Below are positions 1 through 64,000 of a DNA stretch of 64,000 nt, one piece after another. Source of the stretch: an uncultured Desulfobacter sp. (GTDB lineage: Bacteria; Desulfobacterota; Desulfobacteria; Desulfobacterales; Desulfobacteraceae); contig NZ_OY762229.1 in the NCBI RefSeq assembly GCF_963665355.1, positions 1,302,001 to 1,366,000 of the forward strand, written 5' to 3'. The notes beneath the pieces are model-generated. The model saw only the letters and a program-made list of their open reading frames with translations. It did not search any database and had not been told where the DNA came from. Made by a program: the position numbers and the translations under genes. Position 1 is the stretch's first letter. The number at the start of each line of letters is the position of its first letter.

Positions 1-239
1 GTTGTAACCTCTTTTGCGATTTTAGATCCCTGGGCAGTCAGGGTGATATAACCGTAAGGCTCGTAATGGATCAGTTTCAGATCTGCCAGTTTTTTGAGGG
101 TGCCGGTAACAGATCCGCATTTTATATTCAGTTTTGCTGCAATGTCTTTTGACCGGGCAACCGTATTCATGGTCTGAAGTTCGAGTATGGCTTCAAGATA
201 GTCTTCAAGGCTTTCGGAAAGGGTCTGTTCGCTGTTCAT
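1..239 (-). CDS. DtxR/MntR-family metal-dependent repressor, N-terminal part
   Basis: The first 79 codons of a metal-responsive transcriptional repressor; the rest lies beyond the left edge of the window. The start ATG has GGAG about 8 bases upstream. The visible protein begins MNSEQTLSESLEDYLEAI and continues with the winged-helix pattern typical of DtxR/MntR/IdeR proteins (SKDIAAKLNIKCGSVTGTL as recognition helix region, then LIHYEPYGYITLT as wing). Members of this family bind Fe(II) or Mn(II) through residues in the second domain, which is not visible, so metal specificity cannot be judged. It is transcribed in the same direction as the UPF0251 gene just upstream of it. Confidence 0.8.
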   Translation of the reverse strand, partial: MNSEQTLSESLEDYLEAILELQTMNTVARSKDIAAKLNIKCGSVTGTLKKLADLKLIHYEPYGYITLTAQGSKIAKEVT

Positions 240-329
240 GGGCACAATCTCCGTTATTGATGTATATTGCCAGGCCACCGAATTGCTTGGACTGCCTGGC
301 ATATTTTTTTTAATTAACCGGCTTGTCTG

Positions 330-671
330 CTAAAGCTCTGGTGGTTTTCTGCATCCATGCCGCCGCCTTCTGCCCATACCCCGTCCACGCATCTGATAGC
401 AGCCGCCTTGAACTGTAAGGCGTTTGGCGGTAACCAGCGATTCAGCCATTTTGTAGCGGGCGGTTTTCAGAACCCTTCCCACGGTCTGTCGGGAAACATC
501 CATAACTTCAGCGGCTCCAGACTGGTCCATACCCTCATAATCTATGAGTCTGAGGGCTTCAAATTCTTCCAGGGAAAGAATAACTTCTCCGGTCTCTTCT
601 GTTCCTCTGGGTTTGAACCCTTTAATGGCCGGTTCAGATGCAATGCATCTGGGGCGCTTGGGTCTCGGCAT
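330..671 (-). CDS. UPF0251 (DUF134) family DNA-binding protein
   Basis: A 113-residue protein of the UPF0251/DUF134 family, predicted small DNA-binding regulators with a sigma-70 region 4-like helix-turn-helix. The N-terminus MPRPKRPRCI, the stretch LSLEEFEALRLIDYEGMDQ and the helix-turn-helix AAEVMDVSRQTVGRVLKTAR are characteristic. The C-terminus is basic and Gly/Arg rich (MRGRGMGRRRRHG). The family is often encoded beside NifX/NafY-like or metal-related genes; here it lies next to a metal repressor fragment. Just upstream are two near-identical TGATCA-based palindromes that make autoregulation plausible. The target is unknown. Confidence 0.85.
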   Translation of the reverse strand: MPRPKRPRCIASEPAIKGFKPRGTEETGEVILSLEEFEALRLIDYEGMDQSGAAEVMDVSRQTVGRVLKTARYKMAESLVTAKRLTVQGGCYQMRGRGMGRRRRHGCRKPPEL

Positions 672-682
672 GGTTTCTCCTC

Positions 683-757
683 ATTATGATCATTTGATCA
701 AAAATAAATTCGAATAAAGGCTGTGTCAAGAAAAATTATGATCATTTGACCAAAATA
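683..757. promoter_or_regulatory. Two tandem TGATCA-N2-TGATCA operator-like palindromes
   Basis: Site 1 (683-706) and site 2 (735-757) share ATTATGATCATTTGAYCAAAA. The core is two TGATCA half-sites separated by TT, and the second half-site of copy 2 is TGACCA. The copies start 52 bases apart, about five helical turns, between the UPF0251 start and hisD. They are good candidates for binding sites of the UPF0251 protein or another dimeric repressor. This is inferred from repetition and symmetry only. Confidence 0.55.
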
Positions 758-852
758 ATTTTAATTATAGCTATTGGCAGACTTTATATATTTTGATTTA
801 ATAATGGAACAGCTTTTTAAGACTATATGAACATGAATTAGAGAGACACACC

Positions 853-2151
853 ATGAAAATATTTAATTACCCTTCACCGGAAGCGGAAAAAAGGGTTCAG
901 GATACCATTGACAGAGGCTTGGGTTTTTCCAGGGAAGACCAGGAGAATGTCCAGGCATTTTTAGATGATGTTAAGAAAAGAGGTGATGACGCCCTTGTTG
1001 AATACACCAACAGGTTTGACTCCCCGGTTGTTACCGTGAATACCCTTAAGGTGACGGAACAGGAGTTTGAAGATGCCCTGGCACAGGTGACCCCGCAGTT
1101 TTTAAAAGCCCTTGACCGGGCCGTTGAACAGGTCTCCGCCTTTCACGGCCGCCAGCGGGAGAATTCCTGGATAGACACCCCAAGAAACGGGGTGATGGTG
1201 GGCCAGATGGTCCGGCCGGTATCAGCGGCAGGTATCTATGCCCCCGGGGCCAAAGGCGGTAAAACCCCCCTGGTCTCGTCTGTGCTCATGGGAGGGATTC
1301 CGGCCAAGGTGGCCGGGGTAAAATCAATCTCTTTGATGACCCCGCCCATGGCAGACGGAAAGATCAATCCCCATCTTCTTGCGGCAGCCCGGGCCGTGGG
1401 CATTGACTCGGTGTTCAAGGCCGGTTCTGCCTGGGCCATAGGCGCCTTGGCCTACGGAACTGCCCAGGTTCCCAAGGTTGATGTGATTGTAGGGCCGGGC
1501 AATATCTATGTGACCCTTGCCAAGAAAATTGTTTCCGGTATTGTGGGTATTGATATGATTGCAGGACCCAGCGAGATACTGATTATTGCTGATAAAACCG
1601 CAAACCCGGAATGCATTGCCGCAGACCTGCTCTCCCAGGCCGAACATGATATGCTGGCGTCTGCCGTGCTGGTGACCGATTCCCAGGAGCTTGCACAAAA
1701 GGTTTCTGCCGCAGTTGAACCCCAGCTCAATGCCCTGCCGCGCAAGGAGATTGCCGGACCGGCCATCAATAATTTCGGTTCCATTCTGGTGGTGCCGGAT
1801 ATTGACACGGCCATTGAACTTTCCAACCGCCTGGCCCCCGAGCATCTTGAACTCATCGTGGAATCCCCCTTTGATTATATCGACAGGATTCAAAATGCAG
1901 GAGCCCTTTTCCTGGGAGCTTATACCCCGGAGCCCATGGGGGACTATATCGCAGGCCCCAACCATGTACTGCCCACAGCAGGCACGGCCCGGTTTTCATC
2001 GGCTTTGAGCGTGTCTCATTTTACAAAGAAAACCAGCCTGATCCATTATTCCAAAGCCGCTTTTGAAAAAGAGGCGGATGATGTGATCACACTGGCCCGG
2101 ACCGAAGGCCTGGATGCCCATGCCAATTCAGTGAGAATGCGAAGGAAATAA
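853..2151 (+). CDS. hisD: Histidinol dehydrogenase
   Basis: Full-length (432 residues) zinc-dependent NAD histidinol dehydrogenase, which catalyses the last two steps of histidine biosynthesis (L-histidinol to L-histidine) in the cytoplasm. Family signatures include the VDVIVGPGNIYVTLAKK segment, GIDMIAGPSEILIIAD, LLSQAEHDMLASAVLVT with the catalytic Glu-His region, and the C-terminal PNHVLPTAGTARF with a metal-binding His. The ATG follows GAGAG. The gene stands alone here, not in a his operon; it is divergent from the UPF0251 gene and converges on a sensor kinase. Confidence 0.95.
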   Translation: MKIFNYPSPEAEKRVQDTIDRGLGFSREDQENVQAFLDDVKKRGDDALVEYTNRFDSPVVTVNTLKVTEQEFEDALAQVTPQFLKALDRAVEQVSAFHGRQRENSWIDTPRNGVMVGQMVRPVSAAGIYAPGAKGGKTPLVSSVLMGGIPAKVAGVKSISLMTPPMADGKINPHLLAAARAVGIDSVFKAGSAWAIGALAYGTAQVPKVDVIVGPGNIYVTLAKKIVSGIVGIDMIAGPSEILIIADKTANPECIAADLLSQAEHDMLASAVLVTDSQELAQKVSAAVEPQLNALPRKEIAGPAINNFGSILVVPDIDTAIELSNRLAPEHLELIVESPFDYIDRIQNAGALFLGAYTPEPMGDYIAGPNHVLPTAGTARFSSALSVSHFTKKTSLIHYSKAAFEKEADDVITLARTEGLDAHANSVRMRRK

Positions 2152-2172
2152 GAGTTCAGCTGGTAACTGTTT

Positions 2173-3900
2173 TTACAGGTTTTCAAGGGCCTGTTTCAGG
2201 GCCGTGATGGAAAAGGGTTTGGACAGGGCTGCAGAAAAACCAAAAAAAGAATAGTTTTCCATGACCGCATCATTGGAATAGCCCGAGGCTACAATCCCCT
2301 TGATTCCGGGATTCAGGACCCGCAGCTTTTCCATGGTCTCTTCGCCTCCCATGCCATGTTTGACTTCAAGGTCCAGGATTACCTTGCCGATAATTTTGCC
2401 TTCCACAAGACAGGAGCGGTATTTTTCCACCGCTTCTTCACCGGATTTTGCAAGGACAGGCTCGTAATCCAGCTGGATGAGAATTTTTTCGGCAAGTTCC
2501 AGGATCATGGCATCGTCATCCATGAACAGGACAAGGGGTTTTCGGGTTGCCACCCTGGCTGGTCTCTTGGGTTTAGGTTTCACCTCTATGGGCGTAATGG
2601 TCTCTTTGGGAGTATCCTTCGGGAAAATGGGCAGGATGATATCCACACAAGTGCCCTGGCCCGGGGTGGATTGAATCTGGATATTGCCCTGGTGGTTTTT
2701 TACAATGGCCCAGGCAATGGAGAGTCCAAGACCGGTACCCCGGTTGCCTCCTTTGGGTTTGGTGGAAAAATAGGGATTAAAAATTTTTTCCAGATCATCG
2801 GATTTGATTCCTTTGCCCTGGTCTATAACTGATATGACAATCATGCCTTTTTTGGGGGCATACAGCCGGGCAGTTACCGTTGCCGGGGTTTTATGATCCA
2901 TGGCTTCGGAAGCATTGATTACAACGTTTTTCAATGCTTCCTTAAGGGCCTGGCTGTCTGCTTCAATAACAGGCGGCAGGTCAAATATTTCAAGCCTGGA
3001 CAAGATGTTTTTTTCCTGTTCCAGTTCTGCAAGGGCATCGGTAATAAATCCCGAAAGGTCAATGTGGGTTTTAATACCCACGGCGCTGCTGCTTGAGAAG
3101 ATAACGAATTTGGACGCCAGATTTTTTGCCTGGAGAACCGATTGTTCTGCATCATCCAGATACTCTTTGATGGGTCCGCTTACCGCTGCCATCTGGGCCA
3201 GGTTGATATTGCCCAGGGTAACTGAGAGGGTGTTGTTGAAATCATGGGCAATCCCCCCCGCCAATGTGCCGATGGCTTCAAGCTTCTGGGAACGGGCCAG
3301 GCGTTCTTTGGCTTTACTGAGCTCGTTTTCCGCCCGTTTTTTTTCAATGGCCGTGGCAATGGTGTCCGAAACAAAGCTGAGGAGCTCCACATGCTCTTCA
3401 TTGTATTTAACGGAATTGGTATAGCTTTTTACCGCCATTACACCAAGCACTTCGTTTTTTACCATCAATGGAATACCCAGCCAGTTTTTGGGACGCTGTC
3501 CCACGACCCTGCCTTGGGCTTCAAGGTCTAAAAGTTGCTGTTCATCCAACAGCAATGGTGCTTTGTTTATAACCACATCACCTGTTAAACAGGGTTTTTC
3601 AAGGAAATTGTATATCCATTCAGGAGGTTGGTCAGCCTGCTCGTCCCTGCGAAATACATACTGTATTGCTTTTTGGTCCTTGTGATAAATGGCGATAAAA
3701 AAATTTGGGATATCCATAAGACATGATACCCGTTTGTAGATAGAGGCATACAGGCCTGCAAGGCAGTCGCAGGCGGCCAGGTCGGACGCAATATAAAACA
3801 GCGTTCTATTGATCAACTCTGCCCGGCGGGCTTTTTGGATTGAGCGCTCCAGTCTTTTGATCTGTTGCTCAAGCATTTCGTAACTGGGTTTATCACTCAT
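2173..3900 (-). CDS. GAF-containing hybrid sensor histidine kinase
   Basis: A 575-residue soluble hybrid kinase with no transmembrane segment. A short coiled coil (EMLEQQIKRLERSIQKARRAE) leads into a GAF domain (about residues 25-190), followed by a HisKA/HATPase pair with the phospho-accepting His in GGIAHDFNNTLS (about residue 218) and ATP-lid motifs VIDQGKGI and GTGLGLSIAWAIV. After a Pro/Lys-rich linker comes a receiver domain (LFMDDDAMILELAEKIL; phospho-Asp in VILDLEVKHGMGG; Lys in ALSKPFS). The input ligand is unknown. It has no adjacent response regulator, so its output is probably through a distant partner. It converges on hisD with a gap of 21 bases. Confidence 0.85.
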   Translation of the reverse strand: MSDKPSYEMLEQQIKRLERSIQKARRAELINRTLFYIASDLAACDCLAGLYASIYKRVSCLMDIPNFFIAIYHKDQKAIQYVFRRDEQADQPPEWIYNFLEKPCLTGDVVINKAPLLLDEQQLLDLEAQGRVVGQRPKNWLGIPLMVKNEVLGVMAVKSYTNSVKYNEEHVELLSFVSDTIATAIEKKRAENELSKAKERLARSQKLEAIGTLAGGIAHDFNNTLSVTLGNINLAQMAAVSGPIKEYLDDAEQSVLQAKNLASKFVIFSSSSAVGIKTHIDLSGFITDALAELEQEKNILSRLEIFDLPPVIEADSQALKEALKNVVINASEAMDHKTPATVTARLYAPKKGMIVISVIDQGKGIKSDDLEKIFNPYFSTKPKGGNRGTGLGLSIAWAIVKNHQGNIQIQSTPGQGTCVDIILPIFPKDTPKETITPIEVKPKPKRPARVATRKPLVLFMDDDAMILELAEKILIQLDYEPVLAKSGEEAVEKYRSCLVEGKIIGKVILDLEVKHGMGGEETMEKLRVLNPGIKGIVASGYSNDAVMENYSFFGFSAALSKPFSITALKQALENL

Positions 3901-4134
3901 TATTATCTTCCGGTGTTAATGCTTGGGCCTTGGGCCCTATTCAAGATTCTTGTAAGACAACTTTGTTGGAAGTGACCATAATATATGATTTTAATAAAAG
4001 CATCAAGTCATTGGAAAATCCCTTTTGCTGCCTATACAACCATAGGTGAAGGTGCTAAAATATTTAAAACTGTTCATGGAGTAAAAAACATAGAGTAAAA
4101 AAATATACCTTCAGATAAAATTCAGGAGCAGACA

Positions 4135-5103
4135 ATGACCCAATTCAACCATATTATGGCCTGTATTGACCTGTCAGATTATTCACCCATGACCCTGGGC
4201 TATGCCCTGGATCTTGCCGGAAAGGCCGATATCAAGGTCACCATTTGTTCTATTGTACCATTGCGTGAGGTTAATCCGGTGTTTATGGCCGGCATGATGT
4301 ACCCCTGCAGGGAGGACACCAAGGAGTACCTTGAGGAACTTAAAACAAACAGGATTGCCCAGATCAATGAATTGATCCGGACACGTTACCCTGAATTTGA
4401 CGGCAAAACAGATATCCGCATCAAAATGGGATATCCCGCCGAAGAGATCCTTGCCATGATTGATGAGATTGATCCCGACCTTGTGGTCATGGCCAACAAA
4501 GGACGTTCCAATCTGTCCAGCTTTATGTTCGGCAGTTCGGCAGAATTTGTATTCCGTCACTGCAGAAAGGCGCTGTTCAGTGTCAGGGACAAACACATTT
4601 TTAAACGGATGTACTCAGGCAACGAGCTGCCGGAATCCTCGGCACTGCGTACCATAATCGCTGCGGTGGACTTTTCTCCCTGGACAGAGCACATTTTGGC
4701 ACGCGCCGGGTGGGTGGCAAAAATAACAGGTGCAAAGCTTCATGTCTACCATTGCATCGGCACCAAGGAGCTGTCCTGGATTAAATCCCATTACATGCCT
4801 GAAAACACCTTCTCTGAAGAACAATTTTTACCCAAGGCCAAACAACGCCGCAGGGAGCGGCTTGAAGACCAGATAAAGGCGGCAGGCATCGGGGAGATGG
4901 CAGGTATTGAGATTACCATTGACTCGGGAGACCCTTGTGAGCAGATACTTTCCGCGGTAAAGAATCTGCGGGCAGATGCCTTGGTGCTAGGCCCTTTAGG
5001 TCACAGCCGCTCGGTTAAATTTGTTCTGGGGAGCACCATCGAGAAAATTTTTCGTCACAGCCCGGTACCGGTACTGCGTTTGAGCCCTGACATCTGCATT
5101 TAA
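4135..5103 (+). CDS. Tandem universal stress protein (two UspA domains)
   Basis: A 322-residue cytoplasmic protein made of two UspA domains (about residues 1-148 and 170-320). The first begins NHIMACIDLSDYSP and ends MANKGRSNLSSFMFGSSAEFV. The second begins TIIAAVDFSPWTEH and ends LGPLGHSRSVKFVLGSTIE. The second domain has the G-x2-G-x9-GS nucleotide-binding pattern; the first has an imperfect version (NKGRSN). Such proteins help cells tolerate starvation or redox stress, usually by an unknown mechanism. GGAGCAGACA precedes the ATG. The 234-base leader upstream holds no gene. Confidence 0.85.
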   Translation: MTQFNHIMACIDLSDYSPMTLGYALDLAGKADIKVTICSIVPLREVNPVFMAGMMYPCREDTKEYLEELKTNRIAQINELIRTRYPEFDGKTDIRIKMGYPAEEILAMIDEIDPDLVVMANKGRSNLSSFMFGSSAEFVFRHCRKALFSVRDKHIFKRMYSGNELPESSALRTIIAAVDFSPWTEHILARAGWVAKITGAKLHVYHCIGTKELSWIKSHYMPENTFSEEQFLPKAKQRRRERLEDQIKAAGIGEMAGIEITIDSGDPCEQILSAVKNLRADALVLGPLGHSRSVKFVLGSTIEKIFRHSPVPVLRLSPDICI

Positions 5104-5111
5104 GGCCACCC

Positions 5112-5774
5112 CTAAGACTCATTGGGGTATGCCATGAGAAGACGATTTTTGGGGGTGATCTCCCCGGGAATTTTTTTGGTCATCACGGTATACCCCTGAC
5201 AGGTCAGCCGGATGGCACGTACGGCATCGATGGCTAATGGGCCGTCCATCCAACCTTCGAGGCCGCCGGTGTCACAGGTGGTAAGATCATGGCAGCAGGG
5301 AAGAACAGCAAGTTTTGCCCTTGCGGACAGGGCTTTTTTGATGACCGTATCCGTAAGGGCCCCACAGGCGTGAACGGATACGACAATATCCTGGGAAGAT
5401 ATTTCCATCTGCTCAAGGGGCATCTGCCTGAAAAGAACCCTATCTTTTAACCGGGGCCATGTCCTGATCAACGCCCGGGAAAGCGTTTCTGCATTTTTGG
5501 GAATATGGGTATCAACGGCAACAGCCCCGGGCGAGGTATCATCTAAAAGCAACAGGATATATGAAACCAGGCCATGGCCGCAGGCGAGATCAACGATTCT
5601 GCCCCCACGGAACAGCCTTCTGACCCGCTTTGCCACCGCCCATGCTTCGTAAAGTTCTTTTCTTGGCAGGGTCCCGGACCGGCATACAGCCCTGGCAATT
5701 TTATCGAACAGGGTATCGCCGGGAAACAACGCCTGCTGATGTAAAGTGAGCCTGTTCTTGGAAGATTTTTTCAT
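5112..5774 (-). CDS. Class I SAM-dependent methyltransferase-like protein
   Basis: A 220-residue protein with the SAM-binding motif I IVDLACGHGLVSYILLLL (about residues 60-77), an acidic motif II (GAVAVDTHI) and a post-II stretch DIVVSVHACGALTDTVIK, as in the Methyltransf_32-like group whose substrates are mostly unknown. The CHACGALTD-like stretch and the later PCCHDL are typical of that group. The gene converges on the universal stress gene with 8 bases between the stops. It lies downstream of aconitase but is separated from it by a strong terminator, so it probably has its own promoter or depends on read-through. Confidence 0.65.
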   Translation of the reverse strand: MKKSSKNRLTLHQQALFPGDTLFDKIARAVCRSGTLPRKELYEAWAVAKRVRRLFRGGRIVDLACGHGLVSYILLLLDDTSPGAVAVDTHIPKNAETLSRALIRTWPRLKDRVLFRQMPLEQMEISSQDIVVSVHACGALTDTVIKKALSARAKLAVLPCCHDLTTCDTGGLEGWMDGPLAIDAVRAIRLTCQGYTVMTKKIPGEITPKNRLLMAYPNES

Positions 5775-5784
5775 ATCATAATAG

Positions 5785-5822
5785 AAAAAGGAGGATAATC
5801 AATGATCATCCTCCTTTTTTAT
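5785..5822. terminator. Bidirectional rho-independent terminator after aconitase
   Basis: Perfect 12-bp stem AAAAAGGAGGAT / ATCCTCCTTTTT (5785-5796 and 5808-5819) with an 11-base loop and U-runs on both strands. It ends the minus-strand aconitase transcript just before the methyltransferase start. Confidence 0.8.
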
Positions 5823-5871
5823 CTATATCAAAGAAACGTATTTCTTTGACAAACGTCTATCTATGTAGCAA

Positions 5872-7788
5872 TTATCCCTTGTAGGTTTTTTTGAACAAAG
5901 AAAGAGCGCCGCCCAGTTTCAGGGTGTCGATCATGTCTGTGTCAAAAGCACGCTCCAGCGGAAGTTTTTCGCCGTTTACTTCAAGGAACAGATCGCCGGC
6001 CAGATCGGTGGCGTCAAAGGAAACAGTGTCGCCCTGGGTGATCTTGTCGTAGTCAGCGGGGTTTTTGAAGGTCATGGGAACGATACCGAAGTTAACCAGG
6101 TTGGCCACATGGATACGGGCAAAAGATTTAACGATAACCGCGCGGATACCAAGCCATCTTGGGCAAAGTGCGGCATGCTCACGGGAACTTCCCTGACCGT
6201 AGTTTTCAGCACCGACAATGATGCCTTCTCCGCCTGCGTCTCTATGAGCCACAGCGCGTTCTGCGAAGGTGCCGTCAACCAGTCTGTAAGTAGCCTGCAT
6301 TGCATATTCTTTAACATTGGAGCGCAGGGGCAGGTATACACCGGCAGGCTGGATGTCGTCAGTACTGATGTTGTCGCCAAGTTTCAGCAGAACTTCGCCT
6401 TTTACAACGTCAGGCAGCGGAGAGAACTCAGGCAGAGCCATGATGTTGGGACCGCGAACAATGCCTTCGGCCTTGTCGGCTTTATCCGGCATGATGAAGG
6501 AATCGGTGTCTATTACCGGCGGAATAACGTTGATAGCGATGTCTTTTGCTTCAGGAACGGTGATAACACCTGTCAGAGCACTGGCAGCCGCAACAAGCGG
6601 GCTGATCAGATGACATAGGGCATCGTCTGTACCAGAACGTTTCGGGAAGTTACGGTTGAAGGTTCTCAGAGTGATGCCTTCGCTTGGGGGGGAACCGCCC
6701 TGGCCGATACAGGCGCCACAGCCGTTTTCCATGATTCTGACGCCGGAGTTGAACATCATTTTGATGTAACCGGCATCAGCCAGCTGCATGGCAACGGATC
6801 TGGAACCCGGATAGAGCATGGTGTCAACTTTAACGCGTTTGCCTTTAAGGGTTTCGGCGAAAGTAGCGATGTTCTCGAAGGAGCTGTTGGTACAGGAACC
6901 GATGCACACCTGATGAATTTTAGTTCCGGCATGATCTTTAACTTTTTCAACATTACCCGGAGAGGGATAAATGGCGATCAGCGGTTCGATTTCAGACAGG
7001 TTAATATTAATTTCCGCATCATAGGACGCGCCTTCGTCAGCGGACATTTCGGTGTAGTCACCACCGCGGCCACGGCTTTCCAAGAATGCTTTGGTGTTTT
7101 TATCACTGGGGAAGATAGAGGTGGTGGCACCCATTTCAGCACCCATGTTGGTGATGGTGGCACGTTCTGTCAGGGACAGGGTAGCAACGCCGGGGCCACA
7201 ATATTCAAAGATAATGCCCTTGCCGCCTTTTACGGAGACAATTTCAAGCATCTTCAAAATAACGTCCATGGCCATGCAGTTTTTGGCCAGCTGGCCGGTC
7301 AGGTAAACTTTGGTCACCTTGGGCATGGGCATGGTGTACATACCGGTAGCCATTGCCAGAGCAACGTCATATCCGCCTGCACCCATGAAGATCGCACTAC
7401 AACCACCGGCATTAACGGTATGGCTGTCAGCGCCAACACCTGTCATACCAGGTTTAACAAAGTTTTCCATGTTGGTGAAATGGCAGATACCGGTTCCCGG
7501 AGGAGAAAAGATGATGCCCAGTTTAGCGGCAACAGTTCTCAGGTACTGATGGTCATCCGGGTTTCTGAAACCGGATTGAAGCATACTGTGATCAACAAAG
7601 TTCACAGAAAGGGGCTTTACCTTGTCTACGCCCATGGCTTCCAGTTGAAGCATGCACATGGTGCCGGTGGCGTCCTGGGTGAAAGCCTCATCGATCTTAA
7701 TTTTGATCAATTCCCCGGGTGCCGGCAATGCAGCAGGCTCAACCAGGTGATCCTTGAGGATCTTATGTGTCAAACTTAAAGCGCTCAT
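5872..7788 (-). CDS. Aconitate hydratase (fused LeuC/LeuD type)
   Basis: A 638-residue [4Fe-4S] aconitase that interconverts citrate and isocitrate in the TCA cycle. It belongs to the short bacterial class in which the catalytic part resembles LeuC and the C-terminal swivel resembles LeuD, unlike the roughly 900-residue AcnA. Visible signatures are GVGADSHTVNAGGCSAIFMG, the cluster cysteines in CIGSCTNSS and ENGCGACIGQGGSPPSEG, and the swivel motif YGQGSSREHAALCPRWLG. The start ATG follows GAGAGG. Together with the ATP-citrate lyase genes in this window it forms the citrate branch of the TCA cycle. It has a long upstream region with a 19-base palindrome. Confidence 0.93.
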   Translation of the reverse strand: MSALSLTHKILKDHLVEPAALPAPGELIKIKIDEAFTQDATGTMCMLQLEAMGVDKVKPLSVNFVDHSMLQSGFRNPDDHQYLRTVAAKLGIIFSPPGTGICHFTNMENFVKPGMTGVGADSHTVNAGGCSAIFMGAGGYDVALAMATGMYTMPMPKVTKVYLTGQLAKNCMAMDVILKMLEIVSVKGGKGIIFEYCGPGVATLSLTERATITNMGAEMGATTSIFPSDKNTKAFLESRGRGGDYTEMSADEGASYDAEININLSEIEPLIAIYPSPGNVEKVKDHAGTKIHQVCIGSCTNSSFENIATFAETLKGKRVKVDTMLYPGSRSVAMQLADAGYIKMMFNSGVRIMENGCGACIGQGGSPPSEGITLRTFNRNFPKRSGTDDALCHLISPLVAAASALTGVITVPEAKDIAINVIPPVIDTDSFIMPDKADKAEGIVRGPNIMALPEFSPLPDVVKGEVLLKLGDNISTDDIQPAGVYLPLRSNVKEYAMQATYRLVDGTFAERAVAHRDAGGEGIIVGAENYGQGSSREHAALCPRWLGIRAVIVKSFARIHVANLVNFGIVPMTFKNPADYDKITQGDTVSFDATDLAGDLFLEVNGEKLPLERAFDTDMIDTLKLGGALSLFKKTYKG

Positions 7789-8261
7789 TTTTCCTCTCTT
7801 TGTTTGTGTTTATGGTTATGATTAATGCCTCAATCCAGATGGCGTTTGCAGGCTTTTAAAGCCTGCCCAGGCCCATCTTCAGTCGAGGACTTAAATCTTT
7901 GCCCCTGTGTAATACGATTGTGTAAGCTGTAAGTTCTGGCTCACGATTCGAGAATGTAGGATAGGAAGATACTTTTTGTCAAGGAAAGTATTAAGGATAA
8001 TTAAATTAAATGATTAAGTTTGGAGTGTGACCCTGATCGGCAGGCCAGTCACCTGTAATCTGCCTACAGTTTGATATCAAATTTCCAATGGGTTATACGA
8101 AATTATAAAGAAGGGTTCAATAAAGGGAATGGTTAAAATTTTAATTGTTATTGTTCTTACCTTTATATTAATGGGGGTGGGAAGCCACCCGGAAAAACTT
8201 CCCACCCAATGTTTTTTTGATCCTAAAGGCGATAGATAAATGATTCGGGTGAATTTTCGGT
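7789..8261. other. Intergenic region: aconitase leader and an orphan terminator
   Basis: 473 bases without a confident gene. It holds a 19-base palindrome (7850-7868, GCAGGCTTTTAAAGCCTGC) in the aconitase leader that could be an operator or hairpin. A plus-strand terminator lies further on (8175-8218). A 36-codon reading frame (8129-8239, + strand, starting MVKILIVIVLTFILMG) runs through that terminator and is hydrophobic, but a stem this strong inside a gene is suspicious. Confidence 0.6.
8175..8218 (+). terminator. Orphan rho-independent terminator
   Basis: Perfect 10-bp stem GGGTGGGAAG / CTTCCCACCC (8175-8184 and 8198-8207), a 13-base loop and then a TTTTTTT run at 8212-8218. The U-run is on the plus strand only, yet no plus-strand gene is recognised upstream, so it may end a small RNA or a very small gene. 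Confidence 0.6.
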
Positions 8262-8648
8262 TTATGTTGTTTTAATTTCAATCTGTCTGGGTTTGGCTGC
8301 TTCGGATTTGGGTAGATGCAGTCTCAGTACGCCATTTTTTAATTCAGCCTCAACCCTTTCCACATCAATGGTCTGGGGAACGGAAAAATTTCTTACATAC
8401 TCAACATCTGAGAACTCTTCATAGGTAGCTGATCCCTTTACGCCAAGTTTCCTGACACCGGATATCGATAATTTTCCGTTGTCTATATCAATGGATATAT
8501 CATCTTTTACAACACCGGGCATATCGGCGTGGAGAAGGATTTCGTCCTCATTTTCATAGATGTCAACAGCAGGTGTCATTTCATACAGTGCTCTGGTTTT
8601 TTCAACGGCTTTTTCTTCCTGTCTGGCTATTTCCTGGGTTTTATCCAT
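8262..8648 (-). CDS. Small heat shock protein (Hsp20), second of tandem pair
   Basis: A 128-residue alpha-crystallin domain protein, an ATP-independent chaperone that holds unfolding proteins. The domain runs from about residue 28 (TPAVDIYENEDEILLHADMPG) to the C-terminal ELKNGVLRLHLPKSEAAKPR, which is the conserved A-x-x-x-G-V-L motif. A classical C-terminal I-x-I anchor is present as IEI. It lies 35 bases downstream of a second Hsp20 gene and is probably cotranscribed. GGAGG precedes the start. Confidence 0.92.
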   Translation of the reverse strand: MDKTQEIARQEEKAVEKTRALYEMTPAVDIYENEDEILLHADMPGVVKDDISIDIDNGKLSISGVRKLGVKGSATYEEFSDVEYVRNFSVPQTIDVERVEAELKNGVLRLHLPKSEAAKPRQIEIKTT

Positions 8649-8683
8649 GCTGACCTCCTTTTGATGAATTTGTCATTGAAGAT

Positions 8684-9124
8684 TTAATTAATACTGATTT
8701 TTTTGGGTTTCGCGGCTTCGTGTTTGGGAAGAGTAAGATACAGCACGCCATGTTTCAGTGTTGCTTCAACCTTGGTGGAATCAACATCTGCAGGCAACGT
8801 AAAACTTCTGGAAAAGGCCCCGATGCCGCGTTCTGTTTTATGTGTCTTGTAATTATCAGGTGCATCGGATTTTCTTTGTCCGCTGATTTCAAGATAATTG
8901 CCCTGAATTTTAACATTCAGATCGTCTTTTTCAACTCCGGGCACTTCTGCCCTGATTTCAAAGTTGTCTCCTTTTTCATAGAGATTTGTCCGGGGTGTGG
9001 ATTGCCCATGTTCCCACTTGTATCCGGATGCTTTCTCATAATCACCGTAAAGAGTGTTCAGCTTTTTCTGAAGAAGATTCATGGTCCCGAACAATCTTTC
9101 TATATCACTGATTCTTGTAAACAT
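8684..9124 (-). CDS. Small heat shock protein (Hsp20), first of tandem pair
   Basis: A 146-residue alpha-crystallin domain chaperone. The domain begins near residue 43 (TPRTNLYEKGDNFEIRAEVPG) and ends with TLKHGVLYLTLPKHEAAKPKKISI. It is preceded by AAAGGAGGAAGG, a very strong ribosome site. The upstream region shows neither a CIRCE inverted repeat nor a clear sigma-32 promoter, so the heat-shock control is not visible. The two Hsp20 proteins differ enough to be functional paralogues rather than a recent duplication. Confidence 0.92.
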   Translation of the reverse strand: MFTRISDIERLFGTMNLLQKKLNTLYGDYEKASGYKWEHGQSTPRTNLYEKGDNFEIRAEVPGVEKDDLNVKIQGNYLEISGQRKSDAPDNYKTHKTERGIGAFSRSFTLPADVDSTKVEATLKHGVLYLTLPKHEAAKPKKISIN

Positions 9125-9502
9125 AAGCCTTCCTCCTTTAAATGTGTTTTGTTTTGGAATGTTGTCTGCTTTTTGCGGGAACGTTCGGCTGTTAGAATCG
9201 ACGTCTTCATGAAAGTTTTAAGGTTTATCCGTCCCATTCTGAAACCGTTACTCCCACAAAATCATCTATATTTTTTTTGCATAATTTAATTCCGGTTTTT
9301 CGTGTGTCAATATTAATTATATTATTTTATATCTGAATAACGAGTTGGTAATGATAAAGCTGGTTTTTAAGGCGGTCACACGGATATAAATTTAAAATTC
9401 ATATATTAAAAATGTTTTGTATGCATAATTTATATTACGTTTTATTGATTTTTTGACAAAGTAATGATAGCCGGTTATTTTTTTTGAAAAAGGAGGCCAA
9501 CA
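9125..9502. other. Intergenic region between divergent genes
   Basis: 378 AT-rich bases between the Hsp20 pair (minus) and the next plus-strand gene. It must contain the promoters for both directions. No CIRCE element, riboswitch or further gene was recognised. Confidence 0.6.
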
Positions 9503-10081
9503 ATGATAAACGAAAAAGTAAATAATAGAATGTTTTCTTTGGACACCCTTAAGGGGATGCAATCGGTTCGGGCGACGTTTACCCTTCCTAAGCATACTAT
9601 TAACTTGCTCTCTGCCGTTGCAAACCAGCTTGGTGTAAAACAAAAGTCTATATTTGATCATTTGGTTGAAGATAAAAATGTCATGGGAAAAATTGCCGAT
9701 GAGGCCCAAAGCTACCAGCCGAAAAGAGATCAACGCAAACAAAAAACCTTTGTTTTGAGCAGAAACAGTTTAAGTGCCATAGATACCTTTGCCAGGAAAC
9801 ACAACTTGCCAAGAGATGTTCTGGTGGAATTTTCCATAAAACAGCTATATCCGGTTGTTGCCCAGGAAAAGAAGCGGCATGAAAATCGCAAAAAACTGCT
9901 AAATGAAATGGAAAAATTCCAAGTGCGTAGCTCTCAATTCATGGATAAAGCACGGTATCTGATTGGCGAAGATGACGACATGGTTCAAAAACTTGAAGAC
10001 GTTTTCAGCCAGTATGATAGAAGTATAGAAGACCTTAAGACCTCCATTGAAAAGGGAAGGTGTATGGAGCAGTTTCAATAA
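9503..10081 (+). CDS. Unknown protein with two ribbon-helix-helix-like units
   Basis: 192 residues, no family recognised. Two segments have the spacing of ribbon-helix-helix DNA-binding units: VRATFTLPKHTINLLSAVANQ (about residues 27-47, continuing LGVKQKSIFDHLV) and KTFVLSRNSLSAIDTFARKH (about 82-101, continuing NLPRDVLVEFSIKQL). The C-terminal third (KKRHENRKKLLNEMEKFQ and VQKLEDVFSQYDRSIEDL) is charged and helical, probably a coiled coil. AAAGGAGGCC gives a strong start. It is followed 33 bases later by another unknown gene, and a terminator closes the pair. A transcription factor role is inference. Confidence 0.7.
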   Translation: MINEKVNNRMFSLDTLKGMQSVRATFTLPKHTINLLSAVANQLGVKQKSIFDHLVEDKNVMGKIADEAQSYQPKRDQRKQKTFVLSRNSLSAIDTFARKHNLPRDVLVEFSIKQLYPVVAQEKKRHENRKKLLNEMEKFQVRSSQFMDKARYLIGEDDDMVQKLEDVFSQYDRSIEDLKTSIEKGRCMEQFQ

Positions 10082-10114
10082 TCTTAATTTATTTGGAAAA
10101 AAAGGAACTCTTGT

Positions 10115-10453
10115 ATGACAATAGACAAATTTATTAAACTCAAAGAAGGTCTTGAATTGCAGAAGTATGTCAGAAACCTGGATTTTGATAAAAAAAACTG
10201 CTGTTCGTTTTACGGATCGCCCAAAAAACATCCCCATGAAAAAAACAGAGTAATTCTTGTTGCAGATCCGTTCAGTGAACATACGTTTTATTATCAATTT
10301 AATATTCAGGATATATTGTATATAGAAGAACAGCCCAGCATTACAAACATGGACGGTGAATCTGTATCCATGGTAAGGCTCTGGGTGAAGAAAAAATGCA
10401 TAGGGCTTCAATGTTTGCCCTTTGCAGTCGGGGATATATCAAAATTGGATTGA
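10115..10453 (+). CDS. Conserved hypothetical protein, 112 residues
   Basis: No family recognised. The protein is soluble, mixed alpha/beta, with VRNLDFDKKNCCSFYGSPKK and a repeated hydrophobic-strand pattern (RVILVADPFSEHTFYYQFN, ILYIEEQPSITNMDGESVSM, VRLWVKKKCIGLQCLPFAVG). It has four cysteines including a CC pair. AAGGA precedes the ATG at a long spacing. It is the second gene of a two-gene unit with the preceding ribbon-helix-helix-like protein and is followed by a terminator, so the two may act together. Function unknown. Confidence 0.65.
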   Translation: MTIDKFIKLKEGLELQKYVRNLDFDKKNCCSFYGSPKKHPHEKNRVILVADPFSEHTFYYQFNIQDILYIEEQPSITNMDGESVSMVRLWVKKKCIGLQCLPFAVGDISKLD

Positions 10454-10528
10454 AATTGTCCTGCCAACCTGTCATCAGCATCTTGAAAAAAACTGCCCCG
10501 CTATGATAATTTACGGGCTACAAAAATA

Positions 10529-10572
10529 TGCTTGCATCTTTAAAAAACCGATGCAGGCATTTGCTTTTTTTA
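10529..10572 (+). terminator. Rho-independent terminator before ispG
   Basis: Stem ATGCTTGCATC / GATGCAGGCAT (10529-10539 and 10550-10560) with one G-T pair, an A-rich loop, and then TTTGCTTTTTTT. It closes the two-gene unit 9503-10453. It also shows that an upstream in-frame start for ispG at 10528 is wrong, because that start lies inside the stem. Confidence 0.8.
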
Positions 10573-10590
10573 ATAGGGAAGGATTTTTTT

Positions 10591-11685
10591 ATGTCGCTGC
10601 TCAAAGAGCGCCGGAAAACCCGGCAGATAAAAGTGGGATCTCAAGCTGTGGGCTCGCTGTCTCCGGTTTCAGTGCAGTCCATGACCAACACCCAGACCCA
10701 GGATGTACAGTCCACTGTAAATCAGATATTATCACTGGAAAAGGCCGGGTGCGAAATTGTTCGTGCTGCAGTTCCGGACATGGAGGCGGCAAAAGCTTTA
10801 AAAAAGATCAAAGAAAATATCCACATCCCCTTGATTGCCGACATCCATTTTGACTGGCGCCTGGCCATTGCTTCGGCTGAATCCGGGGTGGATGGACTGC
10901 GGATTAATCCGGGCAATATCGGTACTGCCGATAAAATAAAAGCCGTGGTCGATTGTGCCAAGGCCCATAATCTTCCCATCCGCATCGGGGTCAACGGCGG
11001 ATCCTTGGAAAAGCATATTGAAAAACGTTACGGTGTAACGGCCCGGGGCATGGTGGAAAGTGCTCTTTCCAATATCCGGATTCTGGAGGACCTGGGGTTT
11101 TATGATATTAAAGTCTCTCTCAAGGCTTCGGATGTGGAGCGTACCGTGGAGGCCTACCGGCAGCTTTCACCATTGACCGACGTGCCCTTTCATGTGGGGG
11201 TCACCGAGGCCGGTGGTCTTTATGCCGGCATCACCAAGTCTGCCATTGGTATCGGAATGCTTTTGTCCGAAGGGATCGGGGACACCATCCGGGTCTCTTT
11301 GACCCGGGATCCTGTGGAAGAGATCCGTACCGGATTTGAAATTTTAAGGGCACTGGGTCTTCGCCAGCGGGGTCCGGAATTGATCTCCTGCCCCACCTGC
11401 GGGCGGTGTAAGATAAATCTGTTTAAAATTGCAGAACAAGTAGAAAAAGCTTTACTTGAGCGCTCAGCACGGATTAAAGTTGCTATCATGGGATGCGTAG
11501 TCAACGGTCCCGGGGAAGCCAAAGAAGCGGACATCGGAATTGCCGGCGGCGACGGCACGGGAATTTTGTTTAAAAAGGGAAAGGTCATCCGTAAAATTGA
11601 CCAGGCGTGTCTTGTGGATGAACTGATAAAAGAGATTGACGCAATGACTTTAAATGCGGAGGAAGTAAATGGGAAAGAAAGTTAA
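10591..11685 (+). CDS. ispG: 4-hydroxy-3-methylbut-2-enyl diphosphate synthase
   Basis: A 364-residue [4Fe-4S] enzyme (GcpE) of the non-mevalonate isoprenoid pathway; it reduces MEcPP to HMBPP. Signatures are SVQSMTNTQTQDV near the N-terminus, IPLIADIHFDWRLA, and the cluster cysteines in SCPTCGRCKINL and IMGCVVNGPGEAKEADIG. The start at 10591 is chosen because AGGGAAGGA lies just upstream and the longer frame would begin in a terminator. Its end overlaps proS by 17 bases, so the two are translationally linked. Confidence 0.95.
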   Translation: MSLLKERRKTRQIKVGSQAVGSLSPVSVQSMTNTQTQDVQSTVNQILSLEKAGCEIVRAAVPDMEAAKALKKIKENIHIPLIADIHFDWRLAIASAESGVDGLRINPGNIGTADKIKAVVDCAKAHNLPIRIGVNGGSLEKHIEKRYGVTARGMVESALSNIRILEDLGFYDIKVSLKASDVERTVEAYRQLSPLTDVPFHVGVTEAGGLYAGITKSAIGIGMLLSEGIGDTIRVSLTRDPVEEIRTGFEILRALGLRQRGPELISCPTCGRCKINLFKIAEQVEKALLERSARIKVAIMGCVVNGPGEAKEADIGIAGGDGTGILFKKGKVIRKIDQACLVDELIKEIDAMTLNAEEVNGKES

Positions 11686-13174
11686 AACTGCCATCACCCC
11701 CACAAGGGAAGAAGACTATCCCCAGTGGTACCAGGAGGTGGTAAAAGCCTCGGACATGTCGGAAAATTCGCCGGTCCGCGGATGCATGGTGATTAAACCC
11801 TGGGGATATGCCATCTGGGAGAACATCCAGCGCCAGATGGATGCCCTGTTCAAGGAAACCGGGGTAAAAAACGCCTATTTCCCATTATTCATTCCGTTGA
11901 GTTACCTTGAAAAAGAGGCCGAACATGTGGAAGGCTTTGCCAAGGAGTGTGCCGTTGTCACCCATCACAAGCTGGAAAAAGGCGAAAACGGCCGCCTTGT
12001 ACCGGCCGGGGAACTGGCCGAACCCCTGATTGTCCGCCCCACATCTGAAACCATTATCGGTGAGTCCATGTCCAGATGGACCTCTTCCTATCGTGATCTT
12101 CCCATTCTTCTGAACCAGTGGGCCAATGTGGTGCGCTGGGAAATGCGGACACGAATGTTTCTACGCACCAGTGAGTTTCTATGGCAGGAAGGGCATACGG
12201 CCCATGCCGCCAAAGAAGAGGCCATGGAACGTACCCTTCAGATGCTTGAAATTTATGCAAAATTTGTGGAAGAGCGACTGGCCATGCCGGTCATCAAGGG
12301 CCGCAAAAGTGAGTCCGAACGGTTCCCCGGTGCTGACGACACCACCTGCATTGAGGCCATGATGCAGGATAAAAGAGCGCTTCAGGCCGGAACCTCCCAT
12401 TTCCTGGGACAGAATTTTGCCAAAAGCTCCAACATCAAATTCCAGAACGAAGAGGGTCAGGAAGCCTTTGCCTGGACCACCTCCTGGGGAACATCCACCC
12501 GGATGATCGGCGGCATGATCATGGTACATTCCGATGATGACGGCCTGGTTGTTCCGCCCCGCATTGCTCCTGCCCATGTGGTTATCCTGCCCATTGTCAA
12601 GAAAGGGGCTGACAATTCAAATGTTTTGGAAAGCGCTGAGGCGCTGAAAGCCGCCCTTAGAAAACAGATCTATCACGGCCTGCCCGTGGAAGTGGAGATC
12701 GACAGCCGGGACATCGGCGGAGCCAGGGGCTGGGACTGGGTGAAAAAAGGGATTCCGGTACGTGTGGAGCTGGGCCTCAGGGATATTGAAAACAACAGCG
12801 TTTTCATGGCCCGCAGGGATACCGGTGAGAAAAAAGGAATCAACAGGGATGACTTTGTCAATACAATTACCGACATCCTGGATGACATCCAGGACACCCT
12901 GTTCCAGCGTGCCCAAACCCATCGGGAAGCCAACACCTTTTCCATTGATGAAAAAGAGAAGTTCTACGATCTGTATACAAAAGCACAAGGATATAACAAC
13001 GGCGCCTTCGTCCTGGCGCACTGGTGCGGATCAGGGGCGTGTGAAGAAAAAATAAAACAAGATCTGTCCGTGACCATTCGCTGTATTCCCTTTGACAGCC
13101 CCGATGAAGCGGGAACCTGTATTTACTGTGGCGCAAAAAGTGAGCGGCGGGTTCTGTTTGCCAAGGCTTATTAG
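11669..13174 (+). CDS. proS: Prolyl-tRNA synthetase, archaeal/eukaryal-like short type
   Basis: A 501-residue class II synthetase that charges tRNA-Pro. It is the type 3 (archaeal-like) form, without the editing insertion of E. coli ProS: it begins YPQWYQEVVKASDMSENSPVRG and has motif 2 around VVRWEMRTRMFLRTSEFLWQEGHTAH and motif 3 around TTSWGTSTRMIGGMIMVHSDD. The C-terminal zinc-like extension has WCGSGACEEKIKQ and GTCIYCGAKSERRVLFAKAY. GGAGGAAGTAA precedes the ATG. Because trans-editing proteins usually accompany this type, a separate YbaK-like gene may exist elsewhere. Confidence 0.94.
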   Translation: MGKKVKTAITPTREEDYPQWYQEVVKASDMSENSPVRGCMVIKPWGYAIWENIQRQMDALFKETGVKNAYFPLFIPLSYLEKEAEHVEGFAKECAVVTHHKLEKGENGRLVPAGELAEPLIVRPTSETIIGESMSRWTSSYRDLPILLNQWANVVRWEMRTRMFLRTSEFLWQEGHTAHAAKEEAMERTLQMLEIYAKFVEERLAMPVIKGRKSESERFPGADDTTCIEAMMQDKRALQAGTSHFLGQNFAKSSNIKFQNEEGQEAFAWTTSWGTSTRMIGGMIMVHSDDDGLVVPPRIAPAHVVILPIVKKGADNSNVLESAEALKAALRKQIYHGLPVEVEIDSRDIGGARGWDWVKKGIPVRVELGLRDIENNSVFMARRDTGEKKGINRDDFVNTITDILDDIQDTLFQRAQTHREANTFSIDEKEKFYDLYTKAQGYNNGAFVLAHWCGSGACEEKIKQDLSVTIRCIPFDSPDEAGTCIYCGAKSERRVLFAKAY

Positions 13175-13206
13175 GCTTAGGGCAAAGCATCAACCGGTAG
13201 GGTAAA

Positions 13207-15366
13207 ATGATTCGAATAACCGACATATTGGATAAAATTTATGAATACAGTCCAGATGCGGATGTTTCGCTCATTGACCGGGCCTATATATATTCTGCCC
13301 GGGTCCATGAAGGACAGGTTAGGCTTTCCGGAGAACCATATCTGTCCCACCCCCTAGAGGTGGCCAACATTCTGGCAGACATGAAGCTGGATATGGAGAG
13401 TATTTCTGCAGCCCTGCTTCATGATGTGATAGAGGACACCCCTGCCACCAAAGAAGATATTACCGATATGTTTGGCCCCGGGGTGGCCCATATTGTGGAG
13501 GGTGTGACCAAGCTGTCCGCCCTGCATGAAACCACCAAGGTGGCCCAGCAGGCAGAGTCGTTGCGTAAAATGATTCTGGCCATGGCAGATGATATCCGGG
13601 TTGTACTGATCAAACTTGCAGACCGTCTGCACAACATGCGGACCCTGAAATACCATAAAAAACCTGAAAAACAGGCTGCCATCGCCCAGGAAACCCTGGA
13701 TATCTATGCGCCCATTGCTGCGCGTCTGGGTATCTTCTGGATTAAAAATGAACTGGAAGAGATTGCCTTTTTTTACACCCTGCGAGAAGAGCATGATCGC
13801 ATCATGACCCTGGTCAACAAGGCCAAACATGAGCAGGAGGAGTATATCAAAGAAGTCTCAACCTTATTGCATAATAAAATGCAGGAAATGGAGCTGCCCT
13901 GCCAGATCAAGGGGCGGTTTAAATCCTTTTATTCCATTTACCAAAAAATGTTATCCCAGGGTTTAGAGTTTGATGAGGTTTATGACATCATTGCCTTCCG
14001 AATTATCCTGGACACCATTCCCCAGTGCTATGCGGCCATGGGGGCGGTTCACTCCATGTGGAAACCCATCTATTATAAAATAAAGGATTATATAGGCAAT
14101 CCCAAGCCCAATATGTACCAGTCCATCCACACCACAGTCATCGGCCCCAAGGGCGAGCGGGTGGAGATCCAGATCAGAACCCATGAAATGGACCGGGTAG
14201 CGGAATCCGGTATTGCCGCCCACTGGTCATATAAGGAAGGGACCAATATTGACGAAAACACCGGCGAATTGTTTGCCTGGATCCGGAATCTTGTGGAGAA
14301 TCAGGAAAACCTTAAAGACCCGGATGAGTTCCTTGAGAATGTGCGTATAGACCTCTATCCCGGTGAGATTTACGTGTTTACGCCGGCAGGTGAGATTAAG
14401 ACCCTTCCCAAAAAAGCCACTCCCGTTGACTTTGCGTACCGGATTCACACGGAGATTGGGGATCAGTGTACGGGTGCCAGGGTCAACGGCAAACTGGTAC
14501 CGCTGTCCCATGAACTGCGTACCGGAGATACCATTGAAATTATAACCACCAAGGGACACCATCCCAACCGTGACTGGCTGAATTTTGTCAAAACAGTCAA
14601 GGCCAAGACAAAAATCAGGGCCTATATCAATGCCAGGGAAAAGGAGCGAAGCTACTCCCTGGGAAGGGAACTGTGCGAAAAAATATTCAGGAAGCGCGGC
14701 CAGAACTTCAATGCTCTGATCAAATCAGGTGATATCGCCAGAGTGGCTGAGGCATTGGGTTTCAAGACGGTTGACGACCTGATCGCCCATGTGGGATTCG
14801 GACAAATGACAGCGCTTCAGGTGCTGAAGCGTGCTGTGCCGGAGTTTGAAAAAGAAGCGGATGATGCCGATGGTTCAGTTGTTGAAAAAACAACTCCCCG
14901 GCTCTCCACCGAAAGGGCCACCGGCGTTATTGTAAAAGGCCTTAATGATATTCTGGTCAAGTTTTCAAAGTGCTGCAATCCTTTGCCCGGGGACCCCATA
15001 ATCGGGTATATTACCCAGGGGCAGGGGGTTGCCATCCACCGGAAAAACTGCATTAATGTCTTAAAAATGAGCAGTGAAAGGATTATCGATGTTGAGTGGG
15101 CCAACGGTATTAATGAATCATACCCTGCGTCCATCTGCATCAAGACAGACGATCGCCATGGTCTTTTGGCCGACATTGCGGCGGTTATTTCAAAGGCCGG
15201 TATCAATATTTTAAACGCGCACACAGAAACAACGGACGAAGGTATCGGGATTTTTTATTTCACCATCATGGTGGAAAGTTCCAGGCAGCTTAAAAAAGTC
15301 ATGTCAGAACTTCGGCGGGTTAAAACTGTCAACGATGTTAAACGGGTAATTACTGGAGATCAGTAA
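13207..15366 (+). CDS. Bifunctional (p)ppGpp synthetase/hydrolase (Rel/SpoT)
   Basis: A 719-residue long RSH protein that makes and degrades the stringent-response alarmone. The hydrolase HD domain has LSHPLEVANILADMKLD and LLHDVIEDTPAT (about residues 45-80). The synthetase has KGRFKSFYSIYQKM and the YQSIHTTVIGPKG and EIQIRT motifs. A TGS domain (IYVFTPAGEIKTLPKKATPV) and a C-terminal ACT domain (ASICIKTDDRHGLLADIAAV) complete it. Both catalytic halves look intact, so it is probably the sole RSH enzyme. It lies 32 bases after proS with an SD-like GGTAGGGTAAA, consistent with an ispG-proS-rel operon. Confidence 0.93.
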   Translation: MIRITDILDKIYEYSPDADVSLIDRAYIYSARVHEGQVRLSGEPYLSHPLEVANILADMKLDMESISAALLHDVIEDTPATKEDITDMFGPGVAHIVEGVTKLSALHETTKVAQQAESLRKMILAMADDIRVVLIKLADRLHNMRTLKYHKKPEKQAAIAQETLDIYAPIAARLGIFWIKNELEEIAFFYTLREEHDRIMTLVNKAKHEQEEYIKEVSTLLHNKMQEMELPCQIKGRFKSFYSIYQKMLSQGLEFDEVYDIIAFRIILDTIPQCYAAMGAVHSMWKPIYYKIKDYIGNPKPNMYQSIHTTVIGPKGERVEIQIRTHEMDRVAESGIAAHWSYKEGTNIDENTGELFAWIRNLVENQENLKDPDEFLENVRIDLYPGEIYVFTPAGEIKTLPKKATPVDFAYRIHTEIGDQCTGARVNGKLVPLSHELRTGDTIEIITTKGHHPNRDWLNFVKTVKAKTKIRAYINAREKERSYSLGRELCEKIFRKRGQNFNALIKSGDIARVAEALGFKTVDDLIAHVGFGQMTALQVLKRAVPEFEKEADDADGSVVEKTTPRLSTERATGVIVKGLNDILVKFSKCCNPLPGDPIIGYITQGQGVAIHRKNCINVLKMSSERIIDVEWANGINESYPASICIKTDDRHGLLADIAAVISKAGINILNAHTETTDEGIGIFYFTIMVESSRQLKKVMSELRRVKTVNDVKRVITGDQ

Positions 15367-15720
15367 CCCGTTGCTTTCCCAAAACTTTTTCACTGCAGAT
15401 CGCTTTGATATGCAGATTTCAACATTGGAATATTACAGTTTCTTCATCATTTCCTAACCAAAATTTTTCATAATTTAAGTATACAACAAAGCCATTTTTA
15501 TTTATGGTCAAGATAGTTGGATTTACTTTTTTTAATGTGTGGGATCCGACTCGAACATTAACACTTTAACCTGGAATACTATGGTAAACGCTTTTAATTT
15601 ACCAGCCCCCCACCAGAAGACCGGAAAAGGAAGGTCCGGTATCCCACCTCTTCGTCCTCAAGTAACACCTGAATCAACCCCTGAATTTAAAAATCTATAT
15701 AGTCTAATGTGGAGATCTGT
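15367..15720. other. Intergenic region before the PhoH-like gene
   Basis: 354 bases with no recognised gene or RNA. A 61-codon frame at 15539-15724 has no ribosome site or family resemblance and overlaps the start of the next gene; it is not accepted. No clear terminator was seen after the rel gene. Confidence 0.5.
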
Positions 15721-17040
15721 ATGAAAAAAATCTTTATCCTGGATACCAACGTCATCCTACATGACAGCGGATGCATTCATCAATTCAAAGACAATGACAT
15801 TTATATTCCCATCACGGTGATAGAGGAACTGGATAAATTCAAAAAGGGGAACAATGTCATCAACTGCAATGCCCGGGATTTTTTAAGAACCCTGGATGCA
15901 TTGTCCAGTGATACGATGCTCAACGGCGGGGCACCCATTGATAATGGAGAGGGCCGCATTGCCATTCGCCTGGACACCGCCCTGGATCCCATAATTAAAA
16001 ACAACTTTAACGAGATCACCCCGGATATCAGAATACTAAATATTGCCTATTCCATTGCCAAGGAAAATGGTTTTACAAATGTTGTTTTTGTGACCAAGGA
16101 TGTGAACCTGCGCCTGAAAGCCAGATCCATCGGTTTAAAAACTGAAAATTACAACTCTCAGTTTGTTGAAAATATCTCCGAGATGTACACCGGAATGAAA
16201 GTGGTGAATGACATCAGCTCCCGGGTACTGGACGAACTCTACCAGAAGCCCTATGAAACAAGCACCTCAAGCCTTGGAGAGGATGTTACTCTCTTTGCCA
16301 ATGAAAATGTGATATTAAAAAATGGATCAAAGTCCGCCCTGGCCTATTTTGACGGTATAAGCCAGACTGTGAAACTGATTCAGCCAAGAATTTGCTATGG
16401 CATCAAACCGCGTAACTCTGAGCAGACATTTGCCCTGAATGCCATGCTCAATCCGGATATATCCCTTGTCACCATTTCAGGTAAAGCCGGTACCGGAAAA
16501 ACTCTGCTGGCCCTGGCAGCGGCCCTGGCCAAAAAGCAATTTTATCGCCAGATTTTCATAGCCCGGCCCGTGGTCCCGCTGAGCAACAAAGATTTAGGAT
16601 TCCTACCCGGAGATGTGGCTTCCAAGCTGGACCCCTATATGCAACCCCTGTATGACAACCTCTCTGTCATCCAGAACCATTTTAATGAGAACGGGTCCAA
16701 CGGAAAAAATATCAAAGAACTGATAGAAGAGGAAAAAATTGTTATCACCCCGATCTCATATATAAGGGGCAGATCCATTGTGCGGGTGTTCTTCATCGTG
16801 GATGAGGCCCAGAATCTGACACCCCATGAAGTAAAAACCATTATCACACGGGCAGGAGAGGGCACAAAAATTGTTTTTACAGGAGATATCTTTCAGATAG
16901 ACCATCCATACCTTGATACCCAGACCAATGGCCTTGCCTATATCATTGAAAAAATGAAGGGTCAGAACCTTTACGCCCATATCAATCTTGAGAAGGGTGA
17001 GCGTTCCGAACTGGCGGAGCTGGCTTCCAAGATATTATAG
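15721..17040 (+). CDS. PIN-PhoH ATPase (YlaK/PhoH2-like)
   Basis: A 439-residue protein with an N-terminal PIN nuclease domain (KKIFILDTNVILHDSG, with acidic residues in VIEELDKFKKG and VVFVTKDVNLRLKARS) and a C-terminal PhoH-type RecA-like ATPase (Walker A ISGKAGTGKTLLALA; Walker B VFFIVDEAQNLTPHE; sensor IVFTGDIFQID). PIN-PhoH proteins have been shown in other bacteria to be RNA helicases/nucleases. The ATG at 15721 is preferred over an upstream GTG at 15709 because GGAG sits 6 bases before it. It ends near a bidirectional terminator. Confidence 0.9.
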   Translation: MKKIFILDTNVILHDSGCIHQFKDNDIYIPITVIEELDKFKKGNNVINCNARDFLRTLDALSSDTMLNGGAPIDNGEGRIAIRLDTALDPIIKNNFNEITPDIRILNIAYSIAKENGFTNVVFVTKDVNLRLKARSIGLKTENYNSQFVENISEMYTGMKVVNDISSRVLDELYQKPYETSTSSLGEDVTLFANENVILKNGSKSALAYFDGISQTVKLIQPRICYGIKPRNSEQTFALNAMLNPDISLVTISGKAGTGKTLLALAAALAKKQFYRQIFIARPVVPLSNKDLGFLPGDVASKLDPYMQPLYDNLSVIQNHFNENGSNGKNIKELIEEEKIVITPISYIRGRSIVRVFFIVDEAQNLTPHEVKTIITRAGEGTKIVFTGDIFQIDHPYLDTQTNGLAYIIEKMKGQNLYAHINLEKGERSELAELASKIL

Positions 17041-17062
17041 CTATCCCCCCATTCAAACAACA

Positions 17063-17094
17063 AAATTCCGGTATGCGTGAGCATACCGGAATTT
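17063..17094. terminator. Bidirectional terminator between convergent genes
   Basis: Perfect 14-bp stem AAATTCCGGTATGC / GCATACCGGAATTT (17063-17076 and 17081-17094) with a GTGA tetraloop, between the PhoH-like gene and rpmB, which point at each other. The U-run is short but present both ways. Confidence 0.75.
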
Positions 17095-17125
17095 AACACT
17101 GATAATATCTTTAACCCTGCAACAC

Positions 17126-17320
17126 CTAAGAGGCTTTGGTGACTTTTCCTGCTTTGATACAGGATGTGCAGACATCAATTTTTCTGACACAACCAGGCTT
17201 AATCACCGCACGAACTCTCTGCAGATTAGGGTTGAAGCGCCTTTTATTCAGGTTATGGGCATGGCTGACATTATGGCCAACCATTGGTTTTTTTCCGCAG
17301 ATTGCACATTCTTTTGACAT
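17126..17320 (-). CDS. rpmB: 50S ribosomal protein L28
   Basis: A 64-residue ribosomal protein of the large subunit. It begins [20 protein letters not shown] and carries the L28 core [16 protein letters not shown]. Four cysteines in two CxxC pairs (CAIC and CTSC) form a zinc ribbon, so it is the zinc-containing (C+) version. In organisms with zinc regulation a second, cysteine-free L28 may be present elsewhere. AGGAGTATAAT precedes the start. Confidence 0.95.
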
Positions 17321-17397
17321 ATTATACTCCTAATAAAATCGCTCTAAAATTAAAACCCAGAATGAATACAACAGATTAAAATAAAAGTAAAGGCTTT

Positions 17398-18090
17398 TTA
17401 TTTTATATCTTTGTGGGATTCGGCCGCTTTAATATGCCCAGACACCTTGGGGATTTTTTCAAGGGCGATCTGGCTTTGATCGGTTCCTGCATAGTTTTCC
17501 ACAATATACTGGTAGCGTTTCAGTGCAGCCTTGTATTTTTTTGTTTTGTTATAAAAATTTGCAACATAGAGCTCATGGCCGGCAATATTGTCAATGCAGG
17601 CATCTACATGCGCTAAGGCCTCCAGGCTGTAATCACTGTCGGGGAACAACCGGATCAACCGTTCAAACTCGGCCCTGGCATTTTTTGCAGGTGTTGCATC
17701 CCTGTCTATGGTGTCTATCTGATTGAACCAGCACATGGCAATTTGGCTTATGATATACGGAACGGCCTCATTTTTGGGGTGCATTTTTTCAAAATTTTCA
17801 TAGGCGGCTATTGCTTCGGGGTACTGCTCAAGATGAAAATGGGCATCGGCAATCTTCAACTCCGCCAGAATGGCATATTTACTGAACGGATACCAGTCTT
17901 TCAGGTCCGTATACGCCTTGACTGCATCCTCGTAATCCTCATTCATGAATGAAGCAGCCCCTTCAGCAGCCAACTGCTGGGCGGTTTTATTCATCTGGTG
18001 GTTCTCTTCTTCAAACAGGGCACACCCTGACAATAAAAGAAAAACCAGTCCTGAAATGAGAATTTTTTTTAATTTACAAGTTTTCCACAT
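17398..18090 (-). CDS. bamD: Outer membrane assembly lipoprotein BamD
   Basis: A lipoprotein of about 230 residues with tetratricopeptide repeats, part of the BAM complex that inserts beta-barrel proteins in the outer membrane. The signal peptide KKILISGLVFLLLSGC ends in a lipobox with the modified Cys, and TPR-like repeats follow (AAEGAASFMNEDYEDAVKAY, ILAELKIADAHFHLEQYPEA, ARAEFERLIRLFPDSDYSLE). A start at 18090 is preferred to the GTG at 18102 because GAG lies just upstream. The gene overlaps the end of trxB by 17 bases, so the two are translationally coupled. Confidence 0.88.
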   Translation of the reverse strand: MWKTCKLKKILISGLVFLLLSGCALFEEENHQMNKTAQQLAAEGAASFMNEDYEDAVKAYTDLKDWYPFSKYAILAELKIADAHFHLEQYPEAIAAYENFEKMHPKNEAVPYIISQIAMCWFNQIDTIDRDATPAKNARAEFERLIRLFPDSDYSLEALAHVDACIDNIAGHELYVANFYNKTKKYKAALKRYQYIVENYAGTDQSQIALEKIPKVSGHIKAAESHKDIK

Positions 18091-18988
18091 AATGCTCAGC
18101 ACTGACTGCAGCTATAGCACCATCTCCCACAGCCGTTGCAATTTGGCGCAAAGGTGTATCCCTGACATCTCCTATGGCGAACACACCAGGCACATTTGTC
18201 TGCATTTTGGAATCCACAAGGATAAAACCGGTTTCATCGGTTTTCACTTCACCTTTTATGAATTCAGTGTTGGGCAGAATACCGATCCAAATAAAGCAGC
18301 CGTTGGCCTCAATTTCGGATTCGTTGCCGGTTTTTAAATTTTTTACTTTAACTTTTTCAACGCTGAAAAATCCATCCATACCCGTAACAACGCTGTCCCA
18401 GAGGAATTCAATTTTGTCGTTGGAAAAAGCTCTTTCCTGAAGAATTTTGGTGGCCCGCAGTTCATCCCTGCGATGGACCACATACACTTTTTTAGCAAAC
18501 TTGGTCAGAAAAATGGACTCCTGGACTGCGGTATCTCCGCCACCCACCGCCACCACCACTTTGTCCCGGAAAAAAGGACCGTCACAGGTGGCACAAAAGG
18601 AGATCCCTTTACCCATGAACTTGTCTTCGCCCACCCCTGGCTTTCTGGGAGAGGCTCCCGAGGCAATGATCAGGGACTTGGTTTTTATCCGTTTCTCCTT
18701 GAGAATAACTTCCTTGGTCGTCCCGGAAAGATCAAGCCCTTTAACATCTGCGGTTTCAATGGTCAGCCCGAGGGATAGAGCCTGCTCTTTTATTTTTTCG
18801 GCCAGATCAAAACCGGAAATGCCTTCGGGAAATCCAGGGTAATTTTCAATCCAGTCCGTTACAAGGATCTGACCGCCGGGAACAGATTTTTCAATCAGCA
18901 AAACATTCATCCGAGCCCGGGCCGCATAAAGCCCTGCGGTCAAACCGGCCGGCCCGGCACCGATGATCACCAGATCATACTCACTCAT
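18074..18988 (-). CDS. trxB: Thioredoxin reductase
   Basis: A 304-residue FAD/NADPH oxidoreductase that reduces thioredoxin. It has the FAD-binding GAGPAGLTAGLYAARA near the N-terminus, the redox disulfide CATCDGPFF (about residue 134), an NADPH-binding GGGDTAVQESIFLT, and the C-terminal FAD motif GVFAIGDVRDTPLRQIATA. It lies 11 bases downstream of thioredoxin and overlaps bamD, giving a trxA-trxB-bamD unit. Confidence 0.95.
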   Translation of the reverse strand: MSEYDLVIIGAGPAGLTAGLYAARARMNVLLIEKSVPGGQILVTDWIENYPGFPEGISGFDLAEKIKEQALSLGLTIETADVKGLDLSGTTKEVILKEKRIKTKSLIIASGASPRKPGVGEDKFMGKGISFCATCDGPFFRDKVVVAVGGGDTAVQESIFLTKFAKKVYVVHRRDELRATKILQERAFSNDKIEFLWDSVVTGMDGFFSVEKVKVKNLKTGNESEIEANGCFIWIGILPNTEFIKGEVKTDETGFILVDSKMQTNVPGVFAIGDVRDTPLRQIATAVGDGAIAAVSAEHYVENL

Positions 18989-18999
18989 TGAAAATCTCC

Positions 19000-19326
19000 T
19001 TAAAGAACGCTCTTGATTGCCTCTTCAAGTTTTTCCTTTGGCACCATGCCGGTAATCTGATTAACAACCTTTCCAGCCTTGAAGAAAATCAGGGTTGGAA
19101 TAGCCTGTACATTGTGTTTACTGGGACTTATGGGGTTATCGTCCACGTTAACCTTGGCAAAGGTGATTTTATCACCAAATTCACCGGCCAGTGCTTCGAC
19201 AGTAGGACCAATGGCTTTGCACGGACCGCACCAGGGTGCCCAAAAATCCACCATAACCGGCTTGTCAGACGTTTTTAAAAGTTCGTCAAAGTCTTCATCA
19301 TTGAGCTCAATAATATTTTCCGCCAT
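19000..19326 (-). CDS. trxA: Thioredoxin
   Basis: A 108-residue thioredoxin with the active site WAPWCGPCKAIGP and the cis-Pro region AIPTLIFFKAGKVV. It supplies reducing power to ribonucleotide reductase, peroxiredoxins and other targets. First gene of a unit with trxB and bamD. AGGAAATAGCT precedes the ATG, a serviceable ribosome site. Confidence 0.96.
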   Translation of the reverse strand: MAENIIELNDEDFDELLKTSDKPVMVDFWAPWCGPCKAIGPTVEALAGEFGDKITFAKVNVDDNPISPSKHNVQAIPTLIFFKAGKVVNQITGMVPKEKLEEAIKSVL

Positions 19327-19420
19327 AGCTATTTCCTATTTTTAGGTTAAAATTGCCGTAAATATAAGTTCATAATTGGGTTTTGTCAATTTGAGGCGTC
19401 AAAAATCAGCGTTGCTGGTG

Positions 19421-19457
19421 AATAGGGATACTCTTTAATGTGAAGGGTATCCCTATT
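19421..19457. other. Hairpin upstream of trxA
   Basis: Imperfect 15-bp inverted repeat AATAGGGATACTCTT / AAGGGTATCCCTATT with a short loop, between rubrerythrin and trxA. There is no U-run on either side, so a regulatory or mRNA-stabilising role is more likely than termination. Confidence 0.45.
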
Positions 19458-19577
19458 GATGTTAAAACAGTTCGACCCAATAAATTTCAGCTCACAAAAT
19501 CGCCCATCATTGTCTCTCATCGGGGTCACTTTGTGTCCAAACAAGGATTTTTTGCTCAGGCGATCATTGCGTTTTTA

Positions 19578-20153
19578 TTACCAGTTTTCGCCAAGAACTT
19601 CAAAATGAGCCTGGGGATGGGCGCAGGCCGGACACATTTCCGGGGCTTCAGTTCCTTCATGCAGATAACCGCAGTTGCGACACCGCCAAGTCACCGGGGC
19701 ATTTTTTTTGAAAACCGTACCCGCTTCAATATTGGCAGCCATGTCGTTGTATCTTTTTTCATGCTGTTTTTCAGCAACAGATACCATCTCGAAAACCATG
19801 GCAATGGCATCAAAGCCCTCCTCTCTGGCAATGGCGGCGAATTCCGGATACATATGGGACCACTCCTCATTTTCTCCGGCCGCAGCCGCTTTCAGGTTTT
19901 CCAGTGTTGTGCCAATGACACCGGCAGGAAAGGTGGCCGTAATCTCGAGATCTCCGCCTTCAAGAAATTTAAAAAAGCGTTTTGCATGCTCTTTTTCCTG
20001 GTCGGCAGTTTCGGAAAAAATATCTGAAATCTGGACATATCCGTCCTTTTTAGCCTGGCTTGCAAAATAGGTATAGCGCATTCTTGCCTGGGATTCACCG
20101 GCAAAGGCGGTAAGCAGATTTTTTTCTGTTTTGGTCCCTTTTAAACTTGCCAT
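19578..20153 (-). CDS. Rubrerythrin
   Basis: A 191-residue peroxidase that reduces hydrogen peroxide in anaerobes. The four-helix di-iron domain has the ligands in TAFAGESQARMRYTYFAS, DQEKEHAKRFFKFL, and EMVSVAEKQHEKRYNDMA. The C-terminal rubredoxin-like iron site is WRCRNCGYLHEGTEAPEMCP followed by AC. GGAGA precedes the start. It stands alone between aroB and trxA and fits with the AhpC and thioredoxin genes as oxygen defence. Confidence 0.95.
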   Translation of the reverse strand: MASLKGTKTEKNLLTAFAGESQARMRYTYFASQAKKDGYVQISDIFSETADQEKEHAKRFFKFLEGGDLEITATFPAGVIGTTLENLKAAAAGENEEWSHMYPEFAAIAREEGFDAIAMVFEMVSVAEKQHEKRYNDMAANIEAGTVFKKNAPVTWRCRNCGYLHEGTEAPEMCPACAHPQAHFEVLGENW

Positions 20154-20280
20154 AATTTTAAGTCTCCTTATTTCATTAAATTCATTGTATGTGTATTAAG
20201 GGAATTCGTCTAAGGGTAGCAACGAATTATCATATCTCGTCCAGGGCCTGTATTATAACAATTTTAAATAATAAACTTTT

Positions 20281-21318
20281 TCAGGCAAAATATCCACGAA
20301 TAAAACCGTTGAGGTCATCATAACTGATATTCTCCACTCTGGCCTGTCCAATCTGCTCAAGAAAGACAAAAAATAGATTATTACCTTGTTTTTTCTTATC
20401 CCTGGATGCCGCTTTAATGATCTCTTCCCCGGGAAAATCAAAGACAACAGGCAGCCCAAGTCCCAAGAGCAAATTTTTGATCCGGTCTACATCCCCCTGA
20501 TTTATGTATCCTTTTTGTCGGGAATACACGGCGGCAGCCACCATGCCTGCGGCAACGGCACGGCCATGGCCGCAAGGGTTCAGCTTTTCAAACGCATGCC
20601 CGATGGTGTGTCCGTAGTTAAGCTTGCGGCGCTCCCCGGCTTCCCGTTCATCGGCCTGGACCACACGGGATTTAATTTCCACCGAATCCGCCACCATTCG
20701 GAAAACCGTTTCACGGTCCAGAGCCAGGGCTTTTTCCCGGTTGTTTTCGATAAACTCCAGTAGAGACAGGTCCTTGATCAGCCCATGTTTGACAATTTCG
20801 GCAAAGCCGTTTGAGATTTCATTTTTCGGCAGGGTGGACAGCATGTCGATGTCACACAAAACAAATTGGGGCTGATTGAAAACCCCCACCATATTTTTAA
20901 AGGCATCCAGATTGACGCCGTTTTTGCCTCCGACACTGGCATCTACCTGGGAAAGAAGAGAGGTGGAGACAAAGCCGAAACGAATTCCCCGAAGAAAAAC
21001 AGATGCCACAAATCCGGCAATGTCACAGACAATCCCGCCACCGATGGCCAGCAGAAAACTTGACCTGTCACATCCGGCCGAAATCATTTCCCGCAGAATA
21101 TATTCCACCGTAGACAGGACTTTTACCTTTTCTCCGGTACCGATGGTGATCACATGACCGGCAGGGAATGAGGACCCGTAGAGTTTGAGAATGTTTTCAT
21201 CGGTCACAATAACCACAGATCCCTGATCCGGCAGGAAATCTCCTACGCTGGACAGGGATGCTCCCACATGGATGGCAGATGTTCCCTGCCGGCCTTCAAC
21301 TGTAAACGTTTTAATCAT
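20281..21318 (-). CDS. aroB: 3-dehydroquinate synthase
   Basis: A 345-residue NAD- and metal-dependent enzyme that makes 3-dehydroquinate from DAHP in the shikimate pathway. Typical motifs are LLAIGGGIVCDIAGFVASVF, PTSLLSQ-like VSTSLLSQVDASVGGKNGVN, the metal-binding Glu in GFAEIVKHGLI and the two His in LNYGHTIGHAFEK and GHGRAVAAGM. The length is normal. It stands alone, not in an aro operon. Confidence 0.92.
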   Translation of the reverse strand: MIKTFTVEGRQGTSAIHVGASLSSVGDFLPDQGSVVIVTDENILKLYGSSFPAGHVITIGTGEKVKVLSTVEYILREMISAGCDRSSFLLAIGGGIVCDIAGFVASVFLRGIRFGFVSTSLLSQVDASVGGKNGVNLDAFKNMVGVFNQPQFVLCDIDMLSTLPKNEISNGFAEIVKHGLIKDLSLLEFIENNREKALALDRETVFRMVADSVEIKSRVVQADEREAGERRKLNYGHTIGHAFEKLNPCGHGRAVAAGMVAAAVYSRQKGYINQGDVDRIKNLLLGLGLPVVFDFPGEEIIKAASRDKKKQGNNLFFVFLEQIGQARVENISYDDLNGFIRGYFA

Positions 21319-21606
21319 ATTTTTCCGCCTTGGAAAATGGCATTTATGTTTTTTTTGAAAGTATCAATTAAGTTGCTTTCATGTCTTGTTGTGGATTTGA
21401 GCCTGGGGGGTCATAGACCAGGTCGGTCCATGGCCATTATTCTGGCAACTTTTATCAATATTTGTTGGTTTGGGCAAACAAAAAAGACCTCATTGCCATT
21501 ATCCCGATTTAATAATTTCTTCCATTTTAGTGACAAGATAATTTGAATTATTATTTGATTTTAATTGATCTTCAATATAGAATTCTCCAAAATATTTTGG
21601 AGCGAT

Positions 21607-22257
21607 ATGCAGGTAAAAGTCCTTATAGCAGACGACCATGCCATCATCCGGGAGGGCTTAAAAACTCTTCTGGAAAACAGAGGCATACAGGTCATGGATA
21701 TTGCAAAAAATGGCAGAGAGGCTGTTGAAAAAGCAATCAAACTGAAGCCAGATATTGTGATGATGGATATTGCCATGCCGGACTTAAATGGAGTGGACGC
21801 CACAGCCAAAATCAGGGAGGAGGTACCTCATACCCGGGTGATTGCTTTGTCCATGCATTCAAGTAAAAAGATTATTGACAAAATGTTTGATTCGGGTGCG
21901 TCCGGGTATATTCTCAAAGAGTCTGCCTTTGATGAAATCTATGATGCCATCCAAGAGGTACTCCGAACAAACTTCTACCTGACGCCGTCCATTGCAAGAA
22001 TGTATGCCGAAGGACAGGACATGGATCCCGGCACATGGGAGGCACCGCCCCAATTTAATAATGTTTCCCGAAAGGAACGGGAGGTTCTTCAGTTGATTGC
22101 CGAGGGTCAGAAAACCAGAGACATTGCCGAGACTTTGGGGGTCAGCATTAAGACTGTGGAAACCCATCGAAGAAACATCATGAAAAAACTCAATATTTTT
22201 TCAGTGGCCGGATTAACCAAGTATGCCATCCTTGAAGGCATCATCACCCTGGAATAG
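21607..22257 (+). CDS. NarL/FixJ-family response regulator
   Basis: A 216-residue response regulator: receiver domain (KVLIADDHAIIREGLKTLL, phospho-Asp in IVMMDIAMPDLNG, Lys in GYILKESAFDEI) followed by a LuxR-type helix-turn-helix (LIAEGQKTRDIAETLGVSIK and VETHRRNIMKKLN). The ATG at 21607 has GGAG 4 bases upstream; an upstream in-frame ATG at 21565 lacks one. It partners the histidine kinase whose gene starts 34 bases later, a likely cognate pair of unknown signal. Confidence 0.92.
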   Translation: MQVKVLIADDHAIIREGLKTLLENRGIQVMDIAKNGREAVEKAIKLKPDIVMMDIAMPDLNGVDATAKIREEVPHTRVIALSMHSSKKIIDKMFDSGASGYILKESAFDEIYDAIQEVLRTNFYLTPSIARMYAEGQDMDPGTWEAPPQFNNVSRKEREVLQLIAEGQKTRDIAETLGVSIKTVETHRRNIMKKLNIFSVAGLTKYAILEGIITLE

Positions 22258-22291
22258 CCCCGGCAAGGACAATCATCAGGATACGGACCCC

Positions 22292-23440
22292 ATGGAACAT
22301 ATTACAACTGCAACCCAGTTTGAAAAAACAGATGCCGTGGAGGCACTTGCCAACGGCATTGCCCATGATGTCAACAATCTGCTGACCGCCATCAAGGGGC
22401 ACGCCTCCTTAATGCTGAATAATATTAATCCCACCGACCCTCTCTACAGCCATGTTATTGAAATTTTGTCCTGCGTGACCAAGGGCTCCGATCTTGCCAA
22501 CCAGCTGCTCGGCTTTGCCATGGCCGATGAGGTTTATTTAACACGCATGGATGCCAACAGGCTGGTACGGTCTGTGATGGAGACCCTTAAGCTGAAAGGG
22601 CCCCGGATAATCCTGGATGTCAGCCTTGATGCCAAACCGTTAATCATTAAAGGCGATTCTGAAAAAATCAAACAGGTGGTTACGGCGATTGTCAATAATG
22701 CGTTGCAGGCCATGCCCGAAGGCGGCAAGCTTTCTGTGCGCACAGAGGCGGCCGCAATTCTAAATGGTACAGCAGACACCTTTGGACTGGAATCCGGGTT
22801 CTTTTGTAAAATCACCATATCCGATACCGGCATCGGCATGGACGGCGAAACCCTGGAAAAAATTTTTAAACCCTTTTATTCCCATGATCATAACCGATTC
22901 CCGGAAAAAAAGGGGCTGGGTCTTACCTTTGCCAAAAAAATCGTAAAACATCACAACGGCGTTATTGATGTCTGGAGCTCCTTAAATGTCGGCTCCTCTT
23001 TTTCCATTATTCTGCCCTTGGCAGAGCACAAACATCTGAATGACATGCCTTTGACCCAGGAAGAATTGATGCTGGGCCATGAATCCGTGCTTCTGGTTGA
23101 TGATGAACAGCGCATTCTCAACGTTGGGCGAACTATCTGCAAGGCCCTGGGCTATACGGTTTTCACAGCCGATTCCGGTGAGAAAGCTTTAAAAATATAC
23201 CAGGAAAAAAAGAACGATATCAATGTTGTGGTGCTGGATATGATTATGCCGGGTATGGATGGACTGGACGTATTTATGGCGTTGAAAAAACTTAACCCTG
23301 AAATTAAGGTTCTGCTTTCCACAGGATATGCCATTGATGAAAATGCCCAGGAAATGCTCAGGCAGGGTTGCAAAGGATATATTCTTAAACCCTATTCCGT
23401 GGTGGATTTTTCACATAAGTTAAGGGAGATCCTTGGCTGA
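22292..23440 (+). CDS. Hybrid histidine kinase, soluble
   Basis: About 382 residues. HisKA with the phospho-His in NGIAHDVNNLLTAIKGHASL, HATPase motifs VNNALQAMPEGGKLS, SDTGIGMDGETLEKIFKPFY and KKGLGLTFAKKIVKHHNG, then a receiver domain (VLLVDDEQRILNVGRTI; phospho-Asp VVLDMIMPGMDG; Lys in GYILKPYSV). No sensor domain and no membrane segment. The start at 22292 is chosen over 22223, which would overlap the response regulator by 35 bases; ribosome sites are weak for both. Probably phosphorylates the adjacent regulator. Confidence 0.85.
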   Translation: MEHITTATQFEKTDAVEALANGIAHDVNNLLTAIKGHASLMLNNINPTDPLYSHVIEILSCVTKGSDLANQLLGFAMADEVYLTRMDANRLVRSVMETLKLKGPRIILDVSLDAKPLIIKGDSEKIKQVVTAIVNNALQAMPEGGKLSVRTEAAAILNGTADTFGLESGFFCKITISDTGIGMDGETLEKIFKPFYSHDHNRFPEKKGLGLTFAKKIVKHHNGVIDVWSSLNVGSSFSIILPLAEHKHLNDMPLTQEELMLGHESVLLVDDEQRILNVGRTICKALGYTVFTADSGEKALKIYQEKKNDINVVVLDMIMPGMDGLDVFMALKKLNPEIKVLLSTGYAIDENAQEMLRQGCKGYILKPYSVVDFSHKLREILG

Positions 23441-23441
23441 T

Positions 23442-23466
23442 ACCCCGCATATTTAATATGTGGGGT
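23442..23466. terminator. Hairpin after the kinase gene
   Basis: Near-perfect stem ACCCCGCATATT / AATATGTGGGGT directly after the kinase stop, without a strong U-run. Possibly a weak terminator. Confidence 0.45.
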
Positions 23467-23603
23467 GATATTTCATCATTCCTTGACACATTTTTCCTGA
23501 TTTTCTATAGTCTCGAGAACATTCTTAAAACCATATTCTGAACAGTTTTTTTAGGCCGGGCAGAAATGGTACGGACCAATCTCAACTTTGCATATGGATT
23601 TTA

Positions 23604-24296
23604 ATGATAAATTTTGATAACTCCGCTCCTGTCAAACTCAAAGGTGCCGGCGGGGGGTTGTGGATTACCATAGACCCGTCCTATCCGGAGTCTGAAATTA
23701 TTGCTGAAATTGACAGATTGTTGAAAAAACTCAAACATCTGGCCATAAATGCGGATGTGACCCTTGATATCGGTGATGCTGAGGGACAACAGGAACTGGT
23801 TGAAAGGATAAAGGCACATCTTGACAGCAATTTTGAGCTTGGCACGATTTCGACTTCTCCCCAAAAACGCTCTATTCCCACCGAGCGTCGCCGCCAAAGA
23901 GATTTGTCCAAGGGCTGGAACCATCATAAAAGCGACGTGCTTATGCTTAGAGGCCGGGTGCGCTCGGGCCAGACAATAAGTGCCAGAAAACATCTGGTTA
24001 TCATGGGGGATGTGAATCCCGGAGCCGAGCTCACCGCAGGCGGCGATATTATTGTGCTTGGCACTCTGGCAGGAAACGTCCACGCCGGATACCCGGAAAA
24101 TGATGGTGCCATGATTTTCTCCCTGGCCTTTAATCCGAGTTTGGTAAAAATTGGGTTGATCACGGCCATTGGAGCCGGTGAAGAAGCAGAGGCCCAGGGG
24201 CCGGAATTTGCCTGTGTGGAACAGGGCGCTATTGTGGTTAAATATTATATGAAAGAAAATCCGTTCAAGCGGATGCCCTGGCCGGAAGTGATTTAA
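23604..24296 (+). CDS. minC: Septum site-determining protein MinC
   Basis: A 230-residue inhibitor of FtsZ ring assembly. The N-terminal part (about 1-95) is variable; the C-terminal beta-helix has the family pattern LRGRVRSGQTISARKHLVIM, GDVNPGAELTAGGDIIVLGT, AGNVHAGYPENDGAMIFSLA. The first gene of a minC-minD-minE set. Its start is an ATG with weak ribosome site. Confidence 0.9.
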   Translation: MINFDNSAPVKLKGAGGGLWITIDPSYPESEIIAEIDRLLKKLKHLAINADVTLDIGDAEGQQELVERIKAHLDSNFELGTISTSPQKRSIPTERRRQRDLSKGWNHHKSDVLMLRGRVRSGQTISARKHLVIMGDVNPGAELTAGGDIIVLGTLAGNVHAGYPENDGAMIFSLAFNPSLVKIGLITAIGAGEEAEAQGPEFACVEQGAIVVKYYMKENPFKRMPWPEVI

Positions 24297-24328
24297 AGAA
24301 AAAACAATCATAATTATTGAGGTGTAAT

Positions 24329-25123
24329 TTGGAAGGAAAAATTATTGTCGTAACATCTGGAAAGGGCGGTGTGGGCAAAACAACAGCGACCTCTTCCATT
24401 GGGGCCGCTCTTGCCCTTGAAGGAAAAAGGGTCGCCATTGTGGATATGGATATCGGACTGCGTAACCTTGATGTGGTCATGGGTCTGGAAAACCGCATTG
24501 TCTTCAATATTGTGGATGTTGTTCAGGGCAAATGCAAGATTGATCAGGCCGCCATACGGGACAGACGTATTGACAATCTTTTTTTAATCCCGGCCTCCCA
24601 AAGTGATAATAAAGATGTGCTGACACCGGCTGGGGTTGAGCGGGTAGCCCAGGAACTGCGCCAGAAGTTTGATTATGTGATCATGGATTCTCCGGCCGGC
24701 ATTGAAAGAGGATTTGAAAACGCCACTGTGGGAGCCAATGAAGCGATAGTTGTCTGCACCCCGGATGTCTCCGCCGTCAGAGATGCGGACCGGGTTATCG
24801 GTCTTTTGTACGCACGTTCCCTGGAGCCTAAACTCATTGTCAACCGCATTGAGCCGGTTCGTGTGGAGCGTGGTGAGATGCTCAGCCATGAAGATGTATT
24901 GGATATTCTGTCCATTGAGCTGGTAGGGCTTGTTCCCATGGATGAAAAGGTACTCATCTCCTCCAACACCGGTACGCCCTTGGTGCTTCAGAACGATTCC
25001 CGTGCCGGGCAGGCCTTTCGCAGGATTGCCAAACGCCTGAACGGAGAAGATATTCCCATTGAGGTACCGAATCGGAAAACCAGTGTATGGAGCAAACTGA
25101 GCAAAACCTTCGGATTAAAATAA
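24329..25123 (+). CDS. minD: Septum site-determining ATPase MinD (TTG start)
   Basis: A 264-residue deviant-Walker ATPase that places MinC at the membrane and away from midcell. Walker A is IVVTSGKGGVGKTTATSSIG, with NLDVVMGLENRIVF and DYVIMDSPAGIERGF next, and a C-terminal amphipathic helix (SVWSKLSKTFGLK) for membrane binding. The start is a TTG at 24329: GAGGTG sits 4 bases upstream and the protein then begins at the conserved EGKIIVVTSGKGG. The other in-frame TTG at 24317 is before that ribosome site. Confidence 0.93.
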   Translation: MEGKIIVVTSGKGGVGKTTATSSIGAALALEGKRVAIVDMDIGLRNLDVVMGLENRIVFNIVDVVQGKCKIDQAAIRDRRIDNLFLIPASQSDNKDVLTPAGVERVAQELRQKFDYVIMDSPAGIERGFENATVGANEAIVVCTPDVSAVRDADRVIGLLYARSLEPKLIVNRIEPVRVERGEMLSHEDVLDILSIELVGLVPMDEKVLISSNTGTPLVLQNDSRAGQAFRRIAKRLNGEDIPIEVPNRKTSVWSKLSKTFGLK

Positions 25124-25133
25124 GGAGAATTGA

Positions 25134-25400
25134 ATGCTGCAAGATTTTTTGAGACGGTTCACAGGCCAGAAAAGAAGTAGTGACGAAGCCAAAAAGCGCC
25201 TTCAATTTTCTTTGATTTACGATAAACTGGAAGTGAACGACACCACTTTGACAGATCTTCAGAACGATATCGTGAATGTGATATCAAAATATTTTGAAAT
25301 CGATAAAGAGGCATTGGAGCTTAAGGTGAAAAATGACAAGCAGGTCTCTGCGCTGGTGTTTAATACCCCGATTCTTCATGTAAAAAGAAAACAGGCATAG
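25134..25400 (+). CDS. minE: Cell division topological factor MinE
   Basis: An 88-residue protein that stimulates MinD ATPase and drives pole-to-pole oscillation. The N-terminal membrane-targeting helix is MLQDFLRRFTGQKRSS, then KKRLQFSLIYDKLEVNDTTL and NDIVNVISKYFEIDKEALEL. AAGGAGAATTGA gives a strong start 10 bases after minD. A terminator follows. Confidence 0.93.
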   Translation: MLQDFLRRFTGQKRSSDEAKKRLQFSLIYDKLEVNDTTLTDLQNDIVNVISKYFEIDKEALELKVKNDKQVSALVFNTPILHVKRKQA

Positions 25401-25476
25401 TCCAGAAACAATATTTTGAAAGGGCTTTACTGATCAGGAGTAAGGCTTTCCTATAGTTATGTATGATATTCAAAGA

Positions 25477-25511
25477 AAACCGCCCGGAAACTATTTGTTT
25501 CCGGGCGGTTT
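25477..25511. terminator. Bidirectional terminator between minE and aspS
   Basis: Perfect 15-bp stem AAACCGCCCGGAAAC / GTTTCCGGGCGGTTT (25477-25491 and 25497-25511) with a TATTT loop, between two convergent genes, U-rich on both sides. Confidence 0.85.
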
Positions 25512-25547
25512 GTATTTTAAGAACACCTATAATATTCTGTCTGGTGC

Positions 25548-27314
25548 TTAGCTTAATGGTTTTACTGTTTTAATGGCCAACTCCTGGAGCTGAGCCGGGG
25601 CCGCCTTTGAAGGCGCCTGGGTCATGAGGCATGTGGCTTTCTGGGTTTTTGGAAAGGCAATGACATTGCGGATGGAATCCTCCCGGCACAGCAGCATCAC
25701 CAGACGATCAAGGCCGAATGCCAGGCCGCCATGGGGTGGTGCGCCAAAAGTCAGGGCATCCAGCAGGAAGCCGAACTTCTCTTTTGCCTCTTCTTCGCCT
25801 ATCCCTAAGCATTTGAGCACCTTTGCCTGCAGCTCACTGTCATGGATACGGATGCTGCCGCCGCCGACCTCAATGCCATTGAGAACCAGGTCATAGGCCC
25901 GGGAGTTCACTTCCAGGGGGCTGGTCTCCAGTTTGTCCAAATCTGATTCCATGGGTGCGGTAAACGGATGATGAAGCGCCTGGTAGCGCTTTTCCGTTTC
26001 ATCGTATTCAAACATGGGGAAATGGGTGACCCACGTAAATTTGAACACATTATCATCAATAAGACCAAGTCGGCGCCCCAGTTCATTTCTCAGCTGGCCC
26101 AGGGCTTCGTTGGTGATCTTGGGCTGGTCTGCCACAAAAAAGACGATATCGCCGGGTTCAAGATTCAACCGCTGTTTTAACAGCTCTTTTTCATCATCTG
26201 AGAAAAATTTGGCAATGGGGGACTGCCACTGGTCTTCCTTTATTTTTATCCAGGCCAGGCCTTTGGCTCTATAAACTGCCGCAAATTCGGTGAGTTCATC
26301 AATCTCCCGTCGTGAAAACTCTCCACAGCCCTTGGCATTGATGGCTTTGACCAGACCGCCGTTTTTCACCACAGAGGCAAATACCTTGAAATCAGCATTG
26401 GCCACAATGTCAGACACATTTTTCAATTCCATGCCAAACCGCAGATCCGGGCGGTCCAATCCGAACCGATCCATGGCCTCGGCCCAGGTCATGCTGGGGA
26501 AAGGTTCGGAAAAATCCATGTCCAGCACATTTTTGAAAATACCTTTGATCAGCCCTTCGGCAATTTCCATCACCTGATGCTCATCCACAAAGGAGAGCTC
26601 CATATCAATCTGGGTAAACTCGGGCTGACGGTCCGCCCGCAGGTCCTCGTCCCTGAAACATTTGACAATCTGGTAATAGCGGTCAAAGCCGGCAATCATC
26701 AGCAGCTGTTTGAACAGCTGGGGGGACTGGGGCAGGGCATAAAAGTCACCCTGGTTGACCCGGGAGGGAACCAGATAATCCCTGGCGCCTTCGGGGGTGC
26801 TTTTGGTCAGAAACGGTGTTTCAATATCTATAAATCCGTTGGCATCCAGGTAATTTCTAACAGTCATGGTCGTTTTGTGCCGGGCCAGAATATTGTTTTT
26901 AAGCTGGGTGCGCCTTAAATCCAGATAGCGGTACTGGAGCCGTATGGTTTCCGATGCATCAACCCGGTCTTCAATCTGAAAGGCCGGTGTTTTGGCCCTG
27001 GAAAAAATTCGCAGCTCGTCCACAAGCACTTCTATGGCACCGGTGGTCATTCTGGAATTGACCATATCAGCAGGTCTTGCCGATACCTTGCCTTTAATGC
27101 CCAGAACATATTCGCTTCTGATTTCCTGGGCTTTTTCATGGACAGTTTTTGAGACCGACGGATCAAATACAACCTGGGTAATGCCTTCCCGGTCCCGAAG
27201 GTCCACAAAAATAACACCGCCGTGGTCCCGGCGGTGCTGAACCCATCCCATGAGTACAACGTCCTGCCCCGTGTGGCTGTCTGTCAGCTCGATGCAGGAG
27301 TGTGTTCGTTTCAT
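25548..27314 (-). CDS. aspS: Aspartyl-tRNA synthetase
   Basis: About 588 residues; bacterial-type class II enzyme charging tRNA-Asp (and possibly tRNA-Asn). It begins MKRTHSCIELTDSHTGQDVV, has an OB-fold anticodon-binding domain (about 15-100), motif 2 VKCFRDEDLRADRQPEFTQI, the GAD insertion (about 290-410) and motif 3 GAPPHGGLAFGLDRLVMLLC. The ATG at 27314 has GGAG close before it; an upstream GTG at 27335 (7 extra codons) is the alternative. It follows hisS with a gap of about 110 bases on the same strand. Confidence 0.94.
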   Translation of the reverse strand: MKRTHSCIELTDSHTGQDVVLMGWVQHRRDHGGVIFVDLRDREGITQVVFDPSVSKTVHEKAQEIRSEYVLGIKGKVSARPADMVNSRMTTGAIEVLVDELRIFSRAKTPAFQIEDRVDASETIRLQYRYLDLRRTQLKNNILARHKTTMTVRNYLDANGFIDIETPFLTKSTPEGARDYLVPSRVNQGDFYALPQSPQLFKQLLMIAGFDRYYQIVKCFRDEDLRADRQPEFTQIDMELSFVDEHQVMEIAEGLIKGIFKNVLDMDFSEPFPSMTWAEAMDRFGLDRPDLRFGMELKNVSDIVANADFKVFASVVKNGGLVKAINAKGCGEFSRREIDELTEFAAVYRAKGLAWIKIKEDQWQSPIAKFFSDDEKELLKQRLNLEPGDIVFFVADQPKITNEALGQLRNELGRRLGLIDDNVFKFTWVTHFPMFEYDETEKRYQALHHPFTAPMESDLDKLETSPLEVNSRAYDLVLNGIEVGGGSIRIHDSELQAKVLKCLGIGEEEAKEKFGFLLDALTFGAPPHGGLAFGLDRLVMLLCREDSIRNVIAFPKTQKATCLMTQAPSKAAPAQLQELAIKTVKPLS

Positions 27315-27427
27315 ATCTCCAAGTAAATCAGTCACTTTTAATCTTAAACTCCATAACTATATTAATAATTGATATCTTTGGTATCTAATTGACACCCTGT
27401 GTTTCGGACGCCCCGCCAACGGGCCGC

Positions 27428-28684
27428 TCAAAAACCAATGATCTGTGCCAGGTCATTCACCAGGTTATCCAGGCTGAGTTCAGTCTGTTCCTTTGTCGCC
27501 ATATTGCGCAGAACAAGTTGTTGCTGGGCAAGCTCATTGTCCCCGACAATGAGAACAAAATCAGCATTAAGTTTGTCTGCCCGCTTCATTAACGCTTTCA
27601 TGCTTTTTCCACGGAAATCAGTATCGGTTCTTATGCCCATGGTATTGAGTCTGCATGACCATTCAAATGCATAATCCTGGGCCCTTTCCCCCAGGCTGAT
27701 AATAAAAAGGTCCGGGCCTTTTTCGCATATCGGGTCACCAAGCTGTTCCATGACCTCCACCAGCCGGTCAAACCCGATGGCGAATCCGATGGCCGGTGTC
27801 GGGGGGCCTCCAAGCTCTTCTACCAGGCGATCGTAACGGCCGCCGCCGGCAACGGCGGACTGGGCGCCAAGTGCTGTGGTCTGAATCTCCCAGGCCGTAC
27901 GGGTGTAATAATCAAGCCCCCGGACCAGGGTATTGTCCACCGTGAAATCCACACCGAGTTTTTCCAGGCTGCTTTTCACTATTTCAAAATGGGTCCGGCA
28001 ATCCGGGCACAGATGATCCACTGTGGCAGGTGAGCCTTCAAGGGCCTGTCTGCATGTGTCAACCTTGCAGTCCAGTATCCGCAACGGATTTTTAACCAGT
28101 CTTCGTTGGCAGTTTTCGCACAGATTCTCTTTGCGTTCACCTAAAAAATCCAGCAGGGCTTTTTGAAAATCAGGGCGGCAGGCAGGGCAGCCAAGGCTGT
28201 TGATATGGGCAGAAAGGCCTTCAAGTCCTAAGCGATTCAGCAATGTGTGCAGCAGAAAAATTAATTCGCTGTCAATATAGGGAGAGTCCACCCCGAAAAC
28301 CTCGGCATCAATCTGATAGAACTGGCGATAGCGGCCTTTCTGGGGGCGCTCCCTGCGGAACATGGGGCCTGTCAGATAAAATTTGCGCACGGGATCGGCG
28401 GCATACATTTTATGCTGGATATACGCCCGGCAGATGGATGCTGTGGCCTCGGGCCGCAATGTCAGCATCTCCCCTTTTCTGTCCTCAAAGGTGTACATTT
28501 CCTTTTCAACGATATCGGTTGTTTCTCCGATACTCCGGGCAAACAGCTCTGTCTTTTCCACAATGGGGATACGGATTTCTCTGTATCCAAATGATTCAAA
28601 CAGTTCTGTTGCGAGCTGTTCCACCTTTTGCCACAGAGCAATCTGCTCCGGTAAAATATCTCTGAATCCGCGTATGGTCTGCAT
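27428..28684 (-). CDS. hisS: Histidyl-tRNA synthetase
   Basis: A 418-residue class II enzyme charging tRNA-His. It begins MQTIRGFRDILPEQIALWQK, has motif 2 FYLTGPMFRRERPQKGRYRQ followed by FYQIDAEVFG, the histidine-A signature VRGLDYYTRTAWEI and the C-terminal anticodon domain (IRTDTDFRGKSMKALMKRAD). No T-box or His leader peptide was seen upstream. It precedes aspS. Confidence 0.95.
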   Translation of the reverse strand: MQTIRGFRDILPEQIALWQKVEQLATELFESFGYREIRIPIVEKTELFARSIGETTDIVEKEMYTFEDRKGEMLTLRPEATASICRAYIQHKMYAADPVRKFYLTGPMFRRERPQKGRYRQFYQIDAEVFGVDSPYIDSELIFLLHTLLNRLGLEGLSAHINSLGCPACRPDFQKALLDFLGERKENLCENCQRRLVKNPLRILDCKVDTCRQALEGSPATVDHLCPDCRTHFEIVKSSLEKLGVDFTVDNTLVRGLDYYTRTAWEIQTTALGAQSAVAGGGRYDRLVEELGGPPTPAIGFAIGFDRLVEVMEQLGDPICEKGPDLFIISLGERAQDYAFEWSCRLNTMGIRTDTDFRGKSMKALMKRADKLNADFVLIVGDNELAQQQLVLRNMATKEQTELSLDNLVNDLAQIIGF

Positions 28685-29662
28685 GGTATTTCTATCTTTA
28701 ATCTTTTGCGTTCATTCCTAAAAAATATACAACCGATGTATATAGATTAAATTCAGTGCCCTGGTCAATATATATATAATAAAACGGGCAGGGTATTTGC
28801 TGTCAATGTGAACGTAACGGCAGGCCGTTATCTAATTTCCAGAGGCCTGAAAAGCTAACTAATGAAGAGCTAACTAATACGATAACACCATTTCCTGTCT
28901 GCCACCCTAAAAAAAATTTGAAAAATTGTTTGCACTTGATGAATCAAGTCGCTATAGTGTCCTGGAATTGAAAAGCTGGTCACCAGAGGGTGCAACTAAA
29001 TATGTCACAAGGCGTATTATCATTCAAGCTCGGAGAAAAAAGAAAAAGCTGCTCAGGCTCCTTTACAGATTTGTCTGCAGGTCTTGATCCCGCCAAAATT
29101 GCTGGCCCAGGCAAATCCACTGCGCCATTAGCGTCGGTATACAGATGCCAAATGTGATGATAAACAAATGAATGGTTTTAAACGATAGTTTTTGAAAGCT
29201 AACAGATGGTGCTTTAAAATTGAGGTTAAAACCCCATGACTGATACCTGCTCGATTTTTTATGAAGGCATATTAAATTTCGGCAGTGAAATTTGGCTATA
29301 CTATCCTATTGACAAAACGGAAGTTCCTATCCTATATAAACCTGAGCTTGAAAAAAGATCTTTAAAAAAACCGTTTAAATTTAGGAAATCCCAAACAGAA
29401 AGGAGGCTTTGTGTGGGAAAAAGTTTAAGGGGGGGTAAACTTTAACTTTAACCTTCTTGCAACGGGAAAAGGCAGCTAACGACCCCTTTAAGTAGTCTCC
29501 GGTCAGGATGACATTGCGATAAGGTTAATGTTAGATGCTTGTAAAAAACGGCATTTTGTTTTCTCAAAGAGCAAGGTGCCTAAAATGTGGTCTGTTGGTA
29601 ATATCAAATGAATTGAGAAGTATTATGTTAACGAAATTCACTACAATTATCAGGGAGGAAAA
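28685..29662. other. Long non-genic region before ATP-citrate lyase
   Basis: 978 bases between divergent hisS and the ATP-citrate lyase genes. Contents seen: a fragment that resembles the start of an IS1380-type transposase (29002-29154); an unconvincing 69-codon frame (29236-29445, MTDTCSIFYEGIL) with a distant GAGG; and AGAAAGGAGGCTTTGTGTG at about 29397-29415 followed by a hairpin AAAGTTTA / TAAACTTT. The rest presumably holds the promoter for the citrate lyase operon. Confidence 0.5.
29002..29154 (+). pseudogene. Possible IS1380-type transposase remnant
   Basis: A 50-codon frame starting MSQGVLSFKLGEKRKSCSGS, like the conserved opening of IS1380-family transposases (M-x-QG-x-L-x-FK-x-E). 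It then reads DLSAGLDPAKIAGPGKS, which is only loosely like the expected sequence, and stops. No other part of an element is seen. It is a weak call based on the first residues. Confidence 0.3.
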
Positions 29663-30892
29663 ATGCAACTAACTGGATTAAAATACGGAAAGCAATTGAT
29701 GGACACGGTTGATTTCCCCGTAGCAGAGACCCTGACAGAAAATGCTACCAAAGAACAGATTGAAGCGCTGATCAAAAAAGGCGGCAAAGTCGTTGTAAAA
29801 CCGTCTTTCATGGGCAGCGCCGGTAAAAAAGGAAAAGCAGGTCTGGTAAAAATTGTCGACAACTATGCCGATGCCAACCAGGCCAGAAAAGATCTTTGCT
29901 TTGCCGAATATAAACAGGGTAATACAACTCACAAAGCAAACGGCTGCACATTCGAAGAATTTGTTGCCTCCGACGCAGAGCTTTATGTAAGTATCACAAC
30001 TTCTACCATCACCAGAACACCGACCATGCTGTTGATTGTTGAAGGTGGTGTTGAAGTTGAAGAGCTGCCGCCCGAGAAAAAAGCGATCATTCCGTTTAAC
30101 CCCAACGAAGGTCTTAGAGGCTACCATGTGAATGATGCCCTGATCAAACTGGGATGCCCCAAAGCTTTTATCAGCCCGCTGGTACAGCAGATTCCCAAAC
30201 TGTGGGATCTTTACAACAATTATGGTCTGACCATGATTGAGCTGAACCCCATTCGTATGAAAAAAGGCAAACGCCCTCTTCCGGTTGCTTGCGACGTTAA
30301 AGCCGCTTTAGACCAGGACGATCCCGCACATACCCGCATTAAATTCCCCAAAGAAGTATTTGCTACGGAATTGACTGAGTTCGAAACTGAAATCAACCAG
30401 CTGAGAACCTACCAGGGACAGAGCGACGTTGTGGAGCTCAACCCCAACGGAACCATCCTGCCCTTCATGTTCGGCGGCGGTGCCAACAGTGCAGCCACTG
30501 AGGTTCTGGGCGACAAAGCAATGTTCTCATCTGACTTTGGTGGAAACCCGCCCTATGCAAAGATGAAAGAGATTGCAAGCATTTGCTACAAACACTTCCT
30601 GAAAAATGCCAACATTGTTCAGATTATTGGTGGTAAAGCCAACAACACCGATATTTTCGTTACCATCAAAGCGATGCTGGATGCATTAAGAGAAAACATT
30701 GCACTGAATCCCAATGTTCAGGTTGTAATCGGTCGTGGTGGGCCAAACGTTGTGCAGGGAATGATTTATGCCCGAGATCTTCTTGACAGTATGAAAGTTC
30801 CTTATAAAATGTTCGGTTTCGACAGTAGTATGATTGGTGTATTGAATTACACCATGGAACTGGATAACTGGATTATAGCAAATAAAAAATAA
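29663..30892 (+). CDS. ATP-citrate lyase, small (ATP-grasp) subunit
   Basis: A 409-residue subunit that corresponds to the N-terminal part of animal ACLY and to bacterial AclB: an ATP-grasp domain (VVKPSFMGSAGKKGKAGLVK; MIELNPIRMKKGKRPLPVAC for the nucleotide/Mg site) and a flavodoxin-like citrate-binding part (GTILPFMFGGGANSAATEVL; VQIIGGKANNTDIFVTI). It is followed 111 bases later by the large subunit. The enzyme interconverts citrate, CoA and ATP with acetyl-CoA, oxaloacetate, ADP and phosphate. In Desulfobacter it is known to run toward citrate, forming ATP. GGGAGGAAAA precedes the ATG. Confidence 0.9.
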   Translation: MQLTGLKYGKQLMDTVDFPVAETLTENATKEQIEALIKKGGKVVVKPSFMGSAGKKGKAGLVKIVDNYADANQARKDLCFAEYKQGNTTHKANGCTFEEFVASDAELYVSITTSTITRTPTMLLIVEGGVEVEELPPEKKAIIPFNPNEGLRGYHVNDALIKLGCPKAFISPLVQQIPKLWDLYNNYGLTMIELNPIRMKKGKRPLPVACDVKAALDQDDPAHTRIKFPKEVFATELTEFETEINQLRTYQGQSDVVELNPNGTILPFMFGGGANSAATEVLGDKAMFSSDFGGNPPYAKMKEIASICYKHFLKNANIVQIIGGKANNTDIFVTIKAMLDALRENIALNPNVQVVIGRGGPNVVQGMIYARDLLDSMKVPYKMFGFDSSMIGVLNYTMELDNWIIANKK

Positions 30893-31003
30893 TTTAATTG
30901 CTTAAGTCAAGAACAAAGGTCAAAGGTAATCTGAAGATTTAACTATAAATCAAAAGCATTTTAGCAAATTAACCAGAAAATAAATCATTTTATTGGAGAC
31001 GCT

Positions 31004-33721
31004 ATGAGCCAAACTAACCCCTTCCCCTACTACGTAGGAGTAAATAATCTACAAGAAATAGCAAATAAAGAGACCCGGTGCGTAGTGATGAACATTCTGG
31101 GCGGTGAAAGTAAAGGCGTAACCCCCACATCACATGAATTCTCCGGCGGTAACATTGTTGCTGGTGTTCAATACGGAAAATCCGGTGGAAAACTGGAAAC
31201 CAAAATTGGTGATATTCCTGCTTACGGCAGCATTAAAGAGATTGTTGACGCCGGCATCAAATTTGATACAGGTGTTATCTATCTGCCCCCCACAGCTGTT
31301 GCTGCTGCTGCAGCCGAACTGATTGCCCAGAACCCCGATCTGACCAAAATCGTTATCCTGACAGAAAAAGTTGGTGTTAAAGATGCTGCGTTCATCCGCG
31401 CCATCGCACAGGAAAACAAAATAGACGTATTTGGCGGAAACTGCCTGGGTATCGGCAACTCCTGGGACCAGGTCCGCGTTGGCGGCGCTCTGGGCGGCAA
31501 CAACCCTGGTGAATCACTTGTTAAAGGTTCCGTTGCTGTTTTCAGTAACTCCGGTAACTTCAGTACCACCATCCCTGAATACCTGAAAACTGCCGGTTTC
31601 GGTACATCCACCGTACTGAGTTCAGGTAAGGACCTTTATATTCACTTTGCCTTCCCCGAATTCCTCTACTGCGCAGAAAATGATCCGCGTACCAAAGCGA
31701 TCTTCTGCTACATTGAGCCCGGCGGATATTATGAAAAACTGGCCCTTGACTGGATTGCCGACGGCACCATCAAGCTGACCAAACCCATCGTAGCTTGCGT
31801 AACCGGTCGCTGGAAAGCAAACCTGAGCCGCGCGGTTGGTCATGCCGGCGCCATCGCTGGTGGCGGTGACGATGCCCTTGCAAAAGAGAAATGGTTTGAT
31901 TCATATTTTGGCGTGGATATGTTTAACCCTGACAAACCCAAAGCTGGCAAAAAGGGTGTCAGAATTGAATCCATCCAGGATGCTCCCACAGCTATGGCCG
32001 CCGTCTACAAAGAGATCGGTGAAAACACCGATTTTGCACCCTTTGGCGACCTGAGCCTGAAACCCTGGTTTGTAAATGAACAGGGTCTTGACCTGCCTGC
32101 AAAACTGAAAATGACTGCAGTTGAAGCCATGGCACCCTACAACGAAGCCATTAAAAAACTTGGTAATCAGGTAGGTGCCCAGCTGACCAGAGAAGCTATG
32201 CGCAACAAATCCGGCGCAAGCCGCATGAACCCGAAAACCGATGTTACCGAAGTTCATGGTGTTCCGGTTCTTGATCTTGTTGTAAAGAAGTTTGCTCTTT
32301 CCAACTACTTTGCAGTATCTTCCGTAATGCCCGATATGAAATATCTGCCGCTTGCAAATGCGGTAATGAACTATTTCACAGCTCTGGGTACACAGTACAT
32401 GGATATCACAGCCCGCGCCCGCGCTAACGGCGCTCTGCCCAACGCATATCTTGGCGCAGCAGTTTTGACATCCGGCAACTGCAAACTGTATCAGGACATG
32501 ACAGAGATGACCAAAAAGATGATCGACCTTTTCTATGTTGATATCTTTGGTGATGCTTCTGTAAACGATGCGCTTGCTACTGAAAAAGCAACCCAGAAGA
32601 TTATGCCCCAGGGCGAAACCACTGCTAAAGAAGCCGAAGTTGCTGCATTCTTCGGTGACCTGTTGAAAAAAGAAGGTCTGGAAACAGTATTCACCCAATA
32701 TGCCCAGAAATATGCCGCAGCAAACAGCGATGTAAACAAACTTGCTCTGCTTCTGGCTGCCATGAACTTAAGCCTTATCTGGACTCCTCTGGTTGACAGG
32801 CAGATGACCGTTGAAACCGCTCATGAAATTTCTACATATCTGGCATGCAACGGCGTTCTGGTTGGTTGCTGCGCACCCCAGTATGAGGTCAATGATTTCT
32901 ACAAATCCATGGCCGCATGCGATCTGTCCGTATTGAATACTGACTTTGCCACAACCTGCTTTAAACTGCTGTTCAACCGCGAACCGGCTGACAAAGAACA
33001 GTTTGCCATCAACGGCCTGCTCAACCTGCTGATGTCCAACGGCCCGGGCACCATCTCTGCCAAGGGTGCCAAGGAATCCGTCAGTGGTGGTAACTTCATC
33101 GCTACATGCTACTCCGGCTGGATGAACAACACTGGTCGTGACCATGGCGGCAACGGTTTTGAAGCCATCAAGTTCCTCAAAGATGCCTTTGGCGACTTTG
33201 ACCCGTACCTGGAACCCGATGACACCAAACGCAATGCCAAGATGAAAGAACTGGCCCAGGCTACTGCAAATAAATACCTGGAAACCAAACAAACCGCAAA
33301 ACGCGAAGGTGTCATGAACTACTTCAAGGTACCGTGCGTAAACCATCCTGTATTCAAGGGAAAACCGGTTAACTACGATCCGCGCGAAGTTTTCATGGAC
33401 AAACTGTTCACTGAAAGAAACGAGATCAACCACTTCCAGGTATTCTATCATTACCTGGTACAGGCAATGTTTGACGTGGGTGCCACCAAAAACGTATTCT
33501 GCGTTAACATTGACGGCGTTATCGCCACCATCTCTCTGGATCTTCTGTGGAAAGACGTTAACAGCGGAAAAATTGATGCCAAGGCAATGCAGGATATCGC
33601 ATTTATCATGTTCCTGCTTGGTCGTATGGTGGGTTGCTCTGCTGAAATCGCTGACCACAAATCTCGCGGTAACATCATGGATTGCCGGACTCCTGCAAGC
33701 CAGGTTGAATTTGTTGGTTAA
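31004..33721 (+). CDS. ATP-citrate lyase, large subunit (extended)
   Basis: 905 residues. The first 340 or so resemble succinyl-CoA ligase alpha: CoA-binding fold (SVAVFSNSGNFSTTIPEYLK) and the phosphohistidine loop SRAVGHAGAIAGGGDDALAK (about residue 275). The rest is a citrate-synthase-like domain, with SNGPGTISAKGAKESVSGG and GWMNNTGRDHGGNGFEAIKF and a C-terminal VGCSAEIADHKSRGN. Chlorobium-type AclA has only about 610 residues; here the citrate-synthase-like part is some 300 residues longer. It has GGAGACGCT before the ATG and ends at a strong terminator. The highly regular GC-rich codon use of both subunits suggests high expression. Confidence 0.9.
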   Translation: MSQTNPFPYYVGVNNLQEIANKETRCVVMNILGGESKGVTPTSHEFSGGNIVAGVQYGKSGGKLETKIGDIPAYGSIKEIVDAGIKFDTGVIYLPPTAVAAAAAELIAQNPDLTKIVILTEKVGVKDAAFIRAIAQENKIDVFGGNCLGIGNSWDQVRVGGALGGNNPGESLVKGSVAVFSNSGNFSTTIPEYLKTAGFGTSTVLSSGKDLYIHFAFPEFLYCAENDPRTKAIFCYIEPGGYYEKLALDWIADGTIKLTKPIVACVTGRWKANLSRAVGHAGAIAGGGDDALAKEKWFDSYFGVDMFNPDKPKAGKKGVRIESIQDAPTAMAAVYKEIGENTDFAPFGDLSLKPWFVNEQGLDLPAKLKMTAVEAMAPYNEAIKKLGNQVGAQLTREAMRNKSGASRMNPKTDVTEVHGVPVLDLVVKKFALSNYFAVSSVMPDMKYLPLANAVMNYFTALGTQYMDITARARANGALPNAYLGAAVLTSGNCKLYQDMTEMTKKMIDLFYVDIFGDASVNDALATEKATQKIMPQGETTAKEAEVAAFFGDLLKKEGLETVFTQYAQKYAAANSDVNKLALLLAAMNLSLIWTPLVDRQMTVETAHEISTYLACNGVLVGCCAPQYEVNDFYKSMAACDLSVLNTDFATTCFKLLFNREPADKEQFAINGLLNLLMSNGPGTISAKGAKESVSGGNFIATCYSGWMNNTGRDHGGNGFEAIKFLKDAFGDFDPYLEPDDTKRNAKMKELAQATANKYLETKQTAKREGVMNYFKVPCVNHPVFKGKPVNYDPREVFMDKLFTERNEINHFQVFYHYLVQAMFDVGATKNVFCVNIDGVIATISLDLLWKDVNSGKIDAKAMQDIAFIMFLLGRMVGCSAEIADHKSRGNIMDCRTPASQVEFVG

Positions 33722-33774
33722 GATTCAAGCGATGTAAATAATAAAATTGATTTTTAATTTTATTATGTAAATAG

Positions 33775-33812
33775 AAAACTGGGCAAGGTTTCAACAACTT
33801 GCCCAGTTTTTA
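33775..33812 (+). terminator. Rho-independent terminator after ATP-citrate lyase
   Basis: Perfect 13-bp stem AAAACTGGGCAAG / CTTGCCCAGTTTT (33775-33787 and 33798-33810) followed by TATTTTT. A second, AT-only hairpin (TAATAAAATT / AATTTTATTA) lies at about 33740-33766. Confidence 0.85.
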
Positions 33813-33869
33813 TTTTTCAATGAAATATGAAAAGAAAATATGAAAAAAATAGATAAAAAAGAAGATCAG

Positions 33870-34229
33870 TTACATGCCATTTATAATGTCGAGAGCGTGT
33901 TTCAGATTCTTTTTTATTTCATCCATGTCGCTTTCACTTAACGACAGGCAATTATTGATTTCTTTCATCACAGCTTCAATTTTTTCCAAAGATATAACTA
34001 AAAAGCAGCCCTGTGATTGAAAAAGATCTTTTTTTCCGTCTTCCACCTCACTGTTCCATTCTATATTTCTCTCCTTGGCCAGTTTGTTGACATAGGCATT
34101 CACATCTTTTTCCAACTCTGCCGGAAGCTGCAGGAAGGCCGCACGATTTTTCGGTTTTGGCTGCTCACCTTGGGCGCTAATGTTATTGTCGGCATCCACA
34201 TACAGATGATTCGGATTGATTTGAGTCAT
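33870..34229 (-). CDS. Hypothetical protein, 119 residues
   Basis: No family recognised. Acidic, soluble, mostly helical; it begins MTQINPNHLYVDADNNISAQ, then PKPKNRAAFLQLPAELEKDV and ends in a charged helix (DMDEIKKNLKHALDIINGM). CAGGAGGAATA gives a strong start. It has no obvious partner: it converges on the citrate lyase operon and lies downstream of the ParB-like gene with a gap of 266 bases. Confidence 0.65.
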   Translation of the reverse strand: MTQINPNHLYVDADNNISAQGEQPKPKNRAAFLQLPAELEKDVNAYVNKLAKERNIEWNSEVEDGKKDLFQSQGCFLVISLEKIEAVMKEINNCLSLSESDMDEIKKNLKHALDIINGM

Positions 34230-34303
34230 TATTCCTCCTGAATTTTCTTTAACAGCGACATAACAAAATTGTGAAGAAGCCTCTCCTTTTGTCAGCAGAA
34301 TTG

Positions 34304-34375
34304 TTATGCACTATAGATTTCTTGTATGTCATCCTCTGAAACAATATGAAGATGAATTTTATCGTCAATAAACAT
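34304..34375 (-). CDS. Possible small protein, 23 residues
   Basis: MFIDDKIHLHIVSEDDIQE followed by IYSA, with CAGGAT a few bases before the ATG, upstream of the 119-residue gene. It could be a leader peptide or a decayed gene; nothing but the ribosome-like site and position supports it. Confidence 0.22.
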   Translation of the reverse strand: MFIDDKIHLHIVSEDDIQEIYSA

Positions 34376-34495
34376 TATTTATCCTGAACGTATCATATAT
34401 ATTTTATTTTGTTAAACATTTCTTCGGATACGTGTACCCCAAAGAACCGGGAAAAAATATTTTAGCATCTAAACTTTAGGGAATTGACTGGGTAT

Positions 34496-35581
34496 TCATA
34501 TCCGCAGGTAATTTTTAACCTTTGAGATCCCGGGGATAATAGTCTGGGTACGGTTGATGCCTTCAATGCGCCGGATATGGACATCCACAAACTCCGCAAT
34601 GGTTTCTGCGTCTGAAGCCAGAAAATTTCGTTCCAAAACCATTTTTACCAGAATATCAATGCTGCCGTGGACCGAATGCACTTCCTCGATTTCCTCTAAA
34701 GCATAAAGGGTGTCAAGAATTTCATCCTGGGGCGCCATGCCCACGTTGATAAAAACAAAGGCGGTAATGGTGCGCTTCATCTCCGGGTATTCAGGACATT
34801 CCCTTTCAAGCATGGCTGTTCTGAAGGCTTCCATGGTTTTGGGAATTATTCTGCTGATGCCTATGCCATAGCTTCGCCCCTGGCTCTGGGTCCAGTGGTG
34901 ATAGGTGATATATGTATAGAGATCGCCAATGGTTCTTTGGGGAAAGTAGTTCAAAAGGTTGCCGCTTTCAATGATTGCGATTAAGGGTCTGTAAATGGTA
35001 TTAAACCAGTCTCTTGCAGCCTTGGGTAAATCACAATCATCCCCGGACTGGGCAGCCAGGAAAATTTGATGTTTTTTGATCTGCTTTTCCAGAAAATTAT
35101 ATTTGCCCACCTCGGTCAGTTCGATCACTTCTTTTAACCCGGTTTTTTCATGGAATAGTTTTCTTTCCACATAGATCATATTTTCAAGGGTTTTATTACC
35201 GGATAAAAGCTCCACCACCTTTGCCCTGATTTCGGTGCGGCCAAGCTCCTTTGCCGCAGCGACACGGTGATTTCCGTCCAGAACATAATAATCGTTTCGG
35301 ATCTGATATAAATTCACCGGCGGCAGTTTATTTCCTTCACGCATAGCTTTTTTTATATCAGCGAATCGTTTTTTGGATACGTGCTGTTTGGGTCTGAACC
35401 TTGAATCAAAATCATAATACTTGCCCACACTACCCGTAATTTTCTCAAGGAGTATGGTTTGAAGGCCATGGTCAATGAATTTAATGTCCTCTTCCTTGGC
35501 CTGCTCTTCATTGAAAGAAGAGACATGGTCAGTGGCTGCCGGGCCATTGGCTGTGCGAAATAGTTTTTTAATAAAATTCAT
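34496..35581 (-). CDS. ParB/sulfiredoxin-like domain fused to an Lrp/AsnC-like ligand domain
   Basis: 361 residues with an unusual architecture. Residues about 60-125 form a ParB-N/Srx-like domain (KQHVSKKRFADIKKAMREG; YVLDGNHRVAAAKELGRTEI). The middle is helical with no recognised domain (FLEKQIKKHQIFLAAQSG; WFNTIYRPLIAIIESG; TYITYHHWTQSQGRSYGIG). The last 90 residues resemble the RAM/AsnC ligand-binding domain (TITAFVFINVGMAPQDEILD; VHSVHGSIDILVKMVLER). It lies 9 bases downstream of a phosphoesterase gene and is probably cotranscribed. ParB-like domains can bind DNA or CTP or have nuclease activity; which applies here is unknown. Confidence 0.75.
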   Translation of the reverse strand: MNFIKKLFRTANGPAATDHVSSFNEEQAKEEDIKFIDHGLQTILLEKITGSVGKYYDFDSRFRPKQHVSKKRFADIKKAMREGNKLPPVNLYQIRNDYYVLDGNHRVAAAKELGRTEIRAKVVELLSGNKTLENMIYVERKLFHEKTGLKEVIELTEVGKYNFLEKQIKKHQIFLAAQSGDDCDLPKAARDWFNTIYRPLIAIIESGNLLNYFPQRTIGDLYTYITYHHWTQSQGRSYGIGISRIIPKTMEAFRTAMLERECPEYPEMKRTITAFVFINVGMAPQDEILDTLYALEEIEEVHSVHGSIDILVKMVLERNFLASDAETIAEFVDVHIRRIEGINRTQTIIPGISKVKNYLRI

Positions 35582-35590
35582 TGTATGTTC

Positions 35591-36217
35591 TCAGACCTCA
35601 ATAATCGTATGCCCGCATGTATTTATTACTTTTGTTTTTCCCGACAGGGTCACCCGGTCCTCAAATCGGTGAAAATCCTCGTGGATATGCCCGTGGATGA
35701 AATAGTCCGGGGCAAGCCGCGCAATGAGTCGATTAAAAACATCAAAGCCTTTGTGAGGCAGGTCTTCTTTGTCATGAATCCCTAAAGGGGGTGCATGGGT
35801 GATTACCATATGGATGGGCTTTTTGCGCCAAAGCGTGAAACCCATCCGGAAGAGCAGCTTTTTCATGGCAGCTTCCGTGTACTGGTTGGGCCCGCCATTA
35901 TACCACATGGAGCCTGCTAATCCCAAAATTCTCAAATTGCCGACAGTGAGCACCTTTCCGTGGATATCCCGGCATCCTTGCATGGCCTCAGGGGTATACC
36001 GGATATCATGGTTACCCTTGACGAAGTACAGCGGTGCCTCCAGCCGGTTTCTTATAAACATCAGATATTCCGGTGGCAAGTCACCACAGGAAATGGTCAG
36101 GTCTATTGGCGGCAATGTTCTGTTTTCAATATCCTGAATCAACGCCTGTTCTGTAAAGTCGGACACAAGAAGAAGTCTTAATCTGTGTGTGGTTCCAAGG
36201 GCAATTGGACGGGCCAT
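35591..36217 (-). CDS. Calcineurin-like metallophosphoesterase
   Basis: A 208-residue phosphoesterase with the metal ligands in RLLLVSDFTEQAL (the D-x-H motif is degenerate to SDF), TISCGDLPPEYLMF, VKGNHDIRYTPEAM, MVITHAPPLGIHDKED and FIHGHIHEDFHRF. The substrate is unknown. First gene of a unit with the ParB-like/Lrp-like fusion. The replacement of the usual D-x-H by S-D-F is a deviation at a metal site, but YfcE-like groups tolerate such changes. Confidence 0.8.
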   Translation of the reverse strand: MARPIALGTTHRLRLLLVSDFTEQALIQDIENRTLPPIDLTISCGDLPPEYLMFIRNRLEAPLYFVKGNHDIRYTPEAMQGCRDIHGKVLTVGNLRILGLAGSMWYNGGPNQYTEAAMKKLLFRMGFTLWRKKPIHMVITHAPPLGIHDKEDLPHKGFDVFNRLIARLAPDYFIHGHIHEDFHRFEDRVTLSGKTKVINTCGHTIIEV

Positions 36218-36293
36218 GGATTATCATTCCGTTATAGTAATAAATAATAATTGTGGCAGGTGAAGACGGGGCAACTATTCCGAAAGAAGCCGT

Positions 36294-36581
36294 TTAACAA
36301 TGAATAATTTCCATATGTGTGTCAGCGATTATGGCAAGCCCGAGTTCGTCTGCCATGTTAAACACTTTATCTATTTTGGAATTGATTGTTCGTGCATCGT
36401 TACCCACCATGGCAAATCCGATTTGGGCCCAGTCATGGCTGTCGTTAAGGTCGATTTCAGCCACACTGATGTTAAACCGGTTCTGCAGTTTCGATATCAT
36501 TGATTTAACGATGGAACGTTTGGCTTTTAGAGAATGAATGTCAAAAAGCCTGAGTTTGATTTGTCCTGTTCCAACGACCAT
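36294..36581 (-). CDS. DUF503 family protein (YlxP-like)
   Basis: A 95-residue protein of the DUF503 family, with the conserved opening LRLFDIHSLKAKRSIVKSMI, then RFNISVAEIDLNDSHDWAQI and GFAMVGNDARTIN. In many bacteria it is encoded near infB-rbfA; here it is separate. A role in RNA or ribosome biology is proposed for the family but not established. Confidence 0.85.
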   Translation of the reverse strand: MVVGTGQIKLRLFDIHSLKAKRSIVKSMISKLQNRFNISVAEIDLNDSHDWAQIGFAMVGNDARTINSKIDKVFNMADELGLAIIADTHMEIIHC

Positions 36582-36885
36582 ATTAAAGTACTCCGAAAAT
36601 TTTGTGTATCACGATTGGATGCTGAATTTTTATGTAAAAGCCCACGCAACTTCTTAGATTACTTTTATGCAACAGCCATGGGCTGATCTGGCATTTCAAC
36701 TTCTCAGCTATGGTACCACACAAATGCTGCATTGCCCAATGACAGAATCGATTGATAGCCGGAAAACCGCATTAATCCAAATACGGATCAGAATCAAACC
36801 ATGGATCGGGTGCTTTGTAATTGCCTTGACCTGGCCATTTTGCTGATATACAACCTTATAATTTGATTTGGAGCCGGTCTTTTAT
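36582..36885. other. Intergenic region before the MATE transporter
   Basis: 304 bases between divergent genes. A TTGACC (36826) with TATACA (36847) at a short spacing, or TATAAT at 36857, are possible promoter parts for the transporter. No riboswitch was recognised. Confidence 0.4.
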
Positions 36886-38256
36886 ATGCAATCAACAGCC
36901 CGGGGTGAAGGGTTTTCCACCAAGACTTTTTTACGACTGATTTTTACCCTGGCCTTGCCCATTTCCCTGCAATATCTTCTGACCTGTTCCATGGCTGTGA
37001 TAGATATGCTGATGATCGGCCAGCTCCATGACGCTGCCGTCGCAGCCGTGGGAATTGCCAATCAGTTTGTTTTTATCTCCTTTGTTGTTCAGTTCGGCAT
37101 CCACTCGGGTATAGCAATTTTTACGGCCCAGTACTGGGGAAAAGGGGACCTTTCACGCATCCATCAATTGTCCGGTCTTGGAATCCTGGCAGGTTTTGCC
37201 ATTGGTGCGGTGTTTGCCGCAGCAGCCCTGTTTTTTCCCTCAGTGGTGATTTCATTATTTTCCAGTGATGCCGAAGTGGTCGGTCTTGGTGCACGATACC
37301 TTCGCATTGTGGGATTAGCCTTTCTTCCTTTTAGCGCAACCTTTTCCTTTATGACCAATATGAGGAGTATGGGGTTTGCCATTGCACCTTTGATATCATC
37401 CTTTGCAGCAGTGCTTGTAAATATTGCACTCAACTACTGCCTGATTTTCGGCAATTTTGGCTTTCCCGCCTTGGGTGTAACAGGAGCTGCCATTGGCACC
37501 TGCACGGCCAAGCTTGTTGAAACAGGTCTTTTAACGTCAATTATCTACTTGAAACCATATCCCCTTGCCGCTTCCCTAAAAAAAATGCTTGGATTCGACC
37601 TTGCTTTTGTCAGGCAGATCATCGCCACCTGCTGGCCCGTGTTTCTCAACGAATTTTTCTGGGTCACAGGTGTGAGCATGTACAAACTTGTTTATGCCCG
37701 CATGGGGACCCAGTCAATTGCTGCGGTAAATATAGTTTCCACCTTTGAGGAGTTTTTATTTATTCCCTTTTTCGGTATTTTCCATGCCGGTTCCATTCTT
37801 ATCGGCAACAGCATTGGAGCAAAAAGATACGAACGGGCGTTTGCCTATGGCAAATTCATCCTTTTATCTCAACTTCCCATGGCACTGGTCGCAGGACTTT
37901 TGCTCATTCTCTCAAGGCACCTTATCCTGGGATTTTACAATATTTCCACAGAAGCCTACGGCAATGCCTACTATCTGATGCTGACAACAGGCCTGATCTT
38001 TTGGACAAAGACCACCAATTTTACTACAGTGGTGTCGGTGTTCAGGGGCGGGGGAGATACAAAATTCGGCTTTTTTATGGATTTAAGCGCGGTGTGGTGC
38101 ATTGGCGTACCCATGGCGTTCACAGGTGCGTTTGTCCTTAGCTGGCCGGTGTACGGGGTTATGGCCCTGATTGCCTTGGAGGAGATATTCAAGCTTATTA
38201 TTGGATTGCCGCGTTTTTTTTCAAAAAAATGGATAAGAAACCTTGTGGCAGATTAA
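36886..38256 (+). CDS. MATE-family efflux transporter
   Basis: About 456 residues, twelve predicted membrane helices, a NorM/DinF-type cation-coupled exporter of the cytoplasmic membrane. The opening LRLIFTLALPISLQYLLTCS leads to DMLMIGQLHDAAVAAVGIAN, and the second half repeats the pattern with VFLNEFFWVTGVSMYKLVYA and MGTQSIAAVNIVSTFEE. The ATG at 36886 is chosen over an in-frame TTG at 36868; GGAG lies 12 bases before it. Substrate unknown. Confidence 0.9.
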   Translation: MQSTARGEGFSTKTFLRLIFTLALPISLQYLLTCSMAVIDMLMIGQLHDAAVAAVGIANQFVFISFVVQFGIHSGIAIFTAQYWGKGDLSRIHQLSGLGILAGFAIGAVFAAAALFFPSVVISLFSSDAEVVGLGARYLRIVGLAFLPFSATFSFMTNMRSMGFAIAPLISSFAAVLVNIALNYCLIFGNFGFPALGVTGAAIGTCTAKLVETGLLTSIIYLKPYPLAASLKKMLGFDLAFVRQIIATCWPVFLNEFFWVTGVSMYKLVYARMGTQSIAAVNIVSTFEEFLFIPFFGIFHAGSILIGNSIGAKRYERAFAYGKFILLSQLPMALVAGLLLILSRHLILGFYNISTEAYGNAYYLMLTTGLIFWTKTTNFTTVVSVFRGGGDTKFGFFMDLSAVWCIGVPMAFTGAFVLSWPVYGVMALIALEEIFKLIIGLPRFFSKKWIRNLVAD

Positions 38257-38327
38257 ACCTATTGCATAGTTTCCGATTCACATTGTAACCATGCGGCAAT
38301 CCGAGTGCAGCGACCTATCTGTGCGCC

Positions 38328-39728
38328 TTAACTTCCCATGTGAATGTGGGAGACAAAAAAGTCCCTGAATTCATCCTCCCTGTGGCTGACGTATAAAATG
38401 GTGCTTAATTTTTCTGCTGCCACCTGACCCAGAAAATCCAGGATCGCATTGCGATTGGCCCGGTCCAGTCCGTGGGTGGGTTCGTCCAATACCAGAAGAT
38501 CGGGCAGTTTTATCAGGGCCCGGGCAATGAGCGCCAGCCGCTGGTCTGCATAGGAGAGGTTGCGAAACGCGGATTGGGCTTTATCTGCCAGACTGATGCG
38601 TTCAAGCCAGGCCATGGCTTGTTTTTCGTCTTCAGGTCCCGGACGCAGGTACAGACCAATGGTGTCATAAAGACCAGACAGCACACAGTCCAGGACGCTG
38701 CCGGCCACCCGGTAGTTGCGGTGAAAATCTGTGCTGACAATCCCCATTTTTTTCTTCAGTTCCCAGATGGACTCTCCGGTGCCCCGGCGGGTGCCGAATA
38801 TCCATAGCTTGTTCTGGTAGCAGGCGGGATGGTCGCCTGTGATCACCTGAAGCAAGGTTGATTTGCCACAGCCATTGGGGCCTGACACCAGGGTGTGCTC
38901 GCCCGGGGTTATGCAAAGGTTCAGATGGGAAAAAACCGAACGGCCCGAATACCCCGCATGTCCGTCTTCAAGCCTGACCAGCTCCCTATAAATGGGCACT
39001 TTTTCGGGGTCGGCATCTTGGGGAAATGCGTTTTCTGCCGGCTTCAAATCAGTTACGTCTGCTGAGAAGCTCGCCTGTTCCTGCAATTTAAAAAGTTGGG
39101 GTAAGATCTCCTGCCGGGAACCGTGAAGGGGCATCTGTCCGTTTTCAATAACAGCAATGTGGGTGGCACTGGAAGGAATGTCTCCGGGATCATAAACAAA
39201 AGCCAGAATACCCATCCCGCAACCCCTGCAATGGTCCAGAGCCAGATCAAGCTGCCCGCACCCTGCCTTGTCCAGGCCGTCGAAGGGCGACTGGATCAGC
39301 AGCCATTGAGCACCTGAACAGATTCTGGCCAGCATCAGCAATTTTCTTGTCTGGCCCGTGGATAGCTGTCGATAACCATGGTCCAGGACCTGCTCCATGC
39401 CAAAGGCCCGGATTATGTCTGTGTATTCATTGGAATTATGAATGAAGGCCCGGGCCGGGGTGCCGGGGTCAAGCTGGTCCATGAAGTCAGTGTCGTCGTT
39501 TTTAAGTTCCTGTTCAAAGACCTCCTGTTGCCCGGCAAAGGAAAAGATTCCCATCTCCTTGGGTAGACAGATTTCAGCGCCCCGTATCTGCGGGTGGTCT
39601 GGGGCCAACAAGTTAAAAAAAGTGTCAATACCGGACCGGTTCTGGCCCAGAATGCACCAGAACTGTCCGGGTGCAGCTTCAAACAAAGTGATCTGTAAAT
39701 CAGGTGTTTTTACGTTTTTAATTTTCAT
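38328..39728 (-). CDS. ModF-like tandem ABC ATPase
   Basis: 466 residues, two ABC nucleotide-binding domains in one chain without membrane segments, like ModF (PhrA) of molybdate regions. The second domain is canonical (Walker A GPNGCGKST, signature LSYADQRLALIARAL, Walker B LLVLDEPTHGLD). The first is degenerate: Walker A reads GQNRSGIDT and Walker B LLIQSPFDGLD with Ser-Pro in place of Asp-Glu, though its signature LSTGQTRK is intact. It stands alone; no molybdate transporter is adjacent. The role of ModF proteins is poorly known. Confidence 0.82.
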   Translation of the reverse strand: MKIKNVKTPDLQITLFEAAPGQFWCILGQNRSGIDTFFNLLAPDHPQIRGAEICLPKEMGIFSFAGQQEVFEQELKNDDTDFMDQLDPGTPARAFIHNSNEYTDIIRAFGMEQVLDHGYRQLSTGQTRKLLMLARICSGAQWLLIQSPFDGLDKAGCGQLDLALDHCRGCGMGILAFVYDPGDIPSSATHIAVIENGQMPLHGSRQEILPQLFKLQEQASFSADVTDLKPAENAFPQDADPEKVPIYRELVRLEDGHAGYSGRSVFSHLNLCITPGEHTLVSGPNGCGKSTLLQVITGDHPACYQNKLWIFGTRRGTGESIWELKKKMGIVSTDFHRNYRVAGSVLDCVLSGLYDTIGLYLRPGPEDEKQAMAWLERISLADKAQSAFRNLSYADQRLALIARALIKLPDLLVLDEPTHGLDRANRNAILDFLGQVAAEKLSTILYVSHREDEFRDFFVSHIHMGS

Positions 39729-39925
39729 GGTTGCATTTAATCAAATTCATGGCTTTTCAGCAATCGAGAATTTCTTATTGTGATAGTTTCATCCTATTAA
39801 TTAATAGTAATTGAATATTTCTAAGTTATAAGAATTTATGAGAAGGTGTCTCCCAGGTTAAACGCTTTCCCTTTTGGGTTTTAAAAGGTGAGTATATTAA
39901 ATAATTGATTCAAGGAGACAACACA

Positions 39926-40492
39926 ATGCAAACGTTAATCAATACAACAATTCTGGATTTCAATGTCCAGGCCTATCACAATGAAACGTTCAAGGCAGTC
40001 ACCCAGGATGATCTTAAAGGGAAATGGTCAGTCTTTTTCTTTTATCCGGCAGACTTTACCTTTGTCTGTCCCACGGAATTAGGAGATATGGCTGACAACT
40101 ATGACGAATTTCAGAAACTGGGTGTGGAAATATACAGTGTGAGCACGGATACGTATTTTACGCACAAGGCATGGCATGATGCCTCAGAGACCATCAAGAG
40201 AATAAAGTTTCCCATGCTTGCAGATCCCACGGGCAAACTCTCCCGGGACTTCGGGGTTTACATTGAGTCCGCAGGCCTTGCGTACCGAGGCACATTTCTT
40301 GTCAATCCCGAAGGGCAGATAAAACTTGCCGAAATTAATGACAACGGTATTGGCCGTAACGCAGATGAGTTGCTAAGGAAGGTAAAGGCGGCTCAGTACA
40401 TCGCGGCAAATCCCTATGAAGTGTGCCCTGCCAAATGGAAAGAGGGTGCAAAAACGCTGAAACCGGGTTTGGATCTTGTGGGAAAAATTTAA
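39926..40492 (+). CDS. ahpC: Alkyl hydroperoxide reductase subunit C (2-Cys peroxiredoxin)
   Basis: 188 residues. The peroxidatic Cys is in [19 protein letters not shown] and the resolving Cys in [20 protein letters not shown]. It reduces peroxides with electrons from thioredoxin or AhpF. The start at 39926 follows CAAGGAGACAACACA. No ahpF is adjacent, so the thioredoxin system at 18-19 kb may be its donor. Confidence 0.95.
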
Positions 40493-40657
40493 GGCGGGTG
40501 AAGTCCGACTTCACCGATTATAATAGAACCAGAGAGCAGGGAGGAACTCTTTCCTCCCATTTTTAATATTGATTTTGCAAAACGCCTGATATTTTGCTAA
40601 AAGCCTTGTGATGGAAAACAATGACATATTGGATATGTAACAGGAAGGGGCGGACTG

Positions 40658-41287
40658 GTGAACGGCTTTCAACCCAAAACAATATATGTGGATGTGGATG
40701 ATGTTGTATCCAGAACCACAGAAACTTATCCGGGAGTTGTGGCCCAAACGTTCGGTAAAACAGTCTCTTTTGAAGACTTGACAGGTTTTGATCTGAAACG
40801 CTGTTTTCAATTGACGGATAACGAGTTTCAATATTTTTTCGAGCTGGTTCATCAGCCGGATTTTCTTCTTGGCTTTGAGCCGGTGGAAGGAGCAGTCCAG
40901 ACCCTGAAGGAATGGGCTGACATGGGGCACGTTATTGATATTGTAACGGGGCGTCCCACTTCAGCCCAGGACGCGACCCTGACCTGGTTAGCAAGACATG
41001 ATGTACCTTTCAGGGGATTCATCATGGTGGATAAGTATAACCGTCCCGGAAACGACATGCCCCTGGCCATTTCAAAAGAAGAGTTATCCATGATGGATTA
41101 CGACCTGGCCGTGGAGGATTCTCCGGACATGGCTCTCTTTCTGGCCCGGAACATGGGGGTACCCACGGCATTGATCCACCGGCCCTGGAACCGGGAATGC
41201 GCCATACATGAAAACTTGGTACGGTGTACATCCTGGAACGAAGTTCATCAGATGATCAAAGAACCAGTGCTTTTAGAAAACGAGTAG
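40658..41287 (+). CDS. HAD-type 5'-nucleotidase-like phosphatase
   Basis: 209 residues with the HAD nucleophile motif IYVDVDDVVSRTTETYPG (D-x-D), a threonine motif II in VIDIVTGRPTSAQDAT, and the acidic motif IV in YDLAVEDSPDMALFLARN. It resembles the NT5C/YqfW group of deoxyribonucleotide or putative nucleotidases. The start is GTG with GGAAGGGGCGG upstream. It stands between ahpC and selC. Substrate unknown. Confidence 0.78.
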   Translation: MNGFQPKTIYVDVDDVVSRTTETYPGVVAQTFGKTVSFEDLTGFDLKRCFQLTDNEFQYFFELVHQPDFLLGFEPVEGAVQTLKEWADMGHVIDIVTGRPTSAQDATLTWLARHDVPFRGFIMVDKYNRPGNDMPLAISKEELSMMDYDLAVEDSPDMALFLARNMGVPTALIHRPWNRECAIHENLVRCTSWNEVHQMIKEPVLLENE

Positions 41288-41359
41288 TAGATTTGGATTT
41301 AGGGACTGCACCAAGAGGATATCTGCAACATCTCAATTTGTAGGATTTTTTAAAACAAA

Positions 41360-41387
41360 TTGACAAGCAGTGGGCTCAAAGTATATT
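41360..41387 (+). promoter_or_regulatory. Sigma-70-like promoter of selC
   Basis: TTGACA (41360-41365), 16-base spacer, TATATT (41382-41387), 12 bases before the 5' end of the tRNA. Confidence 0.7.
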
Positions 41388-41399
41388 CGTATGAATTGG

Positions 41400-41497
41400 G
41401 GAAGCACGCGGCTCACTGGTGGGGCCCTCGGACTTCAAATCCGATGTGCGGGGCTGATACCCTCGCGGGTGGGTTCGATTCCCATGTGCTTCCGCCA
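41400..41497 (+). tRNA. selC: Selenocysteine tRNA (anticodon TCA)
   Basis: A 98-base tRNA with the features of bacterial tRNA-Sec: an 8-bp acceptor stem (GGAAGCAC / GTGCTTCC), discriminator G and encoded CCA, anticodon TCA at 41435-41437 within CTTCAAA, a long variable arm (GTGCGGGGCTGATACCCTCGC) and T-arm GGTGGGTTCGATTCCCAT. It reads UGA codons with SECIS elements in selenoprotein mRNAs. No selenoprotein or selA/selB gene was recognised in this window. selC genes are frequent integration sites, and the DNA to the right is indeed mobile. Confidence 0.95.
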
Positions 41498-41561
41498 ATT
41501 ATTTCTTAAAAAACAATAGGTTATGTATTTATATTCCTGCCTAAAACTGCCTAACTTACCT

Positions 41562-41660
41562 AAATGAGCAGCGGGATTTGAACCCGCGTCCCACCACCAA
41601 AACCCGTATCAATAGAGGGTCTAAAATGCTCAGTCAGCACTTTTTCCCGTTGGCAGCTCC
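41562..41660 (-). ncRNA. tmRNA-like 3' end (functional gene or remnant)
   Basis: Read on the minus strand the segment ends GGGACGCGGGTTCAAATC followed by CCGC, which is the T-arm context of tmRNA rather than of ordinary tRNA. About 50 bases upstream is CTGACTGAGCAT, close to the conserved CTGACTAAGCAT of tmRNA, and further up AGCTGCCAACGGG resembles AGCTGGCAAGCGA of E. coli tmRNA. The expected 5' end (with GGATTCGAC) and a tag frame ending in Ala-Ala are not found, and the acceptor end (TGCTCA, no CCA) is odd. Therefore a truncated or divergent copy. Confidence 0.4.
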
Positions 41661-42205
41661 CCATCAGGTTCCCCTTGCCGAATTTTCCCAGATCATTTTT
41701 TAAAATCGTTCGTGATGCTTTTTCCTTCATGGGCCTTGGCCGCGGAGGTGTTGGGGAGGCCACGGTCCCGGGTATCAGTTCCCGCGTGACCAAAATCGTG
41801 GTTTGAGCCGGTGAAGCGTTCCCAAGCGTACTTCCCAGTTTGGAATCCGGCTGTTAACACCCAGCACCAGGAAATCTTCACCGTTCCAGGCGTAAGCCAG
41901 CGCGTGGAGAGGATGTTGCAATTGATCCCTTCCCGCCATCGGCTCTCGCGGTAAAGATTTTTCAGCCTATGGCCTTCCGGCTGCCCGTCATTGTTTTATC
42001 CCTGCTTATTTCCTCTTTACAGACCAAAAAGAAAAACGTTTCCAGAACCAGCGGAGATTATCGCCTGCAGGCGCCTGGATGTTTCCATAACCAAATCAGC
42101 AAGAACAACAGGAGTATAAATATATTAAATTTATTCTTGCCTTTCGTTGTTATAGCTGAAGTTTCCTGAAAATTAAAATCGGGCGGAAGAAGATTTAAAA
42201 TTGAT
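41661..42205. other. Region without a clear gene between the tmRNA-like end and the IS element
   Basis: Minus-strand frames look partly protein-like: a stretch DQLQHPLHALAYAWNGED and LGVNSRIPNWEVRLGTLHRL ends in a stop at about 41779, and the frame before it reads GHRLKNLYRESRW. If the region belongs to a tmRNA this is coincidental; otherwise it is the tail of a decayed gene of unknown type. Confidence 0.35.
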
Positions 42206-42261
42206 GGTCCTGTAAAAAGTCAGAGCCCAAATCAAGCTCCTGTTTTTGAGTTTGAACACTA

Positions 42262-42281
42262 TTTTGATCATATGATCAAAA
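42262..42281. repeat. Perfect 20-base palindrome TTTTGATCATATGATCAAAA
   Basis: Same TGATCA-N2-TGATCA architecture as the two sites at 683-757 upstream of UPF0251. Here it lies downstream of an IS transposase, where no host promoter is evident. Confidence 0.7.
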
Positions 42282-42373
42282 CTTGTTAAAAAACAATTTT
42301 TATAAGCCAAATTGCTCTTTGACATTCCAAAAAGCAGTGTATTACACCCCGAAAGGGCTCCCCTATGCCTCCT

Positions 42374-43978
42374 TTATGCATAGCTAAGCGCCTTCTGGAC
42401 AATAGTTGCCCTGAAGAGGTTGATTCCTGCTGCTTTTAAGGTTGCCGCGAACCTTACTGCTTGGAGACCTCGATATTTTAATCGTTTCACCCCGGTTCGT
42501 CGATCATATTCGGACATTGTTGCTTCGACTCCGGCTCGCCACCGATATCTATCTTTGAACTCATCTGTCTGTTCATAAGCTCTTCTTCGGGCGATCCTTG
42601 CAGCCTTAGCGGTATATCGACTGTACGCGTACTTTTTCCCCTGTTTTACCGGGCAATCTTCCAGTTGAGGGCAGCCCATGCAGGTATCAAGGGGAAAACC
42701 TTGGGTAATCCGTTCCTTCTTTTTCTTTTTAAAAACCGGGGCATGCCCTTGCGGACATGTTATGATCTGCCCATCTGCCGCAAGGTTGAAATCAGTAAGG
42801 CTGAGCTTTTCCTTTTTGGTCGTTCCCATGGTGGGCGAAACAAGATTAATTCCATCTGACTGGGCAATCTGGTGATTCTCATCGCTTCCATAAAGAGAGT
42901 CCGCCTGGAGTTCTTTGGGAGAAAGGTTTCTCTGCTTGGCGGCATCAATTGCAGGGATAAGAGCATTGGCATCACTTGCCGAGGCAGGTTCCACCTCAAC
43001 ATGAGTGATAAGATTCAAGGTTCCGGCCTTCTCATCTTCATCCTCTGTTTCTGTAAAGGTTTCCATCACCTGAACCTGGTAACCTTGTCCCTTATGTCCG
43101 CTGTAGGTCGCATCAGGGTCTGAAGGATTTTGAAGTGAGTCTGAAGGAATCTCTTTTGGAGCTTTAAGCGCAACCTTCTGGCCACTTTCAGGATCAACTT
43201 CCAGATTGCACTGCTCTTTCAAAACCCTTTCAAGCAGCTTGTAGCTGTACATGGATGAAACATCAGAGTCGCTTTTAAATTCCTGGATCAGATGGTAAAG
43301 ATCCTTGCTGACACTTGCAAGAGTTTTAGCTGAATCAGAGGGTTTTACCATGGAAAAGCAGGACAATGCCTTTTCCGAAATATACTTCCCGATAATATCG
43401 GTGCTGATACCGGAAAAATGGTCAGGGTGCTTGCGTTTCAGGTTAACCAGAAATTTATTGATACTCGCTGCAAAGATACTGATTCTTCCCAGCCGTCGCA
43501 TATTTGACTTAACATGGACCGAATCGATTCTTTGGTTGTCAGAATTGACTTCAAACACTGCTGCAAGTTTGTCTGTAATAGCATTGAAGAGGGTTTTGTC
43601 CAGTTTCTTTTCGATCATGAGTTGACGGAAGGTCCACAGGGTTTTCAAACATAGATATTTGGCGGCATCCGATTCTTCCGTTAAATTCAAGGCATAGTGC
43701 CATTGAATATTGAATGCCAGTTGCGATACGGTTTCTTCGTCAGTAAGATCATGAGCTTGCTGGAGCAGCAAAACACCGAGCATGGTGAAGAGTTCCTTTG
43801 TAGGACGTCCTGCTTCTCTTGAGAAATAGGGTTTGATCAGATTGACCGGTAATGAGCGGAGGATTTCTTTTTGAAAAAGCCCTGCCCAGGAGTCATCGAG
43901 CAATTTCCTGCGCTTCGGGCTTAAAAAGTCCCAAGGATCGAAAAGGTGGAGCTGATTGTGGTCATTTGTTTTAATCAT
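42374..43978 (-). CDS. IS1182-family transposase
   Basis: 534 residues, apparently intact. The N-terminal helix-rich domain (FDPWDFLSPKRRKLLDDSWA; YFSREAGRPTKELFTMLGVL) is the DUF772 type, and the DDE domain includes LQADSLYGSDENHQIAQSDG and a Cys-rich insertion FPLDTCMGCPQLEDCPVKQG. The C-terminal Glu region is RWRAGVEATMSEYDRRTGVK. It cuts and pastes or copies its own element. The intact frame suggests recent activity. Confidence 0.88.
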   Translation of the reverse strand: MIKTNDHNQLHLFDPWDFLSPKRRKLLDDSWAGLFQKEILRSLPVNLIKPYFSREAGRPTKELFTMLGVLLLQQAHDLTDEETVSQLAFNIQWHYALNLTEESDAAKYLCLKTLWTFRQLMIEKKLDKTLFNAITDKLAAVFEVNSDNQRIDSVHVKSNMRRLGRISIFAASINKFLVNLKRKHPDHFSGISTDIIGKYISEKALSCFSMVKPSDSAKTLASVSKDLYHLIQEFKSDSDVSSMYSYKLLERVLKEQCNLEVDPESGQKVALKAPKEIPSDSLQNPSDPDATYSGHKGQGYQVQVMETFTETEDEDEKAGTLNLITHVEVEPASASDANALIPAIDAAKQRNLSPKELQADSLYGSDENHQIAQSDGINLVSPTMGTTKKEKLSLTDFNLAADGQIITCPQGHAPVFKKKKKERITQGFPLDTCMGCPQLEDCPVKQGKKYAYSRYTAKAARIARRRAYEQTDEFKDRYRWRAGVEATMSEYDRRTGVKRLKYRGLQAVRFAATLKAAGINLFRATIVQKALSYA

Positions 43979-44101
43979 TTAGTCAACCATAAGTTATTGA
44001 TAACATAGAGTATGTTATACAAAATAAATATTTTTAATACAAGCTAAAAATCGAATTTTAGCCAATAATATTAACCTGTTAAATTGATTTTGGACTTTTT
44101 A

Positions 44102-45244
44102 GGCACTGGGCTCGAATAATTCAAGCCTCCTCTTTTCAAAACACTGGTTTTGTGTTTTATAGTCACCATGAAACCTCAAAACGCTCCCAGATGCCCAAGC
44201 TGCAGATCATCCGACACAACTCCTTTTAGGATTTACAATACGGTACATAATGGTTCTCGACATCTGATTCGATGTGAAGCCTGTAATCGGTTATTTGCTG
44301 AAACCAGCAATACAGCCATGGAAAATTTGAAGACACCAATCAGCAAGGTTGCATCTGCACTGCGGATTCGCAGCGAGGGCCCTGGCCTTCGGGCAACCGG
44401 CCGGATATTAGGATCGAATAAAGCTACCATTGCCCGCTGGGAGCAACTGTTTGGAGACCAGAAAGCAACGCTGATGTTCTATTCCTTTTGTCATGAATTT
44501 GTCTCCCTCACATTTGAAGGGGATGAGATATACACCGTGGTGGGAAAGCGTACCGATCCTTCGGACTCCAAAGGGTGGACTGCAGTCATCATAGAGCGAG
44601 CCAGCCGGTTCATTGTAGACCAACGATGTGGTAAGAAAAATGCCGCATTATTCAAGTCGGTTATGAAAACTGTATGCAAATATGTTCATCATACCAAAGA
44701 CCTGACTTTTCTCTCGGATGGAGAAAGACGTTATGGCAACATGCTGTTTGATTTATGTTCGGAGGTTTTGAAAACAGGAAGGGCTGGGCGTCCCCCCAAA
44801 ACGCTACCCAAAGGCGTCAAAGTGCGTGTGAAAAACAAGGGTGATCAAAAACGAAAGAAAGGCCGCAAACGTCCAAAATACCAAGTAACTCAACGGGAAC
44901 ACCCTGACACTGATCAGCGTTTGGCTAAAAATGAAATCCACGCCAACCATCTTGAGGCTCAGAATGCTGCAACGAGGAGAAGAAACAGTACTTTCAGAAG
45001 AAAAACAAACACATACGCTAAAGCAGAGCATGGCTTACAACGAACCCTGAATGTTCATCAAATCATACACAATTATGTTCGACCTCATTGGACTACCGGA
45101 AAGGTTCCGGCAGTTGCTTTGGGAATCATGTCGGAGGCCTTGAGCCTTGAGAGCATCCTCACAATGCAAAGAGCCGCATAGGGTTCCATAATGTTGAGGG
45201 TTCAAGACTAAAAATACATCTTGGAATAGTTGGAGCCCAGTGCC
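44102..45244 (+). mobile_element. IS1-like insertion sequence with 12-bp perfect terminal repeats
   Basis: 1143 bases bounded by GGCACTGGGCTC (44102-44113) and GAGCCCAGTGCC (45233-45244), which are perfect inverted repeats. It contains one transposase gene. No direct target duplication is visible; the left end touches the right end of the neighbouring IS1182-type element, so it inserted into or next to it. Confidence 0.75.
44168..45181 (+). CDS. IS1-like transposase with N-terminal zinc ribbon
   Basis: About 337 residues. The N-terminal InsA-like zinc ribbon is PRCPSCRSSDTTPFRIY with RCEACNRLF; a helix-turn-helix (GPGLRATGRILGSNKATIAR) follows; the catalytic DDE core shows FEGDEIYTVVGKRTDPSDSK, LTFLSDGERRYGN and HANHLEAQNAATRRRNSTFR. 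A basic insertion (KNKGDQKRKKGRKRPK) separates the last two. This single-frame organisation, without the frameshift of classical IS1, fits the ISMhu11-type branch. The ATG at 44168 is chosen over a TTG at 44150; neither has a good ribosome site. Confidence 0.82.
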   Translation: MKPQNAPRCPSCRSSDTTPFRIYNTVHNGSRHLIRCEACNRLFAETSNTAMENLKTPISKVASALRIRSEGPGLRATGRILGSNKATIARWEQLFGDQKATLMFYSFCHEFVSLTFEGDEIYTVVGKRTDPSDSKGWTAVIIERASRFIVDQRCGKKNAALFKSVMKTVCKYVHHTKDLTFLSDGERRYGNMLFDLCSEVLKTGRAGRPPKTLPKGVKVRVKNKGDQKRKKGRKRPKYQVTQREHPDTDQRLAKNEIHANHLEAQNAATRRRNSTFRRKTNTYAKAEHGLQRTLNVHQIIHNYVRPHWTTGKVPAVALGIMSEALSLESILTMQRAA

Positions 45245-45275
45245 GAAGGTATTGAAACAGGGGATAATATAGACT

Positions 45276-46037
45276 GTGGCAGTTGGAATTTTTGATTCGG
45301 GAATAGGCGGACTCACAGTCTATAAGACTGTAAATAAAAATTATCCCGAAATGGACATACACTATCTCGGTGACACAGCCAGAGTTCCATACGGGAACAG
45401 ATCACCGGAAACAATAATAAGATATAGTTTGGAATGTACGTCCTTCCTTGTATCAAACTTTCATATTGATACAGTTATTGTAGCCTGCAACACGGCTTCA
45501 TCTTATGCCATAGAACATATAAGAAAGAAATTTGGAATAAATGTTATTGGTGTTGTTGAGCCTGGTGCAAAAAGAGCTATAGAAGTTACTAACGGTTATA
45601 TTGGTGTTATCGGAACTATAGCGACTGTCAGAAGCGAATCTTATGTAAAAGCTGTCAAAGAACTGAATAAAAATATTAAAATCAGCCAGATAGCCTGTCC
45701 GCTTTTTGTCCCCATTGTAGAAGAGATGCTTGTAGATACCGAAATAGCCCGCAGCGCAGTTCATCACTACATGGACTCATTGGTGAATGACGGAGTGGAT
45801 ACAATAATCCTCGGATGCACACACTACCCGTTTTTGAAAAATACAATAAACTCAATATATCCTGACCTTAAAATCGTTGATTCCTCAGAAGCCATTCTTG
45901 AATATTTAGAAAAAATTAACCTCAACAAATGCCAGTCAGGAAAACGTGAAATATACCTTACAGACGAAGCACCTGCTTTTGAAACATTAAAAACCGTTCT
46001 CACAGATGGCATAATATCTCAAAAAATAACTCTGTAA
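45276..46037 (+). CDS. murI: Glutamate racemase
   Basis: 253 residues; supplies D-glutamate for peptidoglycan. The two catalytic cysteines are in VIVACNTASSYAIEHIR and IILGCTHYPFLKNTI, and the opening AVGIFDSGIGGLTVYKTVN is diagnostic. The start is GTG with AGGGG upstream. Codon use (many ATA, AGA, AAT, TTT) is clearly more AT-rich than the neighbouring chromosomal genes, suggesting acquisition. It lies just after an IS element and before a repeat that occurs twice in the window. Confidence 0.92.
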   Translation: MAVGIFDSGIGGLTVYKTVNKNYPEMDIHYLGDTARVPYGNRSPETIIRYSLECTSFLVSNFHIDTVIVACNTASSYAIEHIRKKFGINVIGVVEPGAKRAIEVTNGYIGVIGTIATVRSESYVKAVKELNKNIKISQIACPLFVPIVEEMLVDTEIARSAVHHYMDSLVNDGVDTIILGCTHYPFLKNTINSIYPDLKIVDSSEAILEYLEKINLNKCQSGKREIYLTDEAPAFETLKTVLTDGIISQKITL

Positions 46038-46260
46038 CGTTTTTTTGTTCAGATATGACCTGGGACTATGGTGATGGTGATGTAGAGCATGATGATTACT
46101 GATATTTGATTAATGCTGAGAGAAAATCGAATTGAGTCTTTATAATTCAAAAACTCGTGAGTCATAAGTTTTTCGGGAGAAGGGTACAGGCGAAAGAAAT
46201 TTGGGCTGACTCACAGGGAAAGTCCGGGGTGGTCTTCCATACAAAAAACGGACCTTGTTT
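46038..46260. other. Region between murI and repeat copy A
   Basis: No gene seen. A short motif AGGGAAAGTCCGG at about 46216-46228 resembles the 5' part of RNase P RNA, but no other RNase P feature follows. Confidence 0.4.
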
Positions 46261-46843
46261 TGGAGGTAGTCTGCTCTTTTTGAAAAAAGCGAGCCCTACG
46301 AGTTGTAGGGTTCACTGGTGCCGATTTGAGACACCTGATTCATTTTTTAGAATTGGTCGCTTAATTTAAAATCTTGCCGGTCCGGCGGTTAAATAGCAAA
46401 GTCAACGGTCGTTCCGGTCCGGAATGCACGGAAATTAAACCCAACATTGCATAAAATAAGCACCATTGCATAAAATAAGCACCATTGCATAGGAAGAAGG
46501 CTGCTGTTATTATGGAAAATTATTTCTTCAGAATAATTCAGGACCTCACCAAAAGATAACGATTTTTATTCATGGCACGCCTCCTTCCTTTGACTAAACG
46601 ATTCCACCGTTTACATAGATAGTTTGACCATTCACCCACCCGGCATCTTCACCGACAAGAAACGCTACGGCATTGGCAATATCTTCAGGCTGCCCAAGCC
46701 GCTCCAACGGCGGCATTTGAGCCAGGTGTTGGATCTGTTCGTTCGTTTTGTTTTTCAAAAAAAGATCAGTTGCAGTTGGTCCGGGAGCCACGGCGTTTAC
46801 GGTGATGTTCCTGCCGCGCAATTCCTTGGCAAAAATATTTGTC
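46261..46843. repeat. Large direct repeat, copy A
   Basis: 583 bases nearly identical to 63301-63861, in the same orientation. It covers the 3' third of the SDR gene and about 330 bases downstream of it, including a CCCTAC / GTAGGG hairpin at 46294-46310. Differences include a CGG triplet and a second 19-base unit ATTGCATAAAATAAGCACC (46446-46464 and 46465-46483), which copy B has once. Confidence 0.92.
46538..46573 (-). pseudogene. Very short frame with a perfect ribosome site downstream of the SDR gene
   Basis: AAGGAAGGAGGCGTGCC lies in front of an ATG (46573) that opens MNKNRYLLVRS and then stops at TGA. A change of frame at about codon 8 would continue GEVLNYSEEIIFHNNSSL. Both repeat copies keep the same feature, so a once longer gene in the SDR operon was probably lost before the duplication. 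Confidence 0.35.
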
Positions 46844-47343
46844 AGCGTCTCAACTGCAGCTTTGGTGGCGGAATATATAGTGTAGCCTGGTGTGGCGAGC
46901 TTGCGAACACTGGAAGAGAAGTTGACGATTCTCCCGTTGTCACGCAGTTTCCCGGCTGCAATCCGAAGCGTATTGAATGTCCCTTTGAGATTAACGGCCA
47001 CAATTTTGTCAAACAATGCATCATCCGTATCGGACAGAGAGATCAGACCCGGCTGCATGATTCCGGCATTATTGACGAGAATATCGACCCCGCCGTAAAG
47101 AGTGATGGCCTGGTCAAACATGGTGGCTACCTGCGCAGGCACGGAAACATCGGCCTGGATTGCGGTGGCCCGGCCCCCCTTGCCCTTGATGGCTTCCACC
47201 ACGGCGTTGGCTGAATCGGCATTGCCCGCAAAATTCACCAGAACGGCAATGCCATCGGCGGTCAGGCGCTTGGCAACGGCTGCACCGATTCCGCGTGATG
47301 CTCCTGTAACGATAGCCACTTTGGTTTCTTTGGATGTATTCAT
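46594..47343 (-). CDS. Short-chain dehydrogenase/reductase (SDR)
   Basis: 249 residues, classical SDR related to FabG. NADP-binding TGASRGIGAAVAKRL, the NNAG motif in VDILVNNAGIMQPG, catalytic Ser in IVNFSSSVRK, and Y-x-x-x-K in YTIYSATKAAVETL. Substrate unknown. Divergent from a LysR gene 108 bases away, an arrangement that usually means the regulator controls the enzyme. AAAGGAGGTTGCA precedes the ATG. The 3' part lies in a large direct repeat, and a truncated copy occurs at 63612. Confidence 0.92.
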   Translation of the reverse strand: MNTSKETKVAIVTGASRGIGAAVAKRLTADGIAVLVNFAGNADSANAVVEAIKGKGGRATAIQADVSVPAQVATMFDQAITLYGGVDILVNNAGIMQPGLISLSDTDDALFDKIVAVNLKGTFNTLRIAAGKLRDNGRIVNFSSSVRKLATPGYTIYSATKAAVETLTNIFAKELRGRNITVNAVAPGPTATDLFLKNKTNEQIQHLAQMPPLERLGQPEDIANAVAFLVGEDAGWVNGQTIYVNGGIV

Positions 47344-47451
47344 TGCAACCTCCTTTGGTTTGGATGTTTATTTCTTGCTCAACCAACAATATGTTACAGC
47401 CTGGAATTTTTGGTAGACGCATAAGCAGAATATCGATTATACTGATTATGT

Positions 47452-48375
47452 ATGACAGTATTCGACGATTTATCCCTGCTGCGCGCTTTCGTCTGTATTG
47501 TGGAAAGTGGCAATATTTCTGTGGCGGCCCGCAAACTCCAGGTGACGCAACCGACGCTGAGCCGTTATTTGCAGACCCTGGAAGATCGCTGCGGAGCCGT
47601 ATTGCTATTCAGAGATACGCACCGGATGCGCCTGTCTTCGACAGGAAACCAGTTTTTACGGGAGGCCCAATCCCTTCTATCCGCGGCGGAGGAAGCCGAA
47701 CTGCGACTTCAGGACGACCAGGCAACCCTACGGGGTCATATCCGTCTGTTCTCGACAATTGATTTCGGCCAGAGTGTCGTCAGTCGACTTGCCGCAAGTT
47801 TCATTCAAGCCAATCCTGCAGTGACAATTAACCTTGCTTATTCCAATCGCCCAATGCATATGCTTGAAGAAGGTTGCGAGATAGGCATCATCGCCGGTAC
47901 CGTTACGGATGATACGATCATCGCGCACCCACTCCCGGCCATTAAGCGATACCTTGTCGCGTCCCCTGTACTTCTAAAGAAGCATAAGTCCACCGTCTCC
48001 AAACCAATCGAACTTCAATCCTGGCCGTGGCTGGCGCTTTCCGGCTTTCAATTTGGTGGGGAAAAGGAAGTCATCATTTATTCGGCTGAACAGAAAAAAC
48101 AGAGGTTGGAGATAACGCCTGTCCTGACATCCGAAGGTGTCACCAGCCAGCGTGAAGCGGCTCGAATGGGACTTGGAATTGCTGTTTTACCGGAGTGGCT
48201 GATCGCCGAAGATATTGTTTCCGAGCGGTTGATAAGGATTTTGCCGGAGTGGCACGCCCAAGATTTACCGGCCCACATCGTATACCCGGCGCAGAGACGC
48301 CTGCCATTGCGCGTGAGCAATTTCATTGATTTTGCAACTACTTATATGACAAAGCTTTTAAAGTCTGGAAAATAA
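47452..48375 (+). CDS. LysR-family transcriptional regulator
   Basis: 307 residues: N-terminal winged helix-turn-helix (LLRAFVCIVESGNISVAARK; VTQPTLSRYLQTLEDRCGA) and a periplasmic-binding-like effector domain. It probably controls the divergent SDR gene. A palindromic ATC-N9-GAT site (47432-47446) that fits the LysR T-N11-A rule lies directly before its start, overlapping a TATACT. No ribosome site is seen, so the mRNA may be leaderless. Its 3' end overlaps a truncated methylase gene by 18 bases. Confidence 0.9.
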   Translation: MTVFDDLSLLRAFVCIVESGNISVAARKLQVTQPTLSRYLQTLEDRCGAVLLFRDTHRMRLSSTGNQFLREAQSLLSAAEEAELRLQDDQATLRGHIRLFSTIDFGQSVVSRLAASFIQANPAVTINLAYSNRPMHMLEEGCEIGIIAGTVTDDTIIAHPLPAIKRYLVASPVLLKKHKSTVSKPIELQSWPWLALSGFQFGGEKEVIIYSAEQKKQRLEITPVLTSEGVTSQREAARMGLGIAVLPEWLIAEDIVSERLIRILPEWHAQDLPAHIVYPAQRRLPLRVSNFIDFATTYMTKLLKSGK

Positions 48376-48726
48376 TTCAAGATTTATCAATGGAGAAGAC
48401 CAGCTCCTTGAGCACGGGTTATCGATCCAGGGTAAAATAGCTTTATTAAGCGGAGTCTGTTGTGCCTCTTTAATTATATTCTCGGAAGTTTCGATCATCG
48501 CTTTGTCATCAACATGATGCGTTTGAACTTGGGACAGGAGTACGGCCATAGGATCGACATCAAAGCCACGTGCGATATGGCCTGATTCCACGGCAACCTT
48601 CATAACGGTTCCAGACCCAGACATGGGATCAAGGACAATTGCCCCATCGGGAAGGTCTTTGATGGCTTGAAAGGCTAATTCAGATGCCATTCGGGCTGGA
48701 AAAGGATGTATTGGTCGTGGAGGCAT
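48358..48726 (-). pseudogene. Truncated DNA (N4/N6) methyltransferase
   Basis: Up to 122 codons. The start MPPRPIHPFPARMASELAFQ with the SAM-binding and FxGxG-type core VLDPMSGSGTVMKVAVESGH and then GFDVDPMAVLLSQVQTHHVD is a DNA methylase N-terminus. After about residue 105 the sequence no longer fits and ends quickly; the catalytic D/N-PP-Y/W motif is missing. The 3' part was replaced by the end of the lysR gene, marking a junction. Likely inactive. Confidence 0.65.
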
Positions 48727-48874
48727 ATGTCCTCATCAAAAATTTAAGATTTTGTAATAGTAATCTCGGTAATCAGATGAGTCAACGATTTATCAATCGG
48801 TCAATGACTTCTATGAACACCTCTCTTAATTATTGACACATTCCGCAGGCTTTAGCATTATTTACTCCTAAAGA

Positions 48875-50086
48875 TTAGATTTCAAAAAGTTTTCTAATTT
48901 TACCAGATCCAACCACTCTAGATAATAACTTAAAGTTATGTTGTTCAAACCGAACTCTCCCTGCAATACAAGCTGGATGAATTTTAAGATTCTCAGCTAA
49001 TTCAAGCACATTTTTTTTTGTCGGATTTATTTTTGCATTGGAGACTGTCCAAACGTCATTCGGTATTAAGGACTCCATAGCAAGAAAATCTGCCTCGTTT
49101 TCAATATCGTTTTGTTTCCCCCCTCCAGTGTTCTTAATATCCATATCATCCACAAATACATTTTTATTCGATTTGCCAAGGTGCAGTACTATATGTGCTA
49201 ACTCATGAAGAAGGCAAAACCAAAAATTATCAATTCGATCATATCTCAGTGTTAATCCAACTACTGGCGTCGAATCTTCAAGTAATAATGCAACTCCATC
49301 TAAATATGTTTTGGGGAGATGGCGTTCTATGATCATGTGGATTCCATGTTTTTCCAGAAACTCTCGAGCAAGCAAAGGCCCTTCTTCAAAAAAACTCAAC
49401 TTAGCAATCTCTTTTAGACTATCAGATGTGAACTTTTCAGGGTCAAATTTTCTCTTTAAGATGTTTTTTTGCGCAAGAGCCATGATTCTCATACACCAAG
49501 AATTAAGTGCATAGCTGTCAGCTTTTGCGTTTATCCTATTTCCGGAATTTTCTCTAAAACATGCTTCAATTGTTTCTCCGTTTGGGCAACAATCCTTAAT
49601 AAAAATACGCATAGTCTCTTCGGCTGAATCCTTGTAGTTTTTTAATTGAGAAATCCATCCTCTTTTTGACATTTCTTTAAATGGGAAAAGATGCCATTCA
49701 ATATTGGGTATGGCCTTTGGAAAGGTTTTGCCTGTTTTTTGTAAAAAAACTTCAGCAGGTATGCCCAAATTCTGATGGAGGGATCTCATCATTGAAAGAG
49801 TTAATGGCCTTTTTTCATTGAGGATCTCAGAGACTTTGCTCTTATTGCCGATAAAGGGTACTAAATCTTGTTGATTGAGCCCTAACTGTTCCATTCTAAA
49901 TTTTATAGCATCTATTGGTTCTGGTGTATCCATTGCAAAATGTTCATCTTCGTAAAGCTCAACCAACGTAGCAAGTAGTTCAAGTTCTTCCGCTTCAGGT
50001 GTGTTTGCGTCAGCATCCATCAGGGCTTCAATGCGGGACAGAACTAAATTATAGTCTTTTTCTGTTTTTATAAGCTTGTTAATCAT
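48875..50086 (-). CDS. HigA-type antitoxin with XRE helix-turn-helix and ImmA/IrrE metallopeptidase domain
   Basis: 403 residues. Residues about 60-118 form an XRE/HigA helix-turn-helix (FRMEQLGLNQQDLVPFIG; NKSKVSEILNEKRPLTLSMM). The C-terminal half carries an ImmA/IrrE domain with the zinc motif HELAH (about 294-298) and a downstream NEAD Glu. Its start overlaps the stop of the preceding toxin gene by one base, so the two are translationally coupled. The metallopeptidase part suggests that antitoxin activity is controlled by proteolysis or that this protein itself cleaves a partner; this is inference. Confidence 0.85.
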   Translation of the reverse strand: MINKLIKTEKDYNLVLSRIEALMDADANTPEAEELELLATLVELYEDEHFAMDTPEPIDAIKFRMEQLGLNQQDLVPFIGNKSKVSEILNEKRPLTLSMMRSLHQNLGIPAEVFLQKTGKTFPKAIPNIEWHLFPFKEMSKRGWISQLKNYKDSAEETMRIFIKDCCPNGETIEACFRENSGNRINAKADSYALNSWCMRIMALAQKNILKRKFDPEKFTSDSLKEIAKLSFFEEGPLLAREFLEKHGIHMIIERHLPKTYLDGVALLLEDSTPVVGLTLRYDRIDNFWFCLLHELAHIVLHLGKSNKNVFVDDMDIKNTGGGKQNDIENEADFLAMESLIPNDVWTVSNAKINPTKKNVLELAENLKIHPACIAGRVRFEQHNFKLLSRVVGSGKIRKLFEI

Positions 50087-50385
50087 TATATCTCCTCCGC
50101 ATTTATTTTATCGTATTCCTTATGGGTTCCCACAAACCGAATATAAACAGTTTGTGCTGGAAAATTGATTTTTACCACTAAGCGGTATTTATTCCCCGCC
50201 AGATTAAATACGACACGGTTACCTTTTAAGATACTGGCTGACCCATATTGTGCTTTTATTTCGGTCCAGGATTGCCAATTAGCTCTTTTAGCTTCATGCC
50301 ACCATGCGTCAATAGGCCCCTTTGCATCCTGGCATCCTTCTCGCTGGTAGAATTTTATCAATTGTGGCCGGGCTATAATATGCAT
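50086..50385 (-). CDS. HigB-like mRNA interferase toxin
   Basis: A 99-residue toxin of the HigB group: MHIIARPQLIKFYQREGCQD, then WWHEAKRANWQSWTEIKAQY and GNKYRLVVKINFPAQTVYIR with GTHKEYDKINAEEI at the end. HigB toxins cleave mRNA on the ribosome. First gene of a toxin-antitoxin operon; the toxin precedes the antitoxin, as in higBA. No clear ribosome site was seen in the GTTTATTGATAAACT-like AT-rich start region. Confidence 0.88.
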   Translation of the reverse strand: MHIIARPQLIKFYQREGCQDAKGPIDAWWHEAKRANWQSWTEIKAQYGSASILKGNRVVFNLAGNKYRLVVKINFPAQTVYIRFVGTHKEYDKINAEEI

Positions 50386-50552
50386 AGTTTATCAATAATA
50401 CGTTTTTATTTTAGTGTCAATATTAAAGTTCCTTTTTTGGGAACTTTAACCTATGTATTGAGTGTGGGAACTTTTATGTTTTTGATGTAACAAGTTATTC
50501 TCCGGTTGTCCGTATATCTTACATAGTTTTGATCAAAGGTCTGAGGTGAAGA

Positions 50553-50573
50553 CTACCTACCTACCTACCTACC
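50553..50573. repeat. (CTAC)5 tandem repeat
   Basis: Five uninterrupted copies of CTAC plus one C, in a non-coding stretch upstream of the toxin operon and the zinc-ribbon gene. Simple repeats of this kind vary in length by slippage. Confidence 0.9.
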
Positions 50574-50666
50574 TTTCTTCCATACTCTGTTTTTTATGGA
50601 AGAACACCCCAGACTATCCCTGTCATCCTGTTTAATTATTTCCGTTGCTCTGCCGATACAATACCT

Positions 50667-50885
50667 ATGGAAAGTCACGTAATCAAAAATTGCAAAGGAT
50701 GTAATCAGCCTCTTCGTATCCCTGCAGATATTGGGGGAATGCTCATGCGTTGCCCGAACTGTGGGTATGAATTCCATACCGATTTCAAACTCGGAGCAAA
50801 AGTCCGGAGAGTTATAGCTGGCAAAGATCCCGGCCAGGTAACGCCCGCCCAAAGGCCCCCATCTACTTTTAAGATCATCGTGTAA
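50667..50885 (+). CDS. Small zinc-ribbon protein
   Basis: 72 residues: NCKGCNQPLRIPADIGGMLM followed by RCPNCGYEF forms a typical CxxC...CxxC zinc ribbon of the kind found at the N-terminus of many unrelated membrane or regulatory proteins; here it stands alone, followed by a basic tail. No ribosome site. It may be a remnant of a longer gene. The minus strand has a 160-codon frame over the same bases, but its sequence shows no family features. Confidence 0.5.
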   Translation: MESHVIKNCKGCNQPLRIPADIGGMLMRCPNCGYEFHTDFKLGAKVRRVIAGKDPGQVTPAQRPPSTFKIIV

Positions 50886-50940
50886 TCTCCGCAGCACCGC
50901 CAAAGGCTCCACCTGATATTGTCGTTGATCAAGGGACATT

Positions 50941-51429
50941 GTGGACGAAATTATATTTAAGACAAATAATTCCAGAAACCGGTTGATGCTCGAACTGATG
51001 GCAAGAGGTGGGATGAGAGTTGGAGAGGTTCTGAAATTAAAAGCCAAGAATGTGCACGGCAGAAAATTGGTTTTATCTGATCCGAAAAGCGGAAATCAGA
51101 CCGAGATTGTTTTTATCCCCAAATAAGTAGCGGACCGTTTACGGGAATATATCACCACCGTCAAGATAGGAGATGACCACAACGTGTTTCCATTTGGATA
51201 CACCAGAGCCCGTGAAATCGTTCAAAATGCAGGAAAAATGATAAATGTGAATTTGAATCCTCACGATCTTAGACGCCATGCCGCCACTTATGCAAGCAGA
51301 TCAGGCGTTCCCATTGAAATCGTTTCAAAAATAATCCTCCGCCATGCGAATCTTTCAACAACTCAGCGGTATCTTGGAAAAGTCAGCGACACAGAGGCTA
51401 TTCACTGGATTGATAATCTTTACAGATAA
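50941..51429 (+). pseudogene. Tyrosine recombinase (integrase) remnant with an in-frame TAA
   Basis: The C-terminal catalytic half of a XerC/D-like integrase: RNRLMLELMARGGMRVGEVL (catalytic Arg), a Lys region VLSDPKSGNQTEIVFIPK, then TAA at 51124-51126 in the same frame, followed by VADRLREYITTVKIGD, the HDLRRHAATYASRSG box, LRHANLSTTQRYLGK with the catalytic His and Tyr. There is no core-binding domain; an in-frame stop lies shortly before 50941. Dead by truncation and nonsense mutation. Confidence 0.75.
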
Positions 51430-52028
51430 AATTTTCGGGGGGCTGGTAAACACCGGTCCCCGATTAACTTTGAAAACAATATATTGCGCCCAGCCTTTAT
51501 GGCAAGGATATTGAGACTACAAACGCTAAAGCTCGCCCTCGAATTGTGGGAGGCCGAAGGATTGAAAAAAGAATTGAACGCCTTTATTGACAAGGGTTCA
51601 GGCCCACAATGATACCATAAATAATCGCTCGATCATAAATTGCGTTTTAGTTATCTGAAGAATTCAACGATAAAATACTCTGAAAAACAAATACGGTTGA
51701 AAAGTGGTCTTGTATGACCATTGATCATATATGATCATTCCTTGATTCCATATTTAACTCTCATGCAGATCCGTCATATAAAGATTTTTGCATATAAAAC
51801 AGTCTGTTGTACGAAAAAAAAAGATTTTTCCACCTGGTATGAAACTTGAATGTATTATGTTGATCAAGATGAAAAAAATATTACGATATCTGCAGCAATC
51901 CCTTTTTCATATATAGGGACACTATGCAGACCCGTTGATTAAATCGTTAGACGCATCCATTGAACGGGTTTCATTGGATGCAGCCGTTAATTACAATTAC
52001 ACCAACCCAAAGTCACAAGGAGTTTAAG
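51430..52028. other. Intergenic region with decayed sequence
   Basis: About 600 bases. In one plus frame a stretch YGKDIETTNAKARPRIVGG and RRIEKRIERL hints at a decayed gene at about 51500-51600. At 51722-51737 a TGATCA-TATA-TGATCA palindrome lies about 290 bases before the next gene. No terminator or RNA was recognised. Confidence 0.4.
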
Positions 52029-52418
52029 ATGATGAAACGAACACTGATGATGTCTACCTTGGTTGCTGCCTTGGTTTTGTTTAGTGGATTCGCGTTCGCG
52101 GCCGACCAGGACGAACAAATCTACGGCAGCCAACTCATGACGCAACAAGAGCGAGCTGAGTATCACGCAAAAATGCGTGCCGTAAAAACAGTCCAGGAAC
52201 GAGAGCAAATCCGGAATGAGCATCACGAGCAGATGCAAGAGCGAGCCAAGGAACGCGGTTTAACACTGCCCGACGAGCCATCTGGTAGAGGAGGGGGTAT
52301 GGGTCGCAGTGGCGGAGGTATGGGTATGGGCGGCGGAAGCGGTCAAGGCAGAGGTAAGGGGGGGGGGGCGGGGGACAACGCAGATAATCCCGAATATCGG
52401 GTTGATGGGTGCAATTAA
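52029..52418 (+). CDS. Glycine-rich periplasmic protein with poly-G tract
   Basis: About 129 residues. Signal peptide MMKRTLMMSTLVAALVLFSG with cleavage near AFAADQD, then a charged helix (QLMTQQERAEYHAKMRAVKT; REQIRNEHHEQMQERAKERG) and a Gly/Met-rich tail (GRGGGMGRSGGGMGMGGGSG). This resembles secreted small proteins common in proteobacteria and of unknown function. The start at 52029 follows AAGGAG. A run of eleven G (52358-52368) in the tail is a hot spot for frameshifts; in another frame the protein would run on to about 52515. Confidence 0.75.
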   Translation: MMKRTLMMSTLVAALVLFSGFAFAADQDEQIYGSQLMTQQERAEYHAKMRAVKTVQEREQIRNEHHEQMQERAKERGLTLPDEPSGRGGGMGRSGGGMGMGGGSGQGRGKGGGAGDNADNPEYRVDGCN

Positions 52419-52517
52419 ACATTTAGGGGAAAAGCCCCACATAATTTTGGGAAAACTTTTGAATTTATTAGATTTTGTTGAAGTTCATACTTCCCGATTT
52501 TTATCCATTTATTAACC

Positions 52518-52555
52518 GGGGTTTTTTGCCCATCCCCCCGAAATCTGCAACAAGC
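52518..52555 (+). repeat. Left 38-bp terminal inverted repeat of the Tn3-derived element
   Basis: GGGGTTTTTTGCCCATCCCC, then CCGAAATCTGCAACAAGC. It pairs with 53107-53144. Confidence 0.85.
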
Positions 52556-52558
52556 CAT

Positions 52559-52783
52559 TTAGTTGAACAACAAATTAGCCTTCAATTCCGCAATTCCAAG
52601 TCCGCCGATGGAATCAATTATTTTCTCTAAGTCCAAACGATGCTTCTGTTTTTTAAACTGAGATCGGCCACGGAGGTTAATATGCTGCCAGGCCACAGGA
52701 GACACCCTCTTGATTAGGTCGGCCTCATCGTGCTGCCCATTTTCCTCTTTAATGCTCAGTAAGATAGATAAACGAGAATCAGG
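52559..52783 (-). pseudogene. Tn3-family transposase, C-terminal remnant
   Basis: About 74 codons, no start codon; the frame opens after a TAA and ends at TAA 52559-52561. The diagnostic piece is IKRVSPVAWQHINLRGRSQF, matching the conserved S-P-x-x-W-x-H-I-N-x-x-G motif at the end of TnpA proteins, followed by KKQKHRLDLEKIIDSIGG. Confidence 0.7.
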
Positions 52784-52824
52784 AATTTATCACGGCATTC
52801 AAAGCTGGGAGTTTTGCTAACGCC

Positions 52825-52977
52825 ATGATTAAAATCAATAACGATCCCGGTTCAGCACAGGGCAGGTTTGGCGTCGGGCAAATCGCCAGCATTCATGAAT
52901 TTCTGATATCCATGGAAAAGGGAACCGCAGCGCATATGAGATCCATCTGGCCTGAAGGCAGTTGGTCCGATGAATGA
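52825..52977 (+). CDS. Small frame inside the Tn3-derived element
   Basis: 50 codons beginning MIKINNDPGSAQGRFGVGQI and ending in IWPEGSWSDE. The same frame is open upstream to about 52768 without a start. It looks protein-like but has no ribosome site; probably the tail of a lost passenger gene. Not recognised. Confidence 0.3.
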   Translation: MIKINNDPGSAQGRFGVGQIASIHEFLISMEKGTAAHMRSIWPEGSWSDE

Positions 52978-53013
52978 TAACACATGTTCCGGCCATGTGT
53001 TATCATTCATCGG
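52967..53013. repeat. Perfect 20-bp inverted repeat (hairpin)
   Basis: CCGATGAATGATAACACATG (52967-52986) and its exact complement (52994-53013) with a 7-base loop, inside the Tn3-derived element. The stop codon of the small frame lies within the left arm. No U-run follows immediately. Confidence 0.9.
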
Positions 53014-53106
53014 AAATTTTGCGGTTTTGGACAAAAACCCCCGGTTCTCAAGAATTCAAATACGATCATTGCTGTTCAAATTTTTATCGAGTTTGGAGAA
53101 AAAGCC

Positions 53107-53144
53107 CCTTATTGCACTTTTCGGGGGGATGGGCAAAAAACCCC
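53107..53144 (-). repeat. Right 38-bp terminal inverted repeat of the Tn3-derived element
   Basis: On the minus strand: GGGGTTTTTTGCCCATCCCC, then CCGAAAAGTGCAATAAGG. 34 of 38 positions match the left repeat. Confidence 0.85.
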
Positions 53145-53323
53145 AACATGTGAAATGCTGCGGGTAAACCGCAGATTTTAAAAGTTATATTCGTCCGTTT
53201 TCAGAAATTTTTAAGGAGTCAATTACCCCACAATATGTCTATTTATGTATCCGGTTTTGTATGTGGCGAGATTTTCTTCTATGAAAATTTCTAAATAAGT
53301 CATTTTCTTTGGATGTAATTCTT

Positions 53324-53734
53324 TTACTTTTTTTCTTCCTTCATTTTTTTGGCTTTTGAGAAGAAGTGTTCAACAGTTTCCGGATCAAAACCAGGCATTG
53401 TCCGAGCAAACTCAGCGGCTTTTTGATAATATTCTCCAGCTTCGTGCCTCTTCCCACGAGCTTCATAGACCTGCCCCAATCTGTGAAACCCGTCAATCTG
53501 ATCAGGATATTCAAGCAACAATCTCTTTGATACAGCTTCAGCCTCGTCTAATTTGTCTTCATTGATCAGATCCGTTACACTGTTTGAAAGCAGATCCAAT
53601 TCCGTGTAAACTGGTGTAAATCCGGCAGGATAGGACTTAGGTTGAGCCCCCGCTGACTGCAATAATAGACAACACTTTTTATACTTCTTACCGCTGCCGC
53701 AAGGGCATGGTGTATTTCGACCGATTTTTGCCAT
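53324..53734 (-). CDS. SEC-C motif protein with TPR-like region
   Basis: About 136 residues. The N-terminus [20 protein letters not shown] followed by CC is a SEC-C zinc motif like the C-terminus of SecA. The rest is TPR-like ([40 protein letters not shown]). The ATG at 53734 is chosen because it begins the motif; an in-frame GTG at 53749 is possible. It is divergent from the recombinase-trio unit and 44 bases from it, so it may share a control region. Function unknown. Confidence 0.8.
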
Positions 53735-53778
53735 GGAAAAATGTTTCACATTTTGAATTTTAACGCAAGGTAAAGATC

Positions 53779-54387
53779 ATGCAGCTTCGATTCGCCACCA
53801 ACATTTCTGTTGAACAATATATTCAGCAGGAAGCATGGCGGGATGCAAAACTGGACCAGTGTCCATTGCACCCGGAAGGTGGCTGCAAAATTGCCAGGCA
53901 TGGGACCTATCGCAGAAAATCCCCTGACGGCGCAAAGATCGCCCGGTGGTATTGTCCTGAGGGCAGGACCACTTTCGGGATGTTACCGGATTGTCTGTGC
54001 TCTCGCCTTCCCGGAACATTGATCGAGGTAGAAACGGTTATCAATCAGATTGAAGCCGCCTCCAGCCAGGAGGCGGCAGCAAATAGCATGCGCCTGGACA
54101 TCAGCCTGCCTGGTGTTCTGCGATGGATGAGGCGAAGACTATTTCTGATTCGCTTAAGTTTAATTTTATTGATCGAACTTCTCCCATTATTGTCGAATAA
54201 TGGTCAGGTGACCTTATCATCATTTAGATCCGCACTTGGGGTTGAGTTTGTTTTACCCCATCTCAGGGAACTTGCGGGTCCATATCTGGATATCCTGCCA
54301 CCGCCGTTGGGGTTTGGCCCCTGGTCTCAAAAAAAATATCGTAGAAAAAATCGTTTTCAACAACAAACGGGGCCTGATCCTCCCTGA
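53779..54387 (+). CDS. Zinc-ribbon protein heading the recombinase trio
   Basis: 202 residues. The N-terminus has a Cys-rich stretch, DQCPLHPEGGCKIARHGTYR with WYCPEGRTTFGMLPDCLCSR and LPG, similar to the DUF6431-like ribbon domain seen beside transposable elements; a helical part follows (SLPGVLRWMRRRLFLIRLSL) and a basic tail. A DNA-binding or target-recognition role is plausible. The ribosome site AAGGTAAAG is weak. It is divergent from the SEC-C gene. Confidence 0.65.
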   Translation: MQLRFATNISVEQYIQQEAWRDAKLDQCPLHPEGGCKIARHGTYRRKSPDGAKIARWYCPEGRTTFGMLPDCLCSRLPGTLIEVETVINQIEAASSQEAAANSMRLDISLPGVLRWMRRRLFLIRLSLILLIELLPLLSNNGQVTLSSFRSALGVEFVLPHLRELAGPYLDILPPPLGFGPWSQKKYRRKNRFQQQTGPDPP

Positions 54388-54434
54388 AAAACAGGGTAAA
54401 TTGCCTTAAACGATCATTTCAGGGAGGCAATGCC

Positions 54435-54914
54435 ATGAAGACCGGACAAAATAGAGCAAAAAATTCAAACCCAAGGTCACAACGCCGTTTTCGTGCGTCT
54501 ATTGCAAAAAATCCCATAGATCCCCACCGCATCAGAAAGATTTCAGGAAGCTTTGCTTTTATCGAGCACCGTTTTCTGCGGGACGGGTTTTGGGCAAGCC
54601 TGGATCATCATCAACTCCTGCTGTATCTGTTTTTGATTATCGTGGCTGACCGCCATGGATTATCCTATTACAGCTATGATAAAATCTGCACCCTGCTCAG
54701 AATTGATGTTGATGATTACATTCTCGCCAGGAACGCCTTGATTGATAAAAATCTGATCGCATTTGACGGCAGTCTTTTTCAGGTGTTGTCTCTTCCGGAA
54801 AAAGCGGCTCTGTACTCACCGGCTCCTCTTAAAGATCAAAAAGATATGGAACTGCATGATCCGGCAACCATCCACAACCTTATCTTGCAATCTTTTGGAG
54901 GAGATCATGGCTGA
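54435..54914 (+). CDS. Small helical protein of the recombinase trio unit
   Basis: 159 residues, no family recognised with confidence. A basic N-terminus (NRAKNSNPRSQRRFRASIAK) is followed by SFAFIEHRFLRDGFWASLDH and a likely winged-helix segment (LLLYLFLIIVADRHGLSYYS; YDKICTLLRIDVDDYILARN), similar in feel to replication-initiator or helix-turn-helix domains. CAGGGAGGCAATGCC precedes the ATG. Its end overlaps the first recombinase by 8 bases, tying it to that operon. Confidence 0.65.
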   Translation: MKTGQNRAKNSNPRSQRRFRASIAKNPIDPHRIRKISGSFAFIEHRFLRDGFWASLDHHQLLLYLFLIIVADRHGLSYYSYDKICTLLRIDVDDYILARNALIDKNLIAFDGSLFQVLSLPEKAALYSPAPLKDQKDMELHDPATIHNLILQSFGGDHG

Positions 54915-55794
54915 AACTGAAAATAAGCTCACCAAAGCAGTGGAGAAATACCTGGACTATTATCGAGATCAAACTTCCGGGAAGACGATATCCCATGCAA
55001 AAAGAGCATTAACCGGTTTTGCGGCCCATCTTCAAACTTCAAATACCCCTTTAGATAACATATCCATTCAACAGGTTGATCACTTTTTAGCCCTGTACAA
55101 TGCCAATTATTCCACCGGAACAGCCAGAACGAACCGGTCATATCTCCGACAATTTTTGAAGTACCTTTACCGGTACGGACATATTAAAAAAGACCTCTCC
55201 CAACTGGTGGTAAGCCCCCCGGAGTTTGCCCGATCAAAACCTCCCAAATTTTTGCGTCCTCATGAAATCCAAAAGCTGTTTAGCAGTCTGGATCTGTCAA
55301 CAGCAAAAGACCTTCGCACCAATGCCACCCTGCACCTGGCATATTATCTGGGGTTAAGGCCGAAAGAAATCCGTTTATTAACTTTGGATGACATTTCCTT
55401 CAGGCAAAAGGAAATTTTCATTCGTTCAAGAAAAAATTGCGACCCGGCCCATCTTCCAGTATCGGACAACGTGATCAAAGCCATCGCCGCTTATATTGTC
55501 GGCGCAAGACCTGAAACTCAATCCCGAGTTCTATTTTTACAGTTAATACCACCTTATAAACCGGTCAACAGGTGCGATATCCCCCGATATATAAAAGAAT
55601 GCATGACGGAAAATAATCTTGAATCGAGCACATACTGGCTGCGGCATTCATATGCCCAAAATTTACTGGAGTCTGGTGCGTCCATTTATGAGATCAAAGA
55701 GATGATGGGGCATAAAAACATCGGATCAACGCAAAAGTATCTGAGCGTTCATATCAATCTTATGCGGGAGGTTATCCTGGATGAAACGCTTTAA
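54907..55794 (+). CDS. Tyrosine recombinase 1 of trio
   Basis: 295 residues from the ATG at 54907 (TGGAGGAGATC before it). SAM-like core-binding domain (about 5-100) and catalytic domain with Arg in YYLGLRPKEIRLLTLDD, Lys in IFIRSRKNCDPAHLPV, the second Arg in STYWLRHSYAQNLLESGA, His in MMGHKNIGSTQKYLSVH and Tyr at its end. The usual first His of the H-x-L-R-H box is replaced by Tyr (Y-W-L-R-H), which may alter its activity. Overlaps recombinase 2 by 14 bases. Confidence 0.85.
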   Translation: MAETENKLTKAVEKYLDYYRDQTSGKTISHAKRALTGFAAHLQTSNTPLDNISIQQVDHFLALYNANYSTGTARTNRSYLRQFLKYLYRYGHIKKDLSQLVVSPPEFARSKPPKFLRPHEIQKLFSSLDLSTAKDLRTNATLHLAYYLGLRPKEIRLLTLDDISFRQKEIFIRSRKNCDPAHLPVSDNVIKAIAAYIVGARPETQSRVLFLQLIPPYKPVNRCDIPRYIKECMTENNLESSTYWLRHSYAQNLLESGASIYEIKEMMGHKNIGSTQKYLSVHINLMREVILDETL

Positions 55795-56755
55795 AAGTTG
55801 TCTTGCCGAACATATTGAGAATTTCATCGAATACCGTCTTCAGTTGGGATATTCTGATAAAATGCTGATAGTCAGCCTTGGATTACTGGATCGGTATGTT
55901 GCCGAAAAGAAGGTAACCCTGACATCATTTGATCCATTGTTCTTCATCCGGCTCCGTTCAGATCTTAATTGTGAAAACCGTTCCATCAACACGTTTTTTC
56001 GTACGTTCAAAATGTTTTTCAATTACCTGATCCGCCAGGATTTGATCCGGGAAAATCCATTGCAGGAGATTGCTGAACTGCCGGAAAATCAAATTATCCC
56101 TTTTATTTTTTCACCGGAAGAAACTGAACTTTTGCTGGAGGTTGTCATTAAATTGATGCGAAAGACCGAAAGATATTACCTCGCCGATTTCAGCGGTTAC
56201 ATTTCCTTTTTGCTGATGGCCCGGTGCGGATTAAGGATATCAGAAACCCTCAACTTACTGAAAAACAATTACCGGCCTGAAGAAAGGACAATTTATATTG
56301 AAAAGACAAAGTTTAAAAAAGATCGACTGCTTCCGGTACCCAAGGCGATTTCTTGTGCAATAGACAATCTGCTGAAAGTTCGCCAGTGTTTTTTTACCGC
56401 AGATAATCATCCTTTATTGCTGATAAAAGAAAATGGAAAAGGGCTATCCCGTTCTTACATGCGTTGGAAATTTAAGAAAGCGATTTCAATTCTTAACCTG
56501 GAGCAGCCCAGAAGAATCATTGGTGCGACAAACTTCAGCAACCCGACGCGGCACTCCCTTCGTCATTCATTTGCCGTAAATACCCTAAAACGGATTAAAC
56601 AACAGGGAAAGTCTCCCCAAAATGCCTTACCGGTACTGGCCGCTTACATGGGCCACAGTGAGTATAAATATACAACCAAATATTTGAGGGTGGTGGATGC
56701 AGAGCATCGCCGCCAGATGCTTGATTTTTCAATGTTAAGAAGCGAGGATGTATGA
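55781..56755 (+). CDS. Tyrosine recombinase 2 of trio
   Basis: 324 residues with a complete catalytic set: Arg in LMARCGLRISETLNLL, Lys in IYIEKTKFKKDRLLPV, the HSLRHSFAVNTL box, His in LAAYMGHSEYKYTTKYLRVV with the catalytic Tyr. The N-terminal half is the core-binding domain (HIENFIEYRLQLGYSDKM). It overlaps the previous and the next gene, the latter as ATGA. Confidence 0.87.
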   Translation: MKRFKSCLAEHIENFIEYRLQLGYSDKMLIVSLGLLDRYVAEKKVTLTSFDPLFFIRLRSDLNCENRSINTFFRTFKMFFNYLIRQDLIRENPLQEIAELPENQIIPFIFSPEETELLLEVVIKLMRKTERYYLADFSGYISFLLMARCGLRISETLNLLKNNYRPEERTIYIEKTKFKKDRLLPVPKAISCAIDNLLKVRQCFFTADNHPLLLIKENGKGLSRSYMRWKFKKAISILNLEQPRRIIGATNFSNPTRHSLRHSFAVNTLKRIKQQGKSPQNALPVLAAYMGHSEYKYTTKYLRVVDAEHRRQMLDFSMLRSEDV

Positions 56756-57771
56756 GACTGTCCTCCTGCCTGCATCAATATTTTTATGAATATTTGCCCC
56801 GGATAAAAGGGACCAGCGAGCATAGCATCAAGGCTTACCGGCAGACCTTTTCTTTGTTGCTGCATTTTCTGGCCGATTATCACAAGATGACAATCAAATC
56901 TTTGAGAATCGAACATTTAACGCCTGAAGCGGTGCTGGCTTTTTTGCACCACCTTGAAAAAGATCGGAAAAACAGCATTCAGACCCGAAATAACCGTCTG
57001 GCTGTAATCAAGTCACTGGCCAAGATGATTCGGTTCATGCATCCTGACAAAAAACAAATCGCTGAAACGCTCCTGATCATCCCACAGAAGAGGGCTCAAA
57101 AAAAGGTGATGGGGTTTTTATACCCGGAAGAGATCATGAGGGTGTTCAGTGCCGTTGACCTGAAAAAGAAAGAAGGCATGAGGGATTTTACCATTCTCCA
57201 TCTCCTCTATGACTCCGGTGCCCGGGCCAGTGAGATAGCCACTTTGGAATTTGATTATTTTGATCCTGAGAATGAAACCATTGCGGTCCTGGGCAAGGGG
57301 AACCGGTACCGGCTTATTAATTTATGCCCCAGAACCTCTTCGTTGATCTCGGATTACATTATCAACCACCGGGTAGATCCCATCCCTATATTTAGCCAGC
57401 GGTTATTTATAAACCAGCGGAAGCGGGGAATGACCCGGCACGGTATTAACAAAATCTGTCGGAAATACCTGACCAAAACATTGTCGCCAAAACGGTTGAA
57501 AGGATTGAGCCCGGTTCATTGCTTCAGGCACTCGTGTGCGGTCAATATGGTCACCTCAGGAGATCCGGTATCGACCATCAAAAATCGTCTTGGCCACCAA
57601 AGTGTTGAGTCAACAATGATCTATCTGCAGCTGGACTTGTCAAAAAAGCGGGAAATCCAGAATAAGCTCATTGAATACATGCAATCGAAAATAAATCATG
57701 ACAAGAAAATTGATGAACTGATTGACTGGAAGAATAATGCTGAAATTCTTGTCTGGTTAGACAGTCTATGA
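56752..57771 (+). CDS. Tyrosine recombinase 3 of trio
   Basis: 339 residues with a complete catalytic set: Arg in LLYDSGARASEIATLEFD, Lys in IAVLGKGNRYRLINL, the VHCFRHSCAVNMV box, His in IKNRLGHQSVESTMIYLQLD with the catalytic Tyr. A charged C-terminal tail (MQSKINHDKKIDELIDWKNN) extends the protein. In RIT elements all three proteins are thought to act together on the element's ends. Confidence 0.87.
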   Translation: MRLSSCLHQYFYEYLPRIKGTSEHSIKAYRQTFSLLLHFLADYHKMTIKSLRIEHLTPEAVLAFLHHLEKDRKNSIQTRNNRLAVIKSLAKMIRFMHPDKKQIAETLLIIPQKRAQKKVMGFLYPEEIMRVFSAVDLKKKEGMRDFTILHLLYDSGARASEIATLEFDYFDPENETIAVLGKGNRYRLINLCPRTSSLISDYIINHRVDPIPIFSQRLFINQRKRGMTRHGINKICRKYLTKTLSPKRLKGLSPVHCFRHSCAVNMVTSGDPVSTIKNRLGHQSVESTMIYLQLDLSKKREIQNKLIEYMQSKINHDKKIDELIDWKNNAEILVWLDSL

Positions 57772-58537
57772 CTTACTGAAGCAGCTTTTGCTAGCCTTGG
57801 AGGGGTATGTAGCAGAACTAAAAATTATGTTGCCAGTGGTTTTTAAAATTTTTAAAATCGTTTTTAACATCCTGAATTTTATAATGATATTGATTTGCAC
57901 GGCGGGTAATGAAAACTTCCTTTAAATTTAGTGGGTTAGACCCGCTCGCAACATAAGTCTATGATTGGAGACGAGTAAAAACTCTGAAACGGCGACCACT
58001 ACCAGATGAATGGCTCCGGGTCTGGGCCTGCCTGGCAGCGAGGACTACGTCAAATCTCACCTGGAATGTTTTGACCAAAAGGAACCCTGGACTATCCCTG
58101 TCACTCCGGATCTTTTTAAGGGCGATTCAACCACAATATGTGGGTTATATCCAATTTCAAAAAAGAGAATCCTACAAAATGCAAAAGCTCGCTCTTAAAA
58201 TTTTAGCCCTCTAAGAATTGATTGGAGTATCAAGCCACCTTTCTGTAAAGGCTTTGAGCGACACATGACATACCTGTTGCCCAATTCCTATCTTAACAAG
58301 CCGAAAAATCAAGAGAAACAGGCCTGTTCAATATACGGATTGCTGTTCCCGCCGTATTTTTCATCCAGGCCTCGGAATATATCCGCAGGGCTTCCTTGGA
58401 TATTGTTCGGACAATTATCGCCAGAGGATGTTAGTCCTCATACCTGACAAAGGATTCCACGGGCAAGACGCGGATAATTTTTATCCATGGCCTGGGCACT
58501 GCGGGAGGAGGAGAACCGTGGTCAGAAAGGGCAACCT
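57772..58537. other. Region downstream of the recombinase trio
   Basis: 766 bases without an accepted gene. Two frames of 62 and 60 codons (58010-58198, 58265-58447) have no ribosome site or family look. The sequence GACTATCCCTGTCA at 58090-58103 is also present at 50612-50625. Around 58460-58550 a plus-strand frame reads GFHGQDADNFYPWPGHCGRR, possibly decayed coding sequence. No terminator was recognised. Confidence 0.4.
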
Positions 58538-58879
58538 CTACGGCCTGATATAGGCGAACCCTTCGGCCTGCCTGTCTATCAATTCCTTTACACCGACAGG
58601 AACAATTGAAATAAAATCAAACAGCTCGTCTGAGGAAATATTCAAACCTGTAAGGGAATTGTTGCATGCGCAGAATCGGACCCCCTGCCGGTTCAAATTC
58701 ATAAGCTCGTTTTTGAATGCCGAGGATTCTTTTTTATAACTCAGCACGGCATTGGAGTTGGCCAGAAGTTCAACCGCTGCATCTTGGGTATCAATGCTTT
58801 TACACAGATTGGTCAAATTTGCGATGACCATCTCCCATTTGTCAGCTTCATCAATGTGAAATATTGCCTTTGTAGTCAT
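58538..58879 (-). CDS. DsrE/F-like small protein
   Basis: About 113 residues, MTTKAIFHIDEADKWEMVIA at the start and a conserved-Cys segment VRFCACNNSLTGLNISSDE, matching the DsrE/DsrF-like fold used in sulfur relay proteins and in many proteins of unknown role. The start at 58879 has AAGGA upstream and overlaps the end of the methyltransferase gene by 29 bases. A sulfur-carrier role is possible but not shown. Confidence 0.75.
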   Translation of the reverse strand: MTTKAIFHIDEADKWEMVIANLTNLCKSIDTQDAAVELLANSNAVLSYKKESSAFKNELMNLNRQGVRFCACNNSLTGLNISSDELFDFISIVPVGVKELIDRQAEGFAYIRP

Positions 58880-59648
58880 TCGATATGTCCTTCTGTAGTT
58901 TGCTTGGTTGTTCACCCGATTTTTTTATGCCAGAAATCACAAGAATTGGCGGTCGCCTCATATGGTCTGACAATTCAGGTCGTTCAGTGAGAACTTCTTC
59001 TAATGGACCTGGTTCAAGGAGCCTTTTTATTGAAAGGCCAGAATCTATAAGTTCGTTTATATATGTCTCGATAGTTCGGTGGTATTTGATAACACCATTA
59101 ATAAACCAATTAGAAACACGTTTTCCTTCTAACTTATAATCATCAACAGGCCAATGTTTTTTGGGGGTATCATCAGCGGTGTACCACCCCGCCAGCATTG
59201 AAGTACAGATTGGGTGTTCAACAGAAAAAATGAAATGTCCATTTTCTTTTAGAGATAGTGCAACTTTTTCAAATATCGGCCTGATATCTTCAATATAGTG
59301 AAAACACATTGAAGAAACGACTAAATCGAATGAATTTTCTTCCGCCTCGAAATCCTCAGTGGGGATTACAGCAAAGTTTGCTCTTGGGTCTTTAATACGC
59401 TTTTTCGCTTCTAAAATCATATTCTGCGATATATCAGTACCTAAAACAAAATTTGCCCTATTTTGGAGACAAAATGAAACAAATTTTCCGAAACCACAAC
59501 CAAGATCTAAAACGCGCAAGCCTTCAAGTGGTGGTAACAGACTGTAGACTGCAGGCTCCTCAACAGCGGCATTAAAACCACTTTCACTGTTTCTCAGATC
59601 CATGTAACCTTTAAAGAAATCTGGATTATCATAAACGTTTTGTTTCAT
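58851..59648 (-). CDS. Class I SAM-dependent methyltransferase
   Basis: About 265 residues. Motif I is LRVLDLGCGFGKFVSFCLQN, then VLGTDISQNMILEAKKRI and the post-motif FDLVVSSMCFHYIEDIRPIF. The C-terminal part (KKHWPVDDYKLEGKRVSNWF; RPPILVISGIKK) is typical of small-molecule methyltransferases of the Methyltransf_11 type. The ATG at 59648 (GGGAAGG upstream) is preferred to 59699. Substrate unknown. Coupled to the DsrE-like gene. Confidence 0.82.
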   Translation of the reverse strand: MKQNVYDNPDFFKGYMDLRNSESGFNAAVEEPAVYSLLPPLEGLRVLDLGCGFGKFVSFCLQNRANFVLGTDISQNMILEAKKRIKDPRANFAVIPTEDFEAEENSFDLVVSSMCFHYIEDIRPIFEKVALSLKENGHFIFSVEHPICTSMLAGWYTADDTPKKHWPVDDYKLEGKRVSNWFINGVIKYHRTIETYINELIDSGLSIKRLLEPGPLEEVLTERPELSDHMRRPPILVISGIKKSGEQPSKLQKDISNDYKGNISH

Positions 59649-59928
59649 ATTAAAATTGCCTTCCCCCCACGTTGACTCAGTTGCCGCCATGGCTTCCAAT
59701 GAGTGGCTATATAATTACTGATGAACAATCTCGCATAAAAGTTTTGAAATGGATCTTTTTCAAACTCTCTTTATCGGTGAATACAAAATGCAAACAAGGA
59801 TCGTCAAACATCTTTTTTTAATCTTTTGCTGAAAACCAAGAACGGTCATGCGGCTTCCAGCACAAAATTCACATGGATAGCGTCAAAAGGAAATTCTATT
59901 TGACCGCTTTCTGTTTTTATTAAAAAGC
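59649..59928. other. Intergenic region before the tyrS leader
   Basis: About 280 bases holding the promoter of the methyltransferase gene on the minus strand and nothing else recognised. Confidence 0.4.
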
Positions 59929-59958
59929 TTGATCTTTAATAAACGACGGTGCTATACA
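59929..59958 (+). promoter_or_regulatory. Promoter of the tyrS leader
   Basis: TTGATC (59929-59934), 18-base spacer, TATACA (59953-59958). Transcription would start at about 59965, just before the leader peptide. Confidence 0.55.
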
Positions 59959-59986
59959 ACAAATCTTTAAAACATTGGAGATTACA

Positions 59987-60073
59987 GTGAAATACCACAA
60001 ATCAGCCAAACAGGCCTATTATTATTGCGGATATTACATATCCGGGTGCCGTGGTGTTTATTTACTGATCTAA
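59987..60073 (+). CDS. Tyrosine-rich leader peptide of tyrS
   Basis: A 28-residue frame, GTG start with GGAG 6 bases upstream: (M)KYHKSAKQAYYYCGYYIS, then GCRGVYLLI and TAA. Seven of 28 residues are Tyr, including YYY and YY runs encoded by TAT/TAC, far above chance. It is followed by two terminator hairpins and then tyrS, the layout of a ribosome-mediated attenuator in which scarcity of charged tRNA-Tyr stalls the ribosome on the Tyr codons and lets transcription continue into tyrS. Confidence 0.75.
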   Translation: MKYHKSAKQAYYYCGYYISGCRGVYLLI

Positions 60074-60094
60074 CATAAACAAAATCAAAATTTC

Positions 60095-60131
60095 AATGCT
60101 GCGAGCCGAAAATGCCTGCAGCATTTTTTAT
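60095..60131 (+). terminator. First hairpin of the tyrS attenuator
   Basis: AATGCTGC / GCAGCATT (60095-60102 and 60118-60125) followed by TTTTTATTTT. Its right arm TGCAGC can instead pair with GCTGCA (60139-60144) in the left arm of the next hairpin, and its loop CCGAAAATG (60106-60114) is complementary to CATTTTCGG (60148-60156) in the loop of the next hairpin. Confidence 0.7.
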
Positions 60132-60134
60132 TTT

Positions 60135-60180
60135 AAGGGCTGCAACACATTTTCGGGTTGTAGCCCTTTTTTTATTTTTT
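60135..60180 (+). terminator. Second hairpin (terminator) of the tyrS attenuator
   Basis: 12-bp stem AAGGGCTGCAAC / GTTGTAGCCCTT (60135-60146 and 60157-60168) with one G-U pair, followed by TTTTATTTTTT. This is a strong terminator just before the tyrS ribosome site (AGGAG at 60187). The long-range pairing of 60098-60114 with 60148-60164 would destroy both hairpins. Confidence 0.8.
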
Positions 60181-60199
60181 TCGCATAGGAGTATTGAAA

Positions 60200-61489
60200 A
60201 TGAATGTATTAGATATTTTAAAAGAACGTGGTTTTATCGACAACCAAACTCATGGGGAAGAATTGGAAGGCTACCTGACAAAGGAACGCAGGCATTGCTA
60301 TATAGGCTTTGACCCCACTGCCGACAGCCTTCACGTGGGGCATCTGGTTCCAATCATGTCTCTTGCGCATATGCAGCGGAATGGGCACATCCCAATAGCC
60401 CTTGTCGGAGGGGGTACAGGCCGTATAGGTGATCCGAGCGGAAAAAATGAGATGCGTCAGATGATGGCTTTAGATACCATTGAAAAAAACGTTCAAAGGA
60501 TCAAAAAACAACTGTCGAGATTTCTTGATTTTGGCGAAGGTAAGGCCATTCTGGCAAATAATGCCGATTGGCTTGCATCTCTTGAATATATTCCCTTTCT
60601 CAGGGATATTGGTCGGCATTTCAGTATAAATAAAATGATCAAAGCAGAAAGCTATCGCCACAGAATTGAATCCGAAGGTGGATTAAGTTTCATTGAGTTT
60701 AATTACATGCTGTTGCAGGCATTCGATTTTTTAACACTTTTTGACGGGCATAACTGCATGCTTCAAATGGGGGGAAGTGATCAATGGGGAAATATACTTG
60801 CAGGTGTTGAACTGATTCGCAAAAGCAGGCAAAAAACGGCATTTGGTATCACCTACAAATTGATTACCAAAAGTGACGGGAGCAAAATGGGAAAAACTGC
60901 TGGTAATGCTGTCTGGCTTGATCCTAAAAAAACATCGTCCTATGAATACTACCAATTTTGGATGAGTACAGATGACAGGGATGTGGAGCGTTTTCTATCA
61001 CTTTTTACTTTTCTCCCTATGCCGGAAATCAAGCAGGTCAACAAATTGATTGATGCCGACTTAAATCAGGCAAAAGAAATCCTGGCGTTTGAGAGCACTT
61101 GTCTGGCCCACGGCAGGGAAGCTGCCCTAAAAGCTAAAGCCTCTTCTTCTGCTGTTTTTGGGAATCGTATCATTTCTGAAAAGATTCTGCCTTCATCCAG
61201 TATTCCCAGGGAAAACAGCAATAAAAGCTCAGTTGCACTACCGACAACCTGTGTGCCCTTCAAAAAGTTTGCGAAGGGAATTCCAGCCTATGAACTTTTC
61301 TTCCACACCGGGCTTACCCAATCTGGTGGAGAGGCAAGACGCCTGATTAATCAGGGTGGAGCATATATTAATGGAGAGACGATTGCAGCCTTTGATGTAT
61401 TAGTTACTTCCGACCATCTTAAAGATGGAGAAATTATTTTAAGGGCAGGCAAAAAAAGGTTCCATAGAATTCAGATAGAAAAAGAATAA
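60200..61489 (+). CDS. tyrS: Tyrosyl-tRNA synthetase
   Basis: A 429-residue class I synthetase that charges tRNA-Tyr. HIGH motif HVGHL in DSLHVGHLVPIMSLAHMQ, tyrosine-binding region GGTGRIGDPSGKNEMR and QMGGSDQWGNILAGVELI, KMSKS motif as SDGSKMGKTAGNAVW, and a C-terminal S4-type RNA-binding domain (SGGEARRLINQGGAYINGET). The ATG at 60200 with AGGAG 8 bases upstream is the start. It is a free-standing gene in an accessory region with its own attenuator; another tyrS may exist elsewhere. Confidence 0.94.
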   Translation: MNVLDILKERGFIDNQTHGEELEGYLTKERRHCYIGFDPTADSLHVGHLVPIMSLAHMQRNGHIPIALVGGGTGRIGDPSGKNEMRQMMALDTIEKNVQRIKKQLSRFLDFGEGKAILANNADWLASLEYIPFLRDIGRHFSINKMIKAESYRHRIESEGGLSFIEFNYMLLQAFDFLTLFDGHNCMLQMGGSDQWGNILAGVELIRKSRQKTAFGITYKLITKSDGSKMGKTAGNAVWLDPKKTSSYEYYQFWMSTDDRDVERFLSLFTFLPMPEIKQVNKLIDADLNQAKEILAFESTCLAHGREAALKAKASSSAVFGNRIISEKILPSSSIPRENSNKSSVALPTTCVPFKKFAKGIPAYELFFHTGLTQSGGEARRLINQGGAYINGETIAAFDVLVTSDHLKDGEIILRAGKKRFHRIQIEKE

Positions 61490-61620
61490 CGCCAGACACA
61501 GAAAGGATCAGTCCTCAAAAAAGCGCTGACTTAAGCTGGGGGAAAGATTGAGGGCCAGGATGTTGCCGTGCACCTGCTTGGTCTTCCCCCCGAGCATCCT
61601 GAGGGGAAAAATGAAAAAAC
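61490..61620. other. Region after tyrS
   Basis: No gene accepted. The minus strand reads on after the broken peroxidase with GKTKQVHGNILALNLSPSLS, which may be the decayed end of the same or a neighbouring gene. Confidence 0.35.
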
Positions 61621-61810
61621 TGGGAATCCCAGGATGATCAGGCCGTTGTCCTTATATTCCCGGTAGAGCGATTCCAGCGGTCAGGCCGCATTTACTGGCT
61701 GTATTAACCACAAGCCCCGCTTTTCCCCGGTAAACATCCATACTGACCGCTTTGCCCTACAGGCTGTCAGCCGAAAAATCATAGAAGTTTTTATTTATTT
61801 TAAATTCCAT
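61621..61810 (-). pseudogene. Glutathione peroxidase-like gene, broken
   Basis: Starts MEFKINKNFYDFSADSL and meets TAG, then continues in frame GKAVSMDVYRGKAGLVVNTA with SKCGLT, the thioredoxin-fold active-site motif of the family (catalytic Cys, not Sec). A deletion with frame change follows, and the next frame reads LESLYREYKDNGLIILGFP, the following conserved segment. Thus at least one nonsense mutation and one deletion. The product once reduced peroxides. Confidence 0.7.
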
Positions 61811-61913
61811 TATTTAGACGTTTTTATGAAGTGGTCCGGGGACGCAGGCATAAAGCATTAACACCCCCGGATGTTTTCTTTATATTGCCAGGGGCACCCC
61901 TTATTGATCCGGG

Positions 61914-62285
61914 TTACGCGTCTTTTGTCCCGGAAACTTTTTGGGGATCTGCCCATTGCGTAATATTGTTGCCGAAATGAACGTAAAGGCCGTCACTGTC
62001 ATCCACCGGGATCCAGTATGAATCCACAATGCCAAGGGTGTCATTGTGGACTACATCTCTTTGGGCTTTGCCTTGCTTGCGCATCACCGGGGCTTTGCAC
62101 CCCTTGCACATCCGGCCTGTCCCGTTCAGGGAGAAGCAGTTGATGCCGGGTTCTATCCCAAGGTCCTGGGCCACTTTGTTCACGGCAACGATCTCATGTT
62201 TTTGGTTCAGCAGCAGGGCCACTTCCGGATAGTTGCCCCACATCTGCCTAAACGCGTGGATAACGTGTGTGTTCTGTTCTGCCAT
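61914..62285 (-). CDS. Small PAS-like protein with CxxC
   Basis: 123 residues. VALLLNQKHEIVAVNKVAQD resembles the start of a PAS domain, followed by GRMCKGCKAPVMRKQGKAQR, a CxxC that could bind a metal or form a disulfide, and a strand-rich end (VDSYWIPVDDSDGLYVHFGN). No effector domain is attached. It is divergent from an AraC-type regulator, which may control it. GGAGAATCAAA precedes the ATG. Function unknown. Confidence 0.6.
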   Translation of the reverse strand: MAEQNTHVIHAFRQMWGNYPEVALLLNQKHEIVAVNKVAQDLGIEPGINCFSLNGTGRMCKGCKAPVMRKQGKAQRDVVHNDTLGIVDSYWIPVDDSDGLYVHFGNNITQWADPQKVSGTKDA

Positions 62286-62423
62286 TTTGATTCTCCATTA
62301 TTTAAAAATTGATAAATTATCATTTCGGGTATATCATGCACTATGATGAAAGCATGATAGCAGAATGGTTCTCTACGGTCTTTCATTATTGGCCACAATT
62401 ATTATCGAATCGGGTAAATTATT

Positions 62424-63221
62424 ATGTACTGGAGCATGACGCTGGATCTTAAGGAATCTTTAGGGTGGCATTCCCATGAAGTATATGAGTTGCTGTACTG
62501 CCGAAAAGGGCGGGGACATATCATTTTTGACAATCAGGATATTTCATTTCAAGGCGGCCGCTTCATTCTCATCCTGCCGGAAAGCAGGCATCGATTTCTT
62601 TTCGGACAGGATGAGTCGGCGGATTTAAAAATTCTGTGCCTTACGGCTGCGGATGCTGCCATTCATCTTTCCTCCTCATTATCAAACTGGCTCCAAAATA
62701 TTAAAAAGACCCCGGCGGTTTTTTCCGACCATGAAGAAGACAGTGAATTTTCAGCTCTTTTTGACAAGATCCCGGACGCTCTCGGGGAGACAGAAAAAAA
62801 GGACCTTGATATTATCTGGGGCAGAATCGGTCTTATCCTGGCCATTCATTTCAAAAACCAGGGAGCAGGCGACATGGACAGCCAGGGGCGTCATGGAGAC
62901 ACGGTGGATCGTATCTGCAACTGGATAGACGACAATTTGGCAGAACAACTCACCCTTGATATGATCGCATCCGAGTTCGGCATGTCCAGAAGCTTGCTTA
63001 CCAGGGAATTTAGAAAATTCACAAGCATCAGTATTGTTGAATACATGAACATGCGAAGGCTGCAGACGGCGGGTGCCCTACTTGCGAAAACAGGAAAAAG
63101 CATTACGGAAGCCGCCTTGGAAAGCGGGTTCTCAAGTATCGGGAACTTCTATCAAAAATTTAAAGCGCTATATGGTGTGACGCCGTCGGAATTTAAAAAA
63201 CAGCTTGATCTTCAAAGATAG
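62424..63221 (+). CDS. AraC-family transcriptional regulator
   Basis: 265 residues: an N-terminal cupin-like sensor domain (SLGWHSHEVYELLYCRKGRG; LILPESRHRFLFGQDE) and the C-terminal double helix-turn-helix (LTLDMIASEFGMSRSLLTRE; ITEAALESGFSSIGNFYQKF, then YGVTPSEFKK). Effector unknown. It is divergent from the small PAS-like gene, with 138 bases between them as the likely control region. Confidence 0.9.
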   Translation: MYWSMTLDLKESLGWHSHEVYELLYCRKGRGHIIFDNQDISFQGGRFILILPESRHRFLFGQDESADLKILCLTAADAAIHLSSSLSNWLQNIKKTPAVFSDHEEDSEFSALFDKIPDALGETEKKDLDIIWGRIGLILAIHFKNQGAGDMDSQGRHGDTVDRICNWIDDNLAEQLTLDMIASEFGMSRSLLTREFRKFTSISIVEYMNMRRLQTAGALLAKTGKSITEAALESGFSSIGNFYQKFKALYGVTPSEFKKQLDLQR

Positions 63222-63300
63222 ATGGGTGCTTTCATATTTGGTAGAAATATTTGACCAGCCACCAATGGTATCAAACCAATCTCTATAAAGAGAGTACGAT

Positions 63301-63861
63301 TGGAGGCAGTCTGCTCTTTTTGAAAAAAGCGGGCCCTACGAGTTGTAGGGTTCACTGGTGCCGATTTGAGACACCTGATTCATTTTTTAGAATTGGTCGC
63401 TTAATTTAAAATCTTGCCGGTCCGGTTAAATAGCAAAGTCAACGGTCGTTCCGGTCCGGAATGCAAGGAAATTAACCCCAACGTTGCATAAAATAAGCAC
63501 CATTGCATGGGAAGAAGGCTGCTGTTATTATGGGAAACCATTTTTTCAGAATAATTCAGGACCTCACCAAAAGATAACGATTTTTATTCATGGCACTCCT
63601 CCTTCCTTTGACTAAACGATTCCACCGTTTACATAGATAGTTTGACCATTCACCCACCCGGCATCTTCACCGACAAGAAACGCTACGGCATTGGCAATAT
63701 CTTCAGGCTGCCCAAGCCGCTCCAACGGCGGCATTTGAGCCAGGTGTTGGATCTGTTCGTTCGTTTTGTTTTTCAAAAAAAGATCAGTTGCAGTTGGTCC
63801 GGGAGCCACGGCGTTTACGGTGATGTTCCTGCCGCGCAATTCCTTGGCAAAAATATTTGTC
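63301..63861. repeat. Large direct repeat, copy B
   Basis: 561 bases nearly identical to 46261-46843. The match starts abruptly at TGGAGGCAGTCTG and ends abruptly at ATTTGTC. The left flank (63222-63300) holds no gene. Confidence 0.92.
63612..63861 (-). pseudogene. Truncated SDR gene copy
   Basis: The last 83 or so codons of the SDR gene at 46594-47343, with identical protein sequence from MRGRNITVNAVAPG-equivalent residue to GGIV at the end. The 5' two thirds are missing; the break at 63861 coincides with a sequence that looks like an IS end. Confidence 0.85.
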
Positions 63862-64000
63862 TGATCAACGACAATTATTTTTTCCCCTCAACGACAATTA
63901 AAATTCCCGTTCTTCATCCTTTATAACTATCTAATTTTGTATCAACTTTCGATTATTTCCTTGCTATTCCTTGTAACGCTGATCATTTGGGGCGCATTCC
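63862..64000. other. Possible left end of another insertion sequence
   Basis: Begins TGATCAACGACAATTA and repeats TCAACGACAATTA after 24 bases (63865-63877 and 63889-63901). A terminal TG and repeated blocks near the end are typical of IS21-type elements. The element would continue beyond the window, and no gene is visible in the 139 bases present. Confidence 0.4.

Follow-up and report, generated by a model that had tools for sequence, protein, structure and literature searches.

A tyrosine-codon leader before an accessory tyrS of Desulfobacter: a very probable ribosome-mediated attenuator within an order-wide group of aromatic amino acid leaders

The tyrS locus and its leader

Near the end of the window, the 64,000-nucleotide stretch of an uncultured Desulfobacter sp. 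genome that was analyzed here, lies a tyrS gene (60200-61489; TIGR00234, 401 bits against a cut-off of 114), the second, accessory gene for a tyrosine–tRNA ligase in its genome (G000). The two TyrS proteins of this genome are 60% identical, and both are assigned as tyrosine–tRNA ligase by NCBIfam. The gene and all elements of its leader are on the plus strand. Furthest upstream are two elements read by eye, a candidate -35 element, TTGATC (59929-59934), and, after an 18-nt spacer, a putative -10 element, TATACA (59953-59958); CTTG occurs at the -35 site in 10 of 11 aligned leaders, the exception being L011. A simple pattern scan for promoters and terminators listed neither type at the tyrS leader; its rules accept only loops of 3-8 and second hexamers that end in T.

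The predicted leader peptide frame that follows comprises 28 codons (59987-60073), with a GTG start at 59987, a TAA stop at 60071-60073, and a Shine-Dalgarno sequence, GGAG, at 59977-59980. Its translation, MKYHKSAKQAYYYCGYYISGCRGVYLLI, includes seven Tyr, among them the putative control codons YYY (60017-60025) and YY (60032-60037), so that the Tyr-rich frame and ribosome site on which a preliminary description of this locus was built can be read directly in the sequence. The frame is unique in the window: among 2040 candidate frames of 15-40 codons, nested starts counted, only two contain at least seven Tyr, both of them the leader frame, and the runners-up contain four. Its Tyr codons also fit the product of the gene that they precede.

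Between leader frame and gene are two predicted intrinsic terminators, present as previously described, each a hairpin followed by a U-run. Hairpin 1 (terminator 1) spans 60095-60125 with its U-run at 60124-60129, and hairpin 2 (terminator 2) spans 60137-60166 with its U-run at 60167-60173. Separately they fold at -13.6 and -19.4 kcal/mol, and the fold of 59940-60200 has a z of -4.85. In an alignment of 13 tyrS leaders (A1), 96.6% of cells in hairpin 1 and 96.2% in hairpin 2 are paired, 8 and 12 cells, respectively, are two-sided, and the covariation score of each hairpin is reached by 0 of 500 shuffles. One of these leaders (L015, genome G008) has a hairpin 1 without a U-run, so that only terminator 2 would be able to act there.

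Five segments of the RNA are relevant to what follows. Segment 1 (60044-60059), where the leader frame ends, is the candidate antiterminating partner of the 5' arm of hairpin 1; segments A (60095-60105) and B (60117-60124) are the 5' and 3' arms of hairpin 1, B being also able to pair with segment C (60137-60146), the 5' arm of hairpin 2; and stretch D (60148-60164), on the 3' side of hairpin 2, is the partner proposed earlier for 60098-60114. Two further pairings of segment 1 were dropped, one with D or B (GGCUGC with GCAGCC) that was noticed by eye and left uncounted, and one, seen in the full fold, with an upstream stretch that lies between the candidate promoter elements and is probably outside the RNA. 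Elsewhere in the window, a tRNA-Sec gene (41400-41493) is the sole Rfam match at gathering score.

A single clade of leader-bearing TyrS

Full-length TyrS proteins at least 70% identical to that of the window are found in 10 of 19 genomes of the genus, its own included, although the copy in G001 is reported with one in-frame TAA. Three further leader-bearing TyrS come from G059, in the same family, and from G387 and G255, in another family of the order. In all 13 of these loci, tyrS is preceded by a Tyr-rich leader and a pair of hairpins; the Desulfobacter relatives among them have the same leader as the window. In a tree built from 61 TyrS (63 loci were given; L027 and L028 were too short and were left out), the 13 proteins fall on one branch, supported at 100/100. 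In G015, by comparison, there is only a 47-residue piece (L029, G015:C1:2736520-2736660), which shares 72% identity with the end of the TyrS of the window and looks as if an accessory tyrS had been lost.

The other tyrS of G000 (C2:3216589) has no such leader visible upstream. Among 47 of the 48 other TyrS loci in the tree, no Tyr-rich frame (at least 4 Tyr, 15% Tyr) was found; the upstream region of the 48th, L002, was read directly. As this frame search misses some true leaders (L049, with four Tyr, was found by reading), the absence of leaders rests also on a scan with R1, the covariance model built from alignment A1, which gave no match at E ≤ 1 in 50 other tyrS loci, that is, the 48 in the tree together with L027 and L028. 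The order-wide TyrS search took its loci from the best 30 matches, so distant leaders could be missed.

The leader-bearing gene may not be accessory in every genome. A second TyrS is present in 8 of the 13 (G000, G001, G003, G009, G012, G014, G059, and G387), and none was found in G007, G008, G011, G013, or G255, for which the other TyrS, too, served as query. Failure to find a copy is itself no proof, as not one TyrS match was obtained from G017, a genome rated 100% complete. Partial TyrS matches inside overlong open frames occur in G003, G009, and G387. No relative of the locus was found among viral contigs, and a search of genome contigs returned four loci, two of them on the same contigs as L008 and L011. 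A tyrS-type leader remnant was also seen in G017 (L085, match 1501-1643 on the minus strand, 76.7 bits), with no recognizable leader frame, a damaged second hairpin, and no tyrS match in the 3143-base locus.

What is conserved in the tyrS leaders

Retention of the Tyr codons in relatives carrying the same tyrS had been set beforehand as a test of the attenuation proposal, and they are kept in 13 of 13 leaders, with 4 to 8 Tyr each. The Tyr run varies from YY to YYYYY in steps of whole codons, and the frame that follows is not the same in every clade (ISGCRGV versus PYPAAVV); the stretch read in these different frames is conserved as RNA and corresponds to segment 1. This combination indicates that the RNA and the Tyr codons are conserved, not the later peptide.

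Within the tyrS leaders, the evidence for the two alternative pairings is uneven. For segment 1:A, 85.1% of cells are paired in the 13 leaders versus 84.2% in shuffles, a level that 92 of 500 shuffles reach, and 62 of 500 reach its covariation score. Tested leader by leader, the pairing has p < 0.05 in 8 of 12 tyrS leaders when segment 1 is shuffled and in 5 of 12 when A is shuffled; in the window's own leader it is not significant (p 0.10 and 0.16, respectively). The B:C pairing is retained in 97.4% of cells of alignment A1 and has p < 0.05 in 8 of 12 leaders. In the window's own leader it is again not significant (p 0.12), and in the window's lineage it is weak (-9.3) against terminator 2 (-18.9).

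Homologous leaders before aromatic amino acid genes

The tyrS leader belongs to a set of homologous leaders that precede aromatic amino acid genes across the order. Matches to R1 at E ≤ 0.01 occur in 248 of 389 genomes of the order, these being matches by score that were not each checked. In a sample of the class, 161 of 340 genomes match at 1e-4, with every match listed falling in the same order, and in a sample of the phylum 34 of 395 genomes match, 21 of them outside the order. A pair of tandem hairpins can be enough to reach about 37-45 bits with R1, as matches on the opposite strand show, and leader and gene were therefore verified separately. Examined in this way were 106 non-tyrS matches from the order, 46 from the searches and 60 picked by hand from the listed ranks; 97 of these, together with the 13 tyrS leaders and a second leader of the window's own genome (L127), make up a set of 111. 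Nine were left out: L085, L125, and L181; L126, which is the opposite strand of L103; L115 and L123, each with a trpE-like gene and a Trp-rich frame; L124, a pheA-like gene with a leader; L135, a DAHP synthase gene with the leader frame MGGFYFYYWYGMPVCP; and L159, trpD with a frame containing WWW.

In all 111 loci, a tblastn match (E ≤ 1e-8) to a reference tyrS, ADTH synthase, DAHP synthase, pheA, or aroE lies at most 1500 bases downstream. Representatives were confirmed by NCBIfam above cut-off as DAHP synthase (L127, L101, L116, L135, L143), ADTH synthase (L083), trpD (L159), prephenate dehydratase (L100, L093), and shikimate dehydrogenase (L182, L118); the gene at L123 is nearest to anthranilate synthase I, below cut-off. 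The leaders share aromatic codons, segment 1, terminator 1, and mostly terminator 2. The scan lists two terminators in 77 of the 111 loci, one in 33, and none in one, although at least L015 and L177 among the one-terminator loci are misses of hairpin 1 by the scan, and the single-terminator loci fit the same core arrangement. The leader at L127 (G000:C2:237466-237575; MTTRNTGKFYFYFRYYAYTGLPVLR) is of this kind, being rich in Phe and Tyr, with one terminator, and preceding a class I DAHP synthase gene.

The amino acid make-up of the leader tracks the downstream gene. Leaders of tyrS contain on average 6.1 Tyr and 0.8 Phe residues, those of the pheA group 2.9 Tyr and 6.2 Phe, and those of ADTH synthase 4.9 Tyr, 3.7 Phe, and 0.8 Trp, with L090, L145, and L097, whose frames were wrongly called, excluded from the means.

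Two further observations concern individual loci of the order. Frames with WWW or WWWW precede trpE-like and trpD genes at L115, L123, and L159. The shikimate dehydrogenase assignment at L118 begins only at residue 97, and the preceding 100 or so residues look chorismate-mutase-like, a possible fusion.

Pairing and timing across the wider set

Pairing was tested in 105 of the 111 leaders; L090, L145, L097, and L113 (the last with no terminator found) were dropped, as were L015 and L177, in which hairpin 1 is unlisted by the scan. Segment 1:A has p < 0.05 in 78 of 105 leaders with segment 1 shuffled and in 67 of 105 with A shuffled, and B:C in 64 of 74 loci with two terminators. Covariation outside tyrS was assessed in a plain MAFFT alignment of 90 of 93 loci (L082, L112, and L146 left out by hand; 89 distinct rows). 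There, 81.5% of cells of segment 1:A and 98.1% of those of terminator 1 are paired, segment 1:A shows two-sided changes at 9 of 13 pairs, and 0 of 500 shuffles reach any of five measures for segment 1:A, a comparison in which kinship alone can exceed shuffles. Mutually exclusive pairing with compensating changes is thus found in the 90 non-tyrS homologues, whereas the 13 tyrS leaders alone do not rise above shuffles. When segments were exchanged between loci to probe coevolution, own and foreign partners were separated only weakly (medians 0.23 and 0.21).

The positions of these elements are as relevant as their complementarity. The last aromatic codon lies a median of 24 nt from the stop codon, and the segment 1 duplex extends, at the median, from -19 to -1 relative to it. 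Given the normal size of a ribosome footprint, segment 1 would be covered once the ribosome has reached the stop codon but exposed while it is stalled on the earlier aromatic codons. Before B is transcribed, segment 1 is predicted to hold at least half of A in 101 of 105 leaders (12 of 12 tyrS leaders tested); at equilibrium with segment 1 free, terminator 1 is still occupied to one half or more in 73 of 105 (11 of 12 tyrS). The equilibrium fold was therefore discarded as proof of switching. As terminator 1 usually wins at equilibrium, any switch must be kinetic, and the order of formation matters. Individual leaders depart from this pattern: masking segment 1 leaves terminator 1 of L078 weak all the same (0.13), and at full length both terminators of L080 lose to another fold in both states.

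A proposed mechanism and its alternatives

The leader very probably acts as a ribosome-mediated transcription attenuator controlling the accessory tyrS, through pairing of segment 1 with A followed by pairing of B with C. The idea of Tyr-codon attenuation of this gene, already put forward in the preliminary description, draws support from comparison, namely the Tyr codons kept in 13 of 13 leaders, the hairpins, and the homologues. At the level of sequence, the comparison shows these codons and hairpins in one TyrS clade and the 1:A and B:C pairings in the wider family. The RNA would form a chain of five segments: segment 1, with which the leader frame closes; the arms of terminator 1, A and B; and those of terminator 2, C and D. 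With an ample supply of charged Tyr-tRNA, the ribosome would reach the stop codon, its footprint covering segment 1, so that A:B and C:D form and the transcript is terminated. Under a shortage of Tyr-tRNA, the ribosome would stall upstream on the Tyr codons, leaving segment 1 free to pair with A as it emerges; B, released by this pairing, would pair with C, which would explain the opening of terminator 2, and with both terminators failing tyrS would be transcribed. From the leader's arrangement we infer stalling, the kinetic order, termination, and a response to tyrosine. If true, this would suggest a reason for the retention of two tyrS genes in genomes like that of the window, one without this control and one induced on shortage.

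The same Tyr-codon attenuator could in principle work differently, with 60098-60114 and stretch D (60148-60164) forming the antiterminator that opens both terminators. This was the form first proposed, and its complementarity, 16 of 17 positions, is as described. The merged A:D hairpin (-33.4 kcal/mol) is comparable with the two terminators summed (-33.0 kcal/mol); the covariation score of the whole helix is reached by 0 of 500 shuffles in the 13 tyrS leaders; and the loop helix shows two-sided changes at 6 of 9 pairs in 13 sequences. The full helix, however, is not general: of 16 pairs, 14-16 form in only 5 of 13 leaders (L001, L007, L013, L014, L015) and 9-13 in the remaining 8, with 84.2% of cells paired in A:D and 75.0% in its loop helix (alignment A1). 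Moreover, D emerges later than A, B, and C, too late to prevent terminator 1; the merged hairpin, which stops two bases short of the same U-run, might act as a terminator in its own right; and, as no part of the leader frame is used, the ribosome would have no handle on it. As stated, then, the opening of both terminators by A:D is unsupported, A:D is probably not the main antiterminator, and this version of the mechanism is unlikely; the succession of segment 1:A and B:C has the better support. As an observation in its own right, the hairpin loops are complementary in 5 of 13 tyrS leaders (60107-60116 with 60147-60160 in the window; also L007, L013, L014, and L015), with two-sided changes, and could form either a kissing contact or a merged hairpin.

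Other explanations dispense with a stalled ribosome as sensor of Tyr-tRNA. Plain tandem terminators might insulate tyrS, the Tyr-rich frame having no regulatory role; that tandem hairpins by themselves attain about 37-45 bits with the model, on either strand, is compatible with this, but retention of the Tyr codons in 13 of 13 leaders, the match between leader amino acids and gene type in the wider family, and the covariation of segment 1:A there make it very unlikely. The short, aromatic-rich leader peptides also recall nascent-peptide arrest of the TnaC type, in which the peptide in the tunnel would sense free tyrosine or another ligand. Given that the peptide after the Tyr codons is read in different frames across clades and that its composition shifts with the gene, such arrest is highly improbable. 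A T-box or other ligand riboswitch has precedent in the tyrosine genes of Gram-positive bacteria, which are under T-box control (PMC1262725), yet no Rfam family reaches gathering score in the leader stretch or in 19 related loci, and the 14 Rfam matches at E up to 5, all below gathering scores, include no T-box. The earlier impression that the leader has no T-box is therefore upheld by the Rfam model, and a riboswitch of this kind is an extremely remote prospect. Nor do the Rfam amino acid leader families give any match at gathering score in the stretch or in the 19 loci.

Relation to known attenuators

The trp, his, leu, and pheA leaders are ribosome-mediated attenuators of gamma-proteobacteria, and a trp attenuator without a ribosome terminates by default. 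The tyrS leader shares with the gamma-proteobacterial systems a cognate-codon leader frame, mutually exclusive hairpins, and an intrinsic terminator before the gene. It differs in having an odd chain (1, A, B, C, D) with two terminators at its end, and, where termination is the default in trp, read-through would be expected here without a ribosome; such default read-through of an untranslated leader is an unusual prediction of the chain. The T-box of Bacillus tyrS responds to Tyr-tRNA charging, hence to the same signal before the same gene, but the sensor here would be the ribosome and not the uncharged tRNA itself. The Tyr-codon leader would accordingly add to the T-box another way in which a tyrS gene can respond to the charging of Tyr-tRNA.

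Attenuation before aminoacyl-tRNA synthetase genes has published precedents. The gamma-proteobacterial pheST attenuator (PMC1262725) follows the same principle before a synthetase gene. The actinobacterial trp, trpS, and leuS attenuators (PMC1262725) and that of Corynebacterium glutamicum ilvBNC (PMC11857589) likewise have an antiterminator overlapping the terminator and conserved GC-rich triples, some of them before synthetase genes; the actinobacterial systems differ in amino acids and lineage, and for the tyrosine operons of Actinobacteria PMC1262725 reports no conserved upstream RNA structure. The hisS leader peptides of Firmicutes (PMC2965389) are likewise attenuators before extra synthetase gene copies, but differ in amino acid (His) and phylum; the words tyrS, delta, and Desulf are absent from the main text of that paper. 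Searches of open-licence PubMed Central papers turned up neither Tyr-codon attenuation of tyrS nor attenuators of aromatic genes in Desulfobacterota; Lopatovskaya 2010 and Vitreschak 2004, by their titles the closest comparative works, may contain part of the finding. In an order for which the searches run gave no matching Rfam model, the leaders would provide a concrete control circuit, open to testing, for the aromatic amino acid genes.

Similar leaders outside the order

Loci were inspected in 18 of the 21 matching genomes outside the order. In every one of the 18, the gene that follows belongs to amino acid biosynthesis; it encodes DAHP synthase at nine loci, ADTH synthase at three, acetolactate synthase at four, and 2-isopropylmalate synthase and anthranilate synthase I at one each, with the call at L210 below cut-off and that at L212 made by resemblance to L219. 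Aromatic-rich frames were seen at 11 (L197, L199, L200, L201, L203, L204, L205, L208, L212, L213, and L219), the aromatic leader of L212 preceding an ADTH-synthase-like gene, and L210 and L218 have a Trp-containing frame. On balance we favor, with moderate confidence, a phylum-wide set of homologous five-segment peptide-leader attenuators in Desulfobacterota, in which the finishing ribosome would be the off-signal and an untranslated leader would read through, serving aromatic genes and probably also trpE, trpD, ilvB, and leuA, with Tyr codons recruited to the accessory tyrS.

Similar tandem hairpins are also seen outside the order before acetolactate or 2-isopropylmalate synthase genes (L207, L211, L214, L217, and L215). 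These could, from their sequences, be a branched-chain version of the same design, and at L214 a Val/Leu-rich frame was seen.
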